A stretch of 64,000 bases of DNA from positions 62,001-126,000 of the forward strand of contig NZ_SJEE01000013.1 of assembly GCF_006937785.1 (NCBI RefSeq). The letters run 5' to 3'. The position numbers and the translations under genes were made by a program. The stretch comes from Pseudanabaena sp. UWO311 (GTDB lineage Bacteria > Cyanobacteriota > Cyanobacteriia > Pseudanabaenales > Pseudanabaenaceae). Under the pieces are notes generated by a model. The model worked only from the letters and a program-made list of their open reading frames with translations. It searched no databases and had not been told where the DNA came from. Below are positions 1 to 64,000 of the stretch, one piece after another. How positions within the stretch are numbered: position 1 is the first letter of the stretch; each line of letters begins with the position of its first letter.

Positions 1-84
1 TCGCAGTTCATTTTGGACTTTCTTTTTTGTCTGGCTAAGTTAGCTTGATCCCCAGATCTGTAAGTTTTTTGCTGTAAGTTTTGT

Positions 85-1347
85 ATGGCAGTTTTTACAT
101 TAGCAATTTGGAATATGAATCTATCTACTTTTATTCTCATTTCACTAGCATTTGGTGTTGCATTTGGGACTTTGTTAAACACAACTTTTCCTGAGAATAT
201 TGAACTAATCAATCAAAGTTTTTTAGCTCCAGTTGGTGAATCTTTTTTAAGGCTGATTCAGTTTGTGGTCGTTCCAATTGTTTTCTCTTCACTAATTATG
301 GGATTAACCAGAATCCAAGGAGCTGGACAAGTTGGCAGATATACAGTTAAGTTAATGACCAGCTACCTGATCACCAGTTCAATCGCTCTTTGTGTGGGTA
401 TGGGGACTGCCTATTTCTTGCAGCCTGGTAGTGGCGTAAAAGGCTTCTCAATCTCAGAGAATATTAGTATTACTGAAGCACCATCTTTAATATCTTGGCT
501 CGTTAGCCTAATTCCTGTAAACCCATTAGAAGCTCTTAGCACTGGCAATCTATTGCAAATCATTTTCTCAGCAGTTCTATTGGGGATAGGTGTTCAACTT
601 GCTAAAGAGAAAGCAAAACCTTTCGTGGAATTGATTGAAAGTATCTATCACATTAGTGAAAAGACTTTATCCATAATTTTGTATGTTGCGCCTTTGGGAG
701 TATTTGCACTAATGAGTTCCACAATCGCCACCCAAGGATTAGAACTAGTAGCAAAATTGTTTCTCTATGTTTTTGGCTTAGTAATGGCTTCTTCGATCAT
801 GATTTGCTTGGATATGTTAGCTCTGTTTACGCTCAAAGCTGATCCTGTAAGATTTTTGCGTAGTCTTTCAGAAGCGATCGCCTTAGCCTTTGGTACGGCT
901 AGTTCTAATGCCGCTTTGCCAGTAGTATTGCAAAATATTCAAGAGAACTATGGCTTACGTGAAGAAATAGCCAGTTTCGCGATCCCTCTAGGTACGGCTC
1001 TTAAACGTGATGGCGCAGCGATTTTGCAAGGATTTAACGCTCTATTTGTCGCTCAAATCTATCAAGTTCCCTTAACCCCTTCTCTACTAACTGCGATCGC
1101 TGTTAGTAGTTTACTGGTTTCATTTAGTACCCCTGGAGTGCCTGGCTCAGCATTGATCACGATGGCAACTGTGCTATCAGCCTCAGGTTTACCCTTAGAA
1201 GCGATCGCCTTAGTCGCAGGGATTGATCGCTTAACCGATGGATTTAAAACTGTCGTTAATATTATTGGGAACAGTGTGAATGCAATTATTCTCAGCCATT
1301 GGGAAGTTGAACAAATACCCGAAGCAGAGCAAATACCAGTTAGATGA
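85..1347 (+). CDS. Dicarboxylate/amino acid:cation symporter (DAACS family)
   Basis: A 420-residue, strongly hydrophobic membrane protein of the glutamate/C4-dicarboxylate:Na+ or H+ symporter family (GltP/DctA/SdcS type), which imports organic anions by an elevator mechanism in the inner membrane. Visible hallmarks are the serine-rich re-entrant loop (ASSNAALPV, about residue 272), the charged segment after it (GTALKRDGAA) and the second hairpin with GVPGSALI (about residue 352). Length is normal for the family. The ATG at 85 is used; an in-frame ATG at 115 (MNLSTF) is also plausible because the first ten residues are not typical. The substrate cannot be told from sequence. It stands alone, 62 bases before the hybrid kinase on the same strand. 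Confidence 0.88.
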   Translation: MAVFTLAIWNMNLSTFILISLAFGVAFGTLLNTTFPENIELINQSFLAPVGESFLRLIQFVVVPIVFSSLIMGLTRIQGAGQVGRYTVKLMTSYLITSSIALCVGMGTAYFLQPGSGVKGFSISENISITEAPSLISWLVSLIPVNPLEALSTGNLLQIIFSAVLLGIGVQLAKEKAKPFVELIESIYHISEKTLSIILYVAPLGVFALMSSTIATQGLELVAKLFLYVFGLVMASSIMICLDMLALFTLKADPVRFLRSLSEAIALAFGTASSNAALPVVLQNIQENYGLREEIASFAIPLGTALKRDGAAILQGFNALFVAQIYQVPLTPSLLTAIAVSSLLVSFSTPGVPGSALITMATVLSASGLPLEAIALVAGIDRLTDGFKTVVNIIGNSVNAIILSHWEVEQIPEAEQIPVR

Positions 1348-1409
1348 AAACAAACCACTACTGTTGAATAACTATATTTCTGTATAATAGTTATTTAAAA
1401 AACGTCTAA

Positions 1410-4400
1410 ATGAGCATTTCTCGCAAGCGATCGCCATTCACAAAAAATATTCCACTTAGCTCGGTGCTAGTTGGGCCATTTGTGGCAATCATTGTGAGTA
1501 CAGTGGGACTAGTTGGCTATCTATCTTACCAGAGTGGTCAACAAGCAATCGAGAATTTGGCTAACCAACTATTGAGGCAAACTTCAGAACGAATCAGCGA
1601 TCGTCTCAATAGTTATTTACAAATTTCACAACAGGTTGTCGCTACAAATGATTTGGCGGTAAAACAGGAAACGCTCAATATTAATGATCAAGAAAAATTA
1701 AGACAACAACTCTGGCAGCAGATGTTGTTAAACCCATCACTGCCCAACAATATTTATTCAAGCGAGGATGGGAATGGTATTGGCTATCTGCGAATTAGCT
1801 CTGAAGAATTTCGGAAACTTGCAGAAACAGCCACAGGCAAAAATATTCCCCTTGGCTCTATTTTTTTTCACAAAATTGTTCCCAACCAGCGTCGGTACTA
1901 TTCAACTGACTCCCAAGGCAAACATCTTCAACTATTTTTACAATTCGATGATGACTTTCGCACTGTTAGTTGGTATAGGCAAGCTAAAGATATTGGTAAG
2001 CAAGCATGGACTCCAATATCTTTAGCACGAGTTCTTCCATTATTACAAACAGTTGCGGTTGCACCTGTCTATGATGTCACGGGGAGACTATCTGGTTTTT
2101 TCTCTAGCAACTATTTTCTGTCTGATATTAGTCTATTTCTCATGCAGTTAAAGTTCACTCCTGCTGGACAAGTATTTATCATTGAGAGATCGGGAGATAT
2201 GGTTGCGACATCACTAGCAACAGAATCTTCAGGGCTGAGACGAACCGATAAAAAATTTTCTCGAATACTCGCTTCGGAAAGTCAAGATGACCTGACGAGG
2301 GAAGTGTCTAAACAGCTCCGTCAGAAATTTGGTGATTTTAATAACCTCAAGGAATCTAGACAATTAAGTCTGACGATTGCAGAACATCGCCAATTTGTGC
2401 AGATTACTCCCTATCAAGATAAATACGGCTTAGACTGGCTTTTTGTAATAGCGATCCCTGAGGCTGACTTTATGTCAGAAATTCAGAAGAATGTTTATCG
2501 CTCGATTCTATTATGTGGATTCTCTCTAGTAGGTTCCATTGGTATCGGTATTTGTACATCTCGATGCATTTCTCGATCACTATCTCATCTCACTCAAGCC
2601 ACTAAGTCTTTTTCTGAAAATCGTCTGGAACAAACAATTCCAGATACGCGCATTACTGAAGTGCAAATTTTGAAAGAAGCTTTGCATCAAATGATGATTG
2701 ATCTTCATGATGCAGATCAAATGCGCTTAAACTATGCCCAAGATTTAGAAAAACAGGTTGCTAAAAAAACAAAAGATCTCACTGAATCTCAACGCATTGC
2801 GAGAATCGGTAGTTGGGAATTTGATGTAGCTAGTGGAGTTAGTCATTGGTCAGATCAGCAATTCCTTATTCTGGGATTTGATCCCAATGTGCCACTACCT
2901 AAATATGCCAACTTTTTTGACATTCTTCCCCTTGATGACCAATCCAAGCTTCGCGTAGTCGTGGAGGAAGCGATCGCCCATGGCACACCTTACATGGTGG
3001 AACACGGGATCATTCGTCCTGATCGCTCAATCTGTCACGTTATCAGCCGTGGTGAGGCGATTTGCGACGATCAAGGAAAAGTAGTGAGGCTGATTGGTAC
3101 AATTACCGATATTAGCGATCGCAAACGATTAGAAATAGAGCTAACCCACAGTCGTGATTTACGAGAATTAATCTTTAATGAGTCTACTGATGCAATGTTC
3201 TTAGTCGATAGTAAGACTTCACTCATAATAGACTGCAATCAGCAAGCTATAAAACTATTTGAAGTTGAAGATAAAAATGACTTACTTAATATTGAAGGGC
3301 GCACTCTTCACAAACGACAGTTTACTAGGCAAGAACTCGATCAGATTGACCAAGAAGTTAACCAAAATGGCTTTTGCAGCATCGAGGTAGAATATCTCAC
3401 TCTCAAAGGACGCGAATTTTGGGGAGATCTTTCTCTTAAGAGAATTACTTTTGGAGAACAGCGTTATAGTTTAGCGCGAGTAGTGGATATCACTGTCCGT
3501 AAGCAAGCAGAAAGCGCCCTAGCTAAAGCGAAAACAATTGCCGAAGAGGCTACTAGAGCAAAAAGTGCATTCTTAGCAAATATGAGTCATGAAATTCGTA
3601 CACCGATGAATGGCGTAATGGGAATGACACAACTTCTAGAAACAACAATCCTTACAGAAGAGCAAGCAGATTTTGTAAAAACAATTAAGGATAGTAGCGA
3701 ATCTCTTTTGACAATTATCAATGATATTCTTGACTTCTCTAAAATTGAATCGGGAATGCTATCAATAGAAGAATGGGATTTCAAGTTAGAAGATGTAGTT
3801 AGTGGAGTTTCTCAACTGCTAAATAGTCAAGCAATAGCTAAACAAATTGATCTCCAATATGCGATCGCACCTGATATTCCTATAGTAATTGGAGATTACG
3901 CTCGGTTGCGCCAGATCTTACTAAATTTGGTTGGCAATGCTATTAAATTTACCCAAAGTGGTCAGGTTTCCATTTCAGTTAGTGGAAAGCCCCTAGAAGA
4001 AGAAGTGGAGGGCAAAGAATCAGTTCCCGATGCTTTTCTGGATGAAGAACTAGGGGTAAAAAAGAAATATCAATTAAAATTTGCGATCTCTGATACAGGT
4101 TTTGGCATCAAAGGCGATCACATTGACAGACTATTCCAACCCTTTACCCAAGCTGATGCCTCCATTAGTCGAAAGTATGGTGGTACTGGATTAGGACTAG
4201 CTATCAGCAAACGACTTGTCGAGTTAATGAATGGTACAATCTGGGTAGAGAGCTTTGGTCAAGTTGGAGGCAATCCTCCCGCAGATTGGCAACCCTTGAT
4301 TGATACCCAAGGTTCAATATTCTATTTTGAGATCGTGGTCTTAACTCGTCCAATGAGCGAACAACCTTTGGGAGTAACCAACCAAAAACCTGCGATCGAC

Positions 4401-4784
4401 AGACACTTTGCCGAAAAATTTCCTTTAAAGATTCTCTTAGTGGAAGACAATAACGTTAATCAAATGGTTGCTAGTTCTATACTTAAAAAACTTGGTTATC
4501 AGATTCATGATATTGCTAACAATGGTCTAGAGGTTTTACAAGCTTTACAAAATAATACCTACGATCTAATCCTAATGGATTTACAAATGCCAAAAATGGA
4601 TGGCATAACAGCCACAAAGATTATTCGCACTGAATTAATGAGCCAAGTGCCGATTGTTGCAATTACTGCCGATGTACTGCCCGCAGATCGCCAAGCTTGT
4701 TTCGATGCAGGTATGAATGATTACATTAGTAAACCGATTAATATTCAAGAAATTATGCGCGTAATTTCGGCTCTGGACAGTTAA
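1410..4784 (+). CDS. Hybrid sensor histidine kinase: Cache-HAMP-PAS-PAS-HisKA-HATPase-REC
   Basis: A 1124-residue membrane-bound hybrid kinase. A transmembrane helix at about 16-38, a periplasmic double-Cache-like sensor to about 360, and a second helix at about 363-385 lead into a HAMP domain. Two PAS domains follow (about 465-575 and 590-700). The dimerisation/phosphoacceptor block ([11 protein letters not shown]) puts the autophosphorylated histidine at H727. The ATPase domain shows the N box ([10 protein letters not shown]) and glycine boxes ([17 protein letters not shown]). The C-terminal receiver has its phosphoacceptor at D1057 (LILMDLQMP) and the conserved lysine in SKPIN. The ligand is unknown; Cache domains usually bind small molecules such as amino or organic acids, and an anion symporter gene lies just upstream. 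No separate response regulator is adjacent. Confidence 0.93.
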
Positions 4785-4897
4785 AGCGTGATCGACGTAT
4801 TTGCATCTTTTTAGTCGCTCTGAAATGCCCATTTCAGCACCTATCTCCGATTAGCTGACCGTTGCCATAATTTCAGGAGTAAGTACCTCAGCATAAT

Positions 4898-4956
4898 TAA
4901 AAGCCTAACAATCTATACCGCCCGCTATGCATGCGGTATAGATTGTTAGGCTTTTA
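4898..4956. repeat. 24-bp inverted repeat, CCGCCCGC-core family
   Basis: Arms 4898-4921 and 4933-4956 are perfect reverse complements around an 11-base loop. The inner part (ATCTATACCGC) is shared with the palindromes at 11063 and 40473, while the outer arms (TAAAAGCCTAACA) are not. It lies after the hybrid kinase and may act as its terminator, though it is 114 bases past the stop. Confidence 0.85.
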
Positions 4957-5051
4957 TATTTAATTTTGCCTATACAAAAAAGTCGGGAAACTCAATCTTT
5001 GCATCTTCAGAATTTTAATGTCTAATAAAAAAAGTAAATACTTAACAACTC

Positions 5052-5663
5052 ATGACTACAAATCCTAAAGATGTATATACCCTTGCTCAATGGCTAGCAG
5101 GTGATCATAGTAATTGGGAACAAGCGATCGATAATCCGCCATTTTTTGCCCATATTCGCGTTGGCATTCGCGCCTTGCCCAATCCCATTACCGACGACGG
5201 TGTATGGCTATTTCTCGAACAAGCCTATGACTACGAGCTAAATCATCCCTATCGCACAGCAGTTTTACATCTGATTTTTCAAAATGATCGCATTGAAATG
5301 ATCAACTATCGTCTTAAAAATGCGGAAACTTTCTTTGGTGCAAGCCGCGATCGCGATCGACTTAAGATCTTGGATATCGATGCGATCGAGCAGCTACAGG
5401 GCTGCACTCAATGGGTGGATCGCGCTGATCACCAAACATTTAAAGGAGCAGTCGAACCAGGAAAAAAATGTTGCATTAATCGTAAAGGTGTCGATACCTA
5501 TCTATCAATTGAGTTTGAAGTCACGGAAAACACATATAGCAGCCTTGATCGTGGCTATGACCTCGTAACCGATGAAAGAGTCTGGGGTTCGATCGCGGGA
5601 GCCTTCCAGTTTGTGAAAAAGACAAGCTTTAGCAACGAAATTACCATAGGATCTACTCCTTAA
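5052..5663 (+). CDS. cpcT: Phycobiliprotein chromophore lyase, CpcT/CpeT family
   Basis: A 203-residue protein of the CpcT/CpeT lyase family. CpcT attaches phycocyanobilin to Cys-153 of the phycocyanin beta subunit (known for the family). Recognised by the family block PPFFAHIRV near residue 30, EQAYDY about 58, the LKNAETFFGASRDRDR segment around 85-100, GCTQW, VEPGKKC and the C-terminal DERVWGSIAGAFQF. Length matches CpcT. These proteins fold as soluble cytoplasmic beta barrels with a bilin pocket. No phycocyanin operon is in the window, so this is a stand-alone lyase, as is usual. CpcT fits better than CpeT (phycoerythrin) by remembered similarity. No clear Shine-Dalgarno sequence precedes the ATG. 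Confidence 0.92.
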   Translation: MTTNPKDVYTLAQWLAGDHSNWEQAIDNPPFFAHIRVGIRALPNPITDDGVWLFLEQAYDYELNHPYRTAVLHLIFQNDRIEMINYRLKNAETFFGASRDRDRLKILDIDAIEQLQGCTQWVDRADHQTFKGAVEPGKKCCINRKGVDTYLSIEFEVTENTYSSLDRGYDLVTDERVWGSIAGAFQFVKKTSFSNEITIGSTP

Positions 5664-5799
5664 GAGCTACTCCTCAGGTATAATTGATGCCTGAATGATA
5701 AATATTCTTGAGATTTATAGTCCTGCTTTAGCAGTACGTTATTTCTTGAAAATCTGATCATTTGGAGTTTTCTCATCATATTTTGCAAATGAGTAAAGT

Positions 5800-5852
5800 C
5801 CAAATAATTATTTAAAAGCCTAACTTAGCAGGAATTTTAAATGATTATTTGG
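5800..5852. repeat. Imperfect 18-bp inverted repeat
   Basis: Arms 5800-5817 and 5835-5852 match at 17 of 18 positions. The left arm runs into AAAAGCCTAAC, a string also in the arm of the palindrome at 4898. It lies in the 253-base gap between cpcT and purD, which otherwise shows no gene. Confidence 0.7.
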
Positions 5853-5916
5853 GTTTGATGAATGAGCAAAGCTGTTATAGAGAAAGCAAAATTAGTGTGA
5901 GTATTAAAGGTGTAAT

Positions 5917-7188
5917 TTGAAAGTCCTCGTAGTTGGCAGTGGCGGTAGAGAACACGCCCTAGCTTGGAAACTTCTGCAATCTCCCAATATTGATCGCGTC
6001 TTTTGCATCCCAGGAAACGGCGGTACAGCAACTATGCAAAACTGTCAGAACGTTTCCCTTAGCATTGATGATTTTGAAGGGATTTTACGGTTTGCCCAAG
6101 TACAAGGTGTTGGTTTTACAATAGTTGGTCCCGAACTGCCGCTAGCACTTGGCATTGTTGATTATTTTCAAGCTGCTGAAGCGTTAATTTTTGGTCCAAC
6201 TAAAGAAGGTGCTCAGATCGAGGCAAGCAAGTCATGGGCGAAAGCGCTGATGAAAGAGGCGAATATCCCCACCGCTGCCAGTGCCACTTTCACAAGTCTC
6301 GAAACTGCGCAAGCCTATGTGCAAGAGCAGGGTGCACCGATCGTGATCAAGGCTGATGGGTTAGCTAGCGGCAAAGGAGTCACTGTAGCCATGACTCTGG
6401 AAGAAGCCACTGAAGCAATCGATCGCATTTTTGCTGGACAGTTCGGCTCCGCAGGCGAAACCGTTGTGATCGAAGAGTTTATGACAGGACAAGAAGTCTC
6501 CGTACTCGCAGTCACCGATGGCAAAACTATCCGCTCCTTAAGCCCTGCTCAAGATCATAAGCGCCTCGGTGATGGTGATACTGGACCTAATACAGGTGGT
6601 ATGGGAGCCTATGCTCCCGCTCCGATCGCAACGTCTGAGTTAATGGCAAAAGTTCAAACACAAGTTTTAGAGCCCACGATTTCAGCGTTGAAGTCTAGAG
6701 GCATCGATTATCGTGGTTGTCTATACGCAGGTTTAATGATTAGTCCTGAAGGCGAGCCCAAGGTTGTGGAGTTTAACTGCCGATTGGGAGATCCTGAGAC
6801 CCAAGCTGTATTGCCATTACTTGATACTAATCTTGATGATTTGCTCTTAGCCTGCATCAAAGGAAACTTAGCTGATTTAGAACCTCTGAAATGGAAAAAG
6901 CAATCAGCTGTATGTGTAGTAATGGCGGCAGGTGGCTATCCAGACAAGGTAGATACTGGACAGTTTATTACAGGTATTGGCAAAGCCGAAGATATGGGTG
7001 CACTTGTATTCCAGTCAGGAACAAAACTCAAGAATAATGCTTTAGTTACTAATGGCGGTCGAGTGCTTGGGGTTACGGCTTTAGGCGATGATATCCAGAA
7101 TGCGATCGCTAATGTATACAATGCCATTGAGTTTGTTGCCTATGATGGCATGTACTACCGCAAGGATATTGCTAGCAAAGCAATTTAA
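5917..7188 (+). CDS. purD: Phosphoribosylamine-glycine ligase (GAR synthetase)
   Basis: A 423-residue cytoplasmic ATP-grasp enzyme for the second step of de novo purine synthesis: it joins 5-phosphoribosylamine and glycine using ATP to give GAR. The N-terminal signature KVLVVGSGGREHALAWKL, the PSKSWAK-type entry to the ATP-grasp domain (EASKSWAKALM), the loop IKADGLASGKGV, QDHKRLGDGDTGPNTGGMGAY and EFNCRLGDPETQ are all present and the length is standard. Translation starts at TTG 5917, since the protein begins exactly there and AAAGG sits six bases upstream; no in-frame ATG is suitable. purH, a later enzyme of the pathway, is at 24.6 kb on the other strand. Confidence 0.97.
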   Translation: MKVLVVGSGGREHALAWKLLQSPNIDRVFCIPGNGGTATMQNCQNVSLSIDDFEGILRFAQVQGVGFTIVGPELPLALGIVDYFQAAEALIFGPTKEGAQIEASKSWAKALMKEANIPTAASATFTSLETAQAYVQEQGAPIVIKADGLASGKGVTVAMTLEEATEAIDRIFAGQFGSAGETVVIEEFMTGQEVSVLAVTDGKTIRSLSPAQDHKRLGDGDTGPNTGGMGAYAPAPIATSELMAKVQTQVLEPTISALKSRGIDYRGCLYAGLMISPEGEPKVVEFNCRLGDPETQAVLPLLDTNLDDLLLACIKGNLADLEPLKWKKQSAVCVVMAAGGYPDKVDTGQFITGIGKAEDMGALVFQSGTKLKNNALVTNGGRVLGVTALGDDIQNAIANVYNAIEFVAYDGMYYRKDIASKAI

Positions 7189-7201
7189 CCTGATCCCCCA
7201 A

Positions 7202-7228
7202 CCCCTTGTCCTAGCAAAGGACAAGGGG
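7202..7228 (+). terminator. Hairpin after purD
   Basis: An 11-bp stem (7202-7212 with 7218-7228, CCCCTTGTCCT and complement) with a 5-base loop begins 13 bases after the purD stop. The following bases include a T-run (7236-7240), so it may work as a terminator. A second CTTTGCAAGG-type motif follows at about 7253; such strings are common interspersed repeats in cyanobacteria. Confidence 0.6.
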
Positions 7229-7286
7229 CGCAATATTTTTATCGTCCCCCTCTCCTTTGCAAGGATAGGGTTTAGGGATGAGGTTA

Positions 7287-7820
7287 TTAGTCAGCCATGC
7301 TGAGATTGACTGTAATCGTTAATTTCAACGAAGAGTCAGTGTTAGAGTCGTGAATTTGTTGCCAATGGTGATTAATAGGGCGATCGCCAATAGGTTCAGT
7401 CAAAACCCGTGCTAACAATTGCAAAAGCTTAGAAGCTCCATTACTAATCTCCTGACTAAATGACTCTGTGGCGGCAGGTAAATTTACAGGTGATGACATG
7501 GCTGCAATCATCTGAGAATTAATCGTAGATGGATAATTTCCCAAAGAATTAGTATTAGCATTAACAGATCGGTTGCTATAGCGACGCAAAACCACTTGTA
7601 AATTATTTTTAGTTACGCGATCGCCAAAAGCTTCTGATAGTAATTGCCATAATTTATAGCCAACATCACGAATATAAGCAGCATCATAGCCAGCTTTTTC
7701 CGCGATCTCTGAATAGGTTTTACCCTCCCAAGTCTGGCGAAATATAGCCTCTTGAATTGTACTGAGGCTCTTATTTCCCAAAACAGAATCTACGATATTG
7801 AGTGCGTCTTCAATAGTCAT
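7287..7820 (-). CDS. Stand-alone vMAP-type HTH domain protein
   Basis: A 177-residue protein whose first ~80 residues (MTIEDALNIVDSVL, RQTWEGKTYSEIAEKAGYDA, YIRDVGYKLWQLLSEAFGDRV, then NLQVVLRR) match the helix-turn-helix domain known as the vWA-MoxR-associated protein N-terminal HTH. In cyanobacteria this domain usually heads large NB-ARC/WD40 or AAA proteins. Here the effector part is missing and a polar, Ser/Asn-rich tail of about 95 residues follows. The ATG at 7820 is chosen over an upstream GTG at 7832 because GAGG lies six bases before it. Function unknown; DNA binding or adaptor role is inference. It may be a decayed remainder of a longer gene, but the frame is open and has its own ribosome site. 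Confidence 0.75.
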   Translation of the reverse strand: MTIEDALNIVDSVLGNKSLSTIQEAIFRQTWEGKTYSEIAEKAGYDAAYIRDVGYKLWQLLSEAFGDRVTKNNLQVVLRRYSNRSVNANTNSLGNYPSTINSQMIAAMSSPVNLPAATESFSQEISNGASKLLQLLARVLTEPIGDRPINHHWQQIHDSNTDSSLKLTITVNLSMAD

Positions 7821-8790
7821 CTTTTTCCTCACAGTTCACTAATTATTTTTATTTAGATAAGCTCTCTAAAAAACTAGCGAGTCAAAATGTTTTTAATAAT
7901 ACATTTATTCTGATTTTTAATTCTAAATCCTGACATTAAGTGGGAACTTTCTAATTAAATCTCCATCTAATTAGGCAAACAAACTCATAGTTTGTACTCA
8001 ACACATTTACCAATACTTTTCCCAAGTCATTTTTTAATTAAAACATTAGAACTTATTATTCAATTCACAATTACTCAACACCCTTCCGTTAGACTCGCCA
8101 AAAAGTTTTAGAGATGAATCCAAAAATCAATACAGATAACAACGCAGAAAATAAAATATTTTGTATGTTGTTGCTGTTGACACAGCTAAGTTAGCACAGT
8201 TTATTTAAACTGGTTATCTAAGGTAATTGTATAGATGTAACCCTCAAAAACATCTATTAGCAAGGTTTTCAGGGATTATCATATTTTTTTAATCTAGCTG
8301 TAACTTGTTTTTAACGATAAAAATTATGATGTTTGATGACATCAATCAAGGCATTAACAAACAAGTTCTTGGAACGGAAAAAGTATGGTCTTTTTTTCTA
8401 GCATTTTCTGACAAAATCAGAAACTCAATCTCAAATATATGGCGGTACGTAGTTTAGGCATCAATTTGGGATTTATATATTTGCGCGAAAATCATGCAAA
8501 ATATTCTTTTTGGTGACATGTAAAGCAACATGGCAACTATTGCAAAGCAAGAGATAGCTAGAACAAATCAAAACCCAAAATATAAGTGTCCGCGCGAAGC
8601 GCGGACACTTATATTTTGGGTTTTATGTTTTAAATAGAGTGACTATGGCTATAAAAGTCAGTAAAAGCTATCGGTCAGGTGTTGGCTATGACTTTGTGCC
8701 ATTATGTTTTGTCACAATTCATCATGATTCAAGGACAAACAAGGCTTGTGATATAGTTTTTTGTGTCTTACCCATCACTCCACAAAACAA
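7821..8790. other. 970-base intergenic region with a long palindrome
   Basis: AT-rich gap between the divergently transcribed vMAP-HTH gene and the Rieske gene, so it must carry both promoters. I see no tRNA or known RNA. It holds the palindrome at 8570 and one weak small frame, 8326-8457 (43 codons, starting MMFDDINQG), which lacks a clear ribosome site and is not called as a gene. A TATAGT hexamer at 8752 could be a -10 element for the Rieske gene. Confidence 0.5.
8570..8624. repeat. 26-bp perfect palindrome, GAA loop
   Basis: Arms 8570-8595 and 8599-8624 are exact reverse complements separated only by GAA. The tip is GTCCGCGC-GAA-GCGCGGAC, of the GC-NNN-GC type that recurs in this window. 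The AT-rich outer part (AAAACCCAAAATATAAG) is not repeated elsewhere here. Confidence 0.9.
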
Positions 8791-9156
8791 ATGACTAAAG
8801 TCAAAATTGCTTCAACTTCCGATGTCATTTCCGATAAAGTCCTGAAAACTAAAGCCAATGGACAATCTGTTATCGTCGCAAAAGTTGGTGATAAATATTG
8901 CGCGATCGCCAATAAATGCCCTCACTTTGGACTACCTTTAGCAAAAGGCAAATTTGAAAATGGGACAATTACCTGTCCTTTTCATGGCTCCAAGTTTGAA
9001 ATTTGTACTGGCAAGAATACTGAATGGGTAGATTCCTTTGTTGGTATTCCTTTACCTGATGTTGCTAGAAAAATGATTTCCATGGGCAAAACTTCTACTG
9101 ACGTGAAAAGTTTCTCAGTCACACAAGAAGGCTCAGATCTATTCATCGACGCATAA
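8791..9156 (+). CDS. Rieske [2Fe-2S] ferredoxin-like protein
   Basis: A 121-residue soluble protein with a complete Rieske cluster site: C43-x-H45 (CPHFG) and C62-x-x-H65 (CPFHG) bind the 2Fe-2S centre. No membrane anchor or oxygenase domain is present, so it resembles Rieske ferredoxins (NirD/BphF-like) that pass electrons in the cytoplasm. The partner enzyme is not evident. The ATG at 8791 is used instead of the TTG at 8761 because the fold starts with TKVKIAS. A strong terminator follows directly. Confidence 0.9.
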   Translation: MTKVKIASTSDVISDKVLKTKANGQSVIVAKVGDKYCAIANKCPHFGLPLAKGKFENGTITCPFHGSKFEICTGKNTEWVDSFVGIPLPDVARKMISMGKTSTDVKSFSVTQEGSDLFIDA

Positions 9157-9164
9157 CAAAAACA

Positions 9165-9199
9165 AAAAAAGCTGCCGCGCTTTGCGTGGCAGCTTTTTT
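9165..9199 (+). terminator. Intrinsic terminator of the Rieske gene
   Basis: GCTGCCGCG pairs with CGTGGCAGC around a CTTTG loop, with an A-run before and a T-run after. It starts 9 bases past the stop codon. Confidence 0.85.
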
Positions 9200-9243
9200 A
9201 TTGTTTTGATAGGGTGCGTTACGCTCCGCTAAAGCACCATCGT

Positions 9244-9347
9244 AATACCAAAGCACAAAATGGCGTAGCCATTTTGTGCTTTTAAAACCCTTACAGGGTT
9301 TGGTTTTTAATTCACGAAAGTGTAGCCACACTTTCGTGAATTGGTAT
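9244..9347. repeat. Composite palindromic element, AATGGC family
   Basis: Outer ATACCAA/TTGGTAT ends enclose two hairpins: 9250-9264 with 9268-9282 (15 bp, loop GTA, tip AAATGGC-GTA-GCCATTT) and 9309-9323 with 9328-9342 (15 bp, loop AGCC), separated by AAACCC/GGGTTT. It sits between the convergent Rieske and fabF genes. The first hairpin is related to the palindrome at 32385. Confidence 0.8.
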
Positions 9348-9349
9348 AA

Positions 9350-10603
9350 CTACTGGTATTTTTTGAATACTAACGTTACATTGTGACCGCCAAAACCAAA
9401 TGAGTTAGAAGTCGCAACATTGATCGTCATTGGACGAGACTTGTTAGGCACATAATCTAGATCGCAATCTGGATCAGGATTTTCTAAGTTCATCGTGGGC
9501 GGCGCGATATCATTTTTTACTGCCAAAACTGTCGCCACTGCCTCAATGCCACCAGATCCACCGAGCAAATGACCTGTCATCGACTTAGTGGAACTTACGG
9601 CAACCTTGTAGGCATGATCACCTAAAACTTTCTTAATAGCCTTAGTCTCAGTACTATCATTTGCGGAAGTACTCGTACCATGAGCGTTGATATAGTCCAC
9701 CATCTCAGGTAAAATATCGCCATCCTTGAGCGCAAGAGTCATCGCTCTCACTGCACCTTCACCATTTGGAGAAGGCGAGGTCATATGATAAGCATCGCAG
9801 GTGCAGCCATAGCCCACGATTTCTGCATAGATTTTTGCTCCACGCGCTAGAGCATGTTCCAGATTTTCAATAATCAAGATGCCTGCACCCTCACCCATCA
9901 CAAAGCCATCACGATCTTTGTCAAAGGGACGGGAAGCATGAGCTGGATCATCATTACGGCGAGACATGGCTCTTGCTGATGCAAATCCTGCATAGCCAAG
10001 GGGAGTAATCGCTGCCTCAGTCCCACCACAGATCATTGCTTGAGCAAAACCACTTTGCACTAGACGAAATGCATCGCCGATCGCATTAGAGCCAGCAGCA
10101 CAAGCAGTCACGGTACAGGAGTTGGGACCCTGAGCACCCGTATGAATTGCCGTCAAACCTGCCGCCATATTGCCGATCATCATCGGAATCATAAATGGAC
10201 TACAACGGCTTGGACCCTTAGTACGAATAATTTCATGCTGATCTTCTAGTACTTGCAAGCCACCAATTCCAGTACCTAGCAAAACCCCAATTTGAGGCGC
10301 ATTAAGTGGCGTTATTTCCAGATTAGCATCGCGTAAAGCTTGGATACTGGCGCTCACACCAAATTGAGCAAAGCGATCCATTCGCCGAGCTTCTTTGGCA
10401 GGTACATAGGCAAGCGGATCAAAATCTTTTACTTCGCCACCAACTCGACATTCGTGATCGGTCGTATCAAAGCGAGTAATTTCTGTAATTCCGTTTTTGC
10501 CATCGACTAGACCTTGCCAGTATTCTTCGACCGTGTTACCGATCGGTGTGATTGCACCTAGTCCAGTGACAACGACGCGAGAGAGGGGCTGAGGGTTTTG
10601 CAT
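9350..10603 (-). CDS. fabF: 3-oxoacyl-[acyl-carrier-protein] synthase II
   Basis: A 417-residue cytoplasmic condensing enzyme that elongates acyl-ACP with malonyl-ACP in fatty acid synthesis. The thiolase-fold triad is visible: C168 in TVTACAAGS, a histidine in NAHGTSTSAND (about 309) and another in SMTGHLLGGSG (about 346). The N-terminus VVVTGLGAITPIGNT is typical and the length is standard for FabF. acpP lies 84 bases upstream on the same strand, the usual acpP-fabF pairing. A hairpin lies between the two genes and may set their relative expression. Confidence 0.97.
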   Translation of the reverse strand: MQNPQPLSRVVVTGLGAITPIGNTVEEYWQGLVDGKNGITEITRFDTTDHECRVGGEVKDFDPLAYVPAKEARRMDRFAQFGVSASIQALRDANLEITPLNAPQIGVLLGTGIGGLQVLEDQHEIIRTKGPSRCSPFMIPMMIGNMAAGLTAIHTGAQGPNSCTVTACAAGSNAIGDAFRLVQSGFAQAMICGGTEAAITPLGYAGFASARAMSRRNDDPAHASRPFDKDRDGFVMGEGAGILIIENLEHALARGAKIYAEIVGYGCTCDAYHMTSPSPNGEGAVRAMTLALKDGDILPEMVDYINAHGTSTSANDSTETKAIKKVLGDHAYKVAVSSTKSMTGHLLGGSGGIEAVATVLAVKNDIAPPTMNLENPDPDCDLDYVPNKSRPMTINVATSNSFGFGGHNVTLVFKKYQ

Positions 10604-10639
10604 TTCGTTTGGAATCAGTATGTCAAAAATTTTAAGAAC

Positions 10640-10674
10640 ATAAAAGCTTTGTCGCTGAGCAACAAAGCTTTTAT
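10640..10674 (-). terminator. Hairpin between acpP and fabF
   Basis: A 13-bp perfect stem (10640-10652 with 10662-10674) with a 9-base loop lies 13 bases past the acpP stop. It can act as a partial terminator that gives excess acpP mRNA over fabF; that role is inference. Confidence 0.65.
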
Positions 10675-10687
10675 CTAAAACAATTGC

Positions 10688-10924
10688 TTAAGCAGCTTGT
10701 TTACTGTCAATGTAATCAACGGCGTTCTGCACGGTGGCAATTTTTTCTGCGTCTTCGTCGGGGATTTCAACGCCGAATTTTTCTTCCAATGCCATAACCA
10801 ATTCGACGGTATCGAGAGAGTCAGCGCCAAGGTCGTTCGCAAAGCTAGCTTCAGGCTTAACTTCGGCTTTATCAACGCCTAATTGTGATGCAACGATGTC
10901 TTGAACTTGCTCAAAGGTACTCAT
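10688..10924 (-). CDS. acpP: Acyl carrier protein
   Basis: A 78-residue acidic protein that carries acyl chains on a 4'-phosphopantetheine arm during fatty acid synthesis. The modified serine is S36 in [19 protein letters not shown], the family signature. Length and four-helix pattern are normal. It is the first gene of an acpP-fabF pair on the minus strand. Confidence 0.98.
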
Positions 10925-11062
10925 TTACTTATTCTCTGCTTACAACCAATAAAACTTTTTAGCGTTTTTAATTTTATCGGATAAAGGTAGCTGTATATAC
11001 ACGATCGCAAATAACTATCGAAAAATTCAATTTTTAATCAAATATTTCGGCTGACTTTCACT

Positions 11063-11125
11063 AAACGTAAACCCAAGATCTATACCGCCCGCGTAGCGGG
11101 CGGTATAGATCTTGGGTTTACGTTT
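11063..11125. repeat. 30-bp perfect palindrome, GTA loop, overlapping glutaminase stop
   Basis: Arms 11063-11092 and 11096-11125 are exact reverse complements around GTA. The core ATCTATACCGCCCGC-GTA-GCGGGCGGT is shared with elements at 4898 and 40473. The right arm includes the stop codon (11118-11120) and the last codon of the glutaminase gene, so its left arm is an inverted copy of coding sequence. Confidence 0.92.
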
Positions 11126-11978
11126 CTTCGCGCCCTAACCCTAAAACATAGTTTTTAATCTGTCGGATTAAAAATATTCCTGAGACTGAATTACCAGTCG
11201 CATCAAGAGCAGGACTATAACAGGCGATCGCTGCTTGAGCAGGAATAATCGATAGTAAAGCACCGCTAATACTGGACTTGGAAGGAACTCCTACATTCTG
11301 AGCAAATTCTAATGACGACTCATACATGCCGCATTGGGTCATAATCTCCAGCACGATTTGGATATTAGGCGATTGCTGAGTATCAATTAATAAAGTCCCA
11401 ATTTTCGCGAGATCTTGAACATTGCCTCGCAAACAACAAATTTCTTCATAAACTGCAAGTGCTTGAATAGGATTAGCAATTATTCCCAGATTTTTAAGCT
11501 GATCGGCGATCGCTAAATTTCGACGATCAGCAATTGATCGCACTGAAGCTAAGACTTCCAAATCAAGCTTTAAATCTGTGCCCAATCGCTGATTAAGCCA
11601 ATTCTGGAGGGATTCACTAGATTCCAATAGCGATGACAAGGCGATCGCGCCGCTATTAATCATCGAATTTTTGGGTTTCCCATCAGGAATCGCATTAAAC
11701 GGCTCAGATGTTGCTTGACTATCAACTAACCGAAAAACCTTTTTAGAGCCTTGTGTCTCTAGCAAATAAAGCAGCAAAAATGGCTTAATTACACTCATCA
11801 ATGGAAAAGTTAACTCTAAGTCACCAGCCATCAGATGATCACCATTAATTTTTTGGATGGCGATCGCGATCGCCTGTGGATCAGCCTTAGCTAGGAAGGG
11901 AATATAGTTTGGTAGGTTTCCCTTGGCTGATTCTTGTCGTGCTGATTTGAGCCATTGTTGAAGATCATGTTCGAGCAT
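11118..11978 (-). CDS. glsA: Glutaminase (serine-dependent, beta-lactamase fold)
   Basis: A 286-residue enzyme of the GlsA/YbaS family that hydrolyses glutamine to glutamate and ammonia. The catalytic S-x-x-K pair is S62 and K65 (PLMSVIKPF); the substrate-binding asparagine block SMINSGAI (N107) and the late GVPSKSSISGALLSIIP block are present. It is slightly shorter than the E. coli enzymes (about 310) and diverges in the middle part (RNLAIADQLKNLG). It is the second gene of a minus-strand pair after cpcS, with a 36-base gap. Its stop codon is inside a 30-bp palindrome. Confidence 0.87.
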   Translation of the reverse strand: MLEHDLQQWLKSARQESAKGNLPNYIPFLAKADPQAIAIAIQKINGDHLMAGDLELTFPLMSVIKPFLLLYLLETQGSKKVFRLVDSQATSEPFNAIPDGKPKNSMINSGAIALSSLLESSESLQNWLNQRLGTDLKLDLEVLASVRSIADRRNLAIADQLKNLGIIANPIQALAVYEEICCLRGNVQDLAKIGTLLIDTQQSPNIQIVLEIMTQCGMYESSLEFAQNVGVPSKSSISGALLSIIPAQAAIACYSPALDATGNSVSGIFLIRQIKNYVLGLGREET

Positions 11979-12014
11979 TAAAATATTTTTTCCAATAAGT
12001 TATTGCATCTGCAC

Positions 12015-12599
12015 TTAGTTTTGCCTTGCCAAGTTTCTTTGTAGCATTGCCTCTAAATCTACTTCTCCAACACAACGTCGCTCAGAACAATAGGTCATTA
12101 AATAAACACCATTATTCATGCGTACCGTACTCGCCCGCACACGAAAATCATCAGTAATAAACCAGCAGCGCTCTTGCCCCTGATTATTGTCATATTCAGT
12201 ATCAATAGTCAAAATGCCATCATCACCAAACCAATAGCGGCTGACAACAGGGATTCTTTCGACATAGCCTTGACTTCGCAATAATTTGCCCGATCGCCCC
12301 GTCACATCATCTGGTACATCGACTAAAATTGCGGCGTGGTCAGGATTTGGCTCCGCACCACCCTCCTCATGGGCTTGCCACATAAAGCTAGCACCACAGG
12401 AGGCGATCGCTAAATCAATGCCCTGTGAATCACAGATTTTTTGTATTCGATCATCTTCTTTTGTGACCAACTTGACATGAATCTTTGACTCCCCAGATTC
12501 GTCAGCGACGCTATCAAAATGATGTACGGTGCGGTGAATGAACCAAACTCCTTCACTTTTTTTAAAGAAGTCCATCATTGTCATCGGTGGTACAAGCAC
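12015..12599 (-). CDS. cpcS: Phycobiliprotein lyase, CpcS/CpeS family
   Basis: A 194-residue lyase of the CpcS/CpeS family, ten-stranded beta-barrel proteins that load bilins on conserved cysteines of phycobiliprotein subunits. Recognised by MMDFFKKSEGVW, the HHFDSVADESGES segment, GKLLRSQGYVE, PVVSRYWFGDDG, TEYDNNQGQERCWF and the C-terminal TYCSERRC. GTG 12599 has AAGGAG eight bases upstream and is annotated, but related proteins begin near ATG 12584 (MTMMDFF), which lacks a good ribosome site. Which subunit is served is not decidable here. With cpcT at 5.05 kb this is the second lyase in the window. Confidence 0.88.
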   Translation of the reverse strand: MLVPPMTMMDFFKKSEGVWFIHRTVHHFDSVADESGESKIHVKLVTKEDDRIQKICDSQGIDLAIASCGASFMWQAHEEGGAEPNPDHAAILVDVPDDVTGRSGKLLRSQGYVERIPVVSRYWFGDDGILTIDTEYDNNQGQERCWFITDDFRVRASTVRMNNGVYLMTYCSERRCVGEVDLEAMLQRNLARQN

Positions 12600-12626
12600 A
12601 GGGGCAACTCCTTAAAAATAAAATCC

Positions 12627-12673
12627 AATAATCCTTACAAAGCTTTGTTTTGCAACGCTTTGTAAGAATTATT
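12627..12673. repeat. 17-bp inverted repeat, GCAACGCTTTGT type
   Basis: Arms 12627-12643 and 12657-12673 match at all but one position; loop TTTGTTTTGCAAC. It is in the leader of the cpcS gene and belongs to a group of hairpins here whose loop or flank carries CTTTGC/GCAACGC. Confidence 0.7.
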
Positions 12674-12745
12674 TGTCATTGCTTACTTTAAAGAAAGTTA
12701 GCGTAAATTGCGATCGCAAAATCCAGATTTTTGCTTAAACCTATG

Positions 12746-12798
12746 AAGAACCAATTTTTTGTGCCGTGGCTTCGCCTCACCACAAAAAATTGGTTCTT
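12746..12798. repeat. 18-bp perfect inverted repeat
   Basis: Arms 12746-12763 and 12781-12798 (AAGAACCAATTTTTTGTG and complement) around a 17-base GC-rich loop containing GGCTTCGCC. It is upstream of the pentapeptide-repeat gene. Confidence 0.8.
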
Positions 12799-12871
12799 TG
12801 TTTTACTGCTAGTTCAGTTTATGATCATTTTTTTAGAGTTTTAATAAAAATTTGAATGATTTCACAAAATT

Positions 12872-13663
12872 ATGTCCAAACTTGCTCAAGAAGAAGTTTT
12901 AGCAGCCATCAAAGCAGGTACTCCTTTAAATAAAAAAGACTTATATCAGATCGATCTCAGTGGATGTGACCTCCAAAAAGCTGACCTGCAAGAAGCAACT
13001 CTGATCCGCGCTAATCTTAGTTTGGCAAATTTAAGCGAAGCCAATCTTAGTGGAGCCGATCTGCGTAGTTCTGATCTTCATCAAGCCTTACTTCAAAAAG
13101 CCAATCTACAAGGAGCTTATTTATATCGTGTCAATCTGAGTGGGGCTGATCTCAGTGAAGCAAATTTGACCGAGGCAAAGCTGCAAGGAGCAAGATATGA
13201 TAGCGCAACTATTTTTCCTGAGAACTTCGCTTATAAATCCTCTGGTGCGATCGGGCCCAGTGCAAGCTTGAATGGTGCAGCACTTAATACGGGTAATCTC
13301 AGAGATGCAGATTTAAAAAATGCAAATTTGATGGGCGCTTACCTTGGGGGCGCAGATTTAACAGGAGCTAACTTAGCAGGGGCAAGACTTGTTCAAGCTG
13401 ATTTAAGAAAAGCTATTTTGACAGGTGCTTATTTACAAAAAGCCAGATTGAATGGGGCAAATTTAGCTGGATCTGATCTCCGCGCAGCCGATCTAACTGA
13501 TGCTGATTTTGAGAAATTTGAAAGTATTGCAGGGGCAGATTTCACTAATGTTCAAGGACTAACTGATGAGATGCGATCGCGACTGCTTAATCATCCGCGA
13601 CAAGAGCTAGAGACACTCAATCAATTGACTCTCAAGACGACATTAGCTAGCCTAACCAAATAA
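12872..13663 (+). CDS. Pentapeptide-repeat protein
   Basis: A 263-residue protein built largely of A(D/N)Lxx repeats, which fold as a right-handed quadrilateral beta helix. Two repeat blocks (about residues 28-108 and 145-215) are split by a non-repeat stretch around 108-140 containing a YDSATIFPENF motif, common in cyanobacterial members. The N-terminal 25 residues (EEVLAAIKAGTPLNKKDL) and a short C-terminal tail flank them. No signal peptide or membrane segment is seen, so it is probably cytoplasmic. The biochemical role of most cyanobacterial members is unknown. Confidence 0.92.
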   Translation: MSKLAQEEVLAAIKAGTPLNKKDLYQIDLSGCDLQKADLQEATLIRANLSLANLSEANLSGADLRSSDLHQALLQKANLQGAYLYRVNLSGADLSEANLTEAKLQGARYDSATIFPENFAYKSSGAIGPSASLNGAALNTGNLRDADLKNANLMGAYLGGADLTGANLAGARLVQADLRKAILTGAYLQKARLNGANLAGSDLRAADLTDADFEKFESIAGADFTNVQGLTDEMRSRLLNHPRQELETLNQLTLKTTLASLTK

Positions 13664-13736
13664 AAATCAAAATCAAACTAAGGATAGAGGGTCGATTTAG
13701 CCTCAACATCCTTGGCTTGATTTTAAATATCAGTCC

Positions 13737-13862
13737 AGCAATTCTCATTATAAAATCGTTTTTTGAAAGCCCACACGGTAGGCTTTCAAAAAAGCCAATT
13801 TGGGTGATTCTAGCGTCGAAGGCGCTAGAATCACCCAAATTGGCTTAATAATGAGAATTGCT
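13737..13862. repeat. Nested palindrome: outer stem enclosing two hairpins
   Basis: An outer 15-bp perfect stem (13737-13751 with 13848-13862) encloses hairpin A (13759-13771 with 13781-13793, 13 bp) and hairpin B (13793-13815 with 13823-13845, 23 bp, loop TCGAAGG). As single strand it would fold into a three-armed junction. It fills the gap between the pentapeptide and porin genes. Confidence 0.9.
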
Positions 13863-13944
13863 AATATCAGCCAAATATGCCTTTGACATCTAAGGCTAAG
13901 AAGTTTACGCTTATGTATAGGTGTAGTATGAGGATGGTATTTAG

Positions 13945-15594
13945 ATGTTTAAGGTAAAAAGTTATTCTGTTGGTTTAGCTGGACTGTCTTTCTTAACAGC
14001 TCTATCTGTGTCTCCAATTCTCAGTCATGCGGAAACAACGACATCTTCCGCAAGTGTTGACGCGTACAAGGCTATTCAGCTAACCCCTGCCACTAAGCAA
14101 GCTCAAAATGTCACATCTGTTTCACAATTAAGTGATGTGAAACCAACGGACTGGGCTTTCACAGCTTTGCAATCTCTTGTCGAACGATATGGCTGCATTG
14201 CAGGATATCCAGATAGAACTTTTCGGGGCAAACAAGCCACAAGCCGCTATGAATTTGCCGCAGGTTTGAATGCTTGTCTCGACAAAATCAATGAAATCAT
14301 CTCTGCAGGGCTAGCTGACAAAGTAAGTAAAGAAGATTTAGCTACTTTACAAAAGCTTCAAGAAGAATTTGCGGCTGAACTCGCTACCTTGCGTGGTCGT
14401 GTTGATGCCCTTGATGCCAAAACTGCCAAACTAGAAGCACAGCAATTTTCGACCACGACAAAACTCACTGGAGAAGTGATCTTCTCAGCAACAGCAGGTA
14501 GTGGCGGTCCTACCAACGCTACATCAAACATTACTTTAGGCAATCGTACTCGCCTTGTCCTCAATACCAGCTTTACAGGTAAAGATTTACTGAGAACTCG
14601 TCTCGAGGCAAGCAACAACCTTGCAGCAGCTAGTACGGGTAACTCAAGTAGCCTTGCCTCACTATTAGGAACAAACACCGCCAGAATTGGACCGGGTCCA
14701 GCCAGTTCCTTTATAGACAATTCATTTGCTCTCAGCCTTCTTGATTATAAGTTCCCTATTTTTGACAACAAGGTAACTCTTTACGTTGCCCCTATTAGCT
14801 TCCCTGATGAGTTCTTTACTGTCCTCTCACCAGTAGCAAGCAATGGTCAAGGATCGATTTCTCGTTTTGGTCGTTTTGATCCCCTGATGCGGATTGCTGG
14901 CACATCTTCCCTATTTGCCTTTGATTGGAAAGTTTCCGATCAGTTCAAAATCCAAGCTGGTTATGGTTCATCCAATCCAGCTTCTCCATCACCTGGTGCA
15001 CAGGGTGGATTATTTGGTGGTTCTACAATTGCTCTAGTTCAGCTTTTATTCAAGCCTGCCGAGAATCTAGATGCTTCTGTTACCTATGCGAATACCTATC
15101 AGCAGTTTGGAGGTAATGGCAGAAGTTCTCTAGGTACTGGTCTAACCAGTTCTGAATTTATTACTACCGACGGTACTAATGCTGTAAATGGTTCAACTAG
15201 AGCTAACTCGATCGCGGGTAACTTGGCTTGGAAAATCACTCCCAAAATCTCTTTCCATACTTGGGGAGCCGTGATTTTTGCAGATGCAGTTAATACTTCT
15301 GCCTCGACAACCTTCACCAGTTGGATTGCAGGTTTGACTTTCAATGATTTATTCAGTGAAGGTAGTGCAGGAAGCATTCTATTTGGACAACCGATTAATC
15401 GCACGTCTGCTAGTGGCTTGGCAACTTTAGGTTCAGTTAACTCAACTCCATATCATCTAGAACTTTTCTATCGCTATCGTCTCAGCAAAAATATTAGCAT
15501 CACCCCTGGTGTTTTCTGGGTATTTAACCCTGAAGGTGTGAGTACTAATCCGACAGCAACAGTCGGTGTCATCCGCACAACGTTTTCTTTCTAA
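13945..15594 (+). CDS. SLH-domain outer-membrane porin (iron-uptake porin/OprB-like)
   Basis: A 549-residue outer-membrane protein of the cyanobacterial Som/iron-uptake porin group. A Sec signal peptide ends near residue 29 (SPILSHA-E). An SLH domain follows (about 62-115: VKPTDWAFTALQSLVERYGCIAGYPD...TSRYEFAAGLNACL), which anchors to peptidoglycan-linked polymer. A coiled coil at about 125-165 leads to a carbohydrate-selective-porin-type beta barrel ending in an aromatic residue (TTFSF), as needed for outer membrane assembly. Members pass small ions and solutes. The solute is not deducible. Confidence 0.93.
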   Translation: MFKVKSYSVGLAGLSFLTALSVSPILSHAETTTSSASVDAYKAIQLTPATKQAQNVTSVSQLSDVKPTDWAFTALQSLVERYGCIAGYPDRTFRGKQATSRYEFAAGLNACLDKINEIISAGLADKVSKEDLATLQKLQEEFAAELATLRGRVDALDAKTAKLEAQQFSTTTKLTGEVIFSATAGSGGPTNATSNITLGNRTRLVLNTSFTGKDLLRTRLEASNNLAAASTGNSSSLASLLGTNTARIGPGPASSFIDNSFALSLLDYKFPIFDNKVTLYVAPISFPDEFFTVLSPVASNGQGSISRFGRFDPLMRIAGTSSLFAFDWKVSDQFKIQAGYGSSNPASPSPGAQGGLFGGSTIALVQLLFKPAENLDASVTYANTYQQFGGNGRSSLGTGLTSSEFITTDGTNAVNGSTRANSIAGNLAWKITPKISFHTWGAVIFADAVNTSASTTFTSWIAGLTFNDLFSEGSAGSILFGQPINRTSASGLATLGSVNSTPYHLELFYRYRLSKNISITPGVFWVFNPEGVSTNPTATVGVIRTTFSF

Positions 15595-15637
15595 TAAATT
15601 TAAAGGCACTCTAAGCGTACCTTTAATATAGCAATCC

Positions 15638-15690
15638 CAAATAATTTATGAGTGTGCGTCTCAAAGGGGCGCACACTCATAAATTATTTG
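15638..15690. repeat. 21-bp perfect inverted repeat after the porin
   Basis: Arms 15638-15658 and 15670-15690 (CAAATAATTTATGAGTGTGC and complement) with an 11-base loop, 44 bases past the porin stop. It could act as a terminator. Confidence 0.85.
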
Positions 15691-15762
15691 ACCTCACAAA
15701 TAAATAAGGATTACTATATTTATTGTGATAATTTGATTAAAACTTTGATGGAGTAATCAGCT

Positions 15763-16212
15763 ATGACCACGATCGCAAGCCAAGACCAAAACCTTGCTAC
15801 GGTAATGAAAAATGATGGTGTTGCCAAAGCTAATACCCATGACAGTATCAATCGTATTTTTAATCGTTTAGAAGATATCAAAAAAGAGATGGGGGAGCCA
15901 TCTTGGTCAGTGCGCCTCATTTATACCGACATGATGAGTGCCGTCATGATCTGTCAAAAGCCAGGGGAAAGCAATCGCACTCACTATCATGCTAACGAGG
16001 ATGAGTGGTGGGTAATCATGGAAGGCGAACTAGAGTGGGATGTGGATGGACATGGAGCTTACCGTGCTACTAAGGATGACATCATTTTTGTACCCCGTAA
16101 GGTAATTCATAATATTCGTGTTGTTGGTGATAAACCCTCGATCCGTTTAGCAATTGGGAAACCTGATGTAAACCATATTTTTGTAGAAGATCACGTTTTT
16201 GCTCACACTTAA
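15763..16212 (+). CDS. Cupin-domain protein
   Basis: A 149-residue protein with one cupin barrel. Motif 1 gives metal ligands H74, H76 and E81 (THYHANEDEWWVIMEGE), motif 2 gives H116 (VPRKVIHNI), a full set for a mononuclear metal site, so a dioxygenase- or isomerase-like reaction is possible. Its substrate is unknown. It lies 70 bases before an SDR dehydrogenase gene on the same strand, with a weak ATGAAGTG/CACTTCAT hairpin (16218-16247) between them, and starts a block of metabolic genes reaching to 20 kb. Confidence 0.85.
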   Translation: MTTIASQDQNLATVMKNDGVAKANTHDSINRIFNRLEDIKKEMGEPSWSVRLIYTDMMSAVMICQKPGESNRTHYHANEDEWWVIMEGELEWDVDGHGAYRATKDDIIFVPRKVIHNIRVVGDKPSIRLAIGKPDVNHIFVEDHVFAHT

Positions 16213-16282
16213 AAGGAATGAAGTGTATGCTAAGCGCGGCACTTCATCATTCATAAAACACTTAAATTAGTTGATTTAGCTT

Positions 16283-17044
16283 ATGACTAAACCCCATGAA
16301 TTCCCCCACGACTTCAAGGGAAAAGTCGCAATTGTTACTGGGGCGAGTAGCGGTATTGGTCAAGCCGTATCTGAGGCGATCGCACTTTATGGAGCGCATA
16401 CCGCGTTTATCTCTCGTAGTGGCGCTGAGGCGATCGCTTCAGAACTAAATGCAACAGGTAAATCGGCATTGTCAATTCCCTGTGATGTTTCTGATGAAGA
16501 TCAAGTCAAAGCTGCGATCGCTACAGTTTTCCAGAAATATGGGCAGATAGACATTCTAATCAACAATGCAGCGATTAACCAAATTGCCAAGATAGAAGAT
16601 ATTTCCCTTGAGGATTGGAACAAAGTCATGGCAACAAATCTCACCAGTCAGTTTCTCTGCTGCAAACATGTAGTCCCCATCATGAAGCAGCAAAGAAGTG
16701 GGAAAATCGTCAATGTCTCATCGATCGCAGGACATTTTCGGAGTAAATTATCAGGCATTCATTATGTGGCTTCTAAGGCAGGGTCGATAGGCTTTACGAG
16801 GCAACTTGCCTATGAGCTAGCCCCTTTTCAAATTAATGTAAATGCTATTTGTCCCAGCCAAACCTACACGCCGATGCTAGCGGCAACATTACCACCAGAA
16901 GCAGAACAAAAGTTAATTGATTCAATTCCTTTAGGTCGAATCGCCTCGATGGAAGAACAAGTAAATGTAATTTTATTTCTAGCATCACAACTATCTAGCT
17001 ATATGACAGGTGCGATCGTTGATGTAAATGGTGGACAGTTATAA
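16283..17044 (+). CDS. SDR-family NAD(P)-dependent oxidoreductase
   Basis: A 253-residue classical short-chain dehydrogenase. The cofactor-binding TGASSGIG is at 19-26, the NNAA structural motif near 94, the catalytic serine in VSSIAGH (about 146) and the Y161-x-x-x-K165 pair in YVASK. The fold resembles FabG and sugar or polyol dehydrogenases. The substrate is not recognisable; neighbours (cupin, AEC permease, 2-hydroxyacid dehydrogenase) suggest a sugar- or hydroxy-acid pathway. Confidence 0.9.
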   Translation: MTKPHEFPHDFKGKVAIVTGASSGIGQAVSEAIALYGAHTAFISRSGAEAIASELNATGKSALSIPCDVSDEDQVKAAIATVFQKYGQIDILINNAAINQIAKIEDISLEDWNKVMATNLTSQFLCCKHVVPIMKQQRSGKIVNVSSIAGHFRSKLSGIHYVASKAGSIGFTRQLAYELAPFQINVNAICPSQTYTPMLAATLPPEAEQKLIDSIPLGRIASMEEQVNVILFLASQLSSYMTGAIVDVNGGQL

Positions 17045-17214
17045 AATGCAGATTATAGATATCTTCGACTTTTTCTGTAGCAACAACAAATAACTATGTC
17101 TCTTCTCGAAAAGGTCGGGACATCTGTAAATCCACACTTTTCTCTATTTTTCCTACCTAATAAACACTCACCTCTTTTTCAGCTTTCACACTTAGTTCCT
17201 ATGGTTGAAATTTT

Positions 17215-18237
17215 ATGTTCACTTTAGAAAACCCTCTCGTCATGCTCTACGTGAGGTTAATTGGATGGACTCTTTTGGGGTATGTCTTAGGCAAACTCCT
17301 CCCAAAGATTTTCACCACTTACCTCGGTAAAGCTCTGCTGTTTGTAGGAGTTCCGATTAGTATTATTTCTTTCCTCCGTCAAGCAGATCTATCGGGATGG
17401 ATCGTGATTGCTCCAACTACAGCTTGGGTTGCGATTCTAGTAGGGGCTGGACTAGCTTGGATTTGGATCGATCTTGGTGTAAGTGACGAAAGATTTAGTA
17501 AGTTATCGAGAGGAATTACTTCTAGAGAAAAAAATCTTGAAACCTCGCCAAGTATGGATGCCACTTTAGAAAATGACAGTGCTTGGTCAGGTGCAACTCA
17601 AGGTAGTTTCCTGCTTGCTATGACCCTAGGCAATACTGCTTTTATGGGATATCCCGTCAGTCTTGCTCTCGTGGGTCCACAATATTTTGCTTGGTCGTTA
17701 TTTTATGATTTGATTGGCTCTACGATCGCAGCCTATTCCGTTGGGATCGCTCTCGCTAGCCGTTATGGCAGCATGTCTAGCGGTCAGAAGAAGCCCAATC
17801 CATTTGTATCAATGGCTAAGACCCCTGCATTATGGAGCTTGCCGATTGGAGTAGGGATGAGATTTGTTCCCTTGCCTACAATAGTTTCGGGTGGCATGAG
17901 CACAATCGCATGGACAACTGTGACTTTGTCATTGGTAATGATTGGGATGCAACTAAGTCAGTTAAAAACCCTGCGCAATGTCAAAAAAGCTCTTACTTGT
18001 CTATCGATCAAAATGCTACTTACTCCACTTGTAGTTGGGACAGGGCTAATGTTCTTTGGCGTAACTGGAGAACCACGTATGGCTATGGTTTTGCAAATGG
18101 CAATGCCACCAGCCTTTTCGACTCTTGTAATTGCCCAAGCTTACAATTTGGATCGTGACTTAACAGTTACGACCTTAGCTTTTGGTGTAGTTCTTTTACT
18201 GTTTACTATACCTATTTGGTTGTGGCTATTTTCTTAG
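17215..18237 (+). CDS. AEC-family transporter (auxin efflux carrier-like permease)
   Basis: A 340-residue inner-membrane protein with about nine to ten hydrophobic helices, of the AEC family, whose bacterial members move organic acids such as malate. A hydrophilic loop at about residues 90-125 (DERFSKLSRGITSREKN) splits the two halves, and the C-terminal half shows the family repeat ending in VLLLFTIPIWLWLF. Direction and substrate are not deducible. The gap of 170 bases before it shows no other gene. Confidence 0.82.
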   Translation: MFTLENPLVMLYVRLIGWTLLGYVLGKLLPKIFTTYLGKALLFVGVPISIISFLRQADLSGWIVIAPTTAWVAILVGAGLAWIWIDLGVSDERFSKLSRGITSREKNLETSPSMDATLENDSAWSGATQGSFLLAMTLGNTAFMGYPVSLALVGPQYFAWSLFYDLIGSTIAAYSVGIALASRYGSMSSGQKKPNPFVSMAKTPALWSLPIGVGMRFVPLPTIVSGGMSTIAWTTVTLSLVMIGMQLSQLKTLRNVKKALTCLSIKMLLTPLVVGTGLMFFGVTGEPRMAMVLQMAMPPAFSTLVIAQAYNLDRDLTVTTLAFGVVLLLFTIPIWLWLFS

Positions 18238-18373
18238 AAATCCTAAACCGAAAAATATTTATTTTACCTAATCTTTATGTGAAAAATAGTTGAATATATC
18301 AGCCATAATTATGTAGACGTACGGAGAAATTCTTGACAGAATTGATAAAGTCAACCTAGGAACCAAAGAAAAT

Positions 18374-19312
18374 ATGCCCAAGCTACTGATCAGTACTTCT
18401 TCTTTTGATGTAAAAAGCAATCAGGTATTGCAAAGTCTCCAAGCTCAAGGTTTTGAAATAGTTTTAAATCCCTATGGTAGAAAGCTCAAAGAATCAGAAG
18501 TTTTAGAACTTCTCAGCGGTGATGTCGTTGGAATGATTGCAGGCGTTGAACCTCTAACTCGAAATGTTTTAAACTCAACTAAGTCTCTCAAGGTAATTTC
18601 GCGATGTGGAATTGGAACCGACAGTGTTGATTTAGTAGTAGCTGAAGAATTGGGGATTCCTGTACATATTACGCCTACAGCTCCTGTAATTGCTGTTGCC
18701 GAGTTGACAGTGAGTCTGATTCTTTCCGTGTTGAGGCGCACCTCTGAAGCCGATCGCACTTTGCGAGAAGGAAAATGGAATCCTTTGATGGGTAGACTAC
18801 TTGCCTCTCAAGTAGTGGGGCTGTTGGGCTATGGAAGAGTCGGCAATCGAGTAGGACAGATTTTGAAGGCTTTTGGGGCAAAAAGAATTGCCTATGACAT
18901 TTTTCGTGATGATTCGCTATTCGCAGATACAGTTTGTATCTCATCTTTAGATGAATTTATCGCACGTTCCAATGTAATCACGATCCATATTCCCTACAAC
19001 AAAGACAATCATCATTTAGTTAATCGCGACTTTATCAATAAGATGCAAGCAGGTAGCATTTTAATTAATACTTCTAGAGGGGGGCTGGTTGATGAACAAG
19101 CCTTGTACGAAGCACTAGTCTCTGGGCATTTGGCAGGCGCAGCCCTTGATGTGTTTGAAGAAGAACCATATTCTGGTCAACTCCGTACCTTGCCTCAGGT
19201 TATTTTGACCCCCCATATGGGTTCTTACGCTAAGGAAGCGAGAATTCAGATGGAGCAAGAAGCTGCTCAAAATCTATTTGATAGCCTTGTAAATTTGGGC
19301 TTAGCTAAGTGA
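18374..19312 (+). CDS. D-isomer-specific 2-hydroxyacid dehydrogenase
   Basis: A 312-residue NAD-dependent dehydrogenase of the SerA-like family. The Rossmann loop is VVGLLGYGRVGNRVGQ (about 147-162). The catalytic arginine is probably in INTSRGGLVDE, the glutamate in DVFEEEPYSG and the histidine in LTPHMGSYAKEA. It lacks the C-terminal ACT regulatory domain of biosynthetic phosphoglycerate dehydrogenases, so it more likely acts on another 2-hydroxy acid. Its stop overlaps the next start by four bases, so it is coupled to the HAD phosphatase. Confidence 0.88.
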   Translation: MPKLLISTSSFDVKSNQVLQSLQAQGFEIVLNPYGRKLKESEVLELLSGDVVGMIAGVEPLTRNVLNSTKSLKVISRCGIGTDSVDLVVAEELGIPVHITPTAPVIAVAELTVSLILSVLRRTSEADRTLREGKWNPLMGRLLASQVVGLLGYGRVGNRVGQILKAFGAKRIAYDIFRDDSLFADTVCISSLDEFIARSNVITIHIPYNKDNHHLVNRDFINKMQAGSILINTSRGGLVDEQALYEALVSGHLAGAALDVFEEEPYSGQLRTLPQVILTPHMGSYAKEARIQMEQEAAQNLFDSLVNLGLAK

Positions 19313-19986
19313 GCCAAAATATAATGAACGAGATCGAGACTACAGGTATTGCGAAAAAATATGATGCGATCGTATTTGATTTTGATGGAGTCTTAGTTGA
19401 ATCTGTCGATGTCAAAACTCAAGCTTTTGGGGCTTTGTATGCAGAATATGGCGATCGCATTGTAGAGCAGGTTAAAGCCTATCACCTGCTTCATGGAGGA
19501 GTATCGCGATTTGAAAAATTTCGTTACTACCAAGAGGTTTTGCTTGGCAAAGACTTAACCAAAGAAGAGGAGATGCGGCTAGGAGATTTATTCTCACAAT
19601 ATGTTGAAGATGCTGTGGTGGATGCGGTTTATGTTTTAGGAGCTTATGAGCTTTTAGAAAGAAATTATCAGTCCACACCTTTATTTGTGGCTTCAGGAAC
19701 TCCCGATCAAGAGTTGAAACGCATCGTCTCAAGGCGAAATATGGCTCATTATTTCGTCTCTGTGCATGGGTCTCCAGCTAAAAAGGGAGATATTATCCAA
19801 GATATTTTGTCAAAATATGATTTTGAGCCTGATCGCGTATTGATGGTTGGCGATGCGATCGCTGATTATGAAGGTGCGATCGCTGCGGGTGTAAAATTTG
19901 TAGGCAGAGTGATGCAGTATCCTGAAACTTATCCTTTCCCCACAGGGACAATTGTTCTCCCAGACTTAGTTGAACTCGTCACATAG
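19309..19986 (+). CDS. HAD-family hydrolase (phosphatase-like)
   Basis: A 225-residue haloacid dehalogenase-type enzyme, subfamily IA with a helical cap. Motif I is VFDFDGVL with nucleophile D24 and acid D26, motif II is FVASGTP, motif III lysine is in SPAKKGD and motif IV is GDAIADYEGA. It probably removes phosphate from a small sugar or acid phosphate. GTG 19309 overlaps the dehydrogenase stop (GTGA), a classic coupled start; an internal ATG at 19324 is the alternative. Pairing with a 2-hydroxyacid dehydrogenase implies consecutive steps, which is inference. Confidence 0.88.
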   Translation: MSQNIMNEIETTGIAKKYDAIVFDFDGVLVESVDVKTQAFGALYAEYGDRIVEQVKAYHLLHGGVSRFEKFRYYQEVLLGKDLTKEEEMRLGDLFSQYVEDAVVDAVYVLGAYELLERNYQSTPLFVASGTPDQELKRIVSRRNMAHYFVSVHGSPAKKGDIIQDILSKYDFEPDRVLMVGDAIADYEGAIAAGVKFVGRVMQYPETYPFPTGTIVLPDLVELVT

Positions 19987-20030
19987 GAGACAAGGTGTAC
20001 ATAGGCTTGGCGATGTACACCTTGTCTCCT
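19985..20030. terminator. 18-bp perfect stem after the HAD gene
   Basis: Arms 19985-20002 and 20013-20030 (AGGAGACAAGGTGTACAT and complement) with a 10-base loop begin at the HAD stop codon (TAG ends 19986). No U-run follows, so terminator function is inferred from position only. Confidence 0.75.
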
Positions 20031-20071
20031 GAAGTTTACATTTTTGCTTTATTTTTTAATCTTAAAAATTT

Positions 20072-21481
20072 ATGCGTCGTCGTCAGTTTAATCAGTTATC
20101 TCTATCTTTAGCAGGTTTAGGTTTGGCAGCCTGTAGCGATTCTGCCGTCTTAAATTATCGGGCTCCCGAAAAAAGCTCCAAATTTCGGGTTTGGTGGATT
20201 CAAAGCTTTTATCCTGCTGAAACAGAGGCACTTTCACAAATTGTTGCCGAGTGGGAAAAAAAGAATAATACGAAGGTGGAAATCACGTTCTATAATGACG
20301 GGTCTGTGAATCGTGACGCTGAAAATGCTCTTAATAATGGGAATCCTCCCGACATCTTATTTAGTAATACCGCTGAATTTGCCCTCTATCCGAAATTAGC
20401 TTGGCAAAATAAATTAGTAGATGTTTCTGATGTTGTAGAACCTGTTAAAAATTTATTCAGCCCAATCGCCCTTAAAGCTGTCGCCTATAAAAATAGTCAA
20501 AATCCTAATCCTGCTTTCTACGCTGTACCGATCGCCCAGCTAGCTGCTGGGCTGCATTATTGGCGGGATATGCTTGTAGATGTAGGACTGAGTGACACCA
20601 ATATTCCTAAGGATTGGAATGGATTTTGGGCATTTTGGGAAACGGCTCAAGACCGCGCAACGAATAGAGGCAAAAAAGACATCTTTGGAATCGGCTTACC
20701 AATGTCTACTGAAGCTACAGATGTGATCTTCATGTTTGAGCAATTCCTCACAGCTTATGGAGTACAGCTACTAGATGAGAATGGACAACTAAAAGTTGAG
20801 AATCCCCAAAATCGCCAAGGGATTATCGCCGCATTAACAAAATACGCTGGCTTCTATCAGAGTAAGCATGTACCTCCTACCGCTTTACAATGGACAGATG
20901 CCGATAACAATCAGGTGTTTCTTAGCCGAAACTCATTCATGACGGCTAACCCAGGATTATCTATCCCAGCATCTCAACAGTTTGATCAAGAGGTTTACAA
21001 CAAAAAATTAGTGACCACAGAATGGCCGCTTTCTCCCGACGGTAAGACTCTTAGCCATTTAGTAGCGGTAAAACAGGCGGTTATATTTTCTGCCCCCAAC
21101 GTTAAAAAGGCTAAGGATGATGTTGCTAAGGAACAGGCAAGGCAAGCTCTTGCTAAAAGTCTTTTGTCTCATATTATCCAACCTGATAATTTACTCACCT
21201 ATTTGAAAGGAGCAGGAGGAAGGTATTTCCCGACTATGCCAAAATTATTAGAAGATCCCTATTATAAGGATTCCAAAGACCCACATATTTTGGCAGCAAC
21301 TAAGCAATTTCAGAATACTAGTTCTTTTTATACAGCCCAGAATCCTGCTTATTCAGAAGTGGGTGCTAAAAAAGTATGGGGACAAGCGATCAAGTCCGTA
21401 GCTTCAGGTAAAAATTCACCTGAACAAGCAGCTGATACTGCGATCGCCCAAATCAAGGCTATTTTCACTGAGTGGAAATAA
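20072..21481 (+). CDS. Extracellular sugar-type ABC substrate-binding lipoprotein (orphan)
   Basis: A 469-residue family 1 solute-binding protein (MalE/UgpB type). The N-terminus MRRRQFNQLSLSLAGLGLAAC combines a twin-arginine-like RRxF motif with a lipobox ending at C21, so it may be exported folded by Tat and lipid-anchored. The mature part shows the family pattern (FRVWWIQSF near 39, PDILFSNTAEFALYP about 105). No permease or ATPase gene is beside it. It is followed after 80 bases by a Cache-domain hybrid kinase, so it may feed a shared ATPase elsewhere or present ligand to the sensor. Confidence 0.87.
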   Translation: MRRRQFNQLSLSLAGLGLAACSDSAVLNYRAPEKSSKFRVWWIQSFYPAETEALSQIVAEWEKKNNTKVEITFYNDGSVNRDAENALNNGNPPDILFSNTAEFALYPKLAWQNKLVDVSDVVEPVKNLFSPIALKAVAYKNSQNPNPAFYAVPIAQLAAGLHYWRDMLVDVGLSDTNIPKDWNGFWAFWETAQDRATNRGKKDIFGIGLPMSTEATDVIFMFEQFLTAYGVQLLDENGQLKVENPQNRQGIIAALTKYAGFYQSKHVPPTALQWTDADNNQVFLSRNSFMTANPGLSIPASQQFDQEVYNKKLVTTEWPLSPDGKTLSHLVAVKQAVIFSAPNVKKAKDDVAKEQARQALAKSLLSHIIQPDNLLTYLKGAGGRYFPTMPKLLEDPYYKDSKDPHILAATKQFQNTSSFYTAQNPAYSEVGAKKVWGQAIKSVASGKNSPEQAADTAIAQIKAIFTEWK

Positions 21482-21484
21482 TTA

Positions 21485-21527
21485 GAAGGTAGGATAGGCG
21501 GCGCGAAGCGCCGCCTATCCTACCTTC
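21485..21527. repeat. 20-bp perfect palindrome, GAA loop
   Basis: Arms 21485-21504 and 21508-21527 around GAA; tip GGCGGCGC-GAA-GCGCCGCC, the GC-NNN-GC type. It starts 4 bases after the stop of the binding-protein gene. Confidence 0.92.
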
Positions 21528-21561
21528 CAGACAACTATTGTTAGTTAAGTGAGTATAGAAG

Positions 21562-24543
21562 ATGATCAACCTATTTAAGAAACGCCTGCTGATGCAACTT
21601 GTGGCATATTTTTCGGTTCTGTCGATTGTCACAGTTTTAGTAGTTGCGGTAAGTGCCAATACTCGCAGTCGTGATGCTCTTAGAAAATCAGTGATTGACC
21701 GATTAGCAGTTGCCACATCGCTCAAAGAATCGCAGGTGAATCAATGGGTTGATAATCAACGCCGCGATGTAATTTTAATGACGCAGTTGCCAGATTTGAT
21801 CTTTAATTCTGAAATAACTTTTACGAAAGAGCGAGAATCTCCAGAATTCAAGGCGGCTGTTGACTCTCTGCAAAAGTTTATGGCGAATATATCCGCAGTC
21901 AAACCAAATATTCGACAGATTTCAATCCTTACAAATAACGGGATTACGGTTGTTTCCACAGACAAGCAAAAAGAAGGCAAGTACCAACCGCTCGGAAATA
22001 CCACTACTTACTTTACTCGCGACCAATCTCGGATCATTGTGCCTAATTTCTATATCTCACCAATCACTGGAAAGGCAGCAATGACTTTTGCGGCTCCTTT
22101 AACGAATAAAGCTGGCGATCGCATTGGCGTGATAGCGGTTGATCTAGATCTCCAAGGGGTGGATGACATCATTCGTGAACGCACAGGACTAGGTAATAGC
22201 GGCGAAACCTATTTAGTGGGCAGACTAGCTACTAAGAATGTCCTAATTTCAGGAGCGGAAGGTGATAAACAGGAGCTCGCCAAAGATATTAAAAGTGATG
22301 GTATTTCTGCGGCGGCTTTAGGAAAAGATGGGGAGGGTTTATATAAAAACTATAAAACTATACCTGTATTAGGAAGTTACATTTGGATTGACAACCTCAA
22401 TCTGGCGTTACTTGCAGAAATATCGCAGGCTGAAGCTTTTGAACCTGCCGATCGCCTTGCTCGTGATATTTTGCTGATTGGATTGAGTTCCGCAGGTATT
22501 TTGTTGACAGCTGTGTACTTAATTGCCAGACGAATTTCTCAGCCAATTTTGGCGATCGCTGATGCAGCAAACCAAGTCTCTGGAGGTAATCTTGATTCAC
22601 AAGCACCTGTTCTCACAGAAGATGAAATTGGAATTTTGGCGATCGCATTTAATCAAATGACATCACAACTTAAAGCTTCAGGAGAACAGTTAGCCGATTA
22701 CAGTCGTACTCTGGAGCAGAAAGTCGAACAGCGTACCAGTGAGATCAAGGCGATTATTGACAACATGGTGGATGGCTTGGTGGTAGTTAATGGAGAAGAT
22801 CAGATTACCCAATTTAATCCAGCGCTAGCAGGCATGATTGGGATTAGCAGTAAAGTGATTGCTAAGGCTAAGAGTTATAGAGAAATATTTAAATCTGAGG
22901 AAATCGCTAATCTCGTTACAAGCACAAGAGAGAATCCGAAACAAGTTTTTAGTGAAGAGTTTGCCCTACCTGATCGCCGTATTGGAAAAGCAGTTGCAAC
23001 TTCAATCTTTGGAGAAGCAAGTATTTCGGAAGAGGCTCTATTAGAAACAAATTATTTAGGTACTGTAATTCTCATTCGTGATATTACTGCCGAGAAAGAA
23101 GTAGATCGGATGAAGACAGACTTTATCTCAACGGTATCCCATGAATTGAGAACACCGCTTACATCTGTATTAGGTTTTGCGAAATTGATTCAGAAAAAGT
23201 TAGATGAATCAATATTTCCACTTATCCAGACCGATGACAAAAAAGTGAATCGAAGTGTCCGTCAAGTCACTGAAAATATTGAGATCATAGTATCTGAGGG
23301 GACTCGGCTCACCAAACTAATTAACGAAGTCCTAGATGTTGCCAAAATAGAAGCTGGTAAGATGCAATGGAATATGGAACCTTTGGCAATTACCGAAGTA
23401 ATTGATCGAGCCTTTTCGGCAACTTCTGCGCTCTTTGAGCAAAAAGCATTAATACCAGTAAGAGAGATTGAAGCAGATTTACCCGATATCCTTGGTGATA
23501 AAGATCGCTTGATTCAAGTCGTAATCAACTTAATTTCCAACGCTGTGAAGTTTACGGATCGGGGAAGCATCACTTGTCGGGTTAAGCTAGATGATCAATC
23601 AATTATGGTCAGTGTAATCGATCAAGGAGTAGGAATTTCTGAATCGGATCAGCCTAAAGTGTTTGAGAAGTTCAAGCAGGTTGGGGATACTCTGACCGAT
23701 AAACCACAAGGCACAGGGCTAGGACTACCAATTTCCAAAGAAATCATCTCTTATCATGGAGGGAAGATTTGGGTAGAGAGTGAAATTGGAAAGGGTAGTA
23801 CATTCTCTTTTACACTTCCAATCAATCCAGAAAATGAGATTCCTGCAATTAATTTTGACATTTTGATTGATCAACTCAAGAAAAGATCGGTTTCGCAAAG
23901 TCAAACGCAATCAGACGGTCAGAGTGTGATAGATGAACCTAAGAACATTTTAGTCATTGACGATGATGCGAGTATTCGCAACCTGCTGAGACAAGAGTTG
24001 GAAGCTAAAGGATATACTATTCGCGAAGCTGGAAATGGACAAGAAGCGATTGTCAAAGTTCGTGAAAGTCGTCCCGATCTAATCACCCTTGATATTGTTA
24101 TGGATGGTATTAGTGGCTATGATGTAGCAGCAATTCTCAAATCCGATCCTGCGACTTTGGATATTCCCATTATTATTGTCTCAGTATTAGATGACAAAGC
24201 TAAAGGTCGCCATCTAGGTATTGATAGTTATGTGACTAAACCTCTAGATATGGTGCTATTGTTGCGAGAAGTTGATATTCTTCTATCTAGTAAGGCTTCT
24301 ACTGGCAAAAAGATTTTGGTAGTGGATGACAATTTTGGTTCTATCGATCTATTGATGGAAATGCTGCAAAACCAAGGCTTCTTACCATCTAAAATCATTA
24401 ATCAAGACGATTTACGAACTACTGTGATTGCTTCTCAGCCAGATGTAATCATTGCTAGTACCAAGTTAGCGGATCAAGTGCAATCTCTCCGTGCTGAGCA
24501 AGGTATGGAAAATATTCGCTTTTTGTTAATTGCCGACCAATAG
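21562..24543 (+). CDS. Hybrid histidine kinase: Cache-HAMP-PAS-HisKA-HATPase-REC-degenerate REC
   Basis: A 993-residue membrane kinase. Helices at about 10-30 and 306-326 frame a periplasmic double-Cache sensor; HAMP follows, then a PAS domain (about 395-515). The phosphoacceptor is H527 ([16 protein letters not shown]) and the ATPase domain has [17 protein letters not shown] and GTGLGLPI. Receiver 1 has D844 ([10 protein letters not shown]) and K in VTKPLD. Receiver 2 starts normally ([11 protein letters not shown]) but has IIASTKLA where the phosphoacceptor aspartate is expected, and stops at FLLIADQ, before the conserved lysine region. It is thus a phosphorylation-dead, truncated pseudo-receiver. 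The upstream orphan binding protein is a possible ligand presenter. Confidence 0.92.
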
Positions 24544-24565
24544 AAAGAGGATTGTCTGTCGTTAT

Positions 24566-24601
24566 AAAAGCAGGGGCAATTCATGAATTGCCCCTGCTTT
24601 T
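24566..24601. terminator. Bidirectional terminator, 18-bp gapless palindrome
   Basis: AAAAGCAGGGGCAATTCA (24566-24583) is followed at once by its exact complement to 24601, ending in a T-run on both strands. It lies between the convergent hybrid kinase and purH, whose stops are 22 and 3 bases away. Confidence 0.9.
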
Positions 24602-24604
24602 TGT

Positions 24605-26164
24605 TTAATGTAAGAAATGGCGAACGCCTGTAAATACCATAATTAAGCCAAGCTCATCAGCTGCCTTGATCGAATCGGCATCACGCATACTTCCTCCTGG
24701 TTGCACGATCGCAATAATTCCTGCGGCTGCGGCAGTTCGCACAGAGTCGTCAAACGGGAAAAAGCCATCACTAGCTAGGAATGCTCCTTTCACCTTCTCG
24801 CCTGCTTGATCGAGAGCAATTTTGATTGAGCCAACTCGATTCATTTGACCAGCGCCAATGCCAATTGTAGTGCAGTCTTTAGTAATGGCGATCGCATTAG
24901 ACTTGACATGACGACTAATTTTCCAAGCAAAAATCAACTCCTGCAACTGTTCTGGGGTTGGCTGCTTTTCAGTCACAACTTTCCATACATCAGGATTAAC
25001 TGCTTCATCATCAGACTTCTGGACTAGCATCCCTCCAGAGATCGTCTTCACTGTCTCATGGGAACCATGCTTAAGATCAGATAGAACTAGCACCCGTAAG
25101 TTTTGCTTTTTCCCCAGAATTGCTGCCACACTGGGGACACATGCAGGAGCAACGACACATTCTAAAAATGTTTTATTTAAAAGCAGCGCAGTTTCTTCGT
25201 CAATCGGACGATTAAGGGCGACAATACCTCCAAAAGCAGAAGTGGAATCTGCTTCAAAAGCTTTTTGATAAGCTTCGGCAATAGTAGGTGCGATCGCAAC
25301 TCCGCAAGGGTTGTTGTGTTTGATGATTACCGCACAGGGGAGATCGTCACTAAATTCAGCGATGATGCTCCGTGCTGCTTCTAGATCGAGCAAGTTATTG
25401 AAGCTGAGTTCTTTGCCTTGCAATTGTTGGGCAGCAGACCAACCTTTGGGCGTTGCACCAACTTGATACCATATGGCGGGTTGATGGGGATTTTCACCAT
25501 AACGCAAAGGTTTAGGATTATTGCATAGCAAAGTATAGGAAGAAGCGAGCGTATTCGGTAACCCTAGTGCTGCTTTCTGTTCCTTTTCTAAATAATCAGC
25601 GATCGCTTTGTCATAGGATTGTGTATGTTGAAAAGCCGCGATCGCTAGTTTTTTGCGAAATTCTAAGGTTGTTTCGCCATTATTCGCTTTTAGCTCCGCC
25701 AGAAATTCTGGATATTGGCTAGGACTGGACAATACGGCAACATGATTATAATTCTTTGCCGAGGCGCGAATTAGAGTTGGGCCCCCAATATCGATATTCT
25801 CGATCGCATCTTCGAGGGTGACATTGGGCTTTGCGATCGTTTCTGTAAATGGATAAAGATTAACCACCACAATCCGAATTGGTTGAATCTCATTGTCAGC
25901 TAGGTCTTGCTGATGTTCAGGTAGTTCGAGTCTTGCAAGAACCCCGCCATGAATTCGCGGATGCAGGGTTTTCACTCGTCCACCTAAAATCTCAGGTGCG
26001 CCTGTATAGTCGGAAACCTTGGTAACTTCAAGCTCAGCCGCTTTGAGTGCCTTGGCAGTTCCACCACTACTAATTAGTTGAAAGTTATAGTTGGTCGATA
26101 GTTCGCGGGCAAGGTCGAGTAGTCCTGTTTTGTCAGAGACACTCAAAAGCGCAAGGGGTTTCAT
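24605..26164 (-). CDS. purH: Bifunctional AICAR formyltransferase/IMP cyclohydrolase
   Basis: A 519-residue enzyme for the last two steps of purine synthesis: formylation of AICAR from 10-formyl-THF, then ring closure to IMP. The N-terminal MGS-like cyclohydrolase domain begins MKPLALLSVSDKTGL and has HPRIHGGVLARL, and IDIGGPTLIRASAKN; the transformylase domain follows with LRYGENPHQPA, IKHNNPCG and SDGFFPFDDSV. ATG 26164 has GGAG six bases upstream; the longer frame to 26215 runs into a palindrome and is rejected. Expressed towards a shared terminator. Confidence 0.97.
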   Translation of the reverse strand: MKPLALLSVSDKTGLLDLARELSTNYNFQLISSGGTAKALKAAELEVTKVSDYTGAPEILGGRVKTLHPRIHGGVLARLELPEHQQDLADNEIQPIRIVVVNLYPFTETIAKPNVTLEDAIENIDIGGPTLIRASAKNYNHVAVLSSPSQYPEFLAELKANNGETTLEFRKKLAIAAFQHTQSYDKAIADYLEKEQKAALGLPNTLASSYTLLCNNPKPLRYGENPHQPAIWYQVGATPKGWSAAQQLQGKELSFNNLLDLEAARSIIAEFSDDLPCAVIIKHNNPCGVAIAPTIAEAYQKAFEADSTSAFGGIVALNRPIDEETALLLNKTFLECVVAPACVPSVAAILGKKQNLRVLVLSDLKHGSHETVKTISGGMLVQKSDDEAVNPDVWKVVTEKQPTPEQLQELIFAWKISRHVKSNAIAITKDCTTIGIGAGQMNRVGSIKIALDQAGEKVKGAFLASDGFFPFDDSVRTAAAAGIIAIVQPGGSMRDADSIKAADELGLIMVFTGVRHFLH

Positions 26165-26186
26165 AAAAAGCTCCATATTCGTTATT

Positions 26187-26221
26187 AGGAGGATGGCAAC
26201 ACAAAGTGTTGTCATCCTCCT
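26187..26221. repeat. 16-bp inverted repeat upstream of purH, AAA loop
   Basis: Arms 26187-26202 and 26206-26221 (AGGAGGATGGCAACAC and complement with one wobble) around AAA. It is 23 bases before the purH start codon, so it would lie in its 5' leader or downstream of the GST gene. Confidence 0.8.
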
Positions 26222-26240
26222 GTACCATTTTATCGCATTA

Positions 26241-26297
26241 TTAAAACCAAAAATTGTTTAGGCGGGCTTCGCCCACCCAAACAATTTTTGGTTTTAA
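26241..26297. repeat. 19-bp perfect inverted repeat overlapping the GST stop
   Basis: Arms 26241-26259 and 26279-26297 (TTAAAACCAAAAATTGTTT and complement) enclose GGGC-TTC-GCC. The right arm includes the GST stop codon (26294-26296). Likely terminator of the GST gene. Confidence 0.88.
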
Positions 26298-26971
26298 GGA
26301 GTAATCACGATCGCTTCTTGATCGGATGTCCATACAGGAAACTTTTGCATCACAAGTTCGAACATGGCGCTAGTTTCATGCCACTTCAACCATTGTTGCA
26401 AGCGCTCATAACAACTCGATAGGAACCAATCTATATCCACATTGGCAAGCTGTCGTACAAAAGGGAAAATCGCAATGTCAGCAAGAGTTTGCTGATCACC
26501 AATTAAAAAAGCTTGAGCTTCACCAGTTAGCGATCGCGACTGAAGTTGAAGTTCTAAAACTTGGAGAAATTCTTCTGCTTGTTGACGATAATCTTCCTGC
26601 GATTTTTCAGGGAATCGGTTTGGGTACTTATAGCGATCAAGGGCAAGTTTAAACTCGCGATCATTGGTATTGATAAGCTGTTGTGCGATCGCTAAAGATT
26701 TTTCTGGCAAATCTTTCCAATTGAGGGGATCATGCTGCTCCAGCGCCCAATGCATAATATCGAGACTTTCTTCTAAAACAATAAAATCTTCCTCCATAAA
26801 AACCTGCATCACTGGCGTTGTTCCCTTTGGCGAAATATCGAGCATCTCTTTGGGTTTATTTTTTAAAGTAACTTCTCTAAGTTCATAGCTAACACCAGCA
26901 TAAGCAAGAGCCATTCTTGCGCGAATTGCATAGGGACAACGCCTGAAAGAATAGAGGATTGGAAGATGCAT
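26294..26971 (-). CDS. Glutathione S-transferase family protein
   Basis: A 225-residue two-domain protein: thioredoxin-like N-terminal half (LPILYSFRRCPYAIRARMAL, with the CPY motif at about residues 11-13 that fits omega or beta-like thiol transferases, and the cis-proline region GTTPVMQV near 52) and an all-helical C-terminal half (DIAIFPFVRQLA). It conjugates or reduces electrophiles with glutathione. ATG 26971 is preferred to the TTG at 26983, which adds MFRY. Substrate unknown. Confidence 0.87.
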   Translation of the reverse strand: MHLPILYSFRRCPYAIRARMALAYAGVSYELREVTLKNKPKEMLDISPKGTTPVMQVFMEEDFIVLEESLDIMHWALEQHDPLNWKDLPEKSLAIAQQLINTNDREFKLALDRYKYPNRFPEKSQEDYRQQAEEFLQVLELQLQSRSLTGEAQAFLIGDQQTLADIAIFPFVRQLANVDIDWFLSSCYERLQQWLKWHETSAMFELVMQKFPVWTSDQEAIVITP

Positions 26972-27037
26972 ATACCTAAACAAGAGATAATAATTAGCAT
27001 ATGTTATTACTTACAGAAATCCGTGAGCAAGAGAATC

Positions 27038-27090
27038 ACAAGAAATTTGTTAAAAGTGTTGCTTTGCTCCACTTTTAACAAATTTCTTGT
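27038..27090. repeat. 21-bp perfect inverted repeat, CTTTGC loop
   Basis: Arms 27038-27058 and 27070-27090 (ACAAGAAATTTGTTAAAAGT... and complement) around the loop TTGCTTTGCTC. Followed within 25 bases by TAAAGCGTTGCAAAAA. Same loop type as 53570 and 56242. Confidence 0.9.
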
Positions 27091-27212
27091 TTCTGGGCTT
27101 CATGTAAAGCGTTGCAAAAACTGTAATTAGCAATACCTTTGTCTCATGTGCGATCGCCTTAAATACAATAGTAAAAAGGTATAAAATATCTAAAATATAA
27201 CTACATTAATTT

Positions 27213-28496
27213 ATGGGAATACTCACTAATAAGGTTTCTTCTATAGTTTCTTTCAAGCTTTTATGGGCTGCCATGCTAGTGGGAATATTTGCTGGAGCTT
27301 GTAACAGTACTCCCACAGCTCCTACAGCTTCAACCACTGCACCAACTACAGCAACTACTGCGGCAACTACAACTGCGACCGATGCGAAAGAATTTAAAGC
27401 AGCGATGATTTTAGTTGGGCCGAAAAATGATTCTGGTTGGAACCAAGGTCATTACGAAGCCTCAAAATATGTAATGGAGAAGCAATCTGGCATCCAGTTT
27501 GACTATGTAGATAAAGTCAACCCAGGCGATCGCCCAAACGTCAAAGCCTCTCAGGTGGCTGACGATCTTATTGCTAAGGGTGCAAAGCTAGTAGTTTTCA
27601 ATTCTGACGATTTTAAAGATGATGCCCTAGAAACCGCGAAAAAGCATCCTAATGTGTCCATAATTCATGCAAGCGGTGACTATGCTTGGAAAGAAGGCAA
27701 AAATTTCAAAAACCAGAAAAACATTAGCAACGTCATGCCTCAAATTGAGTATGGCCGAATGATCTCTGGATGCGCAGCGGCTCTCAACTCAGAGACAGGC
27801 AAAATCGGTTTTGTGGGGCCGTTAATCAATGACGAAACCCGCAGGCTAGTATCAGCAAGTTATTTGGGAGCTAAGTATTGCTGGCAAACCTACCGCAAAA
27901 AAAATCCCGAAGATTTGAAGTTTAAGGTGGTTTGGATTGGCTTCTGGTTCAATATTCCTGGACAGACCCTTGACCCGACTAAGGTCTCTGATGATTTTTA
28001 CAACAGTGGTTTTGATGTGGTGATGAGTGGTATTGATACACCTGAAGTGGCGGTGCAAGGAAAGAAAGCTGCTGAAGCTGGCAAGAAGGTCAAATATCTA
28101 CACTACGGGCTCAAAACTGGCTGTAATGCTGCTCCAGAAATTTGTATTGGAGTTCCCTATTACAACTGGGGCCCAGCATATCTCGATCAAGTCAAAAAGG
28201 CTAAGGAAGGTAAATTTACAGGAGAATTTATTGCCGCAACGCCTAATTGGAAAGACTTGAATAATCCTGACACTTCAGGAGTGGGATTTGAGAAAGGTAA
28301 GGCTTTGACTCCAGAAGGCGACAAGTTCTTGACGGAATTTATTACTGGTTTGGGAGATGGCAAGATCAGTCTTTTTAAGGGACCTCTGAACTATCAAGAT
28401 GGGACTCCTTTTCTCAAGGAAGGAGAAACTGCAACTCCACAGCAGATTTGGTACTTTACCAGCTTGCTACAGGGTATTGAAGGCGCTAGTAAATAA
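27213..28496 (+). CDS. BMP-family ABC transporter substrate-binding lipoprotein
   Basis: A 427-residue lipoprotein of the basic membrane protein/PnrA family, which binds nucleosides or related purines. A lipobox ends at C30 (GIFAGAC), followed by a Thr/Ala/Pro linker to about residue 60. The mature domain starts FKAAMILVGPKNDSGWNQGH, a clear BMP N-terminal pattern, and includes GKIGFVGPLINDETRR. It heads an importer set with the ATPase at 28625 and permeases at 30120 and 31422. A TATAAAAT element at about 27180 may be its promoter. Confidence 0.92.
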   Translation: MGILTNKVSSIVSFKLLWAAMLVGIFAGACNSTPTAPTASTTAPTTATTAATTTATDAKEFKAAMILVGPKNDSGWNQGHYEASKYVMEKQSGIQFDYVDKVNPGDRPNVKASQVADDLIAKGAKLVVFNSDDFKDDALETAKKHPNVSIIHASGDYAWKEGKNFKNQKNISNVMPQIEYGRMISGCAAALNSETGKIGFVGPLINDETRRLVSASYLGAKYCWQTYRKKNPEDLKFKVVWIGFWFNIPGQTLDPTKVSDDFYNSGFDVVMSGIDTPEVAVQGKKAAEAGKKVKYLHYGLKTGCNAAPEICIGVPYYNWGPAYLDQVKKAKEGKFTGEFIAATPNWKDLNNPDTSGVGFEKGKALTPEGDKFLTEFITGLGDGKISLFKGPLNYQDGTPFLKEGETATPQQIWYFTSLLQGIEGASK

Positions 28497-28517
28497 GGTA
28501 TGAATTACCCCCTTTAA

Positions 28518-28577
28518 TTCCCCCTTGCAAAGGGGGAAAACTAGAAATCTTGTTCCCTCCCCTTTGCAAGGGGAGGG
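28518..28577. repeat. Pair of C/G-rich hairpins
   Basis: Two stems, 28518-28526 with 28530-28538 and 28555-28564 with 28568-28577, each of the CCCCTTTGCAAGGGG type widespread in cyanobacterial intergenic DNA. They lie between the binding-protein and ATPase genes and may weaken read-through. Confidence 0.75.
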
Positions 28578-28624
28578 TTAGGGTGAGGTAAATTTTAAAT
28601 GAGAAAAAGCCTTATGGAATAAAC

Positions 28625-30127
28625 ATGAAAGTTGAACTAAGCCATATTTATAAATCCTTTGGGAATGTCAAGGCAAACCATGATATTTCCATGACGGTTG
28701 AGGCTGGAACTGTATATGGTATCTTGGGCGAAAATGGCGCAGGAAAAAGCACTCTATCTAAAGTCCTGAGTGGATTTATTACTAAGGACTCTGGCAAGAT
28801 TGTATTAGATGGAATGGAAGTTGACATTAAAACTCCTGCGGATGCCATCTGCGCAGGAATTGGGATGCTGCATCAAGATCCTTTAGACTTTCCTTCTCTA
28901 TCGGTACTTGATAATTTCATGGCTGGGAGAAGTACTTTAGGCAAAAAAAGAACTAAAACTAGCAACGATCGTGGTGATTTAATTAGAGAACTTCGGCAGC
29001 TATCCGCAACTTTTGGTTTTGACTTACCTCCTAACGATCGCCTAAGTAATCTGACTGTAGGAGAGCGTCAGCAGTTAGAAATACTTCGACTTTTGTCTCT
29101 TGGAGTCAAGACTTTGATCCTTGATGAGCCAACAACAGGTATTTCCGCATCCCAAAAAACTGCTTTATTTACAGCGGTCAAGCAATTGGCTGCGGACGGG
29201 AAATCGATTATTTTTGTATCGCATAAATTAGAAGATGTAGAAGAACTATGCGATCGCTTGATGGTAATGCGTCAGGGTCAAGTAATAGGAGAAGCTGAGG
29301 TTAAAGGTCGAGAATCTAATGAGTTAGCATCGTCTTTAGTGGATATGATGTTTGGTCGAGAGCTAGCCATACCCGCAAAACATGAGATTAACATTCAGCA
29401 AACGGAACCCGCTTTAGTAATTCAGAACTTGCAGATTGATGGCGATCGCTTAAGTTTACAGATTGATAAATTAACGGTTAATGAGGGCGAGGTGATCGGG
29501 CTGGCGGGATTGGAAGGCAATGGACAACAATTGCTATTGCTAGCCTGTGCTGGTTTACTCAAGCCGAACGCTGGCAAGATTCGCATTAGTGATGTGGATA
29601 TGACTAGTCGCGCCTATAGTAATTTCTTGAAGGCAGGAATTGGTTATTTGCCAGCCGATCGCTTACAGGATGGTTTGATTCGCGGTCTATCAATCCATGA
29701 GCATTTCATGTTGCGTCAATCGCATTCAGGCTTTTTAATCAATTGGCGGGATACACGCAAGTTTGCACATGAGGCAATCGAGACTTTTAATATTCGTGGG
29801 AAACCCTCTACTAAGGTTGAAAGATTATCGGGAGGTAATCAGCAGCGCACCCAAATATCACTTTTACCAGATCATTTAAATCTACTATTAATGGAACAGC
29901 CAACCAGAGGATTAGACATCGAATCCACCCTATGGATTTGGAAACAGATGATGGCACGTTGCGAAAAAGGAATGATGATTTTATTCACATCTTCCGATCT
30001 TGATGAGATTTTGCAATATAGCGATCGCATTCTCGTATTTTGCGGCGGTAAAGTCTCACAGCCCATTGATGCGAAAACTTTAACAGTCGATAAACTAGGT
30101 CAAGCGATCGGAGGAAAGTTTGCATAG
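28625..30127 (+). CDS. Nucleoside/sugar-type ABC transporter ATPase, two NBDs
   Basis: A 500-residue protein with two fused ATPase domains, as in RbsA or NupA/YufO-type importers. NBD1 is complete (Walker A GENGAGKST about residue 36, signature LTVGERQQ, Walker B LILDEPT, H-loop VSHK). NBD2 has a degenerate Walker A (GLEGNGQQLLL, no GKS/T) but keeps a signature LSGGNQQR; this asymmetry is normal for the family. It works with the BMP lipoprotein upstream and two permeases downstream in the inner membrane. GGAGG near its end serves the next gene. Confidence 0.94.
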   Translation: MKVELSHIYKSFGNVKANHDISMTVEAGTVYGILGENGAGKSTLSKVLSGFITKDSGKIVLDGMEVDIKTPADAICAGIGMLHQDPLDFPSLSVLDNFMAGRSTLGKKRTKTSNDRGDLIRELRQLSATFGFDLPPNDRLSNLTVGERQQLEILRLLSLGVKTLILDEPTTGISASQKTALFTAVKQLAADGKSIIFVSHKLEDVEELCDRLMVMRQGQVIGEAEVKGRESNELASSLVDMMFGRELAIPAKHEINIQQTEPALVIQNLQIDGDRLSLQIDKLTVNEGEVIGLAGLEGNGQQLLLLACAGLLKPNAGKIRISDVDMTSRAYSNFLKAGIGYLPADRLQDGLIRGLSIHEHFMLRQSHSGFLINWRDTRKFAHEAIETFNIRGKPSTKVERLSGGNQQRTQISLLPDHLNLLLMEQPTRGLDIESTLWIWKQMMARCEKGMMILFTSSDLDEILQYSDRILVFCGGKVSQPIDAKTLTVDKLGQAIGGKFA

Positions 30128-31190
30128 TCCCTTACAAAATTTCTCACAAAATCTTCAAATTCTCAAAAAATTCCCTAAAGTCGTCTACTTTCGGATTGGG
30201 GCTTTTGTGGCGGCGTTATTGTTCATTGCGGCGGTGATCTTGCTATCAAGTGGCTCACCACCTCAAGTCGCCATGGGCATGTGGAATGGGGCTTTTGGTA
30301 GTAGCGATCGCTTTGCTAGAGTCATTTCTACCCTTTGTCCTTTATTACTTGCCTCCTGCGGTTTGATTTTTACCTTTACCGCAGGTTTATATAACTTAGG
30401 TATCGAAGGTCAAATTACGGCGGGTGCGATCGCCTCGACATTATTGCTCAGACTTATTCCCGAAGGGTTTCCCCCTGCGATCGCGATTGCGTTTGCCATA
30501 TTATTTGGCATTGTTGGCGGCGGCTTATGGGGCTTACTAACTGGACTGCTGAATATCTATGGCAAAGTCAGCGAGATTTTTGCTGGTTTGGGCATGAACT
30601 TCACCGCACAGGGATTAGCTCTTTATCTAGTCTTTGGCCCGTGGAAGCGATCGGGAGTTGCCTCAATGAGCGGCACTGAGCCATTTAGCGATGCCTTAGC
30701 TTTACCTACTGTGGGCAATACGGATTTTAGTCCGATCGCTTTAGCGATCGCTATATTTGCTTTGATTGTAACGGCGATCGCAATTAGAGCTACTTATTTT
30801 GGGTTGAAGCTAAAAGCGGTGGGTAATAATCTACGGGCAGCTCATGTGTTGGGAATTCCTGCGATCGCGCAAATGCTGAGCAGTTTTGTCATCTGTGGTG
30901 CATTAGCTGGTATCGCTGGCTCTTTGCAAGTAGTCGCGGTATTCCATCGACTCATTCCCAATGTTTCTAGCAATTTAGGATTTTTAGCTTTGCTAGTAGT
31001 CATGCTGATTAATTACAATCCCTTTTTGGTTTTGCCGATCGCATTTCTATTTAGCTCTCTTAATGTTGGTAGTTTGGAATTACCGCTATCTCTAAGTCTA
31101 GATTCTTCTCTTTCTGGGATTATTCAAGGAGCATTGCTACTTTTCGCTATTCTTGGCGAAGGTTTAGCAAAGTTATCCAAAGAAACATGA
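30120..31190 (+). CDS. ABC transporter permease (nucleoside-type, subunit 1)
   Basis: A 356-residue membrane protein of the BPD_transp_2 permease family with about nine to ten helices; the motif YNLGIEGQITAGAIA about residue 90 is typical of NupP/YufP-like subunits. TTG 30120 is the start because GGAGG lies five bases before it and the frame overlaps the ATPase gene by eight bases, showing translational coupling. It forms the channel with the second permease at 31422. Confidence 0.92.
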   Translation: MHSPLQNFSQNLQILKKFPKVVYFRIGAFVAALLFIAAVILLSSGSPPQVAMGMWNGAFGSSDRFARVISTLCPLLLASCGLIFTFTAGLYNLGIEGQITAGAIASTLLLRLIPEGFPPAIAIAFAILFGIVGGGLWGLLTGLLNIYGKVSEIFAGLGMNFTAQGLALYLVFGPWKRSGVASMSGTEPFSDALALPTVGNTDFSPIALAIAIFALIVTAIAIRATYFGLKLKAVGNNLRAAHVLGIPAIAQMLSSFVICGALAGIAGSLQVVAVFHRLIPNVSSNLGFLALLVVMLINYNPFLVLPIAFLFSSLNVGSLELPLSLSLDSSLSGIIQGALLLFAILGEGLAKLSKET

Positions 31191-31210
31191 TCTTTCTAGA
31201 CAATTCGGAG

Positions 31211-31375
31211 GGGCAGGTTTAGACAAAATTTAACGTGTTAACCACAGATTTATTGCAAAACCTGCCCCTACAGGGATATTTATAAAAATCACCAACCCAG
31301 ATGTAAGGGCAGGTTTAGACAAAATTTAACGTGTTAACCACAGATTTATTGCAAAACCTGCCCCTACAGGGATAT
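31211..31375. repeat. Two identical 69-bp direct repeats, each with inverted ends
   Basis: Copies at 31211-31279 and 31307-31375 are identical over 69 bases (period 96). Each copy has GGGCAGGTTT at its left and AAACCTGCCC near its right, so it can fold. This is a known style of interspersed cyanobacterial repeat, here tandemly doubled inside an ABC operon. No frame crosses it. Confidence 0.95.
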
Positions 31376-31421
31376 CTACAAATATTTCAATGAATTCTTA
31401 AATTAATTCAGTCATAAATTC

Positions 31422-32387
31422 ATGGATATAATTACAATTCTGGCTACAGCGATCGCAACTTCAACACCTTTAATTTTTGCCAGTATTGGCGAAACTATTA
31501 CCGAACGAGCAGGCGTGATCAACCTATCTGCCGAAGGCACAATCATGATGTCAGCGATGACAGGCTTTGCGGTAGCGAAGTTCTCTAATAGCTTGATATT
31601 AGGATTTGCATCGGCGGCGCTAGTTGGCGCTGCGATCGCATTAGTCGTTGCAGTTGGCGCAATTACCCTAAAGCAATCTCAAGTGTCAATTGGATTTGTA
31701 TTGGCTCTGATGTGTAGTGATTTATCTTCTTTTTTAGGTAATCCCGTTGTCAGAGTTGAGGGAATTACGGTTCCGAGCTTTAAAATTCCTGTTTTAGAGA
31801 GTATTCCTGTTTTTGGGAAACTCCTATTTCAAAGTGATCTATTAGTCTACAGCAGCTACATTTTAATTCTGGGTTCATGGTTCTATTTCTATCGTACCCA
31901 AGGCGGTTTGATCCTACGGACAGTGGGTGAACAACCATCTGCGGCTTTTGCTAGAGGCACTAATGTGATTAAAATGCGTTACATCTATACGCTCCTCGGT
32001 GGTGCATTAATGGGGATCGCAGGAGCCGCTTTCTCGTTAGATTTTAAAGCTGGATGGAGCCACCGCCACACCGCAGGTTATGGCTGGATTGCCTTAGCGA
32101 TCGTCATTTTTGGTGGTTGGAATCCTCTGCGTGTAGCCTTAGGAGCATATCTATTTGGAATTTTGCAATCTTTAGCTAGCGTCGCTCAGAGTGCCATTCC
32201 TGAAGTGCCGACACAGGTATTTAATACGGCTCCATTTGTATTGATGATTATGATGTTGGCGCTGACTTCAGGAGAATGGCTCGATCGCTTAATATCAGCC
32301 TTGCCGCGATCGCTTAAACAAGGGATATTAAATACAGTCAGAACTACACCACCTGCGTCATTAGGAAAAGTATTTGATCAGGACTAA
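31422..32387 (+). CDS. ABC transporter permease (nucleoside-type, subunit 2)
   Basis: A 321-residue membrane protein, the second BPD_transp_2 permease of the BMP importer. It has ERAGVINLSAEGTIMMSAMTG near residue 27 (the NLxxEG family motif) and a late AGYGWIALAIVIFGGWNP block, as in NupQ/YufQ. It follows the first permease after a 231-base gap filled by the doubled repeat. Its stop codon lies in a 22-bp palindrome. Confidence 0.92.
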   Translation: MDIITILATAIATSTPLIFASIGETITERAGVINLSAEGTIMMSAMTGFAVAKFSNSLILGFASAALVGAAIALVVAVGAITLKQSQVSIGFVLALMCSDLSSFLGNPVVRVEGITVPSFKIPVLESIPVFGKLLFQSDLLVYSSYILILGSWFYFYRTQGGLILRTVGEQPSAAFARGTNVIKMRYIYTLLGGALMGIAGAAFSLDFKAGWSHRHTAGYGWIALAIVIFGGWNPLRVALGAYLFGILQSLASVAQSAIPEVPTQVFNTAPFVLMIMMLALTSGEWLDRLISALPRSLKQGILNTVRTTPPASLGKVFDQD

Positions 32388-32431
32388 TACCAAAACACAA
32401 AATGGCTAAGCCATTTTGTGTTTTGGTATTA
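32385..32431. terminator. 22-bp perfect palindrome on the permease stop codon
   Basis: Arms 32385-32406 and 32410-32431 around TAA; tip AAATGGC-TAA-GCCATTT. The first three bases are the permease stop codon. It separates convergent genes (next stop at 32442), so it may terminate both. Related to the hairpin at 9250. Confidence 0.9.
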
Positions 32432-32441
32432 GGTAATTGAT

Positions 32442-35400
32442 TTACAGCGATCGTACGTTATTGACTTTGATGTATTTTAATAGCGATCGCTCGATATCTT
32501 TGATATTAATTGGCTTACTCATATAGTCATTCATTCCCGCGCTCATACAGGCTTCATAATCTTCTGGCAGAGCATCAGCCGTCAGGGCAATAATCCAAGG
32601 CTGAGTTTGTAATGATGAACTTTGACGAATCGCTCTAGTTGCAGTTAGTCCATCCATGACAGGCATCTGCACATCCATGAATATGATGTCATAGGCTAGA
32701 TTGGACTCCTGATCGGCTATGATCTCCACGCATTCACTGCCATTATTAACAGCATCAGCCTGACATCCTAGTTTTTTCAACATGAGGACAACTATTTTTT
32801 GATTGATAATATTATCTTCCACGATCAAAATTTTGACAGGAAACTTCTCGAAATTGATTTTATTCTCATTGGATAGAGCGGCACTAAGATTATCATCAAT
32901 TGCTTTAACTGTTGGAATTGCTCCAATTACTGGTAAGACGATCGTGAAATGGAAAGTGGAGCCTTGAGTATTATCGTTAGATCTGATTACCCAATCTGGT
33001 GGAGGATCGCCACCGACATTACCTCGACTTTCTACCCAGATCGTTCCGCCCATTATTTCTACAAGTCGTTTCGAGATTGCTAAGCCCAGTCCAGTGCCCC
33101 CAAACTGACGGTTAATCGAGGCATCGGCTTGAGTAAAAGGTTTAAAGAGTTTGTAAATGCTATGGCGATTGATGCCAATTCCTGTATCTGTGATCGAGAA
33201 TCTAAATTCGTAGGTGTTAGCTGTTATAAACTTACGGTTATAGCTGATGGAAATATAGCCTTGTTCAGTAAACTTAATCGCATTACCAATTAGATTGATC
33301 AGGATTTGTCGCAGCCGTGATCTATCTCCTATAACGGTAGTTGGGTTTATACTATTAACGTGGCATTGCAGATTAATACTTTTGTCAGAAGCCTGTTTGT
33401 TTAAGAGATTACAAACAGCATTGATCGTATCTTCAAAGTTCAATTCTTTCTGCTCTAGCTGGAGATTTCCAGATTCAATTTTCGAGAAGTCTAGAATGTC
33501 ATTAATTATCGTTAATAAAGCATCTCCACTATCTAAGATAACCTTTACAAAATCCTTTTGGTCTTCATTCAAGGGTGTAGTAGATAGCAGTTGCGCCATG
33601 CCAAGAACTCCATTCATTGGCGTACGGATTTCATGGCTCATATTGGCAAGAAATTCACTCTTAGCTTTATTGGCAGATTCGGCTAGTTCTTTGGCTTTCT
33701 CTAATGATTGTTCAGCGAGTTTGCGTTTTGTAATATCTCGGCAAATGCAAAATTGTAAAATATTATTATCCCAATCGACAGAATTGGCGCTAATCTCAAT
33801 ATCACAGATCGATCCATCTTTTTTACGATGTTGAGTTTCAAACAGGACTTTTTTTCGCTGAAGTTTAAATTCTTGAATTCCCTTATCTAATTCTTCTTTT
33901 GTCCATCTCACATCAATATCATAAATACTGAGATTAGGTATTTCTTCTAGAGAATAACCAAGCATCTCGGCGAAACTTGAATTACACTCAACAAGATTTC
34001 CCATACTATCAATGATCACAATTCCATCAAAAGAATTAGTTAAAAGTGTTCTATTATAGATTAATTGTTTCTCAAGAGTGATTTCTATCTGTTTGCGATC
34101 GCTGATATCTGAGACAGTTCCATACCAAGCCGTATCTCCATTTTTTCGCCGCTCTGGGCGGAGATTACTACATAGCCATTTAATCTTGCCAGATGGGGTA
34201 ATGACTCGCCATTCGTGCTGCAAGATTGATAGTGTCTCAAGACTAATGCCAACAGCTTCCCATACATTCGCTACATCATCAGGATGAATCTGCTCAAAAC
34301 AAAGTTGAGGATTTTGCATGACTTGTGCAACTTTTAACTCATGAATCTCCTCAAAAGCTGGACTTAAATATTCAAAACAAGCAGAACTATTTGCATGTTG
34401 CACAAAAATCTCGATAATCACTGGAGATGACAATGCTACTTTTTTGAGTTTCTCCTCACTTGCAAATAAGGCAACTTCAGCGCGACGGTGATCGCTAATA
34501 TCACGGACAACTACAACAGCAGCGTTATTATCTATTGGGATTACTCGAACTTCCTCATAGTGCACCCCGTCACTAGCCTGATAAGTTTGATTGATGGTTA
34601 ACATTTCCCCAGAAGAGACAGCCTGCTGAATTGTTTGAAGTTGATTTGTCGCAAGTGTTAATGGCAGGAGATCTACAATATTCTTCCCAATCGAATGAGT
34701 ATGATCGGGAATGAAATCATAAGAAGGTTTATCCTGTTTGGATTCAAGATAAGTACCATCTATACTGATTAAATTGATAATGTCTGGAATCCCATTTAAT
34801 ATTGAACGCAACTTATGCTCACTAGCTTGAAGTGCGGATGTCTTATTTTGGACTTGTATCGTTAAAGAACCATTCAGGTTTTGAAATTCCTGATGGATTT
34901 CAGCCTGTTGAATTGCGATCGCTAATTGCACCGATAATTGCTTAAGCAACTTAATTTCATGGTCTTCCCAATCACGGTTTGTAGAACATTGATGAACAAT
35001 CAGTAATCCCCATAAAGTTTGATTGTTCTGGTGATTATTTGGCTGATTATTGAGTTGTTTATTTGAAACTGAACTATTAATACTTAGAGGTTCAGCTAAT
35101 AGAATTGGTAAAACAACATTTGCCTGAACCTGAAAGCCTTCCAACATCTGCACATGGCATTCCGAAAAATCAGCGCTATGTATATCAGAAGCAGCAAAAA
35201 ACTTGCCATCTAAGTAAGCGTTCACTTGCGCTTCAGAAAGACACATACAACCATTATCAGACTCAATGTTTAGACAAGAAGAAAAAGGCGGAACTACTGC
35301 CTCAGCAATAATTCTGCGGCTCATAACCTCATCAAATTTATAAATAAGCGTGCGATCGGTTTGGAGAAATTTACTAATTTCTTGAACCACAGTCTGACAA

Positions 35401-35906
35401 ATATCTTCTAGATTAATAAACTGAAGAGTATTTTGAGCGATTTGAGAAACTAGCTCTTCCCGTCTGCGAGACTGCTCTAGTTGGCGGTTTAGGCTAAGGT
35501 ATTCAAGTAAGCTACAGATACTCCGTTGTAATGAATATTTGGTAATATCATCTTTAGTCAAGTAGTCATACGCCCCCAAACGCATTGCGCTCACAGCATT
35601 TTTTGCATCTTCACTTCCAGTAATCATGATTACTGGAAGTTTGAGATCTATTATCTGTTTACTTGACTTACTTTGAATATCGACACGAATAGTCTCAACT
35701 AAGACTATGCCATTGCCATCAGGCAAACCGATGTCAATTAATACAACATCAGGGCTTTGTGATCGCCATAATTCCAATCCTTGCTTAAGAGTTTCAGCTT
35801 CTAAAATACGATAGCTATTTTCGGGATCACATTCTATATAGTTACGACAAAGTAAGCGATCGCTTTCATCATCATTCACTATCAAAATAGTTTTCGCATT
35901 AGACAT
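32442..35906 (-). CDS. Hybrid histidine kinase: REC-GAF (bilin-type)-PAS3-HisKA-HATPase-REC
   Basis: A 1154-residue soluble kinase. An N-terminal receiver (D58 in VVLIDIGLP, K118) precedes a GAF domain (about 155-345) with cyanobacteriochrome features: the canonical Cys-His pair C250-H251 (FSECHVQMLEGFQVQANVVLPI), YKF about 189, and cysteines C220 and C222 where a second bilin-linked cysteine occurs in some subfamilies. A Gln/Asn-rich insertion lies near 280-298. Three PAS domains follow, then H758 ([11 protein letters not shown]), the ATPase domain and a C-terminal receiver with D1078. Photosensing is inferred; a plain GAF remains possible. No membrane segment is seen. Confidence 0.9.
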   Translation of the reverse strand: MSNAKTILIVNDDESDRLLCRNYIECDPENSYRILEAETLKQGLELWRSQSPDVVLIDIGLPDGNGIVLVETIRVDIQSKSSKQIIDLKLPVIMITGSEDAKNAVSAMRLGAYDYLTKDDITKYSLQRSICSLLEYLSLNRQLEQSRRREELVSQIAQNTLQFINLEDICQTVVQEISKFLQTDRTLIYKFDEVMSRRIIAEAVVPPFSSCLNIESDNGCMCLSEAQVNAYLDGKFFAASDIHSADFSECHVQMLEGFQVQANVVLPILLAEPLSINSSVSNKQLNNQPNNHQNNQTLWGLLIVHQCSTNRDWEDHEIKLLKQLSVQLAIAIQQAEIHQEFQNLNGSLTIQVQNKTSALQASEHKLRSILNGIPDIINLISIDGTYLESKQDKPSYDFIPDHTHSIGKNIVDLLPLTLATNQLQTIQQAVSSGEMLTINQTYQASDGVHYEEVRVIPIDNNAAVVVVRDISDHRRAEVALFASEEKLKKVALSSPVIIEIFVQHANSSACFEYLSPAFEEIHELKVAQVMQNPQLCFEQIHPDDVANVWEAVGISLETLSILQHEWRVITPSGKIKWLCSNLRPERRKNGDTAWYGTVSDISDRKQIEITLEKQLIYNRTLLTNSFDGIVIIDSMGNLVECNSSFAEMLGYSLEEIPNLSIYDIDVRWTKEELDKGIQEFKLQRKKVLFETQHRKKDGSICDIEISANSVDWDNNILQFCICRDITKRKLAEQSLEKAKELAESANKAKSEFLANMSHEIRTPMNGVLGMAQLLSTTPLNEDQKDFVKVILDSGDALLTIINDILDFSKIESGNLQLEQKELNFEDTINAVCNLLNKQASDKSINLQCHVNSINPTTVIGDRSRLRQILINLIGNAIKFTEQGYISISYNRKFITANTYEFRFSITDTGIGINRHSIYKLFKPFTQADASINRQFGGTGLGLAISKRLVEIMGGTIWVESRGNVGGDPPPDWVIRSNDNTQGSTFHFTIVLPVIGAIPTVKAIDDNLSAALSNENKINFEKFPVKILIVEDNIINQKIVVLMLKKLGCQADAVNNGSECVEIIADQESNLAYDIIFMDVQMPVMDGLTATRAIRQSSSLQTQPWIIALTADALPEDYEACMSAGMNDYMSKPINIKDIERSLLKYIKVNNVRSL

Positions 35907-35966
35907 AGCTTAAAAACTCATTTCGCAAGATCTTAACACGAAATTTGCAGTGCTTTTTTAGGGTAA

Positions 35967-36476
35967 TTAATGTGGTTTTACAGTATAGTCATCAAGAATT
36001 TCTCTTCCTCGCCGAGTAAGCGTTTCAGAACCTTCTAGCATGAGCAAGTATTGTCCGCGCTCTAAACAACTACGACAGGAAATAGACAGGCTACTTTTAA
36101 AAAACCAGCCATATAAAGTACCAATAACACCACCAATGAAGATCCCAATCAGTCCAGAGGTTGAAGCGATTGTCAATAGAGCTTGATGCCATTCAAGATT
36201 GGGCAATTTGATATTGAAGATCAGATACAAGATAATGCCCATTACGGTGCTAATTACACCTACCCAAAACATTCCTCGCTTGGCATAGCGCCACGCTGTG
36301 AAAGTGGGATTAAATAAGCCCACACTATCGGGGCTGCTATAACCTTTTCCGACCAGAGCAAGATGCTCTGGCGAGATGCCATGACATTGAAGCAATCGAT
36401 ATGCTTCAAAAGCTGAAGATTCGTCAGGTAAGACAGCAATCATCAGTCGAGAATGTTTAGAGCGTGTGTGAGTCAC
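35967..36476 (-). CDS. Small membrane protein with general-stress-like N-terminus
   Basis: A 169-residue protein, function unknown. The first ~45 residues (RLMIAVLPDESSAFEAYRLLQCHGI, then HLALVG) resemble the alpha/beta unit of YflT-like general stress proteins. Two hydrophobic helices (about 70-90 and 100-125, the latter glycine-rich: GLIGIFIGGVIGTLYGW) follow, with a soluble C-terminal tail. It lies between the hybrid kinase and the Hsp70-like gene on the same strand, gaps of 60 and 101 bases. Confidence 0.75.
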   Translation of the reverse strand: MTHTRSKHSRLMIAVLPDESSAFEAYRLLQCHGISPEHLALVGKGYSSPDSVGLFNPTFTAWRYAKRGMFWVGVISTVMGIILYLIFNIKLPNLEWHQALLTIASTSGLIGIFIGGVIGTLYGWFFKSSLSISCRSCLERGQYLLMLEGSETLTRRGREILDDYTVKPH

Positions 36477-36577
36477 AAGTGATGCCTGCTATCAACTGAA
36501 GGTTTGAGTCAGAACGTAGAAATATACGTTTCTAGATTCTACAAAATTTCAGACGTTTAAGGTCATTTCTTAAAGAT

Positions 36578-38185
36578 TCATTCTAGTTTGGCGATCGCCT
36601 GTCTGTTGATTAGTACCTGATCCGTCAGCAAATCGCTCACGGTCGCTATCAAAACTCGCCGATCATCGATTTCAAAATTTACAGTAATGCGATCGCTTCC
36701 TAACTGTCCTGAAGGATCGAGTCGCGCTATGCACACTTGATCGACCTCTGATTTTTTACTATTTGCGGCTAGCGATCGAAAATCCGATTGTTTCAGCAAT
36801 TGACTGCTAGTCATGCGTCCAAAACTGTCATAGGTAACTTCAGCCTGCGAAATATCGGCAACCTCACCGATATCCAGCCAAATTTCGGTTTGTCCCGCGA
36901 TCGCTGCTTGCAAAATTAAAGGCTCAGGGCGTTGGCAAGGATATTTTGTGCCCTTCTCAAACAAGGTATAGAAGGAATATTGATGCAGATAAGGTTCCCA
37001 AAGGCGAATCGCATAGCTATGCCGCAAATGATCTACAATCGCGATCTTCTGACCTAGAACTAAAGCCCCATGAGCGACTGCCTCAAATGGTTTGCCAAAC
37101 TTGACTTTGGATTTGCCGAAATACGATATGATCAATTGCTGAATTGCCACAATCTGGCAGCTACCTCCCACTAACAGAATTTGCTCGATCGCCGCTTTAC
37201 TAATACCCCGATTTAGTCCAATAGTCAGAACTTCATCAATAGCTTCGCGCAACTGCTCAAGCATCTGATTTTGTTCAAGAATTTCCGTCAATTCTTCTTG
37301 ATTAAGCCTCAATTCGTGAGAAATCATATTCTCATCCAGCCAAATTTCCGCGACTTCCTGAACCACTGACAATTTGATTTTGATTTGTTCCGCTATTTCT
37401 AAAATACTGAGCCAACTAGCTTCCCTAATTTGCGATCGCGTTCTTCCCAATTGCCGTAAAAAATACTCTGCGATCCATCGATCAATATCAATTCCACCAA
37501 TATAAGCATCAGATTTGGCAATCGCTTCAGCTTTGTTAACTTGTTTAGGATTGGTGGCGTTAGCGATCGGTGCAGTGCGTACTAAACTCAAATCTAACGT
37601 GCCACCACCAAAATCAATCACTAATACCAGCACATTTGGACGAGTAATCGCATAGCCTAGAGCGGCAGCAGTAGATTCATCGATAATTTGGAAGTTATTA
37701 ACTTTTAGTCGTTCGGCGAAGTTCCTAAACCAGTTGAGATATGATTCAAATGCGCCAACTGGCACTGTAAATATTAATTGTGTTGGGTGGATATCTTGCA
37801 ATATTAGTCGCTGCCATAGTTCTTTCAAGAACAGTTCTGCGATCGCTTCGGCATCATAAAGCTTGTTATCAATCTCACGCGCAGGTGATCGAAAACTAGC
37901 GACAATATCCCGCTTAAATCCTTGGAACATTCGCTTTGATTGATTTTCTAATAAATATTGCGATCGCGCTTGCTCTCCAAATAGAAATTCACCATAATCC
38001 GTCTGGGAGCCAAGCACATAGACTAAGCTAGGCACTAGCCAAGCAGTTCCCTCATCCACCTCAAAACCGTGAGAGATATTATCAAAATGCAAAGTTTTTG
38101 GTGTAGCAATATCGTGATCGCTGTCTGTTATAAGAATTGCGATCGCAGTATTACTAGTTCCAAAGTCAATCGCAACAACAGTCAT
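36578..38185 (-). CDS. Hsp70-family protein without canonical substrate domain
   Basis: A 535-residue actin-like ATPase related to DnaK. Phosphate 1 motif is VVAIDFGTSNTAIAI, phosphate 2 is VLVIDFGGGTLDLSL, and the adenosine motif is ILLVGGSCQIVAIQQLI. After the ATPase domain (to about 380) the remaining ~150 residues do not look like the DnaK peptide-binding domain and there is no EEVD tail. Cyanobacteria carry several such divergent Hsp70s with unknown clients. ATP binding is well supported; chaperone action is inference. Confidence 0.88.
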   Translation of the reverse strand: MTVVAIDFGTSNTAIAILITDSDHDIATPKTLHFDNISHGFEVDEGTAWLVPSLVYVLGSQTDYGEFLFGEQARSQYLLENQSKRMFQGFKRDIVASFRSPAREIDNKLYDAEAIAELFLKELWQRLILQDIHPTQLIFTVPVGAFESYLNWFRNFAERLKVNNFQIIDESTAAALGYAITRPNVLVLVIDFGGGTLDLSLVRTAPIANATNPKQVNKAEAIAKSDAYIGGIDIDRWIAEYFLRQLGRTRSQIREASWLSILEIAEQIKIKLSVVQEVAEIWLDENMISHELRLNQEELTEILEQNQMLEQLREAIDEVLTIGLNRGISKAAIEQILLVGGSCQIVAIQQLIISYFGKSKVKFGKPFEAVAHGALVLGQKIAIVDHLRHSYAIRLWEPYLHQYSFYTLFEKGTKYPCQRPEPLILQAAIAGQTEIWLDIGEVADISQAEVTYDSFGRMTSSQLLKQSDFRSLAANSKKSEVDQVCIARLDPSGQLGSDRITVNFEIDDRRVLIATVSDLLTDQVLINRQAIAKLE

Positions 38186-38200
38186 GTTTACTCTCTTCCC

Positions 38201-38251
38201 AATGAATAATTAGTGGTACGAGATAAAGCCACGCACCACTAATTATTCATT
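38201..38251. repeat. 17-bp perfect inverted repeat
   Basis: Arms 38201-38217 and 38235-38251 (AATGAATAATTAGTGGT and complement) with a 17-base loop, in the divergent promoter region before the Hsp70-like gene. Confidence 0.82.
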
Positions 38252-38269
38252 TATAACATCTATCCTTTC

Positions 38270-38317
38270 CACCCAAGAATGAGTGGCGCTGAGCGCCGCA
38301 CCACTCATTCTTGGGTG
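38270..38317. repeat. 17-bp inverted repeat with GGCGC-TGA-GCGCC tip
   Basis: Arms 38270-38286 and 38301-38317 (CACCCAAGAATGAGTGG and complement) plus inner CGC-TGA-GCG. The two palindromes of this gap both contain an AGTGG core but have different outer arms. Confidence 0.82.
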
Positions 38318-38390
38318 AGAGGGGAGTAGCTTGAGTTAAAGTAGAGATAGGCTCTATGTTGTGTTCTGAAATCTTAAGGAGCATAAACCG

Positions 38391-38849
38391 ATGAAACTTA
38401 TCATTACTGCGATCGCCGCGATTGGGGCAATCACTACATTTGCAGGCTCAGCACTCGCTGATGTCACCATTAACATCAGATTTGGATCAAGCCCCTCAAG
38501 CGACACCTATCAAACCTACGATTCCTATAACTCTAATCATCAGCACACTTATTACAATCCTTACCCCCAAAACTACAACCACCATCAAGATGTTAACTCT
38601 AGGGTGATTGTGCGGGAGATAGTCCCAATCCATAATTACGGCAAATCATGGAACTATCCTTCTGCACCTAGCGTGGTCTATCCTGCTAATTTTCCTGCGG
38701 CAAATCAATCGGTCTATAACCCATATAATGCCAACCTTGGAGGATATAGCAGCTATCCTACGTCAAATCCATCGATGATCTATAACCCTTATAACTCTAA
38801 CCTTGGCGATCGCTATATTATCGAGCAACGGATCATTCGTATTCGTTAA
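38391..38849 (+). CDS. Secreted Tyr/Asn/Pro-rich protein
   Basis: A 152-residue protein of unknown function. A signal peptide is clear (MKLIITAIAAIGAITTFAGSALA, cut before DVTINIRFG). The mature part is rich in Tyr, Asn, Ser and Pro with the near-repeat YNPYNANLG/YNPYNSNLG at about 111 and 130 and ends in a basic IEQRIIRIR. Low complexity points to a cell-surface or periplasmic structural role, which is inference. It ends in a strong terminator. Confidence 0.75.
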   Translation: MKLIITAIAAIGAITTFAGSALADVTINIRFGSSPSSDTYQTYDSYNSNHQHTYYNPYPQNYNHHQDVNSRVIVREIVPIHNYGKSWNYPSAPSVVYPANFPAANQSVYNPYNANLGGYSSYPTSNPSMIYNPYNSNLGDRYIIEQRIIRIR

Positions 38850-38883
38850 AAAAAAGGAGCCTGCGAATGCAGGCTCCTTTTTT
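38850..38883. terminator. Intrinsic terminator, usable both ways
   Basis: A 15-bp stem (AAAAAAGGAGCCTGC, 38850-38864, with 38869-38883) around GAAT, with A-run before and T-run after, between convergent genes ending at 38849 and 38890. Confidence 0.93.
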
Positions 38884-38889
38884 AATTTT

Positions 38890-39663
38890 TTAAGCAGGTT
38901 GCTTAAGGTTTTCTTCGCCTTTAATGATCGTTATCGATTCAATGCGATCGCCGACTTGAATTTTTTCAACTAATTCCATGCCTTCGGTTACATAGCCAAA
39001 TACAGCATAGGATCCATCAAGAAAGTAAATATCATCAAGAGCGAGATAAAACTGGCTAGATGCAGAATTAGGAGACTGTGATCTCGCCATAGCGATCGCG
39101 CCTTTGTTGTGACGCAATTTTGGCTTTTGGGTAGGTGGTAAAATTTCGCCATAGACAGGCTGTTTTGCGCCATCAGGCAAAATTTCCAGAGGAATATAAC
39201 GAGGCTGTGAAGTTACAGGATCAGTGAAATTACCCGTACCATTGCCAAGGGGATCGCCACCCTGGGCGACAAAGGGGGTTGGATCTTTAACCACTCGATG
39301 AAAAGTTAAGCCGTTATACAACCCACGCTTGACTAAATCGGCAAAATTCCCAGCGGTAACTGGTGCATTAACCCCATCAAGCTCGATCTTAACGGTTCCA
39401 GACTTTAGTTTTAATTCCACCGTTGCTGAGCCTTTAAGCTGCACAAATCTAGCAAGTGCCGCATCTAGTGAGTTTTCAGGACTGGCACTAGGCTTAGGCG
39501 ATGCTGGGGTCGCAGCTGGCTTGCTGCTTGCGGCAGGCGAAGTAGTAGCTGATGTAACTGCCGAAGCAGTCGGCGAAGCACTTGCGGAAACACTACCGCC
39601 ATTTGCGCAACTTGTGAGCAAAACACTCATTGCTAAAAAACAACTAAGAATCCAACGCAACAT
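38890..39663 (-). CDS. Peptidyl-prolyl cis-trans isomerase (cyclophilin), lipoprotein
   Basis: A 257-residue exported cyclophilin that speeds proline isomerisation in folding proteins outside the cytoplasm. A lipobox ends at C19 (VLLTSC). An Ala/Ser/Pro/Thr-rich linker (to about 60) leads to the isomerase domain: LTFHRVVKDPTPFVAQGGDP (catalytic arginine in FHRV), ARSQSPNSASSQFYL and FGYVTEGMELVEKI. The loop between is longer than in small bacterial cyclophilins, as in other cyanobacterial forms. Probably anchored on the periplasmic or lumen side. Confidence 0.92.
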   Translation of the reverse strand: MLRWILSCFLAMSVLLTSCANGGSVSASASPTASAVTSATTSPAASSKPAATPASPKPSASPENSLDAALARFVQLKGSATVELKLKSGTVKIELDGVNAPVTAGNFADLVKRGLYNGLTFHRVVKDPTPFVAQGGDPLGNGTGNFTDPVTSQPRYIPLEILPDGAKQPVYGEILPPTQKPKLRHNKGAIAMARSQSPNSASSQFYLALDDIYFLDGSYAVFGYVTEGMELVEKIQVGDRIESITIIKGEENLKQPA

Positions 39664-39698
39664 GTTTAACCCTTGATAACTAAAAAAACTACCTAGAT

Positions 39699-39784
39699 GT
39701 AGGGTGTGTTAGCGCTAGCGTAACGCACCCAATAACCGCAATGGTACTTTAAGGGTGCGTTACGCTGACGCTAACACACCCTAC
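39699..39784. repeat. 32-bp inverted repeat, GGGTGCGTTA/GTGTGTTAGCG family
   Basis: Arms 39699-39730 and 39753-39784 match at 30 of 32 positions; 22-base loop. The motif AGGGTGCGTTACGC also occurs singly at 9211 and is a widespread cyanobacterial repeat. Lies between ycf4 and the cyclophilin gene. Confidence 0.88.
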
Positions 39785-39790
39785 TATAAC

Positions 39791-39827
39791 TAGATGCGAT
39801 GCGGCGCTTTGCGCCGCATCGCATCTA
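39791..39827. terminator. 17-bp perfect palindrome, TTT loop, after ycf4
   Basis: Arms 39791-39807 and 39811-39827 around TTT; tip GCGGCGC-TTT-GCGCCGC. It lies 2 bases past the ycf4 stop on the minus strand, so it may terminate ycf4. Confidence 0.88.
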
Positions 39828-39828
39828 A

Positions 39829-40386
39829 TTACAGCCCTTCCAATGGCACTGCCAAAAACTTGGCAATTTCTGCGGCTCGATCTTCGAGAGCAGTTAAAGC
39901 GATCGGTTGACCAACCTCTGATAGAGGTAAGTCACCTTTGCCCTTAACTCGCAAATATAATGCTCTCTTAGGGTTTAGTCCATTGCGAATTTCCACACGT
40001 ACTGCCTGCACATCAGCAATCTTGTAGGTCAATTCAATGTTCTTGCTCTTACTACGTCCTTGCCGAAAAAGCGTCACCTTGCCACTGTTGCGATCAAACT
40101 CGTTGTAGCCGCTTCCATAATCGATCGCCATTACATAAAGCAGGTATAGCTCTAGCAATGTGCCAGCTACTCCATAAAAGGACAGCGCCAAACCTTGAGG
40201 CACAAATTCCAACTGTAGAGGCTCAGAAAACGGCAGCAAATTAATCTTTAAGAAACTCGATATTCCTGCTAGCAAAAAGCCCGAAGCCCCTATGGCAACA
40301 ATAACCGCAAAGCAATAGTTACTAAAGCGCCGTGACCCGACAATGTCATATCGCAGAACATTGGATTGAGATTTTGTAGTTACCAT
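39829..40386 (-). CDS. ycf4: Photosystem I assembly protein Ycf4
   Basis: A 185-residue thylakoid protein that scaffolds PSI subunit assembly. Recognised by the N-terminal YDIVGSRRFSNYCFA, two transmembrane helices (about 22-42 and 62-82), the middle PQGLALSFYGVAGTLLELYL and the C-terminal LYLRVKGKGDLPL and EDRAAEIAKFLAVPLEGL. ATG 40386 gives the usual family length (about 184-188); an upstream TTG at 40398 adds four residues. Confidence 0.95.
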   Translation of the reverse strand: MVTTKSQSNVLRYDIVGSRRFSNYCFAVIVAIGASGFLLAGISSFLKINLLPFSEPLQLEFVPQGLALSFYGVAGTLLELYLLYVMAIDYGSGYNEFDRNSGKVTLFRQGRSKSKNIELTYKIADVQAVRVEIRNGLNPKRALYLRVKGKGDLPLSEVGQPIALTALEDRAAEIAKFLAVPLEGL

Positions 40387-40804
40387 CGGTTGAAACAATA
40401 TTAAAAAAATTACTATGCTAAGGAACAGTATATAGCGGCTTGCAGTCTCTAGTATGTGTAAACTACTCGTAAGTAGCTAATCAAAATTAAAAACCCAGAG
40501 CCAAAATCTGCACCGCCCGCGTAGCGGGCAGTGCAGATTTTGGGGCTTTATATTTAATTTTGATTAGCTACTCAAGCAGCAATTCTCGTTCTCAAAACCA
40601 ATTTTGAGATTTGGGATCAATGACCAATAGCTTTAAATACGGAGAGTTGCTGGATATATCTATGCTTCAGGCTGATCGCGATCGCAATCAGTTGTATCCC
40701 AAAAGATTTGCTAAGAAATGATGCGTAGAGTATCTTGATTAGACAAGTGACTCAAGACTAATTTCCAACCGTTACTTACCGACAATTACCTTTCCAAATT
40801 AATC
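40387..40804. other. 418-base intergenic region with extended palindrome
   Basis: Divergent gap between ycf4 and a lipoprotein gene. Its main content is the palindrome at 40473-40571. The rest (40572-40804) shows HIP1-like sites near 40680 but no gene or RNA that I can recognise. Confidence 0.6.
40473..40571. repeat. ~48-bp-arm imperfect palindrome, CCGCCCGC core, GTA loop
   Basis: Left arm 40473-40520 and right arm 40524-40571 pair nearly throughout, with a few mismatches near the AAACCCAGAG/GGGGCTTTATA segments. The tip ACCGCCCGC-GTA-GCGGGCAGT is shared with 11063 and 4898. The outer AATCAAAATTAAA part is specific to this site. Confidence 0.87.
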
Positions 40805-41371
40805 GTGAAAAAATCACTCAATTATTCCTTAAAGCAAAGCCTACTCGCAGCGATCGCCGTTAGTTGTGTTGCGGTTATGTCAGCTTGTCAGCAACCACCA
40901 GCACCAAAAGAAACTGCGGCAACCACTAAACCCACAGCCGCAGCAACGGCAAGTCCTACTACCACCGCATCAGCATCTCCTACCACAAAGACTCCTGAAT
41001 CTGCACCAGATAAAAGCCCCGCAACCGCTGCTAGTCTTGACAAGGTCGCAGGTGAATATACAGTCGTTTTAGACCCTAAAGTTTTAGCTGATGCTGAAAA
41101 AGAGGGTGTTAAATCCGTTACAGGTAAATGGACGATTAAACCTGAAGGTACTTTTGAAGCTACCCTCAAAGCAGTCTCTACTAAAGATGAAGTCCAAGAA
41201 ATCAAGACTGCTGGCAAAATTTCAATCAAAGATGGCAAGGTTGTTTCTCAAGTTGAATCCGTTAATGGAGAAAAACCGCCCCAAGCTCCTCCCGAACAGC
41301 CTTACACCTTGTCCGCAGATGGCAAGGAATTGCAAGCTGATGGTCAGCCTGTAAAATTGGTCAAACAATAA
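40805..41371 (+). CDS. Putative lipoprotein with Thr/Ala/Pro linker
   Basis: A 188-residue exported protein of unknown function. The signal sequence ends in a lipobox with C28 (VAVMSAC). Residues 29-80 are low-complexity Thr/Ala/Pro/Ser. The C-terminal ~110 residues (VAGEYTVVLDPKVL, VTGKWTIKPEGTFEATL) look like a small beta-rich domain. GTG 40805 is the start. A good terminator follows. Confidence 0.75.
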   Translation: MKKSLNYSLKQSLLAAIAVSCVAVMSACQQPPAPKETAATTKPTAAATASPTTTASASPTTKTPESAPDKSPATAASLDKVAGEYTVVLDPKVLADAEKEGVKSVTGKWTIKPEGTFEATLKAVSTKDEVQEIKTAGKISIKDGKVVSQVESVNGEKPPQAPPEQPYTLSADGKELQADGQPVKLVKQ

Positions 41372-41381
41372 TCTTTTTAGG

Positions 41382-41417
41382 CAAGCAAGATCGCACTGCG
41401 ATCTTGCTTGTTCTTTT
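41382..41417 (+). terminator. Intrinsic terminator of the lipoprotein gene
   Basis: A 13-bp stem CAAGCAAGATCGC (41382-41394) pairs with 41398-41410 around ACT, followed by TTCTTTT. Confidence 0.88.
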
Positions 41418-41436
41418 AAGGTTTTGGATAAAATCA

Positions 41437-41487
41437 AAACCAAAAAGAGAGTTGCGGCGCGAAGCGCCGCAACTCTCTTTTTGGTTT
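41437..41487. repeat. 24-bp perfect palindrome, GAA loop
   Basis: Arms 41437-41460 and 41464-41487 around GAA; tip TTGCGGCGC-GAA-GCGCCGCAA. The outer AAACCAAAAAGAGAG part is site-specific. It follows the terminator at 41382, so termination alone does not explain it. Confidence 0.92.
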
Positions 41488-41515
41488 AGCAAATACCGAT
41501 CAAACTCGCTACAAA

Positions 41516-42298
41516 ATGTATAACAGTTTCTACTCATCTCACGATCACATTTATAACTTTGAAGAACTAGCTTTCCCAACGGAAGGTGTGGAATTTGAGC
41601 TGAATGCAGGCGATCGCCCCGCTAAGCGTCCATATATTGCCTTCAATATGGTGTCTAGTGTCGATGGAAAAGCGACAACCTATCAAGGGAAACTTACAGG
41701 CTTAGGCTCGCGTCCCGATCGCCTATTAATGCAAAGACTGCGATCGCAATTTGATGCTGTTTTAGCTGGAGGCACGACGCTACGCCAGGATGCCTTTATC
41801 CCTACCGTACCTCCCGACCTATTAGAGGAACGTCAAAAAAACTTTTTGCAGCCTCAGCCTCTCGGCATCGTGATTAGTAATTCGGGTAATCTGCCTAGCG
41901 ACCATCGGTTTTGGAATGCTGGGAAAGATTTGCGAATTGCTTTGCTGGGACAAGATACTTCCGTCGAACCTTGGCTCGAGGAGAAAGCGCAAATTTTTCG
42001 ATTTCCCACCAATGATCACCAAATCGATATAAAACAAGTATTGGCAATGCTTTTTGAGAAACTTGGAATTCAGCGTCTTTTAGTGGAAGGTGGCCCCGCC
42101 CTAAATTATTCGCTAATCTCTCAAGGTTTAGCTGATGAGTTGTTTTTGACGTTATCTCCTCATATAGTTGGCGGAGCTGACAATATGACCGTTGTTGGCG
42201 GTTCAGGTTATGGGCTTGGTGGTACTGATTTACCCAAACTCAAGTTGCGATCGCTATACCACCATGAATCAGAGTTATTTTTGCGCTATCAATTTTAG
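41516..42298 (+). CDS. RibD C-terminal/DHFR-like reductase domain protein
   Basis: A 260-residue stand-alone reductase domain of the RibD-C (5-amino-6-ribosylaminouracil reductase) superfamily, without the deaminase half. The family blocks are FNMVSSVDGKATT (about 43), DAVLAGGTTLRQD (about 82), RLLVEGGPALNYSLI (about 182) and SPHIVGGADN. Such proteins use NADPH; they may serve riboflavin synthesis as a separate pyrimidine reductase or reduce another pteridine-like substrate. The choice cannot be made from sequence. Confidence 0.83.
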   Translation: MYNSFYSSHDHIYNFEELAFPTEGVEFELNAGDRPAKRPYIAFNMVSSVDGKATTYQGKLTGLGSRPDRLLMQRLRSQFDAVLAGGTTLRQDAFIPTVPPDLLEERQKNFLQPQPLGIVISNSGNLPSDHRFWNAGKDLRIALLGQDTSVEPWLEEKAQIFRFPTNDHQIDIKQVLAMLFEKLGIQRLLVEGGPALNYSLISQGLADELFLTLSPHIVGGADNMTVVGGSGYGLGGTDLPKLKLRSLYHHESELFLRYQF

Positions 42299-42315
42299 GG
42301 CTTATGCAAACAACC

Positions 42316-42432
42316 AAAGAACTCAAGTTCTTGGCTAAAAGCTCAAGTCTGCTGAAGCAGACTAAAGAATAATTCCAATTAACCCGTTTCAACGGGTTTG
42401 AACTTTTAGCCCGCACTTGAGTGCAGGGCTAC
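42316..42432. repeat. Interspersed cyanobacterial repeat with small hairpins
   Basis: The gap between two convergent genes contains AGTCTGCT-GA-AGCAGACT (42346-42363), AACCCGTT-TC-AACGGGTT (42381-42398) and an outer CTCAAG/CTTGAG pair. This arrangement (GCTAAAAG..., AACCCGTTTCAACGGGTT, ...TTTTAGCCCGCACTTGAG) is a known kind of dispersed repeat in cyanobacteria. Confidence 0.7.
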
Positions 42433-42444
42433 GCTATCAATTTG

Positions 42445-42960
42445 TTAATGCAAACCTTTAAGTTGGCGCACAAGATGAATAATTTCTGGCAAAATTAGCT
42501 GCTCGATCGCTAGTTTCACGGCATTACTCGAACCTGGCAGCGAAAAGACTAGCTTGCCTTTATAGATTCCTGCCTCCGATCGCGAGGCGATCGCTCTAGA
42601 TCCCACTTCTTGCCAACTCAGATATCGAAACATCTCGCCAAATCCTGGGAGTGTCTTTTCCAGCAAAGCAGCGATCGCATCGTAAGTTGTATCTCGTGGC
42701 GCAATCCCCGTCCCGCCATTGAGAATAATCGCATCAAGATCAGCGATCGCGGCTAACTTATACATTTGCTCGCGAATCTCGTCGGGTTCGTCTTTGACTA
42801 TGGTGTAGTAGTCCAGCAGATGCCCAGCATTAGTCATCGATTGTTTAATAAAATTGCCACTTTTGTCAGTTTCTGGTGTGCGGGTGTCGCTGACAGTAAT
42901 TACTGCAAAATGGACTTGATAGGATGGTGGATCTGGACAAGGATTTTGAGAAGGCTTCAT
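42445..42960 (-). CDS. moaB: Molybdenum cofactor biosynthesis protein, MoaB/MogA family
   Basis: A 171-residue MoCF-fold protein that binds molybdopterin, adenylylating it before metal insertion in MogA-like members. Seen are VITVSDTRTPETDKSG, the LNGGTGIAPRDTTYDAI binding loop (about 95) and SLPGSSNAVKLA. Length agrees with MoaB. No other moa genes are near. The molybdenum cofactor would serve nitrate reductase and related enzymes. Confidence 0.92.
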   Translation of the reverse strand: MKPSQNPCPDPPSYQVHFAVITVSDTRTPETDKSGNFIKQSMTNAGHLLDYYTIVKDEPDEIREQMYKLAAIADLDAIILNGGTGIAPRDTTYDAIAALLEKTLPGFGEMFRYLSWQEVGSRAIASRSEAGIYKGKLVFSLPGSSNAVKLAIEQLILPEIIHLVRQLKGLH

Positions 42961-43197
42961 AGTTTTTAGTTAAGTATAACCTTGCAGTGTTTTAGCATTT
43001 GTGCCACTATCTGCAAACTCGTCACCAAAAATCTCCATTTGGTCGATCGCATTACTTATCAAAAATTTGCGATCGCGAAAACTTTGCCCTAGACATAGAT
43101 CTAGACCATCCCAACGCCATTGCAGCTCAAGAGGAACAATTTCTACATCTAGTGTCTGCTATGATGCATAGTGGAAATTTAAACACTAGATTTGTTT

Positions 43198-43791
43198 ATG
43201 GTGGCTCAAATTAAGACGGCTCAGATTAAGACGAAACCAACAAAAAACAACCAGAATCAGACCAAAACTAATCCAACAGATCTCAAATCGCCTAAAAGCG
43301 CATCTATCGTGACCCCAATTAAAGGCAATGTGCAGGTGTTTATCGCGCCCCACCGCAATCTCTACGCTGATATCATCGCGCAAGGCTTGCGGGTAGCGGG
43401 TCAAGGCACACAGGTATTACTAGTACAACCATTTCAAACAGGCATTAATCAAGGGTTGAAAAATCCTCGGCGGCTAGTCGAAAACTTGGAATGGCTCCGT
43501 TGTGAAGCTCAGCGGGACTTGTCACAGGATGATATCGAATTGACGGATGTCGAGAAATTGGCGGTACTGGAGCTATGGGAATATGCCAAGGTTGCGATTA
43601 AGTTAGAACATGCAAGTTTAGTTATTTTAGACGAAGCGAATTTGCTCGTAGCGCGATCGCTAATCACAGAGGAAGAATTGCTAGAGGTGCTAGAAACGAG
43701 ATCGTCCAAGGTCAATGTTATCTTGACAGGCGCATCAATGCCTTCTCGCATTGCCGACTACGCTGATCAAGTCACCCACCGACGTAGTTAG
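43198..43791 (+). CDS. P-loop-less CobA/CobO-like adenosyltransferase family protein
   Basis: A 197-residue protein like the C-terminal part of cob(I)alamin adenosyltransferases of the CobA/CobO family: LVILDEANLLVARSLI matches the DEI/DEAN Walker B block, and VNVILTGASMPSRIADYADQVTH matches the late LTGR..P..L...AD..T block. The Walker A loop (GxxxxGKT) expected near FIAPHRNLYADI is missing, so ATP use is doubtful. Residues 1-45 are Lys/Asn/Thr/Gln-rich. ATG 43198 is preferred to TTG 43192. Cyanobacteria often carry this divergent form; its role is not clear. Confidence 0.75.
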   Translation: MVAQIKTAQIKTKPTKNNQNQTKTNPTDLKSPKSASIVTPIKGNVQVFIAPHRNLYADIIAQGLRVAGQGTQVLLVQPFQTGINQGLKNPRRLVENLEWLRCEAQRDLSQDDIELTDVEKLAVLELWEYAKVAIKLEHASLVILDEANLLVARSLITEEELLEVLETRSSKVNVILTGASMPSRIADYADQVTHRRS

Positions 43792-43795
43792 ACTA

Positions 43796-43846
43796 CAAAA
43801 AAACTTTAAAAAGTGCTGCTTCGCAGCACTTTTTAAAGTTTTTTTG
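43796..43846 (+). terminator. 24-bp perfect palindrome, TTC loop
   Basis: Arms 43796-43819 and 43823-43846 around TTC; tip AGTGCTGC-TTC-GCAGCACT, ending in TTTTTTTG. It starts 4 bases after the stop of the CobA-like gene and may terminate both convergent genes. Confidence 0.9.
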
Positions 43847-43868
43847 TTAAGAAAGCTCTCTTTCTTAA

Positions 43869-44222
43869 TCATGAACCAAGCTTGAAGGCTTCTAGAAATA
43901 GTCCATATACCAAGCCTAACTTAATAGAATTCAATATTTCAGTAGTCAGTAGTCTTGGGGCTAAGCTTCCATCAACAGAAGTTACTCTTTTAGTACTATA
44001 AACATAGCGATTAGTAAGCTCCACAATCAAAACTACAATGGCTGCGCTCACGATATCTTGCTCAGATTTTGCTCCAGAAGCAGTGGAGACCACTGATGCT
44101 AAAAAGAATCCGAACAACAGACTAATCAGTATAAAAGATGTTCGCCGCCAAGGGTTCCGTGACCATTGCGATATTCTTGTAACGCTACCACTGACAATTG
44201 TACTAAGACGAGTATTTTGCAT
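43869..44222 (-). CDS. Ycf20/DUF565 family protein
   Basis: A 117-residue small membrane protein of the DUF565/Ycf20 family found in cyanobacteria and plastids. Family features are the N-terminal MQNTRLSTIVSGS, NPWRRTSFILISLLFGFFLAS (first helix, about 27-48), a second helix with AAIVVLIVELTNRYVYS, and the end LNSIKLGLVYGLFLEAFKLGS. In green algae and plants Ycf20 relatives affect non-photochemical quenching; the cyanobacterial role is unclear. Confidence 0.88.
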   Translation of the reverse strand: MQNTRLSTIVSGSVTRISQWSRNPWRRTSFILISLLFGFFLASVVSTASGAKSEQDIVSAAIVVLIVELTNRYVYSTKRVTSVDGSLAPRLLTTEILNSIKLGLVYGLFLEAFKLGS

Positions 44223-44247
44223 AAAAATCTCTCAACTGCTCTATATG

Positions 44248-44284
44248 TCAAGGATGTGCGGCGCAAAGCGCCGCACATCCTTGA
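44248..44284. terminator. 17-bp perfect palindrome, AAA loop
   Basis: Arms 44248-44264 and 44268-44284 around AAA; tip GTGCGGCGC-AAA-GCGCCGCAC. It lies 4 bases past the clpB stop and 25 bases upstream of the ycf20-like gene, both on the minus strand, so it separates clpB from the ycf20-like gene. Confidence 0.9.
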
Positions 44285-44288
44285 TACT

Positions 44289-46961
44289 TTAGCTAAAAAC
44301 TAGTTTGTCATCCTCAACCGTAATCGAAATCTGATGACCTTCCGCAAAAGTTCCTTCTAGAATTTTATTGGCGATCGGATTTTCGATCTCCCTTTGAATC
44401 GCTCGTTTTAAAGGACGCGCACCATAGGAAGGATCATAGCCAACCGCAGCAATATAGTCTTTCGCTTCTTCGCTTAGTTTTAAAGAAATCTTGCGATCGC
44501 TAAGTCGATTTTCAATACGTTTAATTTGCAACGTAGCAATCGAGCGAATTTCATTGCGCCGTAAAGCATGGAAGATTACGGTTTCATCAATGCGATTGAG
44601 AAATTCGGGACGGAAGTGATTGCGAAGGACATCAAGGACTTTATCGCGCATTTCATCATAGCGAGAGTCGCCATCAAGATCGCTGGATAAATCCTTTGAC
44701 ACTTCGAGAATGCGATCGCTACCGATATTACTGGTCATGATGATCACCGTGTTTTTGCAATCTACCAAGCGCCCTTGACTATCGGTAATTCTCCCATCAT
44801 CAAGAACTTGTAAAAGAATATTAAATACATCAGGATGCGCCTTCTCGACCTCATCAAATAGTACTACTGAGTAAGGATGGCGACGCACGGCTTCTGAAAA
44901 TTGTCCGCCTTCCTCATAGCCAACATATCCAGGAGGCGCACCGATTAATCGCGAAACCGAATGTTTCTCCATATATTCCGACATATCGATCCGCACCATC
45001 GAGGCATCGGAATCAAATAGAAATTCGGCAAGGGTGCGAGCCAGCTCAGTTTTGCCCACGCCCGTGGGACCCAAAAATAGAAATGAACCAATTGGACGAT
45101 TGGGATCATTCATACCCGCACGAGCGCGACGAATTGCTGAAGCTACCGAAGTTACCGCTTCTTCTTGACCAATAACGCGATCGTGGAGATGTTTTTCTAA
45201 AGTCAGTAATTTCTGCCGTTCTGAAAGCAATAATTTGTTAAGAGGAATTCCCGTCCAACGCGCTACAATTTCGGCAATATCATCTTCAGTAACTTGCTCG
45301 CGAGACAGAGATCCTTCAGAACCCGCAAGGCTAATTTCTAACTCAGCTTCATCCAGATTTTTCTCTAGCTCAGTTAATTTCCCATATTTGAGTTCTGCGG
45401 CTTTATTAAGATTAAACTCGCGCTCCATCTGATCGATTTGCTGCTTAGTTTGATCGATTTGTTCTTTCAATGAACGTAAATTCGTCACGGCATCTTTCTC
45501 AAGTTGCCAACGATCATTGAGACTGGTAAAGCGATCGCTGAGTTCATTCATCTCATTGTCAAGGCGTTCCAGTCGATCCTGTACGGCTTTACTGCTCTTG
45601 TTCTTATAGACTACTTTGCCATCTGCTTCCATTCGTTCGACAGCAGTGGCATCTTTTTCTTTTTGCAAAGAAAATCTTTCCATCTCTAGCTGTCTGATCC
45701 GACGATCAATTTCATCTAGCTCTAGTGGTCGGGAATCCATTTCCATTTTTAATTTGGCTGCTGATTCATCCACAAGATCGATCGCTTTATCTGGCAAAAA
45801 GCGATCGGTAATATAGCGATTAGAAAGGGTCGCCGCCGCTACTAGTGCTGAATCAGAAATAGTTACGCCATGGTGTAATTCGTAGCGCTCTTTTAGACCA
45901 CGCAAAATCGAAATTGTATCTTCGACTGTCGGCTGCTCGATTAAAACTTGCTGAAAACGACGCTCTAGAGCTGCATCTTTCTCTATGTATTGACGATATT
46001 CATCTAAGGTCGTTGCGCCAATACAGCGCAATTCACCTCGTGCTAACATCGGCTTGAGAATATTTCCTGCATCCATTGCGCCTTGCTGTGTGGCTCCTGC
46101 ACCCACCACGGTATGCAATTCATCAATGAATAGCACTATTTTGCCATCGGAATTGAGAACTTCTTTTAGAACTGCTTTCAGGCGATCTTCAAATTCCCCC
46201 CGATATTTTGCCCCTGCAATCAGCGACCCCATGTCCATACTAATAATCGTGCGATCTTTAAGAGACTCTGGTACGTCGCCACGAATAATACGCTGGGCAA
46301 GTCCCTCTGCGATCGCTGTTTTACCAACCCCTGGTTCACCAATCAACACAGGATTATTTTTAGTCCGCCGCGATAATACCTGTACCACCCGCCGAATCTC
46401 ATCGTCACGACCAATCACAGGATCGAGTTTGCCTTGCTTCGCCTGTTCTGTAAGATCGCGGCCATATTTTTCCAAAGCAGCATACTTTGCTTCAGGATTT
46501 TGATCGGTGATGGTCTGGCTACCCCGTAGTGATTTGATTGTTTCTTCTAATTTTTTGCGATCAATGCTTAAATCCCGATATAGCCGCTTACCGATGCGAT
46601 CGTCATCGGCTAAGCCCAACAGCATATGCTCAACTGCCATAAAGTCATCACCAAAGCCCTTGCGACTCTCCTCAGCGCGATCGAGCCATATCTCCAAGCT
46701 GCGCCCCAAATACAACTGCTCTGGACTCGCCACACGAGCCTGTCGCCGCAAAAATTCTTCAACCTGTCGCCGCGCCCGCGCCATCGGTACGGACATCGCC
46801 GCAAATACATTTGTGGTTAAGCCATCTTCTTGCTCCAAGAGCGCCATCAGCAAATGCTCGACTTCAAGTTGTTGATGCTGCGATCGCCTTGCGACCTCTT
46901 GCGACTTGACGATCGCTTCCCATGCTTTTTCGGTAAATTTTTTCGGATCGGTTGGTTGCAT
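44289..46961 (-). CDS. clpB: ATP-dependent disaggregase ClpB
   Basis: An 890-residue AAA+ hexameric chaperone that, with DnaK, pulls polypeptides out of aggregates. An N-terminal Clp repeat domain (1-145) precedes AAA1 (Walker A GEPGVGKT at 208-215, Walker [13 protein letters not shown]), the middle coiled coil (about 400-530) that marks ClpB rather than ClpC, and AAA2 (Walker A GPTGVGKT, Walker [15 protein letters not shown]). Length fits ClpB; the N-terminal [16 protein letters not shown] resembles the second ClpB of cyanobacteria. No CIRCE element is seen; a small CTAACGTTAG palindrome is at 46995, 34 bases before the start codon. Confidence 0.97.
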
Positions 46962-47165
46962 TGACTTTGGTTACAGCAGGCTTAAGTGTGATTGCTAACG
47001 TTAGTTAAAATAAGTTTACAATATAGTTTCTTGTCTATAGCAAACCTAAATAGTTTGTGAGACTATGCGACGAAAGGGCGTACTCTCTTAGACTAGCTTT
47101 ATACAAACTTAGATCGCGATCGCTGTTACCATCATTGATAATTTCTGGAAAGGAGAAAGCCTTCG

Positions 47166-48128
47166 ATGTCCGTAGTCAATCAGCAAGAAGTTTTGGCAAG
47201 CTTTAAGGTTTTGGTAAGCATGGCAAAAGCCGACGGTAAACTGCTTGAAGAAGAGTTTTCCAGTCTTGCCGATACTTTTGAAGAAATCCATCTACCTGAA
47301 GGCGTTACCGTTGATCGCCTCTTGAATGAAGAAGATGAGCCAATCGATACATTATTGACCCAAATCACTAGCGAGATCGCGCAGGAGATGGTTTATCAGT
47401 CTGCCTATGCGATGGCAAATATCGATGGTGAGTGCAGTTCAGAAGAAAAAGAGCTTTTAGATAAAATTGGTTCAACTTTCACGAGTTCTAGGCTTTGGGG
47501 CAAACAAGAATGGCTGGAGACCCTAGAGCGTCGCTCCACCAAATCTTCTATCTCGGAACAGGTGCGTCAAATCGATGATCCTGATAAACGGGCAGCCGAG
47601 GTTGAAAGTGCGACTACCGATGCTTGTTTTTTGAATGCAGTTTTAGGTGCTTTCCCCATCCCTGGGATCGCGATCGCCTTCGATATGTTGATCTACTGGA
47701 ACCAACTTGATCTCGCTCAAGCGATCGGTCAAAGCTGGGGCTACGATCGCGCTAACGAAAATCTTCGCAAAGCCCTTTTTGGGAGTTTAGGAATCACTGG
47801 TACAAGGATCGCAGTTAGCAATCTAGCTAAACTTGTTCCTGTTTTTGGCATGGTAGTTGGTGCAACTACTGCTTATGCAAGTACATGGGCGCTTGGCAAA
47901 GTTGCCAACGAATACTATGCATCTGGTGGCGAAATGGATAGCTTTAGTCTCCGTCAAGCTTTTAAACAAGCGAAGAAAGAGGGTGAAGCTGTTTACAAAA
48001 CTAAAGCTGATGAAATTGCAGCGAAGAAACAAGCGATCGAGCCTCAAGTTCAGTTGCTAAATGAGGAGCTGAAAGCAGGAAGTATTACTCCTGAAGAATA
48101 TCAATTGAAGCTCAAAGAGCTGCTGTAA
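47166..48128 (+). CDS. TerB-like/DUF697 domain protein
   Basis: A 320-residue protein of unknown function. Residues about 5-110 form a TerB-like helical domain (MAKADGKLLEEEFSSLADTF, then AYAMANIDGECSSEEKELLDKI, the acidic repeats typical of TerB). Residues about 160-250 resemble DUF697 (VLGAFPIPGIAIAFDMLIYW, then NLAKLVPVFGMVVGATTAYAST), a hydrophobic helical-pair domain. The C-terminus is a charged helix with an end like short SHOCT domains (LKAGSITPEEYQLKLKELL). Divergent from clpB. GGAAAGGAG lies 5-13 bases before the ATG. Confidence 0.78.
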   Translation: MSVVNQQEVLASFKVLVSMAKADGKLLEEEFSSLADTFEEIHLPEGVTVDRLLNEEDEPIDTLLTQITSEIAQEMVYQSAYAMANIDGECSSEEKELLDKIGSTFTSSRLWGKQEWLETLERRSTKSSISEQVRQIDDPDKRAAEVESATTDACFLNAVLGAFPIPGIAIAFDMLIYWNQLDLAQAIGQSWGYDRANENLRKALFGSLGITGTRIAVSNLAKLVPVFGMVVGATTAYASTWALGKVANEYYASGGEMDSFSLRQAFKQAKKEGEAVYKTKADEIAAKKQAIEPQVQLLNEELKAGSITPEEYQLKLKELL

Positions 48129-48163
48129 AAGAAAAAGGGGCGAATGCGCCCCTTTTTCTTTTA
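48122..48163. terminator. Bidirectional terminator across both stop codons
   Basis: A 19-bp perfect stem (48122-48140 with 48145-48163, loop AATG), A-rich on one side and T-rich on the other. It includes the stop codon of the TerB gene (48126-48128) and that of the CopD-like gene (48161-48163). Confidence 0.92.
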
Positions 48164-48607
48164 CAAGAAACCACCGAGGCGAATTCCTGCGCCCAAAATA
48201 ACAAATAGAACAGCTAGTGTCGTCACTCCAACAATGTGATAAGCCAAGGAATTCAAAGTCTCTTTAGTAAGATTTGGAATGATAAAAAAGCGTGCATGAA
48301 TTGCCAAGGCGATCGTACCTGACAGAAGTAATAGTTTGATGCAGATATAAGTTGACAGATAAGAATCAAAGGCTAAGAAGTTCTGGAAATTCGGAAAATA
48401 AATCCATGTGAGCCATAGTCCTGTAGTCACCTGTAACAACAGTGCAGTCAGTCCAAATCCTTCAAAATGTTCTTCAAATTGATGAATGCGATCGGGATCG
48501 CGGTGCTTGAGTGCTTGAGGCAGAACGGTTACAGCCAATACCAGATGACCACCTGTCCAGACTGTGGCTCCTAAGATATGCAAAACAACTAAGATTTTAA
48601 ATAACAT
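48161..48607 (-). CDS. CopD-like integral membrane protein
   Basis: A 148-residue protein with four predicted helices, related to the copper-resistance D/DUF2269-like cytochrome-type membrane domain. The first helix has LVVLHILGATVWTGGHLVL with histidines of the type that bind haem or copper; FARFF-like IHARFFIIPN and a final LFVILGAGIRLGGFL follow. Start ATG 48607 matches the membrane fold; a TTG at 48649 would add 14 residues. It is the third gene of glbN-ric-copD, 67 bases after ric, so a link to nitrosative or metal stress is inferred. Confidence 0.72.
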   Translation of the reverse strand: MLFKILVVLHILGATVWTGGHLVLAVTVLPQALKHRDPDRIHQFEEHFEGFGLTALLLQVTTGLWLTWIYFPNFQNFLAFDSYLSTYICIKLLLLSGTIALAIHARFFIIPNLTKETLNSLAYHIVGVTTLAVLFVILGAGIRLGGFL

Positions 48608-48674
48608 TTTGTGATTTACAGGTGTAACCTGCCTTAGTCTAGGTTTCAAAAATACTGCGATCGCTTAATTCTGA

Positions 48675-49397
48675 TTAGCTCTGATTGGCTTTGACTTGCT
48701 CTAGCGCGATCGCTTTAGGAAACAGAATATTGTTTTCCTTATGAATATGTTGATGCATATCTTGCTCAAAGTTCAGCAAACCATCCAGCATGGCGCGATA
48801 GGTGTTGCAAGCCCATTCTGGAGGATTGTAATTATTAGTGAGTTGACACAACTGACCGAGGGCAACACCAGCTTCATCATGTTCAAATTCCATCTGATGC
48901 ACAGGATTTACGATAGTGCCGCAATGGAGAGAGGGAACTGTGGTGCTAGATTCTAACTGACGGATCATCGGGAATAAAATCTTCTCTTCTTTCTGCAAAT
49001 GCGTTTCCAGTTCTTGGGATACAGCAAGAAATATATCCTTGATTTGGTGCAATCGTGGTTCCTTTTCACCATGTACTGCCGCAACTTTAGTTACCATCTT
49101 TTCCAAACGAGGTAGCTCAGTATGCAGATAGGCATGATGAGTTTGTTCGATGTGGTCAGCTAGTTCGGTGAGGGATAAATTTGCTACGGTTATCTCAGGA
49201 TCTTCGGTTGAATTAGCGATCGCTTGGAGTTGGGAAAGAAATACTTGCGGATCAATACCTTGCTTATGACAAGCTTCCTCCAGAGACTTCTTGCCGCCAC
49301 AGCAATAGTCAACTTTGGCTTGTTCAAACAGACGAGAAAGGGAAGAGCGATCGCGAACAATTTGACCTACGGTGTCACTGATTTGCAAAGTTGTCAT
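48675..49397 (-). CDS. ric: Iron-sulfur cluster repair di-iron protein (RIC, ScdA/YtfE)
   Basis: A 240-residue protein that repairs Fe-S clusters damaged by nitric oxide or peroxide. The N-terminal ScdA domain carries the DYCCGGKKSLEEAC cysteine motif (about residues 30-43). The hemerythrin-like half gives the iron ligands from HIEQTHHAYLH, HLQKEEKILFPMI, MEFEHDEAG and HIHKENNILFP. Length matches YtfE/ScdA. It follows glbN on the same strand after 72 bases containing a short hairpin, so they are probably co-transcribed. Confidence 0.95.
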   Translation of the reverse strand: MTTLQISDTVGQIVRDRSSLSRLFEQAKVDYCCGGKKSLEEACHKQGIDPQVFLSQLQAIANSTEDPEITVANLSLTELADHIEQTHHAYLHTELPRLEKMVTKVAAVHGEKEPRLHQIKDIFLAVSQELETHLQKEEKILFPMIRQLESSTTVPSLHCGTIVNPVHQMEFEHDEAGVALGQLCQLTNNYNPPEWACNTYRAMLDGLLNFEQDMHQHIHKENNILFPKAIALEQVKANQS

Positions 49398-49435
49398 ATC
49401 TTTAAAATCTCAATTAATCTCATTTTTTATAAGTT

Positions 49436-49460
49436 CAAAGTGAGGCAAAGCCGCACTTTG
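49436..49460 (-). repeat. Short hairpin between glbN and ric
   Basis: CAAAGTGAGGC-AAA-GCCGCACTTTG, 11-bp stem with one mismatch, three-base loop. It may attenuate or stabilise the mRNA between the two genes. Confidence 0.65.
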
Positions 49461-49469
49461 AAAAAACAT

Positions 49470-49844
49470 CTAGCCGTTCAAGACATCTTTTTTATGTTGA
49501 GGCGCTGCCGCCACTGCTGCTACTTCTGCCAAGAGGTCATCATTTACTCCCATCTCTTTGAGGGTAATCATCAAATCTTCGGTAACAGCCTCAAAATGAT
49601 CGCTATTTAGACCCTGATTACTCACCAAATCTTTATGGGCTTGACGCATGTGATGACCGTCATATTTATCAGCACCGCCAAAAGCATAGGTGAGAAAAGC
49701 TTTTTGGTGATTTCTTTGCTTCACCATATCTGTATTTGCGAAAAAGTGTTTGATGCGATCATCCTGTAATACTCTTTCGTAGAATCGATCTACCGCTACG
49801 GCAACTGCTCCTGCGCCGCCGAGTTTTTCAAATAATGTTGTCAT
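49470..49844 (-). CDS. glbN: Group 1 truncated haemoglobin
   Basis: A 124-residue 2-on-2 globin of the cyanobacterial GlbN type. Positions match the studied Synechocystis/Synechococcus proteins: Y22 at B10, distal-side H46 (QRNHQKAF), proximal H70 (MRQAHKDL), and H117 (APQHKK), the residue that links covalently to the haem vinyl group in those proteins. It can bind O2 and NO and dioxygenate NO to nitrate; Synechococcus 7002 GlbN protects against reactive nitrogen (known). Located just upstream of ric on the same strand and behind an FNR-type palindrome. Confidence 0.96.
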   Translation of the reverse strand: MTTLFEKLGGAGAVAVAVDRFYERVLQDDRIKHFFANTDMVKQRNHQKAFLTYAFGGADKYDGHHMRQAHKDLVSNQGLNSDHFEAVTEDLMITLKEMGVNDDLLAEVAAVAAAPQHKKDVLNG

Positions 49845-49871
49845 TTGGTTTCTTTTTTGTCTTGTGAAACC

Positions 49872-49915
49872 AGCATAGGAGAAGATTAACGAAGAAGCCT
49901 TTGACTTAAGTCAAA
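49872..49915 (-). promoter_or_regulatory. Predicted FNR/DNR-type promoter of glbN-ric
   Basis: A perfect 16-bp palindrome TTTGACTTAAGTCAAA (49900-49915) fits the FNR/DNR box TTGAT-N4-ATCAA with one change per half (TTGAC-TTAA-GTCAA). On the minus strand a TATGCT -10-like hexamer lies at 49877-49872; the palindrome centre would then be about 42 bases before a start site near 49865, the classic position for activators of this family. It is 56 bases upstream of the glbN start codon. No clear -35 is seen, as expected. Confidence 0.7.
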
Positions 49916-49963
49916 TCCGACTTATATATACTTCCTTCCCAGTCTAAAAATAGACAGTCGGCC

Positions 49964-52900
49964 TTACATGGTATTAGATCTTAAGGTAGAAAATATCCGA
50001 ACTATATCTTGAATTTTAAAGGGCTTGCTCAGGTAATAATTCATCCCTGCTTCCAAACAAGCCTTACGATCCTCTGGCATTACATTTGCGGTTATTGCCA
50101 CGATCCACGGTTGATCCATAGAATTTTGGCGAATATGTCTGGTGGCGGTCAAGCCATCCATTTCTGGCATTTGTACATCCATTAACACCAAGTCGTAAAC
50201 TTTTTGTTGAACAGCCGCGATCGCCTCTAACCCATTGTTAGCAATATCGGCTTGATATCCTAATTTTTTAAGAGTAATACTGGCAATTTTTTGATTGAAG
50301 AGGTTGTCTTCTACTAACAAAATGCGGAGAGGAAATTTCTCAGACATATGGGTATCAATTTTGAGTTCATTGCTATCCAGTTTTGCGGTGTGAGGCGTTG
50401 AGAAGCTAGGCAATAGATCGATCTCAAAATGGAAGGTAGTGCCTTGTGAATCTAAGGTGGGTAGCCAATTTAATGGCGGATTACCACCAACATGACCGAG
50501 GCTTTCTGCCCAAATTGTACCTCCCATTAATTCTACTAAACGTTTAGTAATGGCTAAGCCCAGTCCTGTACCACCATATCTTCTACTGATCGAAGCATCG
50601 GCTTGAGTAAAGGCTTGAAAGAGTTCCGCTAGATATTCGTGCTGAATGCCTATGCCTGTATCACGCACGGCAAAGGTGAGTTTGTATGGCTCAGTTTTGT
50701 TATTAGGCGATTGACCACTAATAGCGATCGCTACATGACCACTTTGCGTAAATTTAATGGCATTGCCAATTAGGTTTAGTAGGATTTGGTGGAGTCGCGT
50801 ACTATCACCAATAAATTTGCTGGGAAGATGGGAAGCGATCGCATAATTGAGTTGGATCTGCTTATCTAAGGCTTGTTTGTTTAAAAGCTTGCATACAGAC
50901 GACAAAATATCATCTAAAACAAATTCCTTAGCTTCTAGTGTCATCATCCCTGCTTCGATTTTAGAGAAATCAAGGATATCGTTGACGATCGCTAGTAAGG
51001 TATCTCCACTATCTTGAATAATTTGGACAAGATTTTGCTGTTCTGCGGTCAAATTAGTGGCGGAAAGTAATTCTGCTATACCCAATACACCATTCATCGG
51101 TGTCCGTAGCTCATGACTCATATTTGCCAGAAAATTACTCTTAGCCTTTGCCGCCGCTTCTGCATCTTCCTTCGCTTTGGCGAGTTCTATTTCGGCTAGC
51201 TTGCGATCGCTAATATCAATACAGGAACCGATATAACCTAAAAATTCTCCATTAGCATCAAATCGCGGTACACCTGTATCTAGAAGCCAGCGATATTCGC
51301 CATCAAATCGTCTGAGGCGATACTCCATCTCAAACTTTTGACGGGCTTCAAAGGCTTGGACATAGGTATCTAAGCAAAATTGCAAATCATCAGGATGCAC
51401 ACCCTCAGCCCACCCATTCCCATATTCCTGCTCTGTCGTTCGCCCAGTGAAGTCTAACCAACTCTTGTTAAAGTGGTAACAGAGCTTATCTAATCCAGCT
51501 AGCCAAATTAAGACTGGGGCATGATCTGCCAATTGTTGAAATCTAGATTCGCTTTCACGCAATGCAATTTCATTTTGCTTTCGCTCCGTAATATCTCTAG
51601 CAAATTGAATCACTTTATCTTCAGATATAGGTGAGATATTGGCATCAAACCAAATTTCTTTACCATTAATATCTAAACTATATTCACAACTTACGATTTT
51701 TTTGGTTGCTAAAGCTTCTCTAGTTGCCTTCACAATAATTTCAGCGACTGACCAAGGAAGTTCTTCATAAATAGACTTACTTATCACTTCTTTAAGAGTG
51801 CCCAACAAATTTGTGGTTTTAGTAGTAACGACTTTGAGACAAGTTCCTTCAGCATTACGAACTAAAACCACATCACTCATGGCTGCAAATAGCGCATTCT
51901 GCTCCTCATAGGCTTCTCTTAGTTTAGCTTTACTTTCTTTTAAGGCAAATTCAGCACGTTTGCGATCGCTAATATCCACATGGGTACCAAGAAATCGCAA
52001 GGGAGCGCCATCGGCGACGCGACTAATAATCTTTCCCCTTGACAAGATCCATTTATAACTACCATCTTTGCATTGAAGACGATGTTCGATCTCGAATTGG
52101 CTGGTTTCACCAAGAGAATGTTTATCAATCTCTGCATAAGCATTCTCAAGATCTTCTGGATGAACGCGAATATGCCATTCGTTAAAATCGTTATTAATTT
52201 CGCTATCTTCAAATCCAAGCATAGCTTTCCAGCGAGGAGAGAAGAAGACCTCATTAGTTTGTACGTTCCAGTCCCAAACGCCGTCCCCACTGCTTTCGAG
52301 CGCAAACTGCCTACGTTCGGCATCAACTTTGAGGATATATTCTTTCTGTTTACGCTCGGTAATATCTTCAAATATGTATAATCTGCCAAAATATCGATCT
52401 TGGAGATCGCGAATTTGCTTAGAAAAGCGGCGAATTATACGCTGGTCTACAAATGGAATTTCATCTTCAATAGTGATGCGATTTTCTTCACTCTGTAACG
52501 GTTTACAGGATTCAATAAAAGCAGATAAATTAGCGATTAAGGGAATGCAATCAGGAATAATATCGTTGTTTTTCAGTTCCCCACTTTGCATTCTCGCTTC
52601 TAAATGCTCAATATTCCAAATCTCACAAAAATAATGGTTAAAGTAGAGAATCTTATCAGTGCGGTTGTCTACCACAAAAAAGGCGAGTGGCGATGCCTCG
52701 GACATTGTTTGTAATAGGACTTCTTGCCAGAGTAGTTCTGGCTCAAATTGGCGATATTCTGTCGAGTTAGATACTGACTGCGTAGTTGATAAAGGGATTT
52801 TGGGTTGGTTTGTGATTAATATCTGAAATTTGGAACTCCCTAGCGCGATTCCTAATTGAGTTGCGATGTTATGGAGTAGACTGATTTCTGAAGGTTGCCA

Positions 52901-53374
52901 ATAACGGGGGCGATCGCATTGATGGACAATCAGCAAACCAAATAGATGCGGTTGCGAACCAACCAAGATTGGCATAACTAGATTTGCTCTTACCTGCATC
53001 CTTGCTAACAAATTTGCATAACATGGCTCCATTAGCTTAGTATGCGTATCTTCGATAACGCTAAATTTACCTTCTTGATAAAGCTGAGCATATTTGCTGG
53101 CAAAGCAAGGATCGCCAATTAATTCCCCAACAATTGCAGTCCACCCCTCACCCACTGACTCAGCCATCACCACGCCATCGCCATCGGAAAGAAACTGATA
53201 TATTAATGCGCGATCGCATCCCAGCAGATCTCTTGTCTGTTGAACAACAACGTTCAACAGATCGTTCAAATTTGAGGCATTACTAATCTCTAAAGATAAC
53301 GATATAATACGCTCTAAAATTTCTGCTAAATGATTTTCAGTCGCATCGTTTAATGGCATTGTAACGCCCATCAC
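49964..53374 (-). CDS. Hybrid histidine kinase: cyanobacteriochrome-like GAF-PAS4-HisKA-HATPase-REC
   Basis: A 1136-residue soluble kinase. The GAF domain (about 20-195) has cyanobacteriochrome marks: DPCF at 88-91, the DXCF motif whose cysteine can bind the bilin a second time, and C118 in [21 protein letters not shown] at the canonical chromophore site. The usual Cys-His there is Cys-Tyr (C118-Y119). Four PAS domains (about 215-345, 350-475, 485-600, 605-735) follow, then H754 ([11 protein letters not shown]), the ATPase domain and a receiver with D1066 ([13 protein letters not shown]). Light sensing is predicted, not proven. It ends 120 bases upstream of glbN on the same strand. Confidence 0.92.
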
Positions 53375-53687
53375 GTAGCTGTTTCATACTTAGACTATAC
53401 CAGATATTCTCTATCGCGGTTTTCATATCACCTTTTCCTTGAACGCTTTATTTGATTGCTAGATTTAGACCTTACCTTGATTAAATCTCACCCTGATTTT
53501 CATAAGCTTTGCTCTTATAGCTCCATTTCTAGCTAACTTTGTCCTTAGTATTGATTTACAGCAATTTCTGATCAAACGAACCACGAGGAAAAATCTGAAA
53601 GCTTTGCAAAGCAATGTTTTCAGATTTTTCCTCGGTTTGGGTTTGATCGCAAAGCGCTGTAAGCTATGCCATAAATTTTTGAATGAA
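53375..53687. other. 313-base divergent gap with an extended hairpin
   Basis: Between the divergent GAF kinase and Crp/Fnr genes, so it should hold both promoters. 53375-53569 shows no gene or recognisable RNA; TTGATTTACAGCAA at 53552 is a weak half-match to an FNR box. The remainder is the palindrome at 53570. Confidence 0.5.
53570..53648. repeat. 31-bp imperfect inverted repeat, CTTTGC loop
   Basis: Perfect inner arms 53585-53600 and 53618-53633 (GAGGAAAAATCTGAAA and complement) extend with a few mismatches to 53570 and 53648. The 17-base loop holds GCTTTGCAAAGC, itself palindromic. It is 40 bases before the regulator's start codon, so it is probably in its leader. Confidence 0.85.
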
Positions 53688-54383
53688 ATGTTAAATAGAA
53701 CAGAGTTAAGTAGTTGGCTTCAAATGATTCTTATTTTTCGAGGATTGTCATCGGAGCAACTGATGCCTTTAGCCCAAATCGCTCAACTGCAAAAATTTCA
53801 AAAAGGAGAGATGATCTTTTTTCAAGATAGTGTGGCGACAGGATTTTTTGCAGTCCAAACGGGGCGGGTCAAGGTATTTAAAATGGCATCTAATGGCAAA
53901 GAACAAATCTTACATTTGCTCAACATATGTGATTACTTTGCTGAGGTTCCCGCCCTTGACGGCAAAGCTTTTCCAGCATCAGCGATCGCATTGGAATATA
54001 CAGAATTAATCTTCTTTCCTCGGCTTCCATTTCTGGATTTACTTCACCAATATCCTGCGATCGCTATCAATATGTTGATGAGTCTAGCGAACCACGCACG
54101 CAAACTAGCGCATATGGTCGAAGAACTATCATGCAAAGATGTACCGCAAAGACTAGCATCCTATCTATTAGATTTAAGCGATCGCGAAAATCAGGCTAAT
54201 GTCATTACTTTAGATGTCACTAAAACTCAACTAGCTGCGACTTTGGGGACAATTCCCGCCACCCTATCTAGAGCATTGTATCGCCTGAGCCATGAAGGAT
54301 TAATTGCAATTAATGGTTCACAAATAGAATTGTTAGATCGAGATCGTTTACAAGATGCCAGCGATTACAGACATGAAGCTTAA
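53688..54383 (+). CDS. Crp/Fnr-family regulator, DNR-like
   Basis: A 231-residue regulator with an N-terminal cyclic-nucleotide-binding-type beta barrel (about 12-125; FQKGEMIFFQDSVATGFFAVQTGRVKVF), a long dimer helix and a C-terminal winged HTH (about 170-225; TKTQLAATLGTIPATLSRALYRL recognition region). It lacks the N-terminal cysteine cluster of oxygen-sensing FNR. The pattern (FFAVQTGRVKVF, NICDYFAEVPAL, LASYLLDL, IPATLSRAL) resembles DNR-type NO regulators, which sense NO by haem. ATG 53688 is chosen; the longer frame from 53604 crosses a palindrome. Likely regulator of glbN-ric (inference). Confidence 0.85.
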   Translation: MLNRTELSSWLQMILIFRGLSSEQLMPLAQIAQLQKFQKGEMIFFQDSVATGFFAVQTGRVKVFKMASNGKEQILHLLNICDYFAEVPALDGKAFPASAIALEYTELIFFPRLPFLDLLHQYPAIAINMLMSLANHARKLAHMVEELSCKDVPQRLASYLLDLSDRENQANVITLDVTKTQLAATLGTIPATLSRALYRLSHEGLIAINGSQIELLDRDRLQDASDYRHEA

Positions 54384-55288
54384 GCATCAAAAATAGAACG
54401 AACTAGGCTCTTAACTACCCAAACATCGATATCATCAGTTCTTACTGCTTCAGCAATTTGCTGAGCGCGATCTAGATCAGGCGCGATCGCAAATACCGTT
54501 GATCCTGAACCTGACATCATTGCGCCAAGACATTCTTGATCGAGCAATTTATTTTTGAGATCTGCGATCGCAGGATATTCAGGCAAAACTACGCGTTCTA
54601 AATCGTTATACAACAATCGTCCGATTTTAGTTGGAGCAGACTCACCACCAGAGGCGATCGCTGCCACGATTTGGCTAGACAAATTTTGGTTTTTAACTTG
54701 ACTGGTTGCCAGCAAACCTTGCTTGCGGAAAGTTTGGTATGCCCATGCGGTAGCGATCGCAATCTGACGTGGTTTACAAATTACTAATACTAAATCTGTG
54801 AGATCAGGCAAAGGCGAAAGAACTTCGCCTCGACCTGTAGCTAAAGCTGTGCCACCAGAAACGCAGAAAGGAATATCGGAGCCTAACTGGGCAGCAAAAT
54901 CACAAAGCTGTGACTGGGTGAGTCCCAAATCCCAAAGGCGATCAATCCCCACAAAAACTGAGGCGGCATTTGCCGAGCCACCAGCTAAACCTGCCCCCAT
55001 AGGAATCTGCTTATCGATCGCAATTTCCAGCCCCCCAATCTCTGGATAAATACTCTGCATCAAAGCTGCCGCCTTGTAAGCCAAATTAGTGCGATCACAG
55101 GGCACTTCAGGATTAGTACATAGAACTTGAATTTCATCAGTCCCAATTTTACGAATATCAACGCGATCGCACAGATCGATACTCTGCAAGATCATCACTA
55201 AATCGTGATAACCATCAACACGATTTCCCGTAATCTCCAGATAGAGATTAATTTTTGCGGCAGCTTTAAGAGAAATACGCGAGGTCAT
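54380..55288 (-). CDS. ispE: 4-diphosphocytidyl-2-C-methyl-D-erythritol kinase
   Basis: A 302-residue GHMP kinase of the MEP pathway, phosphorylating CDP-methylerythritol on the way to isoprenoids (chlorophyll tail, carotenoids). Seen are AAAKINLYLEITGNRVDGYHD (substrate site with Lys and Asp), the ATP loop PMGAGLAGGSANAASV (about 92-107) and MMSGSGSTVFAI near 260. Its start overlaps the pipX stop by four bases, so both are in one operon; its stop overlaps that of the Crp/Fnr gene by four bases on the other strand. Confidence 0.96.
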   Translation of the reverse strand: MTSRISLKAAAKINLYLEITGNRVDGYHDLVMILQSIDLCDRVDIRKIGTDEIQVLCTNPEVPCDRTNLAYKAAALMQSIYPEIGGLEIAIDKQIPMGAGLAGGSANAASVFVGIDRLWDLGLTQSQLCDFAAQLGSDIPFCVSGGTALATGRGEVLSPLPDLTDLVLVICKPRQIAIATAWAYQTFRKQGLLATSQVKNQNLSSQIVAAIASGGESAPTKIGRLLYNDLERVVLPEYPAIADLKNKLLDQECLGAMMSGSGSTVFAIAPDLDRAQQIAEAVRTDDIDVWVVKSLVRSIFDA

Positions 55289-55554
55289 TGGGAAAAAGTT
55301 CGCTTATATATGTGCTGTAAATTTTTTTGTTCATTATCAGTCCCACTGCGCCGCAGAGATCTCATTTGGTTTTCGACCATGAGCTTGGCATCTGCTCGCG
55401 AGACAGGCTCAAACTGAACTCCGTCAGGACTAGTAGTAATTAGGAAAAACAACCTTTGTGCGTAGAGTGTTGTGAACAAACTACGAAACTCATCTACTCT
55501 ACATAAGCGAGATAGCAAGCCAAAAGTGGGATGATTTAGATAATGTTCGGACAT
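55285..55554 (-). CDS. pipX: PipX, PII-interacting coactivator of NtcA
   Basis: An 89-residue regulator unique to cyanobacteria. It binds NtcA as coactivator when nitrogen is low and PII when nitrogen is sufficient. The sequence follows the family closely: YLNHPTFGLLSRLC, LFTTLYAQRLFFLITT (Tudor-like fold), FEPVSRADAKLMVENQMRSLRRSG and two C-terminal helices ending KRTFSQ. Length is right. The ATGA overlap with ispE couples nitrogen signalling to isoprenoid synthesis at the transcript level; I see no NtcA box (GTA-N8-TAC) upstream. Confidence 0.94.
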   Translation of the reverse strand: MSEHYLNHPTFGLLSRLCRVDEFRSLFTTLYAQRLFFLITTSPDGVQFEPVSRADAKLMVENQMRSLRRSGTDNEQKNLQHIYKRTFSQ

Positions 55555-55802
55555 TTGGCGGGCTTGAAAAATTTAGTAAGTTGGATGAACTAGGAGAGAT
55601 GAATTTTTTCTGTATCGTAAACAACATGAGTTTAACGAAACTATCGGGATTGGGGATTTATAAAGAAGCTTAAAAATCCCTAGAAATTAGACAATACAAC
55701 CTATTCGATAATATTACGATTATTATTTTGATATGTTTAGTGCGATTAATCAGGAAATGTTATCAAACCTTAACGACTTTTCCTCCCGAATTCGATCAAA
55801 TT

Positions 55803-56210
55803 ATGACTAAAATTTTTAATTTTCATATTCTGGCAAGACTAGTTTTAGTTATTGTGCTGATATCCAGTCTTTTCTCAGTGCCCCGATGGGCGATCGCTGC
55901 TGAACGCCGTCCTGTGATCCCAGCTAATGGTCAGCCGATTCTCAGTGGCAATATGCATGGATCTGACTGGATGGCTGCTTCCAATGATTCTAAGCAAGCC
56001 TATTGCGAAGAAGCCTTTGCAGCTTTTCGTGGCTCTGCGGCTCAAAGCTATATCATTAGTCACAATATTCAAAGCCTTAGTCCAGAAGGACTATGCGATC
56101 GCATGGATCAGTACTATAGCCTTGAGGAATACGCCGATGATCGTCTCGGATCGGCAGCTGCGATCGCTCCAATTTTATTCGCCGATACACCTCTTGGGAC
56201 TAAATACTAA
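55803..56210 (+). CDS. Exported protein of unknown function
   Basis: A 135-residue protein with a signal peptide (hydrophobic LARLVLVIVLISSLFS, cut near IAA-ERRPV). The mature part has two cysteines (AYCEEAF, GLCDRM) that could form a disulphide and a segment of mostly alpha-helical look. I do not recognise the family. ATG 55803 is chosen because the signal peptide starts there; the frame is open back to 55728. Confidence 0.7.
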   Translation: MTKIFNFHILARLVLVIVLISSLFSVPRWAIAAERRPVIPANGQPILSGNMHGSDWMAASNDSKQAYCEEAFAAFRGSAAQSYIISHNIQSLSPEGLCDRMDQYYSLEEYADDRLGSAAAIAPILFADTPLGTKY

Positions 56211-56555
56211 GACTTGCGGCAATTTGCGATCAAATTAATCACAATAAATATCTTAAAAGTCATGCTTTGCAGGACTTTTAAGATATTTATTGGTTTGTGT
56301 TTAGATGCAACGCGCTGTAAAAAACAAAAATTTTACAAAGCCTAGACTTTCATTTTGGAGCTAGGGAACATGTGAATTAATCACTTTGTCTGTGTACTAA
56401 GTGACAGTTACAACTAATTCGATCCGTATAATTACTCATTAGATATATTTATGGTACACAAAAATACACATGACATAAGATAGAATCTGAGTTATAAGAT
56501 ATTTTTGTTGTTTTCGTGGTGTGATCGCAACGTTTTCAAACGTTTTAAAGGAAGT
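56211..56555. other. 345-base intergenic region
   Basis: Contains the palindrome at 56242 followed by GATGCAACGCGCTGTAAAA (about 56305). From 56340 to 56555 it should hold the promoter of the small ORF-desA operon; I see no RNA gene. AAAGGA at 56547 serves the next start. Confidence 0.55.
56242..56292. repeat. 20-bp perfect inverted repeat, CTTTGC loop
   Basis: Arms 56242-56261 and 56273-56292 (CAATAAATATCTTAAAAGTC and complement) around ATGCTTTGCAG, the loop type also at 27038 and 53570, and followed by a GCAACGC tail. Confidence 0.9.
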
Positions 56556-56738
56556 ATGAGCAAACAAACTGAAGCCCCATCTAAAGAGATTTCTAAATTG
56601 AACGTAACCGCTAAAAAGTTATATTCCGAAGAAGTTCAGGCTGAACTTGCGGAATTGCAATCAGATATCGATGTTCTTTTCCAGCAATTGCAAAGCTTAA
56701 GCCGTCAACGCCTGACCACCGTAGGGAGTGCTCAGTAG
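56556..56738 (+). CDS. 60-residue conserved-looking helical protein, coupled to desA
   Basis: A small charged protein ([17 protein letters not shown]...) whose second half is a predicted coiled-coil helix ([22 protein letters not shown]). ATG 56556 has AAAGGA three bases before it. Its TAG stop overlaps the GTG start of desA by one base, so desA translation should depend on it. No function recognised; the coupling suggests it acts with or regulates the desaturase. Confidence 0.65.
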
Positions 56739-57772
56739 TGGTTGCCATACAAAACTCTTCACACACTCTTACCCCTGAGACGACCCTCCGCGACATTATT
56801 AAAACTATCCCTTCTGAATACTTTGAGAAAAAACCTCTCAGAGCTTGGTTGAGTGTTTTATTCTCATTAACAACTGCTGCGCTTGGTTATGCCAGCATTG
56901 CGTTTTCTCCTTGGTACTTATTGCCTTTTGCTTGGATTTTTACAGGTACGGCTCTAACTGGCTGGTTCGTAATTGGACATGACTGCGGACATCGATCTTT
57001 CTCAAATAAAATTTGGGTTAATGATCTTGTTGGTCATATTGCTTTCTTACCATTGATTTTTCCTTTCCACGGTTGGCGATTCAAGCATGATTATCACCAT
57101 CTGCATACCAATAAGATGGGTGAAGATAATGCTTGGTATCCATTTACCATCGATGAATATGAGAAAGGAAAAGGGCTTATTTCCAATGTTTATCGATTGA
57201 TTCGCACCCGTTTTTGGTGGACTGGCTCGATTATTCATTGGGCAAACTTACATTTTAATGCCAGCATCTATCCTGAGCGCCAGCAGTCTCAAGTCAAGTT
57301 TTCCTATAGATTGGTAATTGCCTTCGCGGCGATCGCATTTCCAACTTTGATTATCACCACAGGATTCTTTGGCTTTATCAGCTTTTTTGTAATGCCTTGG
57401 CTTGTATATCACTTTTGGATGAGCACTTTTACGATTGTTCATCACACAATGCCAGATATTCAATTCAAAGATAAGGACAAATGGCACGCAGCTACCGACC
57501 AGCTAACAGGAACTGTCCATTGCGACTATCCAGCTTGGGTTGAGTGGTTATGTCACGATATAAATGTGCATGTCCCTCACCATGTTTCGACTGGTATTCC
57601 CTCGTATAACTTACGCTTAGCACATAAGTCTCTCGATGAGAATTGGGGTCAGTATATGTACAAGACTAAGTTCTCTTGGGCTTTAATGAAGGATATTGGT
57701 GATCGCTGTCATATCTACGACGCGGAGAAATGTTATAAAAGTTTCGATGAAGTTGATGCTAAATCAGCTTAG
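56738..57772 (+). CDS. desA: Acyl-lipid fatty acid desaturase, DesA (delta-12) type
   Basis: A 344-residue membrane-bound di-iron desaturase that inserts a double bond into glycerolipid acyl chains, raising membrane fluidity in the cold. Three histidine boxes are present: H81DCGH, H117DYHH and VHVPHH (about 285). Hydrophobic helices lie at about 40-75, 98-112 and 195-230. GTG 56738 overlaps the preceding stop by one base. DesA/omega-6 fits best; an omega-3 (DesB) assignment cannot be fully excluded. A terminator follows. Confidence 0.9.
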
Positions 57773-57774
57773 AT

Positions 57775-57815
57775 AAAAAAAGAGATGCAGCGCAAAACGT
57801 CGCATCTCTTTTTTT
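57775..57815 (+). terminator. Intrinsic terminator of desA
   Basis: A 14-bp stem (AAAAAAAGAGATGC, 57775-57788, with 57802-57815) begins two bases after the stop and ends in a T-run; inner GCG/CGT bases can extend it with mismatches. Confidence 0.9.
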
Positions 57816-57896
57816 TGATCTAATCGTAAAATGCACTAGATGTAGCGCTTTGCGCTATAACCTGTGACTAATACTTTTAATCTGGAGATGCAAAAT

Positions 57897-58298
57897 ATGC
57901 GTACAATACGAAAATTGCCTATCCTATCTCTTGCTCTAGTTTTGGTTGGTTATATTGCCTATGGATGGCTACTTTCAGTACACAAGGCTGATTGGCGCAT
58001 CTGGATTCCCGCTGGGGCGATCGCCTTTGGTGTGGATTGGTTATTCTCTGTAGGATGGGCGATCGCAGCAGTAATATTTGTGTTTTATCAAAAGTCGCAG
58101 TTTCTATTGTCACTGGGGATTAGTGTAGTTTGGGTGCTACTGATATATGTTGCGAGAAATGAGCTTCGGGCTTTCATGAATAATCGTGGCTGGAATTTCT
58201 TTGTTCTTGCTCTAATCGCTGGGGCTGGGCTGGGGCTAGGCTGGTTTACTGATACATTGCCCACAATTCGTACTTTCGGCGAATCGTTAGTTAAATGA
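57897..58298 (+). CDS. Small four-helix membrane protein
   Basis: A 133-residue protein with four hydrophobic segments (about 8-26, 38-62, 67-85 and 98-118), the first followed by the polar HKADWRIWIP stretch. Not recognised. ATG 57897 has GGAG nine bases upstream; ATG 57888 and GTG 57864 are alternative starts. Its stop codon is inside a 21-bp palindrome. Confidence 0.65.
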   Translation: MRTIRKLPILSLALVLVGYIAYGWLLSVHKADWRIWIPAGAIAFGVDWLFSVGWAIAAVIFVFYQKSQFLLSLGISVVWVLLIYVARNELRAFMNNRGWNFFVLALIAGAGLGLGWFTDTLPTIRTFGESLVK

Positions 58299-58340
58299 GA
58301 TAAAAAAATGCAGCGCTTAGCGCTGCATTTTTTTATCTCA
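58296..58340 (+). terminator. 21-bp perfect palindrome across the stop codon, TTA loop
   Basis: Arms 58296-58316 and 58320-58340 around TTA; tip ATGCAGCGC-TTA-GCGCTGCAT, with A-run and T-run. The first three bases are the stop codon of the membrane protein. Confidence 0.92.
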
Positions 58341-58440
58341 AATCGCTGTATTCAATGCACTTGTTACTAGCGCTACTTTTCCAAAGCTCTAGAAGTTGCT
58401 TAATGATAATGGAGATCACTAAAGCTATCGTTAATTTTTC

Positions 58441-59364
58441 ATGCGTTTGGAACAGTTACAAGCATTTTTGGCAGTTGCTGAAACAGGAAACTTTCAGCAA
58501 GCTGCCCAAAAATGTGGAGTTAGCCAGTCAACCATCAGCCGACAGGTACAGTCTTTAGAGGCAACTGTCGGTATCTCGCTGTTTCATCGTCAGGGGAACG
58601 CGAAGCTAACAGTAGGCGGCGATCGCCTGTTAATCCATGCTAAGAAAATTTGTCAAATTTGGTCAACTGCCGAACAAGAATTACTCGATTTGCAGGCAGG
58701 AAAACAAACAGAGCTATGTGTGGCAGGGATTCCTTCAGCCTGTGCTTATCAGCTACCACCAATATTGCAAAAGTTTTCTAAGGCTTATCCGAATGTCCAG
58801 CTCCGAGTGACAACCTTGGGAAGCGATCGCGCTCTTAAAGTTCTTAAAGATGGATTGATAGACATTGCGATCGTCATGAATAATCCATTTTTAACCGCAA
58901 GTTCCGAAATGGTAGTTGAGAAACTCTATGAAGAAAAAATTCAACTTTTGCTGACTGTTAATCATCCCCTTTGCCGAAAAGAATCACTTACATGGAAAGA
59001 CTTACATAATGTCCCCCAAGCCGTATTTAAAGACGGCTATGGATTACAGCGTCTCGTCCAAGACCAATTCAATCGTCAAGGGCTGCGTTTAAATGCAGCT
59101 CTTGAGTTGAATTCCCTTGAAGCTTTTCGCGGTGTAGTTAAGCAAGGTAGTTTGGTTGCCTTGCTTCCAGAAACTTTTTTAGTGGAGTTAACTCACGATC
59201 CAGACTTAGTAGTGCGATCGCTCAATGAACCATGCCTAACTCGTGAAATAGTCTTAGTCACTACGAGCGATCGCATCCAAATTCCCCCAATTCAATATTT
59301 TTGTAAGCTTGCTGCCCAGATGATTCAGCAGGAAATTCCTGTGGCTTTAAAAAGTGCCCTGTAA
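58441..59364 (+). CDS. LysR-family transcriptional regulator
   Basis: A 307-residue LysR regulator. The N-terminal winged HTH (MRLEQLQAFLAVAETGNFQQAAQKCGVSQSTISRQVQSLEATVG, family signature) spans about 1-60; a linker helix and a periplasmic-binding-protein-like effector domain (about 90-295) follow. Cyanobacterial relatives include regulators of carbon uptake and NDH-1; which one this is cannot be said. It is followed after 82 bases by the TrpD-like gene on the same strand. Confidence 0.92.
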   Translation: MRLEQLQAFLAVAETGNFQQAAQKCGVSQSTISRQVQSLEATVGISLFHRQGNAKLTVGGDRLLIHAKKICQIWSTAEQELLDLQAGKQTELCVAGIPSACAYQLPPILQKFSKAYPNVQLRVTTLGSDRALKVLKDGLIDIAIVMNNPFLTASSEMVVEKLYEEKIQLLLTVNHPLCRKESLTWKDLHNVPQAVFKDGYGLQRLVQDQFNRQGLRLNAALELNSLEAFRGVVKQGSLVALLPETFLVELTHDPDLVVRSLNEPCLTREIVLVTTSDRIQIPPIQYFCKLAAQMIQQEIPVALKSAL

Positions 59365-59446
59365 GGCTAGAAAGCAGAGACTATCTACTTTCTAGGCTAT
59401 AATTCAACATCTAACCGACTTTTGCATTAAATTTACCCTTAGAGTA

Positions 59447-60475
59447 ATGAGTAAAGAATTTCGCGAATTTTTGCGTAAAGTTGGGAGCGGTACACATACC
59501 AGCAAAAGCTTGACGCGCCAAGAGGCTGAAGCTGCCACGATCATGATGTTACAGGGAGTTGCAACTCCTGCTCAGATTGGCGCATTTATGATCGCCCATC
59601 GGATTAAACGTCCAACCAGTGAAGAATTGGCAGGGATGCTCGATGCTTATAAACTTTTGGGCGCAAAGGTCGCGCCGATCGCATCGACAAAACAGGTTTT
59701 AGTGCTGGGATCGCCCTACGATGGCAGATCGAAGACTGCACCAGTTAGTCCTGTGACAGCGATCGTCTTAGCGACGGCGGGTATTCCTGTGTTGATGCAT
59801 GGAGGCGATCGGATGCCTACTAAAGAAGGGTTACCTTTTATCGAAATTTGGCAAGCATTGGGCTTAAATTGGCAAGATTTCTCCATTGAGCAAGTCCAAC
59901 ACAACCTCGAAACTCAAAATTTTGGATTTGTCTATTTGCCCAAGCATTTTCCACTTGCTCAAGGACTAGTCGCCTATCGCGAGCAAATCGGTAAGCGCCC
60001 ACCCTTTGCTACCCTTGAGTTAATGTGGTCACCCTATCAAGGAAAACAATTTATAGTGTCAGGTTTTGTGCATCCACCTACCGAAACTAATATCCGCGAA
60101 GCCTTTGCTCAGCATGGCATTACCGAATTTGCTACTGTTAAAGGCTGGGAGGGAAGTGTAGATTTGCCGCGATCGCGTACTGCGATTATCGGTATCAACC
60201 ACAGTGATCAATTTGAGCGATTAACCCTATCAGCAAGGAATTATGGATTTAGCTCCGAAGATCCTGCGATCGCAGATGCATCAGAAATGTCTATCAAAAT
60301 CATTTCTGCTCTCAAAGCGGAACCTTCTGAATATCTCAACTCGGTATTATGGAACTGTGGATTCTATCTCTGGCTTTATGGAATGCATGACGAAATTGCT
60401 GATGCGATCGTTCATGCTCAAGAAATCATCAACAGTGGTAAAGCGTTACAGAAGTTAGAAGATTTACGAGCTTAA
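59447..60475 (+). CDS. TrpD-like (anthranilate phosphoribosyltransferase family) protein
   Basis: A 342-residue protein with the fold of anthranilate phosphoribosyltransferase: the N-terminal helical domain (LTRQEAEAATIMMLQGVATPAQIGAFMIAHRIKRPTSEEL) is clear. The PRPP motif GTGGD is absent: LVLGSPYDGRSKTAPVSP occurs there, and the acidic metal site is VKGWEGSVDLPRSRT. It thus resembles TrpD2/YbiB-like proteins, some of which bind nucleic acid, and is probably not the tryptophan enzyme. Confidence 0.85.
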   Translation: MSKEFREFLRKVGSGTHTSKSLTRQEAEAATIMMLQGVATPAQIGAFMIAHRIKRPTSEELAGMLDAYKLLGAKVAPIASTKQVLVLGSPYDGRSKTAPVSPVTAIVLATAGIPVLMHGGDRMPTKEGLPFIEIWQALGLNWQDFSIEQVQHNLETQNFGFVYLPKHFPLAQGLVAYREQIGKRPPFATLELMWSPYQGKQFIVSGFVHPPTETNIREAFAQHGITEFATVKGWEGSVDLPRSRTAIIGINHSDQFERLTLSARNYGFSSEDPAIADASEMSIKIISALKAEPSEYLNSVLWNCGFYLWLYGMHDEIADAIVHAQEIINSGKALQKLEDLRA

Positions 60476-61090
60476 CCTCTCGAAATCAAAATAGTTATGG
60501 CGATCGCAGATTATCAGAACTGTGTTTATTATTGCAATCTAATGAAGTGCGATCGCCTTGTCATTTCATGGTTAAGTACGTAGGCGATCGCTAAATCTAT
60601 ATTTGACTTGTTATATAAAATTTTATATAATTTGTGAGTGTTTAGGAATATGTAATCTAAAACTATGTCGATCAAGTTTTACGAAAGTCCGTTTCATGCG
60701 ATCGAAGTGCTTCTATTAAAATCCAAACAAGAGATTTAGCTAAAGACGATTAGTCATTACTGATGTTACGTGGAACTCAGATGAAGAATCTCTTGCTACT
60801 AGTCAAGCAGGGCAACCACGGGGGGATTGCCCCTACCAAAATAATTTAGATTTTGTAGGGGCTGTGCCCCCGTGCCAGCCACAGACTCTCGCCATTGGTA
60901 GGAATTCCTTCCACGTAACATCAGTCATTAAAGGAAAATGTGTAGATAGTTGTTCAAAAGCAAATTAATGATAGTCCTGATAGGGATATGCTTTTGGCTG
61001 TTTTGAGTTTCTCGCCTATTTTTGTAGCGATGGGTGATCTTGCTATGTTCTCTAGGACTGCTGTGAAAGTCATGTTGCTTCAAGAAATTC
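60476..61090. other. 615-base region with a MITE-like element
   Basis: Between the TrpD-like gene and the HNH gene. It contains HIP1 sites, the element at 60759-60925, and short decayed-looking frames (for example 24 codons from 60665) without support. No RNA gene recognised. Confidence 0.55.
60759..60925. mobile_element. Candidate non-autonomous element with 17-bp terminal inverted repeats
   Basis: ACTGATGTTACGTGGAA (60759-60775) returns as its exact reverse complement at 60909-60925, giving a 167-base unit. Inside is an imperfect inverted pair of G/C-rich blocks (GGGCAACCACGGGGG... and ...CTGTGCCCCCGTGCC) of a type frequent in cyanobacteria. The string AGTCATTA occurs at both edges (60752 and 60923) and could be a remnant of a target duplication. 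No frame inside. Confidence 0.6.
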
Positions 61091-61504
61091 TTAGGGTACT
61101 GGATATTTCCCAATACTGATGAGTTGTTCACGTTCGATAACACGTTCTTGAAGGTTAAATTGGAGGATTTTAGCAGTGACACGCCCTTCAGGAGTAAGTG
61201 GGAGAATGGTTCCTCCTTGTAGGCAAAAGTGATCTGACCATTGCTGAATACGGGGATTAAAAAATGGAGTTAGCTGCTTTGTCTCAGGATCAATAGAACC
61301 GAGGTCAGTGCCTTTGAAACGATTGCAGCAAGGACAAGCTAAAGCCAGATTTTCAGCTTCGGTAATGCCATCGTGTTTTTCAGCAATGATATGTTCTATT
61401 TCAAAAGTAAAGAATGAAGCTGCTTGAGGATATCGACAATACTCGCACTGTTCTTCAGCACGTTGGATGACTAGCCGACGTAGGGGAACTGATACATAGC
61501 TCAT
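61091..61504 (-). CDS. HNH endonuclease
   Basis: A 137-residue HNH nuclease. Zinc-binding pairs are C-E-Y-C (about 20-23) and CPCC (about 55-58); the ββα active site is FEIEHIIAEKHDG (catalytic histidine) through NLALACPCCNRFKGTD. Such small proteins cut DNA with a divalent metal. Its start overlaps the stop of the 118-residue partner by four bases (ATGA), so the two are coupled. The partnership suggests a nuclease-control pair; target and role are not known. Confidence 0.88.
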   Translation of the reverse strand: MSYVSVPLRRLVIQRAEEQCEYCRYPQAASFFTFEIEHIIAEKHDGITEAENLALACPCCNRFKGTDLGSIDPETKQLTPFFNPRIQQWSDHFCLQGGTILPLTPEGRVTAKILQFNLQERVIEREQLISIGKYPVP

Positions 61505-61857
61505 GCTGCTTTCTGTAATTGTTTATATGCATGGGCTTTAGCTAATCTTACCCAATGCTCTAAGAGTAAGTAGCGATCGAGTTCGGCTTCTTCGGTTCGG
61601 GAAAGGCTTCCAGATTTGTTGCGTTCGAGTAGTTCGCTCATCCGCGCTTGTAAGGCTGGTGTGGGACGGATGGCGAGGATTGCTTCAGGACTGGGTTGAC
61701 TGGCTAGAAGCTCGACAATTTGGCGATCGTCTTGGTAAGATAGCGTTTCTGTGGTGGGAATGTCTTGAAGTAGGCGATCTAGGGTTTCAGGGAGTTGATC
61801 GCCTAGTCGTTGTAGTTTTTCTCCGAGGCGATCGGGGACTTCTAGTATGATTTGCAT
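61501..61857 (-). CDS. Small helical partner of the HNH nuclease
   Basis: A 118-residue protein, mostly helical and charged: MQIILEVPDRLGEKLQRLGDQLPETLDRLLQDI, then a PTPALQARMSELLERNKSGSLSRTEEAELDRYLLLEHWVRLAKAHAY block. Genes like this often precede HNH nuclease genes in cyanobacteria (remembered, not searched). Position, size and overlap are like an antitoxin upstream of its toxin. A VapB-like or inhibitor role is inference. Confidence 0.75.
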   Translation of the reverse strand: MQIILEVPDRLGEKLQRLGDQLPETLDRLLQDIPTTETLSYQDDRQIVELLASQPSPEAILAIRPTPALQARMSELLERNKSGSLSRTEEAELDRYLLLEHWVRLAKAHAYKQLQKAA

Positions 61858-61927
61858 GGTTTGTGATTTGGAGATTGTGAGTTGTGTTTATTGTAGCAAG
61901 CTTGTTATGGGCGATCGCCAACTAATT

Positions 61928-62296
61928 CTATAGTTCAATCAATCCCAAGCTAATTTGAATTGCATTATCCACATATCCCATGAGGTGATTGGAGATGATA
62001 CCCATTCTTTTGACTAAGCGTTGTTTGTCAATAGAACGAATCTGATTGAGAAGCACTACGGATGTCACGGTTAGTCCACCTTCAGGAGAATTGATTAGAA
62101 CTTCTGTGGGATAGGTCTCAGGGTCGAATTGGGATGTGATGGCAGCAACGATGGTAATGGGGCTGTATTGATTGGAAATATCATTTTGGAGAATGAGAGC
62201 GGGTCTAGTTTTCTGAATTTCTGAACCAACTGTAGGGTCAAAATTAACCAAATAGATTTCGCCTCTCTTGGGAAATTCTATTTTCCGTTTTGCCAT
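61928..62296 (-). CDS. Type II toxin, PemK/MazF family
   Basis: A 122-residue mRNA interferase-type toxin. Seen are KRGEIYLVNFDPTVGSEIQKTRPALIL (start of the PemK fold with conserved Arg-Pro), ITIVAAITSQ, and SVVLLNQIRSIDKQRL with the conserved aspartate. It cleaves RNA in related systems. It overlaps the antitoxin gene upstream by 19 bases. Confidence 0.93.
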   Translation of the reverse strand: MAKRKIEFPKRGEIYLVNFDPTVGSEIQKTRPALILQNDISNQYSPITIVAAITSQFDPETYPTEVLINSPEGGLTVTSVVLLNQIRSIDKQRLVKRMGIISNHLMGYVDNAIQISLGLIEL

Positions 62297-62520
62297 GATT
62301 CCTCATCGATATTAAACCAGTCTTGAGTAATCCCTAAGTCTCGATCTGCGCGACGCAATGCGCCCTGTTTGAGCTTGTCCCGTAGATTTTTCTTGGCTTC
62401 GGCGTTGATGTAGTACTTAATGGCTTGGTCAATGAAGTGACTGCGATCGCCTTTGGGTGCAATGCGATCAAGTAGCTGTAGGGTTTCGTTGGGTAATGTG
62501 ATGTTAATGCGTTGATACAT
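62278..62520 (-). CDS. RHH-type antitoxin of the PemK/MazF pair
   Basis: An 80-residue antitoxin. The N-terminal MYQRINITLPNETLQLLDRI is a ribbon-helix-helix strand and helix; DRSHFIDQAIKYYI completes the fold. The C-terminal part (QGALRRADRDLGITQDWFNIDEESW) would wrap the toxin. ATG 62520 is used; a GTG at 62532 adds four residues. Its 5' end and promoter are duplicated at 63147-63280. Confidence 0.9.
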   Translation of the reverse strand: MYQRINITLPNETLQLLDRIAPKGDRSHFIDQAIKYYINAEAKKNLRDKLKQGALRRADRDLGITQDWFNIDEESWQNGK

Positions 62521-62600
62521 ATATGGGTACACATTGGCTATGTGTATTATGCTAACTCATATTGTTGATCAAAATTTGTATGAAACTGCTAAACGATAGG

Positions 62601-62850
62601 CTATGAGTGATTCATCCAGTTTGTATGTTTGAGATTTTGCATGATTTGGAAATGCTTAGTATTTGCGGTGACGAGAACTAGATCATGCTGTATTGCTGTA
62701 GCACCAATAAAAATATCAATAGTAAGTGAGTATAGAGAATGTTAGTTGATCGAAGTATTTTTGGTGTTTTTCCAGTTCTGTGATTACGGATGGCTCACCA
62801 CGCAAGAAGTAGGAAATCATGTTGGAATCTAATAGAACCTTTTGCCTCAT
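62601..62850 (-). pseudogene. VapC-type PIN toxin with internal deletion
   Basis: ATG 62850 opens a PIN-domain frame (VLLDSNMISYFLRGEPSVIT, with the first catalytic Asp) that stops at a TGA after 43 codons. In another frame the C-terminal end follows immediately: DIFIGATAIQHDLVLVTANTKHF (later catalytic acids) ...NWMNHS and TAG at 62601. About 55 residues of the middle of a usual 130-140-residue toxin are missing, and the halves are out of frame, so it is inactive. It starts in an ATGA overlap with its antitoxin gene. Confidence 0.82.
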
Positions 62851-63080
62851 GGAATGAGTCTTTGTAAATCTAGTTCACGGTTAATTTCAATGTCTTTTTC
62901 AATTTGTTGGAGGGTGTGGCTTTCTGGCTTTGCGATACCTGCAAAACGCATGAAACCATGCTTAGAGATAGAAGTTGATATGGATGTTTTTTTGACTTGT
63001 TGCCAAAGTTGCATTAGTTGAATTAAGGATTCTTCGGAGGCTTGACCGATCTCTTCGATCATTTTTTCTTTAATTGTCAT
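62847..63080 (-). CDS. Antitoxin (VapB-like) of the broken PIN toxin
   Basis: A 77-residue protein with an N-terminal helical start (MTIKEKMIEEIGQASEESLIQLMQLWQQV), then GFMRFAGIAKPE and a C-terminal acidic helix (LQQIEKDIEINRELDLQRLIP). Such proteins precede PIN toxin genes in cyanobacteria. Its last codons overlap the toxin start (ATGA). Since the toxin is broken, the antitoxin is a leftover or a solitary anti-addiction protein. Confidence 0.8.
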   Translation of the reverse strand: MTIKEKMIEEIGQASEESLIQLMQLWQQVKKTSISTSISKHGFMRFAGIAKPESHTLQQIEKDIEINRELDLQRLIP

Positions 63081-63146
63081 TTGTTGCCTCCAGTCGGGTT
63101 AAGTCCTATTCAGTACAGTTTAACACGGTGAATATTGAAGGTAAAT

Positions 63147-63230
63147 TTATAACTGATCGCCTTTGGTTGCAATGCGATCGAGTAGCTGTAGTGTTTCGTT
63201 GGGTAATGTGATGTTGATGCGTTGATACAT
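63147..63230 (-). pseudogene. Fragment of a second RHH antitoxin
   Basis: ATG 63230 starts MYQRINITLPNETLQLLDRI as in the intact antitoxin at 62520, but the frame stops after 27 codons at 63147. The similarity to 62443-62570 covers the first 26 codons and about 50 bases upstream, up to about 63280, so a promoter copy came with it. Offset is 710 bases. Confidence 0.9.
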
Positions 63231-63374
63231 ATTATGAATACACATTGTCTATGTGTATTATGCTAACTCATATTGTTGGCTAAGGGTATAGGCGATCGCT
63301 AAATCTTTACCACTATATTCATCGGCTATTCGATAGGATATAAGATAGTAAATCTAGCCTACTAAAACATTGTT

Positions 63375-63617
63375 ATGAATGAACTGCTATCAGTTACTTT
63401 CGATGGGTCGGTGCTTACACCAGATAAGCCGCTTAAACTTGAGCGAAATAAGCGCTATTTAATCATGATTGTTCCTGAAGAAGTAGCTCCTGTTCAGAAT
63501 GCTTGGGATTTGTTAGAGAATTTGACGGGAACGGTTGAGGCTCCTGAAGATTGGTCGGCGGAGCATGACCATTATTTGTATGGAACTCCTAAACGACAGG
63601 CTGAGAATGAGTCATGA
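63375..63617 (+). CDS. Antitoxin-like protein preceding a PIN toxin
   Basis: An 80-residue protein of a DUF104-like kind (LLSVTFDGSVLTPDKPLKLERNKRYLIMIVPEE), a small beta-rich N-terminal domain followed by an acidic tail (LENLTGTVEAPEDWSAEHDHYLYG). Its stop overlaps the next start (ATGA). It is the antitoxin candidate of the PIN gene that follows. Confidence 0.85.
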   Translation: MNELLSVTFDGSVLTPDKPLKLERNKRYLIMIVPEEVAPVQNAWDLLENLTGTVEAPEDWSAEHDHYLYGTPKRQAENES

Positions 63618-64000
63618 GAGAGCGATTATTGCTAGACACGTCATTTATTCAGGCATTGCTGAATTCTAAAGATCGGCATCATCAAAGGGCAAAGGTTCTA
63701 TTACCGAGAGTTTACAATGCGAGAGAGGTATGGGTAACTGAGGCGGTGTTGGTTGAGGTGGGAAATGCTTTTAGTGCAATGAATCGTGGTGCTGCTTCTC
63801 AATTTATTCGACAGTGTTATCAAACTCCAAATATTAGGGTGGTTACGGTGGATACGGCGTTGTTGGGTCGTGCTTTGGAGCTTTATAGTGCTAGACCAGA
63901 TAAGGATTGGGGTTTGACGGATTGTATTTCTTTTACGGTGATGTCAGAGAATAGTTTGATTGATGCGGCAACGGCTGATTTTCATTTTGTGCAAGCGGGA
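63614..64000 (+). CDS. PIN-domain toxin (cut by the window end)
   Basis: An open frame of 129 codons to the window edge. It starts MRERLLLDTSFIQALLN with the first PIN acid (D8), has TEAVLVEVGNAF (conserved Glu) and WGLTDCISFTVM (DC: third acid) and ends with DAATADFHFVQAG, the region of the fourth acid, so only a few residues are missing. It is a VapC-like ribonuclease toxin in an operon with the protein upstream. Confidence 0.9.
   Translation, partial: MRERLLLDTSFIQALLNSKDRHHQRAKVLLPRVYNAREVWVTEAVLVEVGNAFSAMNRGAASQFIRQCYQTPNIRVVTVDTALLGRALELYSARPDKDWGLTDCISFTVMSENSLIDAATADFHFVQAG

Follow-up and report, generated by a model that had tools for sequence, protein, structure and literature searches.

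Which regulator controls the cyanoglobin gene glbN and its neighbours in Pseudanabaena sp. UWO311, and to which signal do they respond? For the window, i.e. the whole analysed stretch of 64,000 nucleotides, a sequence-only reading had linked a palindrome, a Crp/Fnr-type regulator gene and the series glbN-ric-copD. This linkage is well supported by the conservation of the box and by its co-occurrence with the regulator. The features of the locus are listed below; all positions refer to the window.

48161..48607 (TTG start possible at 48649), minus strand: CopD-like membrane protein (Pfam CopD 33.3 versus 32.1, marginal)
48675..49397, minus strand: ric, Fe-S cluster repair di-iron protein (TIGR03652, 248 bits versus a cut-off of 205)
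49470..49844, minus strand: glbN, group I truncated haemoglobin (cyanoglobin; Bac_globin above cut-off)
49872..49877, minus strand: predicted -10 box TATGCT, 22 bases behind the operator
49900..49915, no strand: predicted operator, 16-bp palindrome TTTGACTTAAGTCAAA, conserved in relatives
49929..53659, no strand: segment with the hybrid histidine kinase, absent from the two nearest relatives (blastn breakpoints)
49964..53374, minus strand: hybrid histidine kinase (GAF, PAS, HisKA, HATPase and receiver domains)
53688..54383, plus strand: Crp/Fnr-type regulator, HcpR-like, norB/glbN type (cNMP_binding and HTH_Crp_2)

Operon and regulator

The profile matches on the minus strand agree with the order of glbN, ric and CopD-like gene read before. 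GlbN exceeded the Bac_globin cut-off and its best solved relatives were the Synechocystis-type cyanoglobins 1s69 and 1mwb, which places it, as judged from its sequence, among the group I truncated haemoglobins. With an ScdA_N and a hemerythrin domain and a score above the TIGR03652 cut-off, Ric belongs to the RIC/YtfE proteins (E 2e-34 against YtfE 5fnn). The CopD-like protein missed the NCBIfam copper_CopD cut-off (44.6 bits versus 195). The genes ric and copD are inconstant, as the nearest relatives possess glbN-copD (L105) or glbN alone (L106). In the window's genome norB was not found, and no Prismane match indicating hcp was detected. The hybrid histidine kinase gene lies between glbN and the regulator gene, 119 bases upstream of glbN and on the same strand; it was absent from the sequence-only reading.

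For the regulator, a start at ATG 53688 (231 aa, like the relatives) is likelier than at TTG 53604. Read from ATG 53688, the protein has no FNR-type N-terminal cysteine cluster for a [4Fe-4S] centre. Hence, for the 231-aa form, the earlier description of a Crp/Fnr gene without FNR cysteines at a distance of 3.8 kb was correct. Among 78 regulators no His or Cys was invariant; His136, a candidate haem ligand, was kept in 73 of the 78 rows.

The domain set of HcpR1 proteins (cNMP_binding, HTH_Crp_2) was found in the window regulator. For HcpR1 regulators recognizing TTGACnnnnGTCAA, CRP position 180 is expected to be Ser or Pro and position 181 Glu; the numbering follows the alignment of the helix motif. 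Pro is kept at position 180 in the cyanobacterial regulators. At position 181, Glu was found in 42/42 hcp-type rows, whereas Ala occurred in 35/36 rows of the norB/glbN type, which therefore departs from the HcpR1 residues (rows below 210 aa for the hcp type, below 220 aa for the norB/glbN type, and with neighbour 'none' were left out).

By sequence, the solved relative DNR of Pseudomonas aeruginosa (3dkw) scored 90 bits, compared to 47 bits for HcpR of Porphyromonas gingivalis (9day). In the fold search many Crp-family structures matched at low TM-scores (0.38-0.57 among the 50 matches listed), so that HcpR and DNR are not distinguished by it. Among the best 80 of the named set, 10 deltaproteobacterial or related regulator loci were present at 43-50% identity, and hcp was located within the fetched stretch in one of these 10. 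The named set (best 80) and the unnamed set have strains in common. In a tree of 108 rows, computed by a short search with midpoint root and without DNR, NnrR and slr0449 rows, the cyanobacterial rows formed one group beside the deltaproteobacterial ones; regulators shorter than 200 aa had been left out, as had rows identical over the C-terminal 190 residues. One row (L184) is too distant for a true member.

Operator and promoter

The perfect 16-bp palindrome reported before glbN was confirmed at 49900-49915, the only exact TTGACN4GTCAA in the whole window. With up to two mismatches this motif remained at chance level in the window (37 matches versus 31.6 in shuffles), and exact copies in the genome did not exceed the control (4 versus 7 for the reversed motif). 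The other three genomic copies are inside open reading frames; thus, of the four only the palindrome of glbN is intergenic. The strict 14-mer TTGACTTAAGTCAA was present once in the genome, its reversed control not at all. When up to two mismatches were allowed, 44 places were obtained versus 23 for the control, and a relaxed pattern of box plus spacing gave 9 matches versus 4; no regulon members beyond the glbN operon are claimed from these relaxed counts. In most copies the spacer of the operator is TTAA. The window box shows no mismatch over 16 bp, and its -10 box TATGCT is the same as in the relatives.

The palindrome had been placed about 42 bases from a predicted start. In agreement with this, TATGCT at 49877-49872 puts the centre of the box about 41-42 bases before it. 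Of 66 non-redundant box-target pairs, 65 have a -10-like TANNNT at a distance of 21 or 22 bases from the box, behind it; 1000 shuffles gave a mean of 3.3 such pairs and a maximum of 10. On the regulator's side of the box the hexamer was found at that spacing in 0/59 pairs. For both counts, pairs with at least 36/45 identical downstream bases or with fewer than 45 bases were left out. L060, for which there was no start, was dropped. Box and fixed -10 spacing correspond to the directional layout of a class II activator, with a predicted transcription start. The promoter scan of 48050-50050 detected no sigma-70-type site at glbN. Furthermore, a second conserved element, the direct repeat TTAAG-N6-TTAAG, is located upstream of boxes of the norB/glbN type, and its score separates the promoter types.

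Distribution and history of the switch

Among 388 genomes of the class, 50 contain the box TTGACTTAAGTCAA, 41 together with the regulator and 9 without it; 23 had the regulator only and 315 neither (Fisher p ~4e-30). No link with the regulator was seen for the reversed control motif. Some of the 23/64 regulator genomes in which the exact 14-mer is missing contain forms with one mismatch, and in 4 of the 9 boxed genomes without regulator the box is located between unrelated genes. In the genus (26 genomes), glbN and regulator occurred together in 15 genomes, glbN only in 2 and neither in 9. Of all 71 glbN genomes, 40 are without regulator.

According to the sequence-only reading, lack of conservation of the palindrome before glbN in relatives would refute it. 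This was checked for 31 of the 72 glbN places listed, namely those for which the locus was available and a start could be placed, and the outcome favours the reading. A box with no or one mismatch was present within 300 bases of glbN in 15/21 cases in regulator-bearing genomes, and in 0/10 cases in genomes without regulator. Five of the 6 unboxed glbN genes with regulator follow a norB gene, or what is left of one, that itself has the box (G246, G192, G222, G088, G250); in G318 glbN has no box in a regulator-bearing genome. In general, the box precedes norB, glbN, ric and copD with one regulator type or hcp with the other, and each of the neighbours norB, glbN, ric and hcp belongs to an NO-related family.

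In 13 of 14 other loci of the genus the regulator is directly beside the box, 26-253 bases away, and in none of the 14 is a kinase gene located in between. In the window, the segment 49929-53659 stands between operator and regulator in place of 98 or 107 bases. A clear norB remnant between box and glbN is present in L114; no clear one was found before glbN in the window, L113, L105, L115, L110 and L128. The probable ancestor of the window operon is a norB-glbN-ric operon from which norB was lost, and the kinase-bearing segment probably entered later between operator and regulator gene.

Discussion

It is very probable that the HcpR-like activator encoded at 53688-54383 turns on the glbN-ric-CopD-like operon via the class II box, with NO as the presumed signal. 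A dimer of the regulator would bind the palindrome at 49900-49915 and, from the class II position (centre about -41.5), bring RNA polymerase to the promoter with the -10 box TATGCT, which would need no -35 box of its own. Activation would switch on glbN, ric and the CopD-like gene. Nitric oxide would be sensed through haem in the regulator; GlbN would remove NO, Ric would repair Fe-S clusters and the CopD-like protein may have a role in the membrane. The conserved box, the fixed -10 spacing, the co-occurrence with the regulator and the direction towards the target, not the regulator, all come from sequence comparison and point to this switch. Neither norB nor hcp nor a second convincing box was found in the genome, so this operon is probably the whole regulon.

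This kind of switch has been predicted for norB and hcp since 2005; the globin target, the promoter layout and the history are added here. Rodionov et al. 2005 (PMC1274295) predicted TTGACnnnnGTCAA as HcpR operator before hcp of Anabaena variabilis and norB (Synechocystis slr0449). As in this regulon, as described there, the regulator of the window is divergent from an NO-related target preceded by TTGACnnnnGTCAA. In contrast to it, the targets are glbN-ric-copD in a genome in which norB and hcp were not found, hcp being the target of the sister type. Further differences are the class II -10 spacing, the mostly TTAA spacer, Ala in place of Glu at CRP position 181 and the kinase segment between operator and regulator. 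The earlier statement that such circuits are poorly described in cyanobacteria therefore needs restriction: motif and regulator fit the 2005 prediction, so the circuit is not undescribed, although the protein scores nearer to DNR than to P. gingivalis HcpR. NO sensing and response in these organisms have been little tested.

DNR, which by sequence ranks second among the kinds of solved relative, also matches in fold, lacks the FNR cysteines and resembles the regulator type in the putative norB targets of the sister loci. However, the DNR box is described as similar to TTGATnnnnATCAA (PMC1274295), whereas the window operator is TTGACnnnnGTCAA, and the search for norB gave no denitrification operon in the window's genome. 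P. gingivalis HcpR (PMC12750200) shares the Crp-type fold and, presumably, the NO response of NO-defence genes. Its sequence match is weaker, the haem ligand Met68 proposed in that report could not be assigned to a conserved residue here, and a different operator is described for the HcpR2 branch (PMC1274295). In Legionella pneumophila a cyanoglobin gene is likewise the predicted target of an NO-related regulator, NsrR, which according to these sources is of the Rrf2 family, with another motif and a ferredoxin reductase as partner gene (PMC1274295, PMC3820574).

Regulator and box could also act as described with low oxygen or the redox state as signal, and the locus would then belong to an anaerobic programme. 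In Synechocystis, norB increases under far-red and low-oxygen conditions (PMC10830646), and in Acaryochloris (L187, L189, L190) an exact box lies between the gene for pyruvate formate-lyase and that for an acyl-CoA ligase. However, the -10 spacing test at these fermentation genes was not clear, the regulator is without N-terminal FNR cysteine cluster and for both regulator types the targets are members of NO-related families, so we regard this signal as unlikely. It is improbable that glbN-ric-copD is mostly read through from the inserted kinase gene and that the box is a relic. Read-through is possible, since 119 bases separate the kinase gene from glbN, which follows it on the same strand, and no terminator-like site was found in 48050-50050, albeit by a plain consensus scan; against a relic, the box is free of mismatches and followed by the same TATGCT as in relatives. 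Control of glbN by the nitrogen regulator NtcA is reported for Nostoc UTEX 584 (PMC8400943, citing Hill 1996), and the palindrome would then be incidental. The window contains 6 GTAN8TAC matches, none of them near glbN, and conservation of the box follows the Crp/Fnr regulator instead, which makes NtcA control very improbable here.

Beyond the activation of the operon by the HcpR-like regulator, a broader reading is offered tentatively, as we consider it somewhat doubtful. Cyanobacteria may possess two paralogous NO regulators with one operator, an hcp type with Glu181 and a derived norB/glbN type with Ala, which would break the published residue-to-base rule with the box unchanged. TTAAG-N6-TTAAG directly upstream of the box might recruit a second regulator, perhaps of OmpR/PhoB type, or provide a dedicated polymerase contact; in the window's lineage the inserted kinase segment would have cut into the repeat. 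If this is true, the rigid repeat at derived-type promoters means that a second regulator or polymerase contact joins the NO switch.

The role of GlbN in cyanobacteria is debated. Two published observations speak against the proposed switch: in Synechococcus, NO is reported not to induce GlbN, although the protein protects against it (PMC3820574), and when oxygen is lacking the Synechocystis globin can produce NO from nitrite (PMC10830646). Some glbN genes are now tied to an NO-type regulator. The comparison yields a sharp prediction for the whole class, comprising operator, promoter spacing, target genes and the residues to change, and it suggests a route by which an NO-reductase operon may have become an NO-oxidising operon behind one switch.

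Genes and predicted operator of the locus

The sequence-only reading had described glbN, ric and a CopD-like gene in series on the minus strand, with a perfect palindrome before glbN. The series was borne out by gene positions and family matches, and the palindrome was recovered. The observation is real, and the interpretation given to it is largely right. The features are:

48607 or 48649 (start) to 48161, minus: CopD-like membrane gene (CopD)
49397-48675, minus: ric (ScdA_N and Hemerythrin; FeS_repair_RIC model above cut-off)
49844-49470, minus: glbN (Bac_globin family)
49877-49872, minus: predicted -10, TATGCT
49900-49915: palindrome TTTGACTTAAGTCAAA, ahead of glbN
49964-53374, minus: hybrid histidine kinase of 1136 aa, upstream of glbN on the same strand
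53688 (preferred start) to 54383, plus: Crp/Fnr regulator gene, beyond the kinase gene

The regulator start was put at 53688 because relatives start there. The CopD-like protein scored barely above the Pfam cut-off for CopD and far below that of NCBIfam. Among the best 80 listed, a list that may omit records of the window's own genome, the nearest named loci belong to Phormidium tenue FACHB-1050 and Pseudanabaena species. Neither Prismane (hcp) nor norB gave a match in the window genome.

Specificity of the box and its link to the regulator

The loose pattern was not above chance, neither in the window with up to two mismatches (37 vs 31.6) nor as exact TTGACN4GTCAA in the whole genome (4 vs 7 for the reversed control). 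The strict form TTGACTTAAGTCAA was found in 50 of the 388 genomes of the class, its reversed control in 7. It is the strict form and its placement, not the loose pattern, by which the box stands out. With the regulator counted at E <= 1e-20, 41 genomes held both, 23 the regulator without the exact 14-mer and 315 neither (p 4e-30, without correction for genome kinship); among the seven control genomes, one had the regulator. One-mismatch forms are present in some of the 23. The nine boxed genomes without regulator comprise three with the box within an ORF, one with it ahead of norB-ric-copD, one in which it stands at a contig end and shows the customary -10 spacing, and four where it falls between genes of no known link. 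Exact boxes between pyruvate formate-lyase and acyl-CoA ligase genes were seen in three genomes of one genus (L187:6044, L189:5964, L190:5965), with no clear -10 spacing. One further locus (L234) carries two exact boxes, at 5634 and 5861, both in the stretch that separates norB from the regulator.

The palindrome had been expected to be kept before glbN in relatives. Of 72 glbN places, the 32 with stored loci were examined and the start was found in 31; a box with at most one mismatch lay within 300 bases of glbN in 15 of 21 cases with regulator vs 0 of 10 without, as expected. In five of the six exceptions glbN comes after a norB, or a remnant of it, that is preceded by the box; for the sixth (genome G318) no box was found. 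Within the genus (26 genomes), glbN and regulator occurred together in 15, glbN only in 2, neither in 9 and the regulator only in none. Class-wide the link is looser (both 31, glbN only 40, regulator only 33, neither 284; p 7e-10, likewise uncorrected for kinship), because hcp is the target for half of the regulator family and many glbN genes occur without such a regulator.

Promoter layout

Crp/Fnr class II activators bind with the site centre near -41.5 and do not need a -35 element. In a first set of pairs, 52 of 53 had TANNNT at a distance of 21 or 22 bases from the 16-bp box, on the side of the target. After addition of a second set of 52 pairs and removal of near-copies, the figure was 65 of 66 (hcp 31/32, norB 19/19, norB fragments 3/3, glbN 11/11, ric 1/1). 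Shuffled flanks gave a mean of 3.3 (maximum 10, 1000 rounds), and toward the regulator gene the spacing occurred in 0 of 59. The spacing observed corresponds to the class II arrangement of Crp/Fnr proteins.

Two regulator types

The same box is used by two regulator types. A quick tree built from 108 rows placed 41 rows with norB, glbN or no key-gene neighbour in one group (SH-aLRT 98); hcp-adjacent rows fell outside this group, and deltaproteobacterial and related rows outside the cyanobacterial ones. The residue equivalent to CRP Glu181 is Ala in 35 of 36 norB/glbN-type rows and Glu in all 42 hcp-type rows. Rodionov et al. tied this position to half-site base A6 (PMC1274295); the box is unaltered between the types despite the exchange. 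As both types adjoin exact boxes in one genome (G109; loci L126 and L142), cross-talk is likely there.

Operons of the norB/glbN type mix norB, glbN, ric, the CopD-like gene, alternative oxidase, a YwiC-like gene and a cupin. An alternative oxidase gene behind the box was assigned by Pfam in L130 and by cluster in L114, L127 and L166.

In 36 promoters of this type (after thinning), columns -27 to -6 upstream of the box are conserved, approximately AAAnTTAAGnATnTTTTAAGG, a direct repeat with a period of 11 bases. The summed information exceeded within-row shuffles by 23 to 40 sd at three thinning levels; for hcp-type promoters the excess was 5 to 8 sd. TTAAG-N6-TTAAG with at least 8 of 10 bases occurred in 22 of 36 norB/glbN-type promoters, 19 at one shared offset (shuffles 1.3, maximum 5), and in 2 of 34 of the hcp type. 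The element was noted in the upstream flank of norB/glbN-type boxes in loci L105-L240 and at window 49916-49928. Cyanobacterial Pho boxes consist of 8-base repeats, CTTAACCT, separated by linkers of 3 bases (PMC1906773), so a Pho-class response regulator is a possible binder. The plain alternative is an alpha-CTD contact upstream of the class II activator. The window retains only the box-near part of the element because a foreign segment starts at a distance of 14 bases from the box. In its two nearest relatives, too, the match to the repeat is poor.

History of the locus

Alignment to these two relatives stops at 49928 and restarts at 53660 or 53662; in place of the kinase-bearing segment 49929-53659, between operator and regulator, they have 98 and 107 bases. 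At the corresponding site, between box and regulator, they carry long hairpin-like GC-rich inverted repeats (L105:6900-7440, L106:8400-8942). Of 14 other loci of the genus, 13 have box and regulator directly side by side, 26-253 bases apart; L107 has a different gene in between, and none of the 14 has a kinase there. The best partial matches of the kinase elsewhere in the order were 64% over residues 393-1135 (genome G124) and 80% over 727-1130 (G151).

In two loci (L117, L185) norB-glbN-ric stands behind the box. In L114 (8841-9900, a metagenome-assembled genome) the box precedes a norB remnant, with NorB residues 1-42 directly joined to 748-766; a cupin gene and glbN follow. Here norB would have been lost and the switch retained, unless the assembly is at fault.

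Regulator, signal and earlier predictions

The predicted regulator model (mean pLDDT 87.8, pTM 0.61) has a Crp-family fold; DNR and HcpR are two of the many structures that it matches. In sequence comparison with solved structures, two Ruegeria entries and DNR scored highest (92 and 90 bits), and P. gingivalis HcpR scored lower (47 bits). The target genes, together with the precedents of HcpR and DNR, lead us to infer that NO may be the signal. No invariant His or Cys was found among 78 cyanobacterial regulator rows; His136 (numbering of the 231-aa form), in the long helix, is conserved in 73. For P. gingivalis HcpR itself the haem ligands are unsettled, with Met68 likely and His149 unclear (PMC12750200).

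HcpR with TTGACnnnnGTCAA was predicted in 2005 before Anabaena variabilis hcp and Synechocystis norB, with no further such sites in those two genomes (PMC1274295); slr0449 was named dnr in a mutant survey (PMC5318462); a norB-dnrN operon was described for one Thermosynechococcus (PMC7005997); and adjacent norB and glbN of Limnospira were co-induced by radiation, with study of their upstream regions urged (PMC8400943). Among the titles and abstracts listed from after 2005, in a search that covered few subscription journals, none was found on this regulon in cyanobacteria. The locus is probably an HcpR-like switch, predicted earlier for norB and hcp and placed here on glbN-ric-copD.
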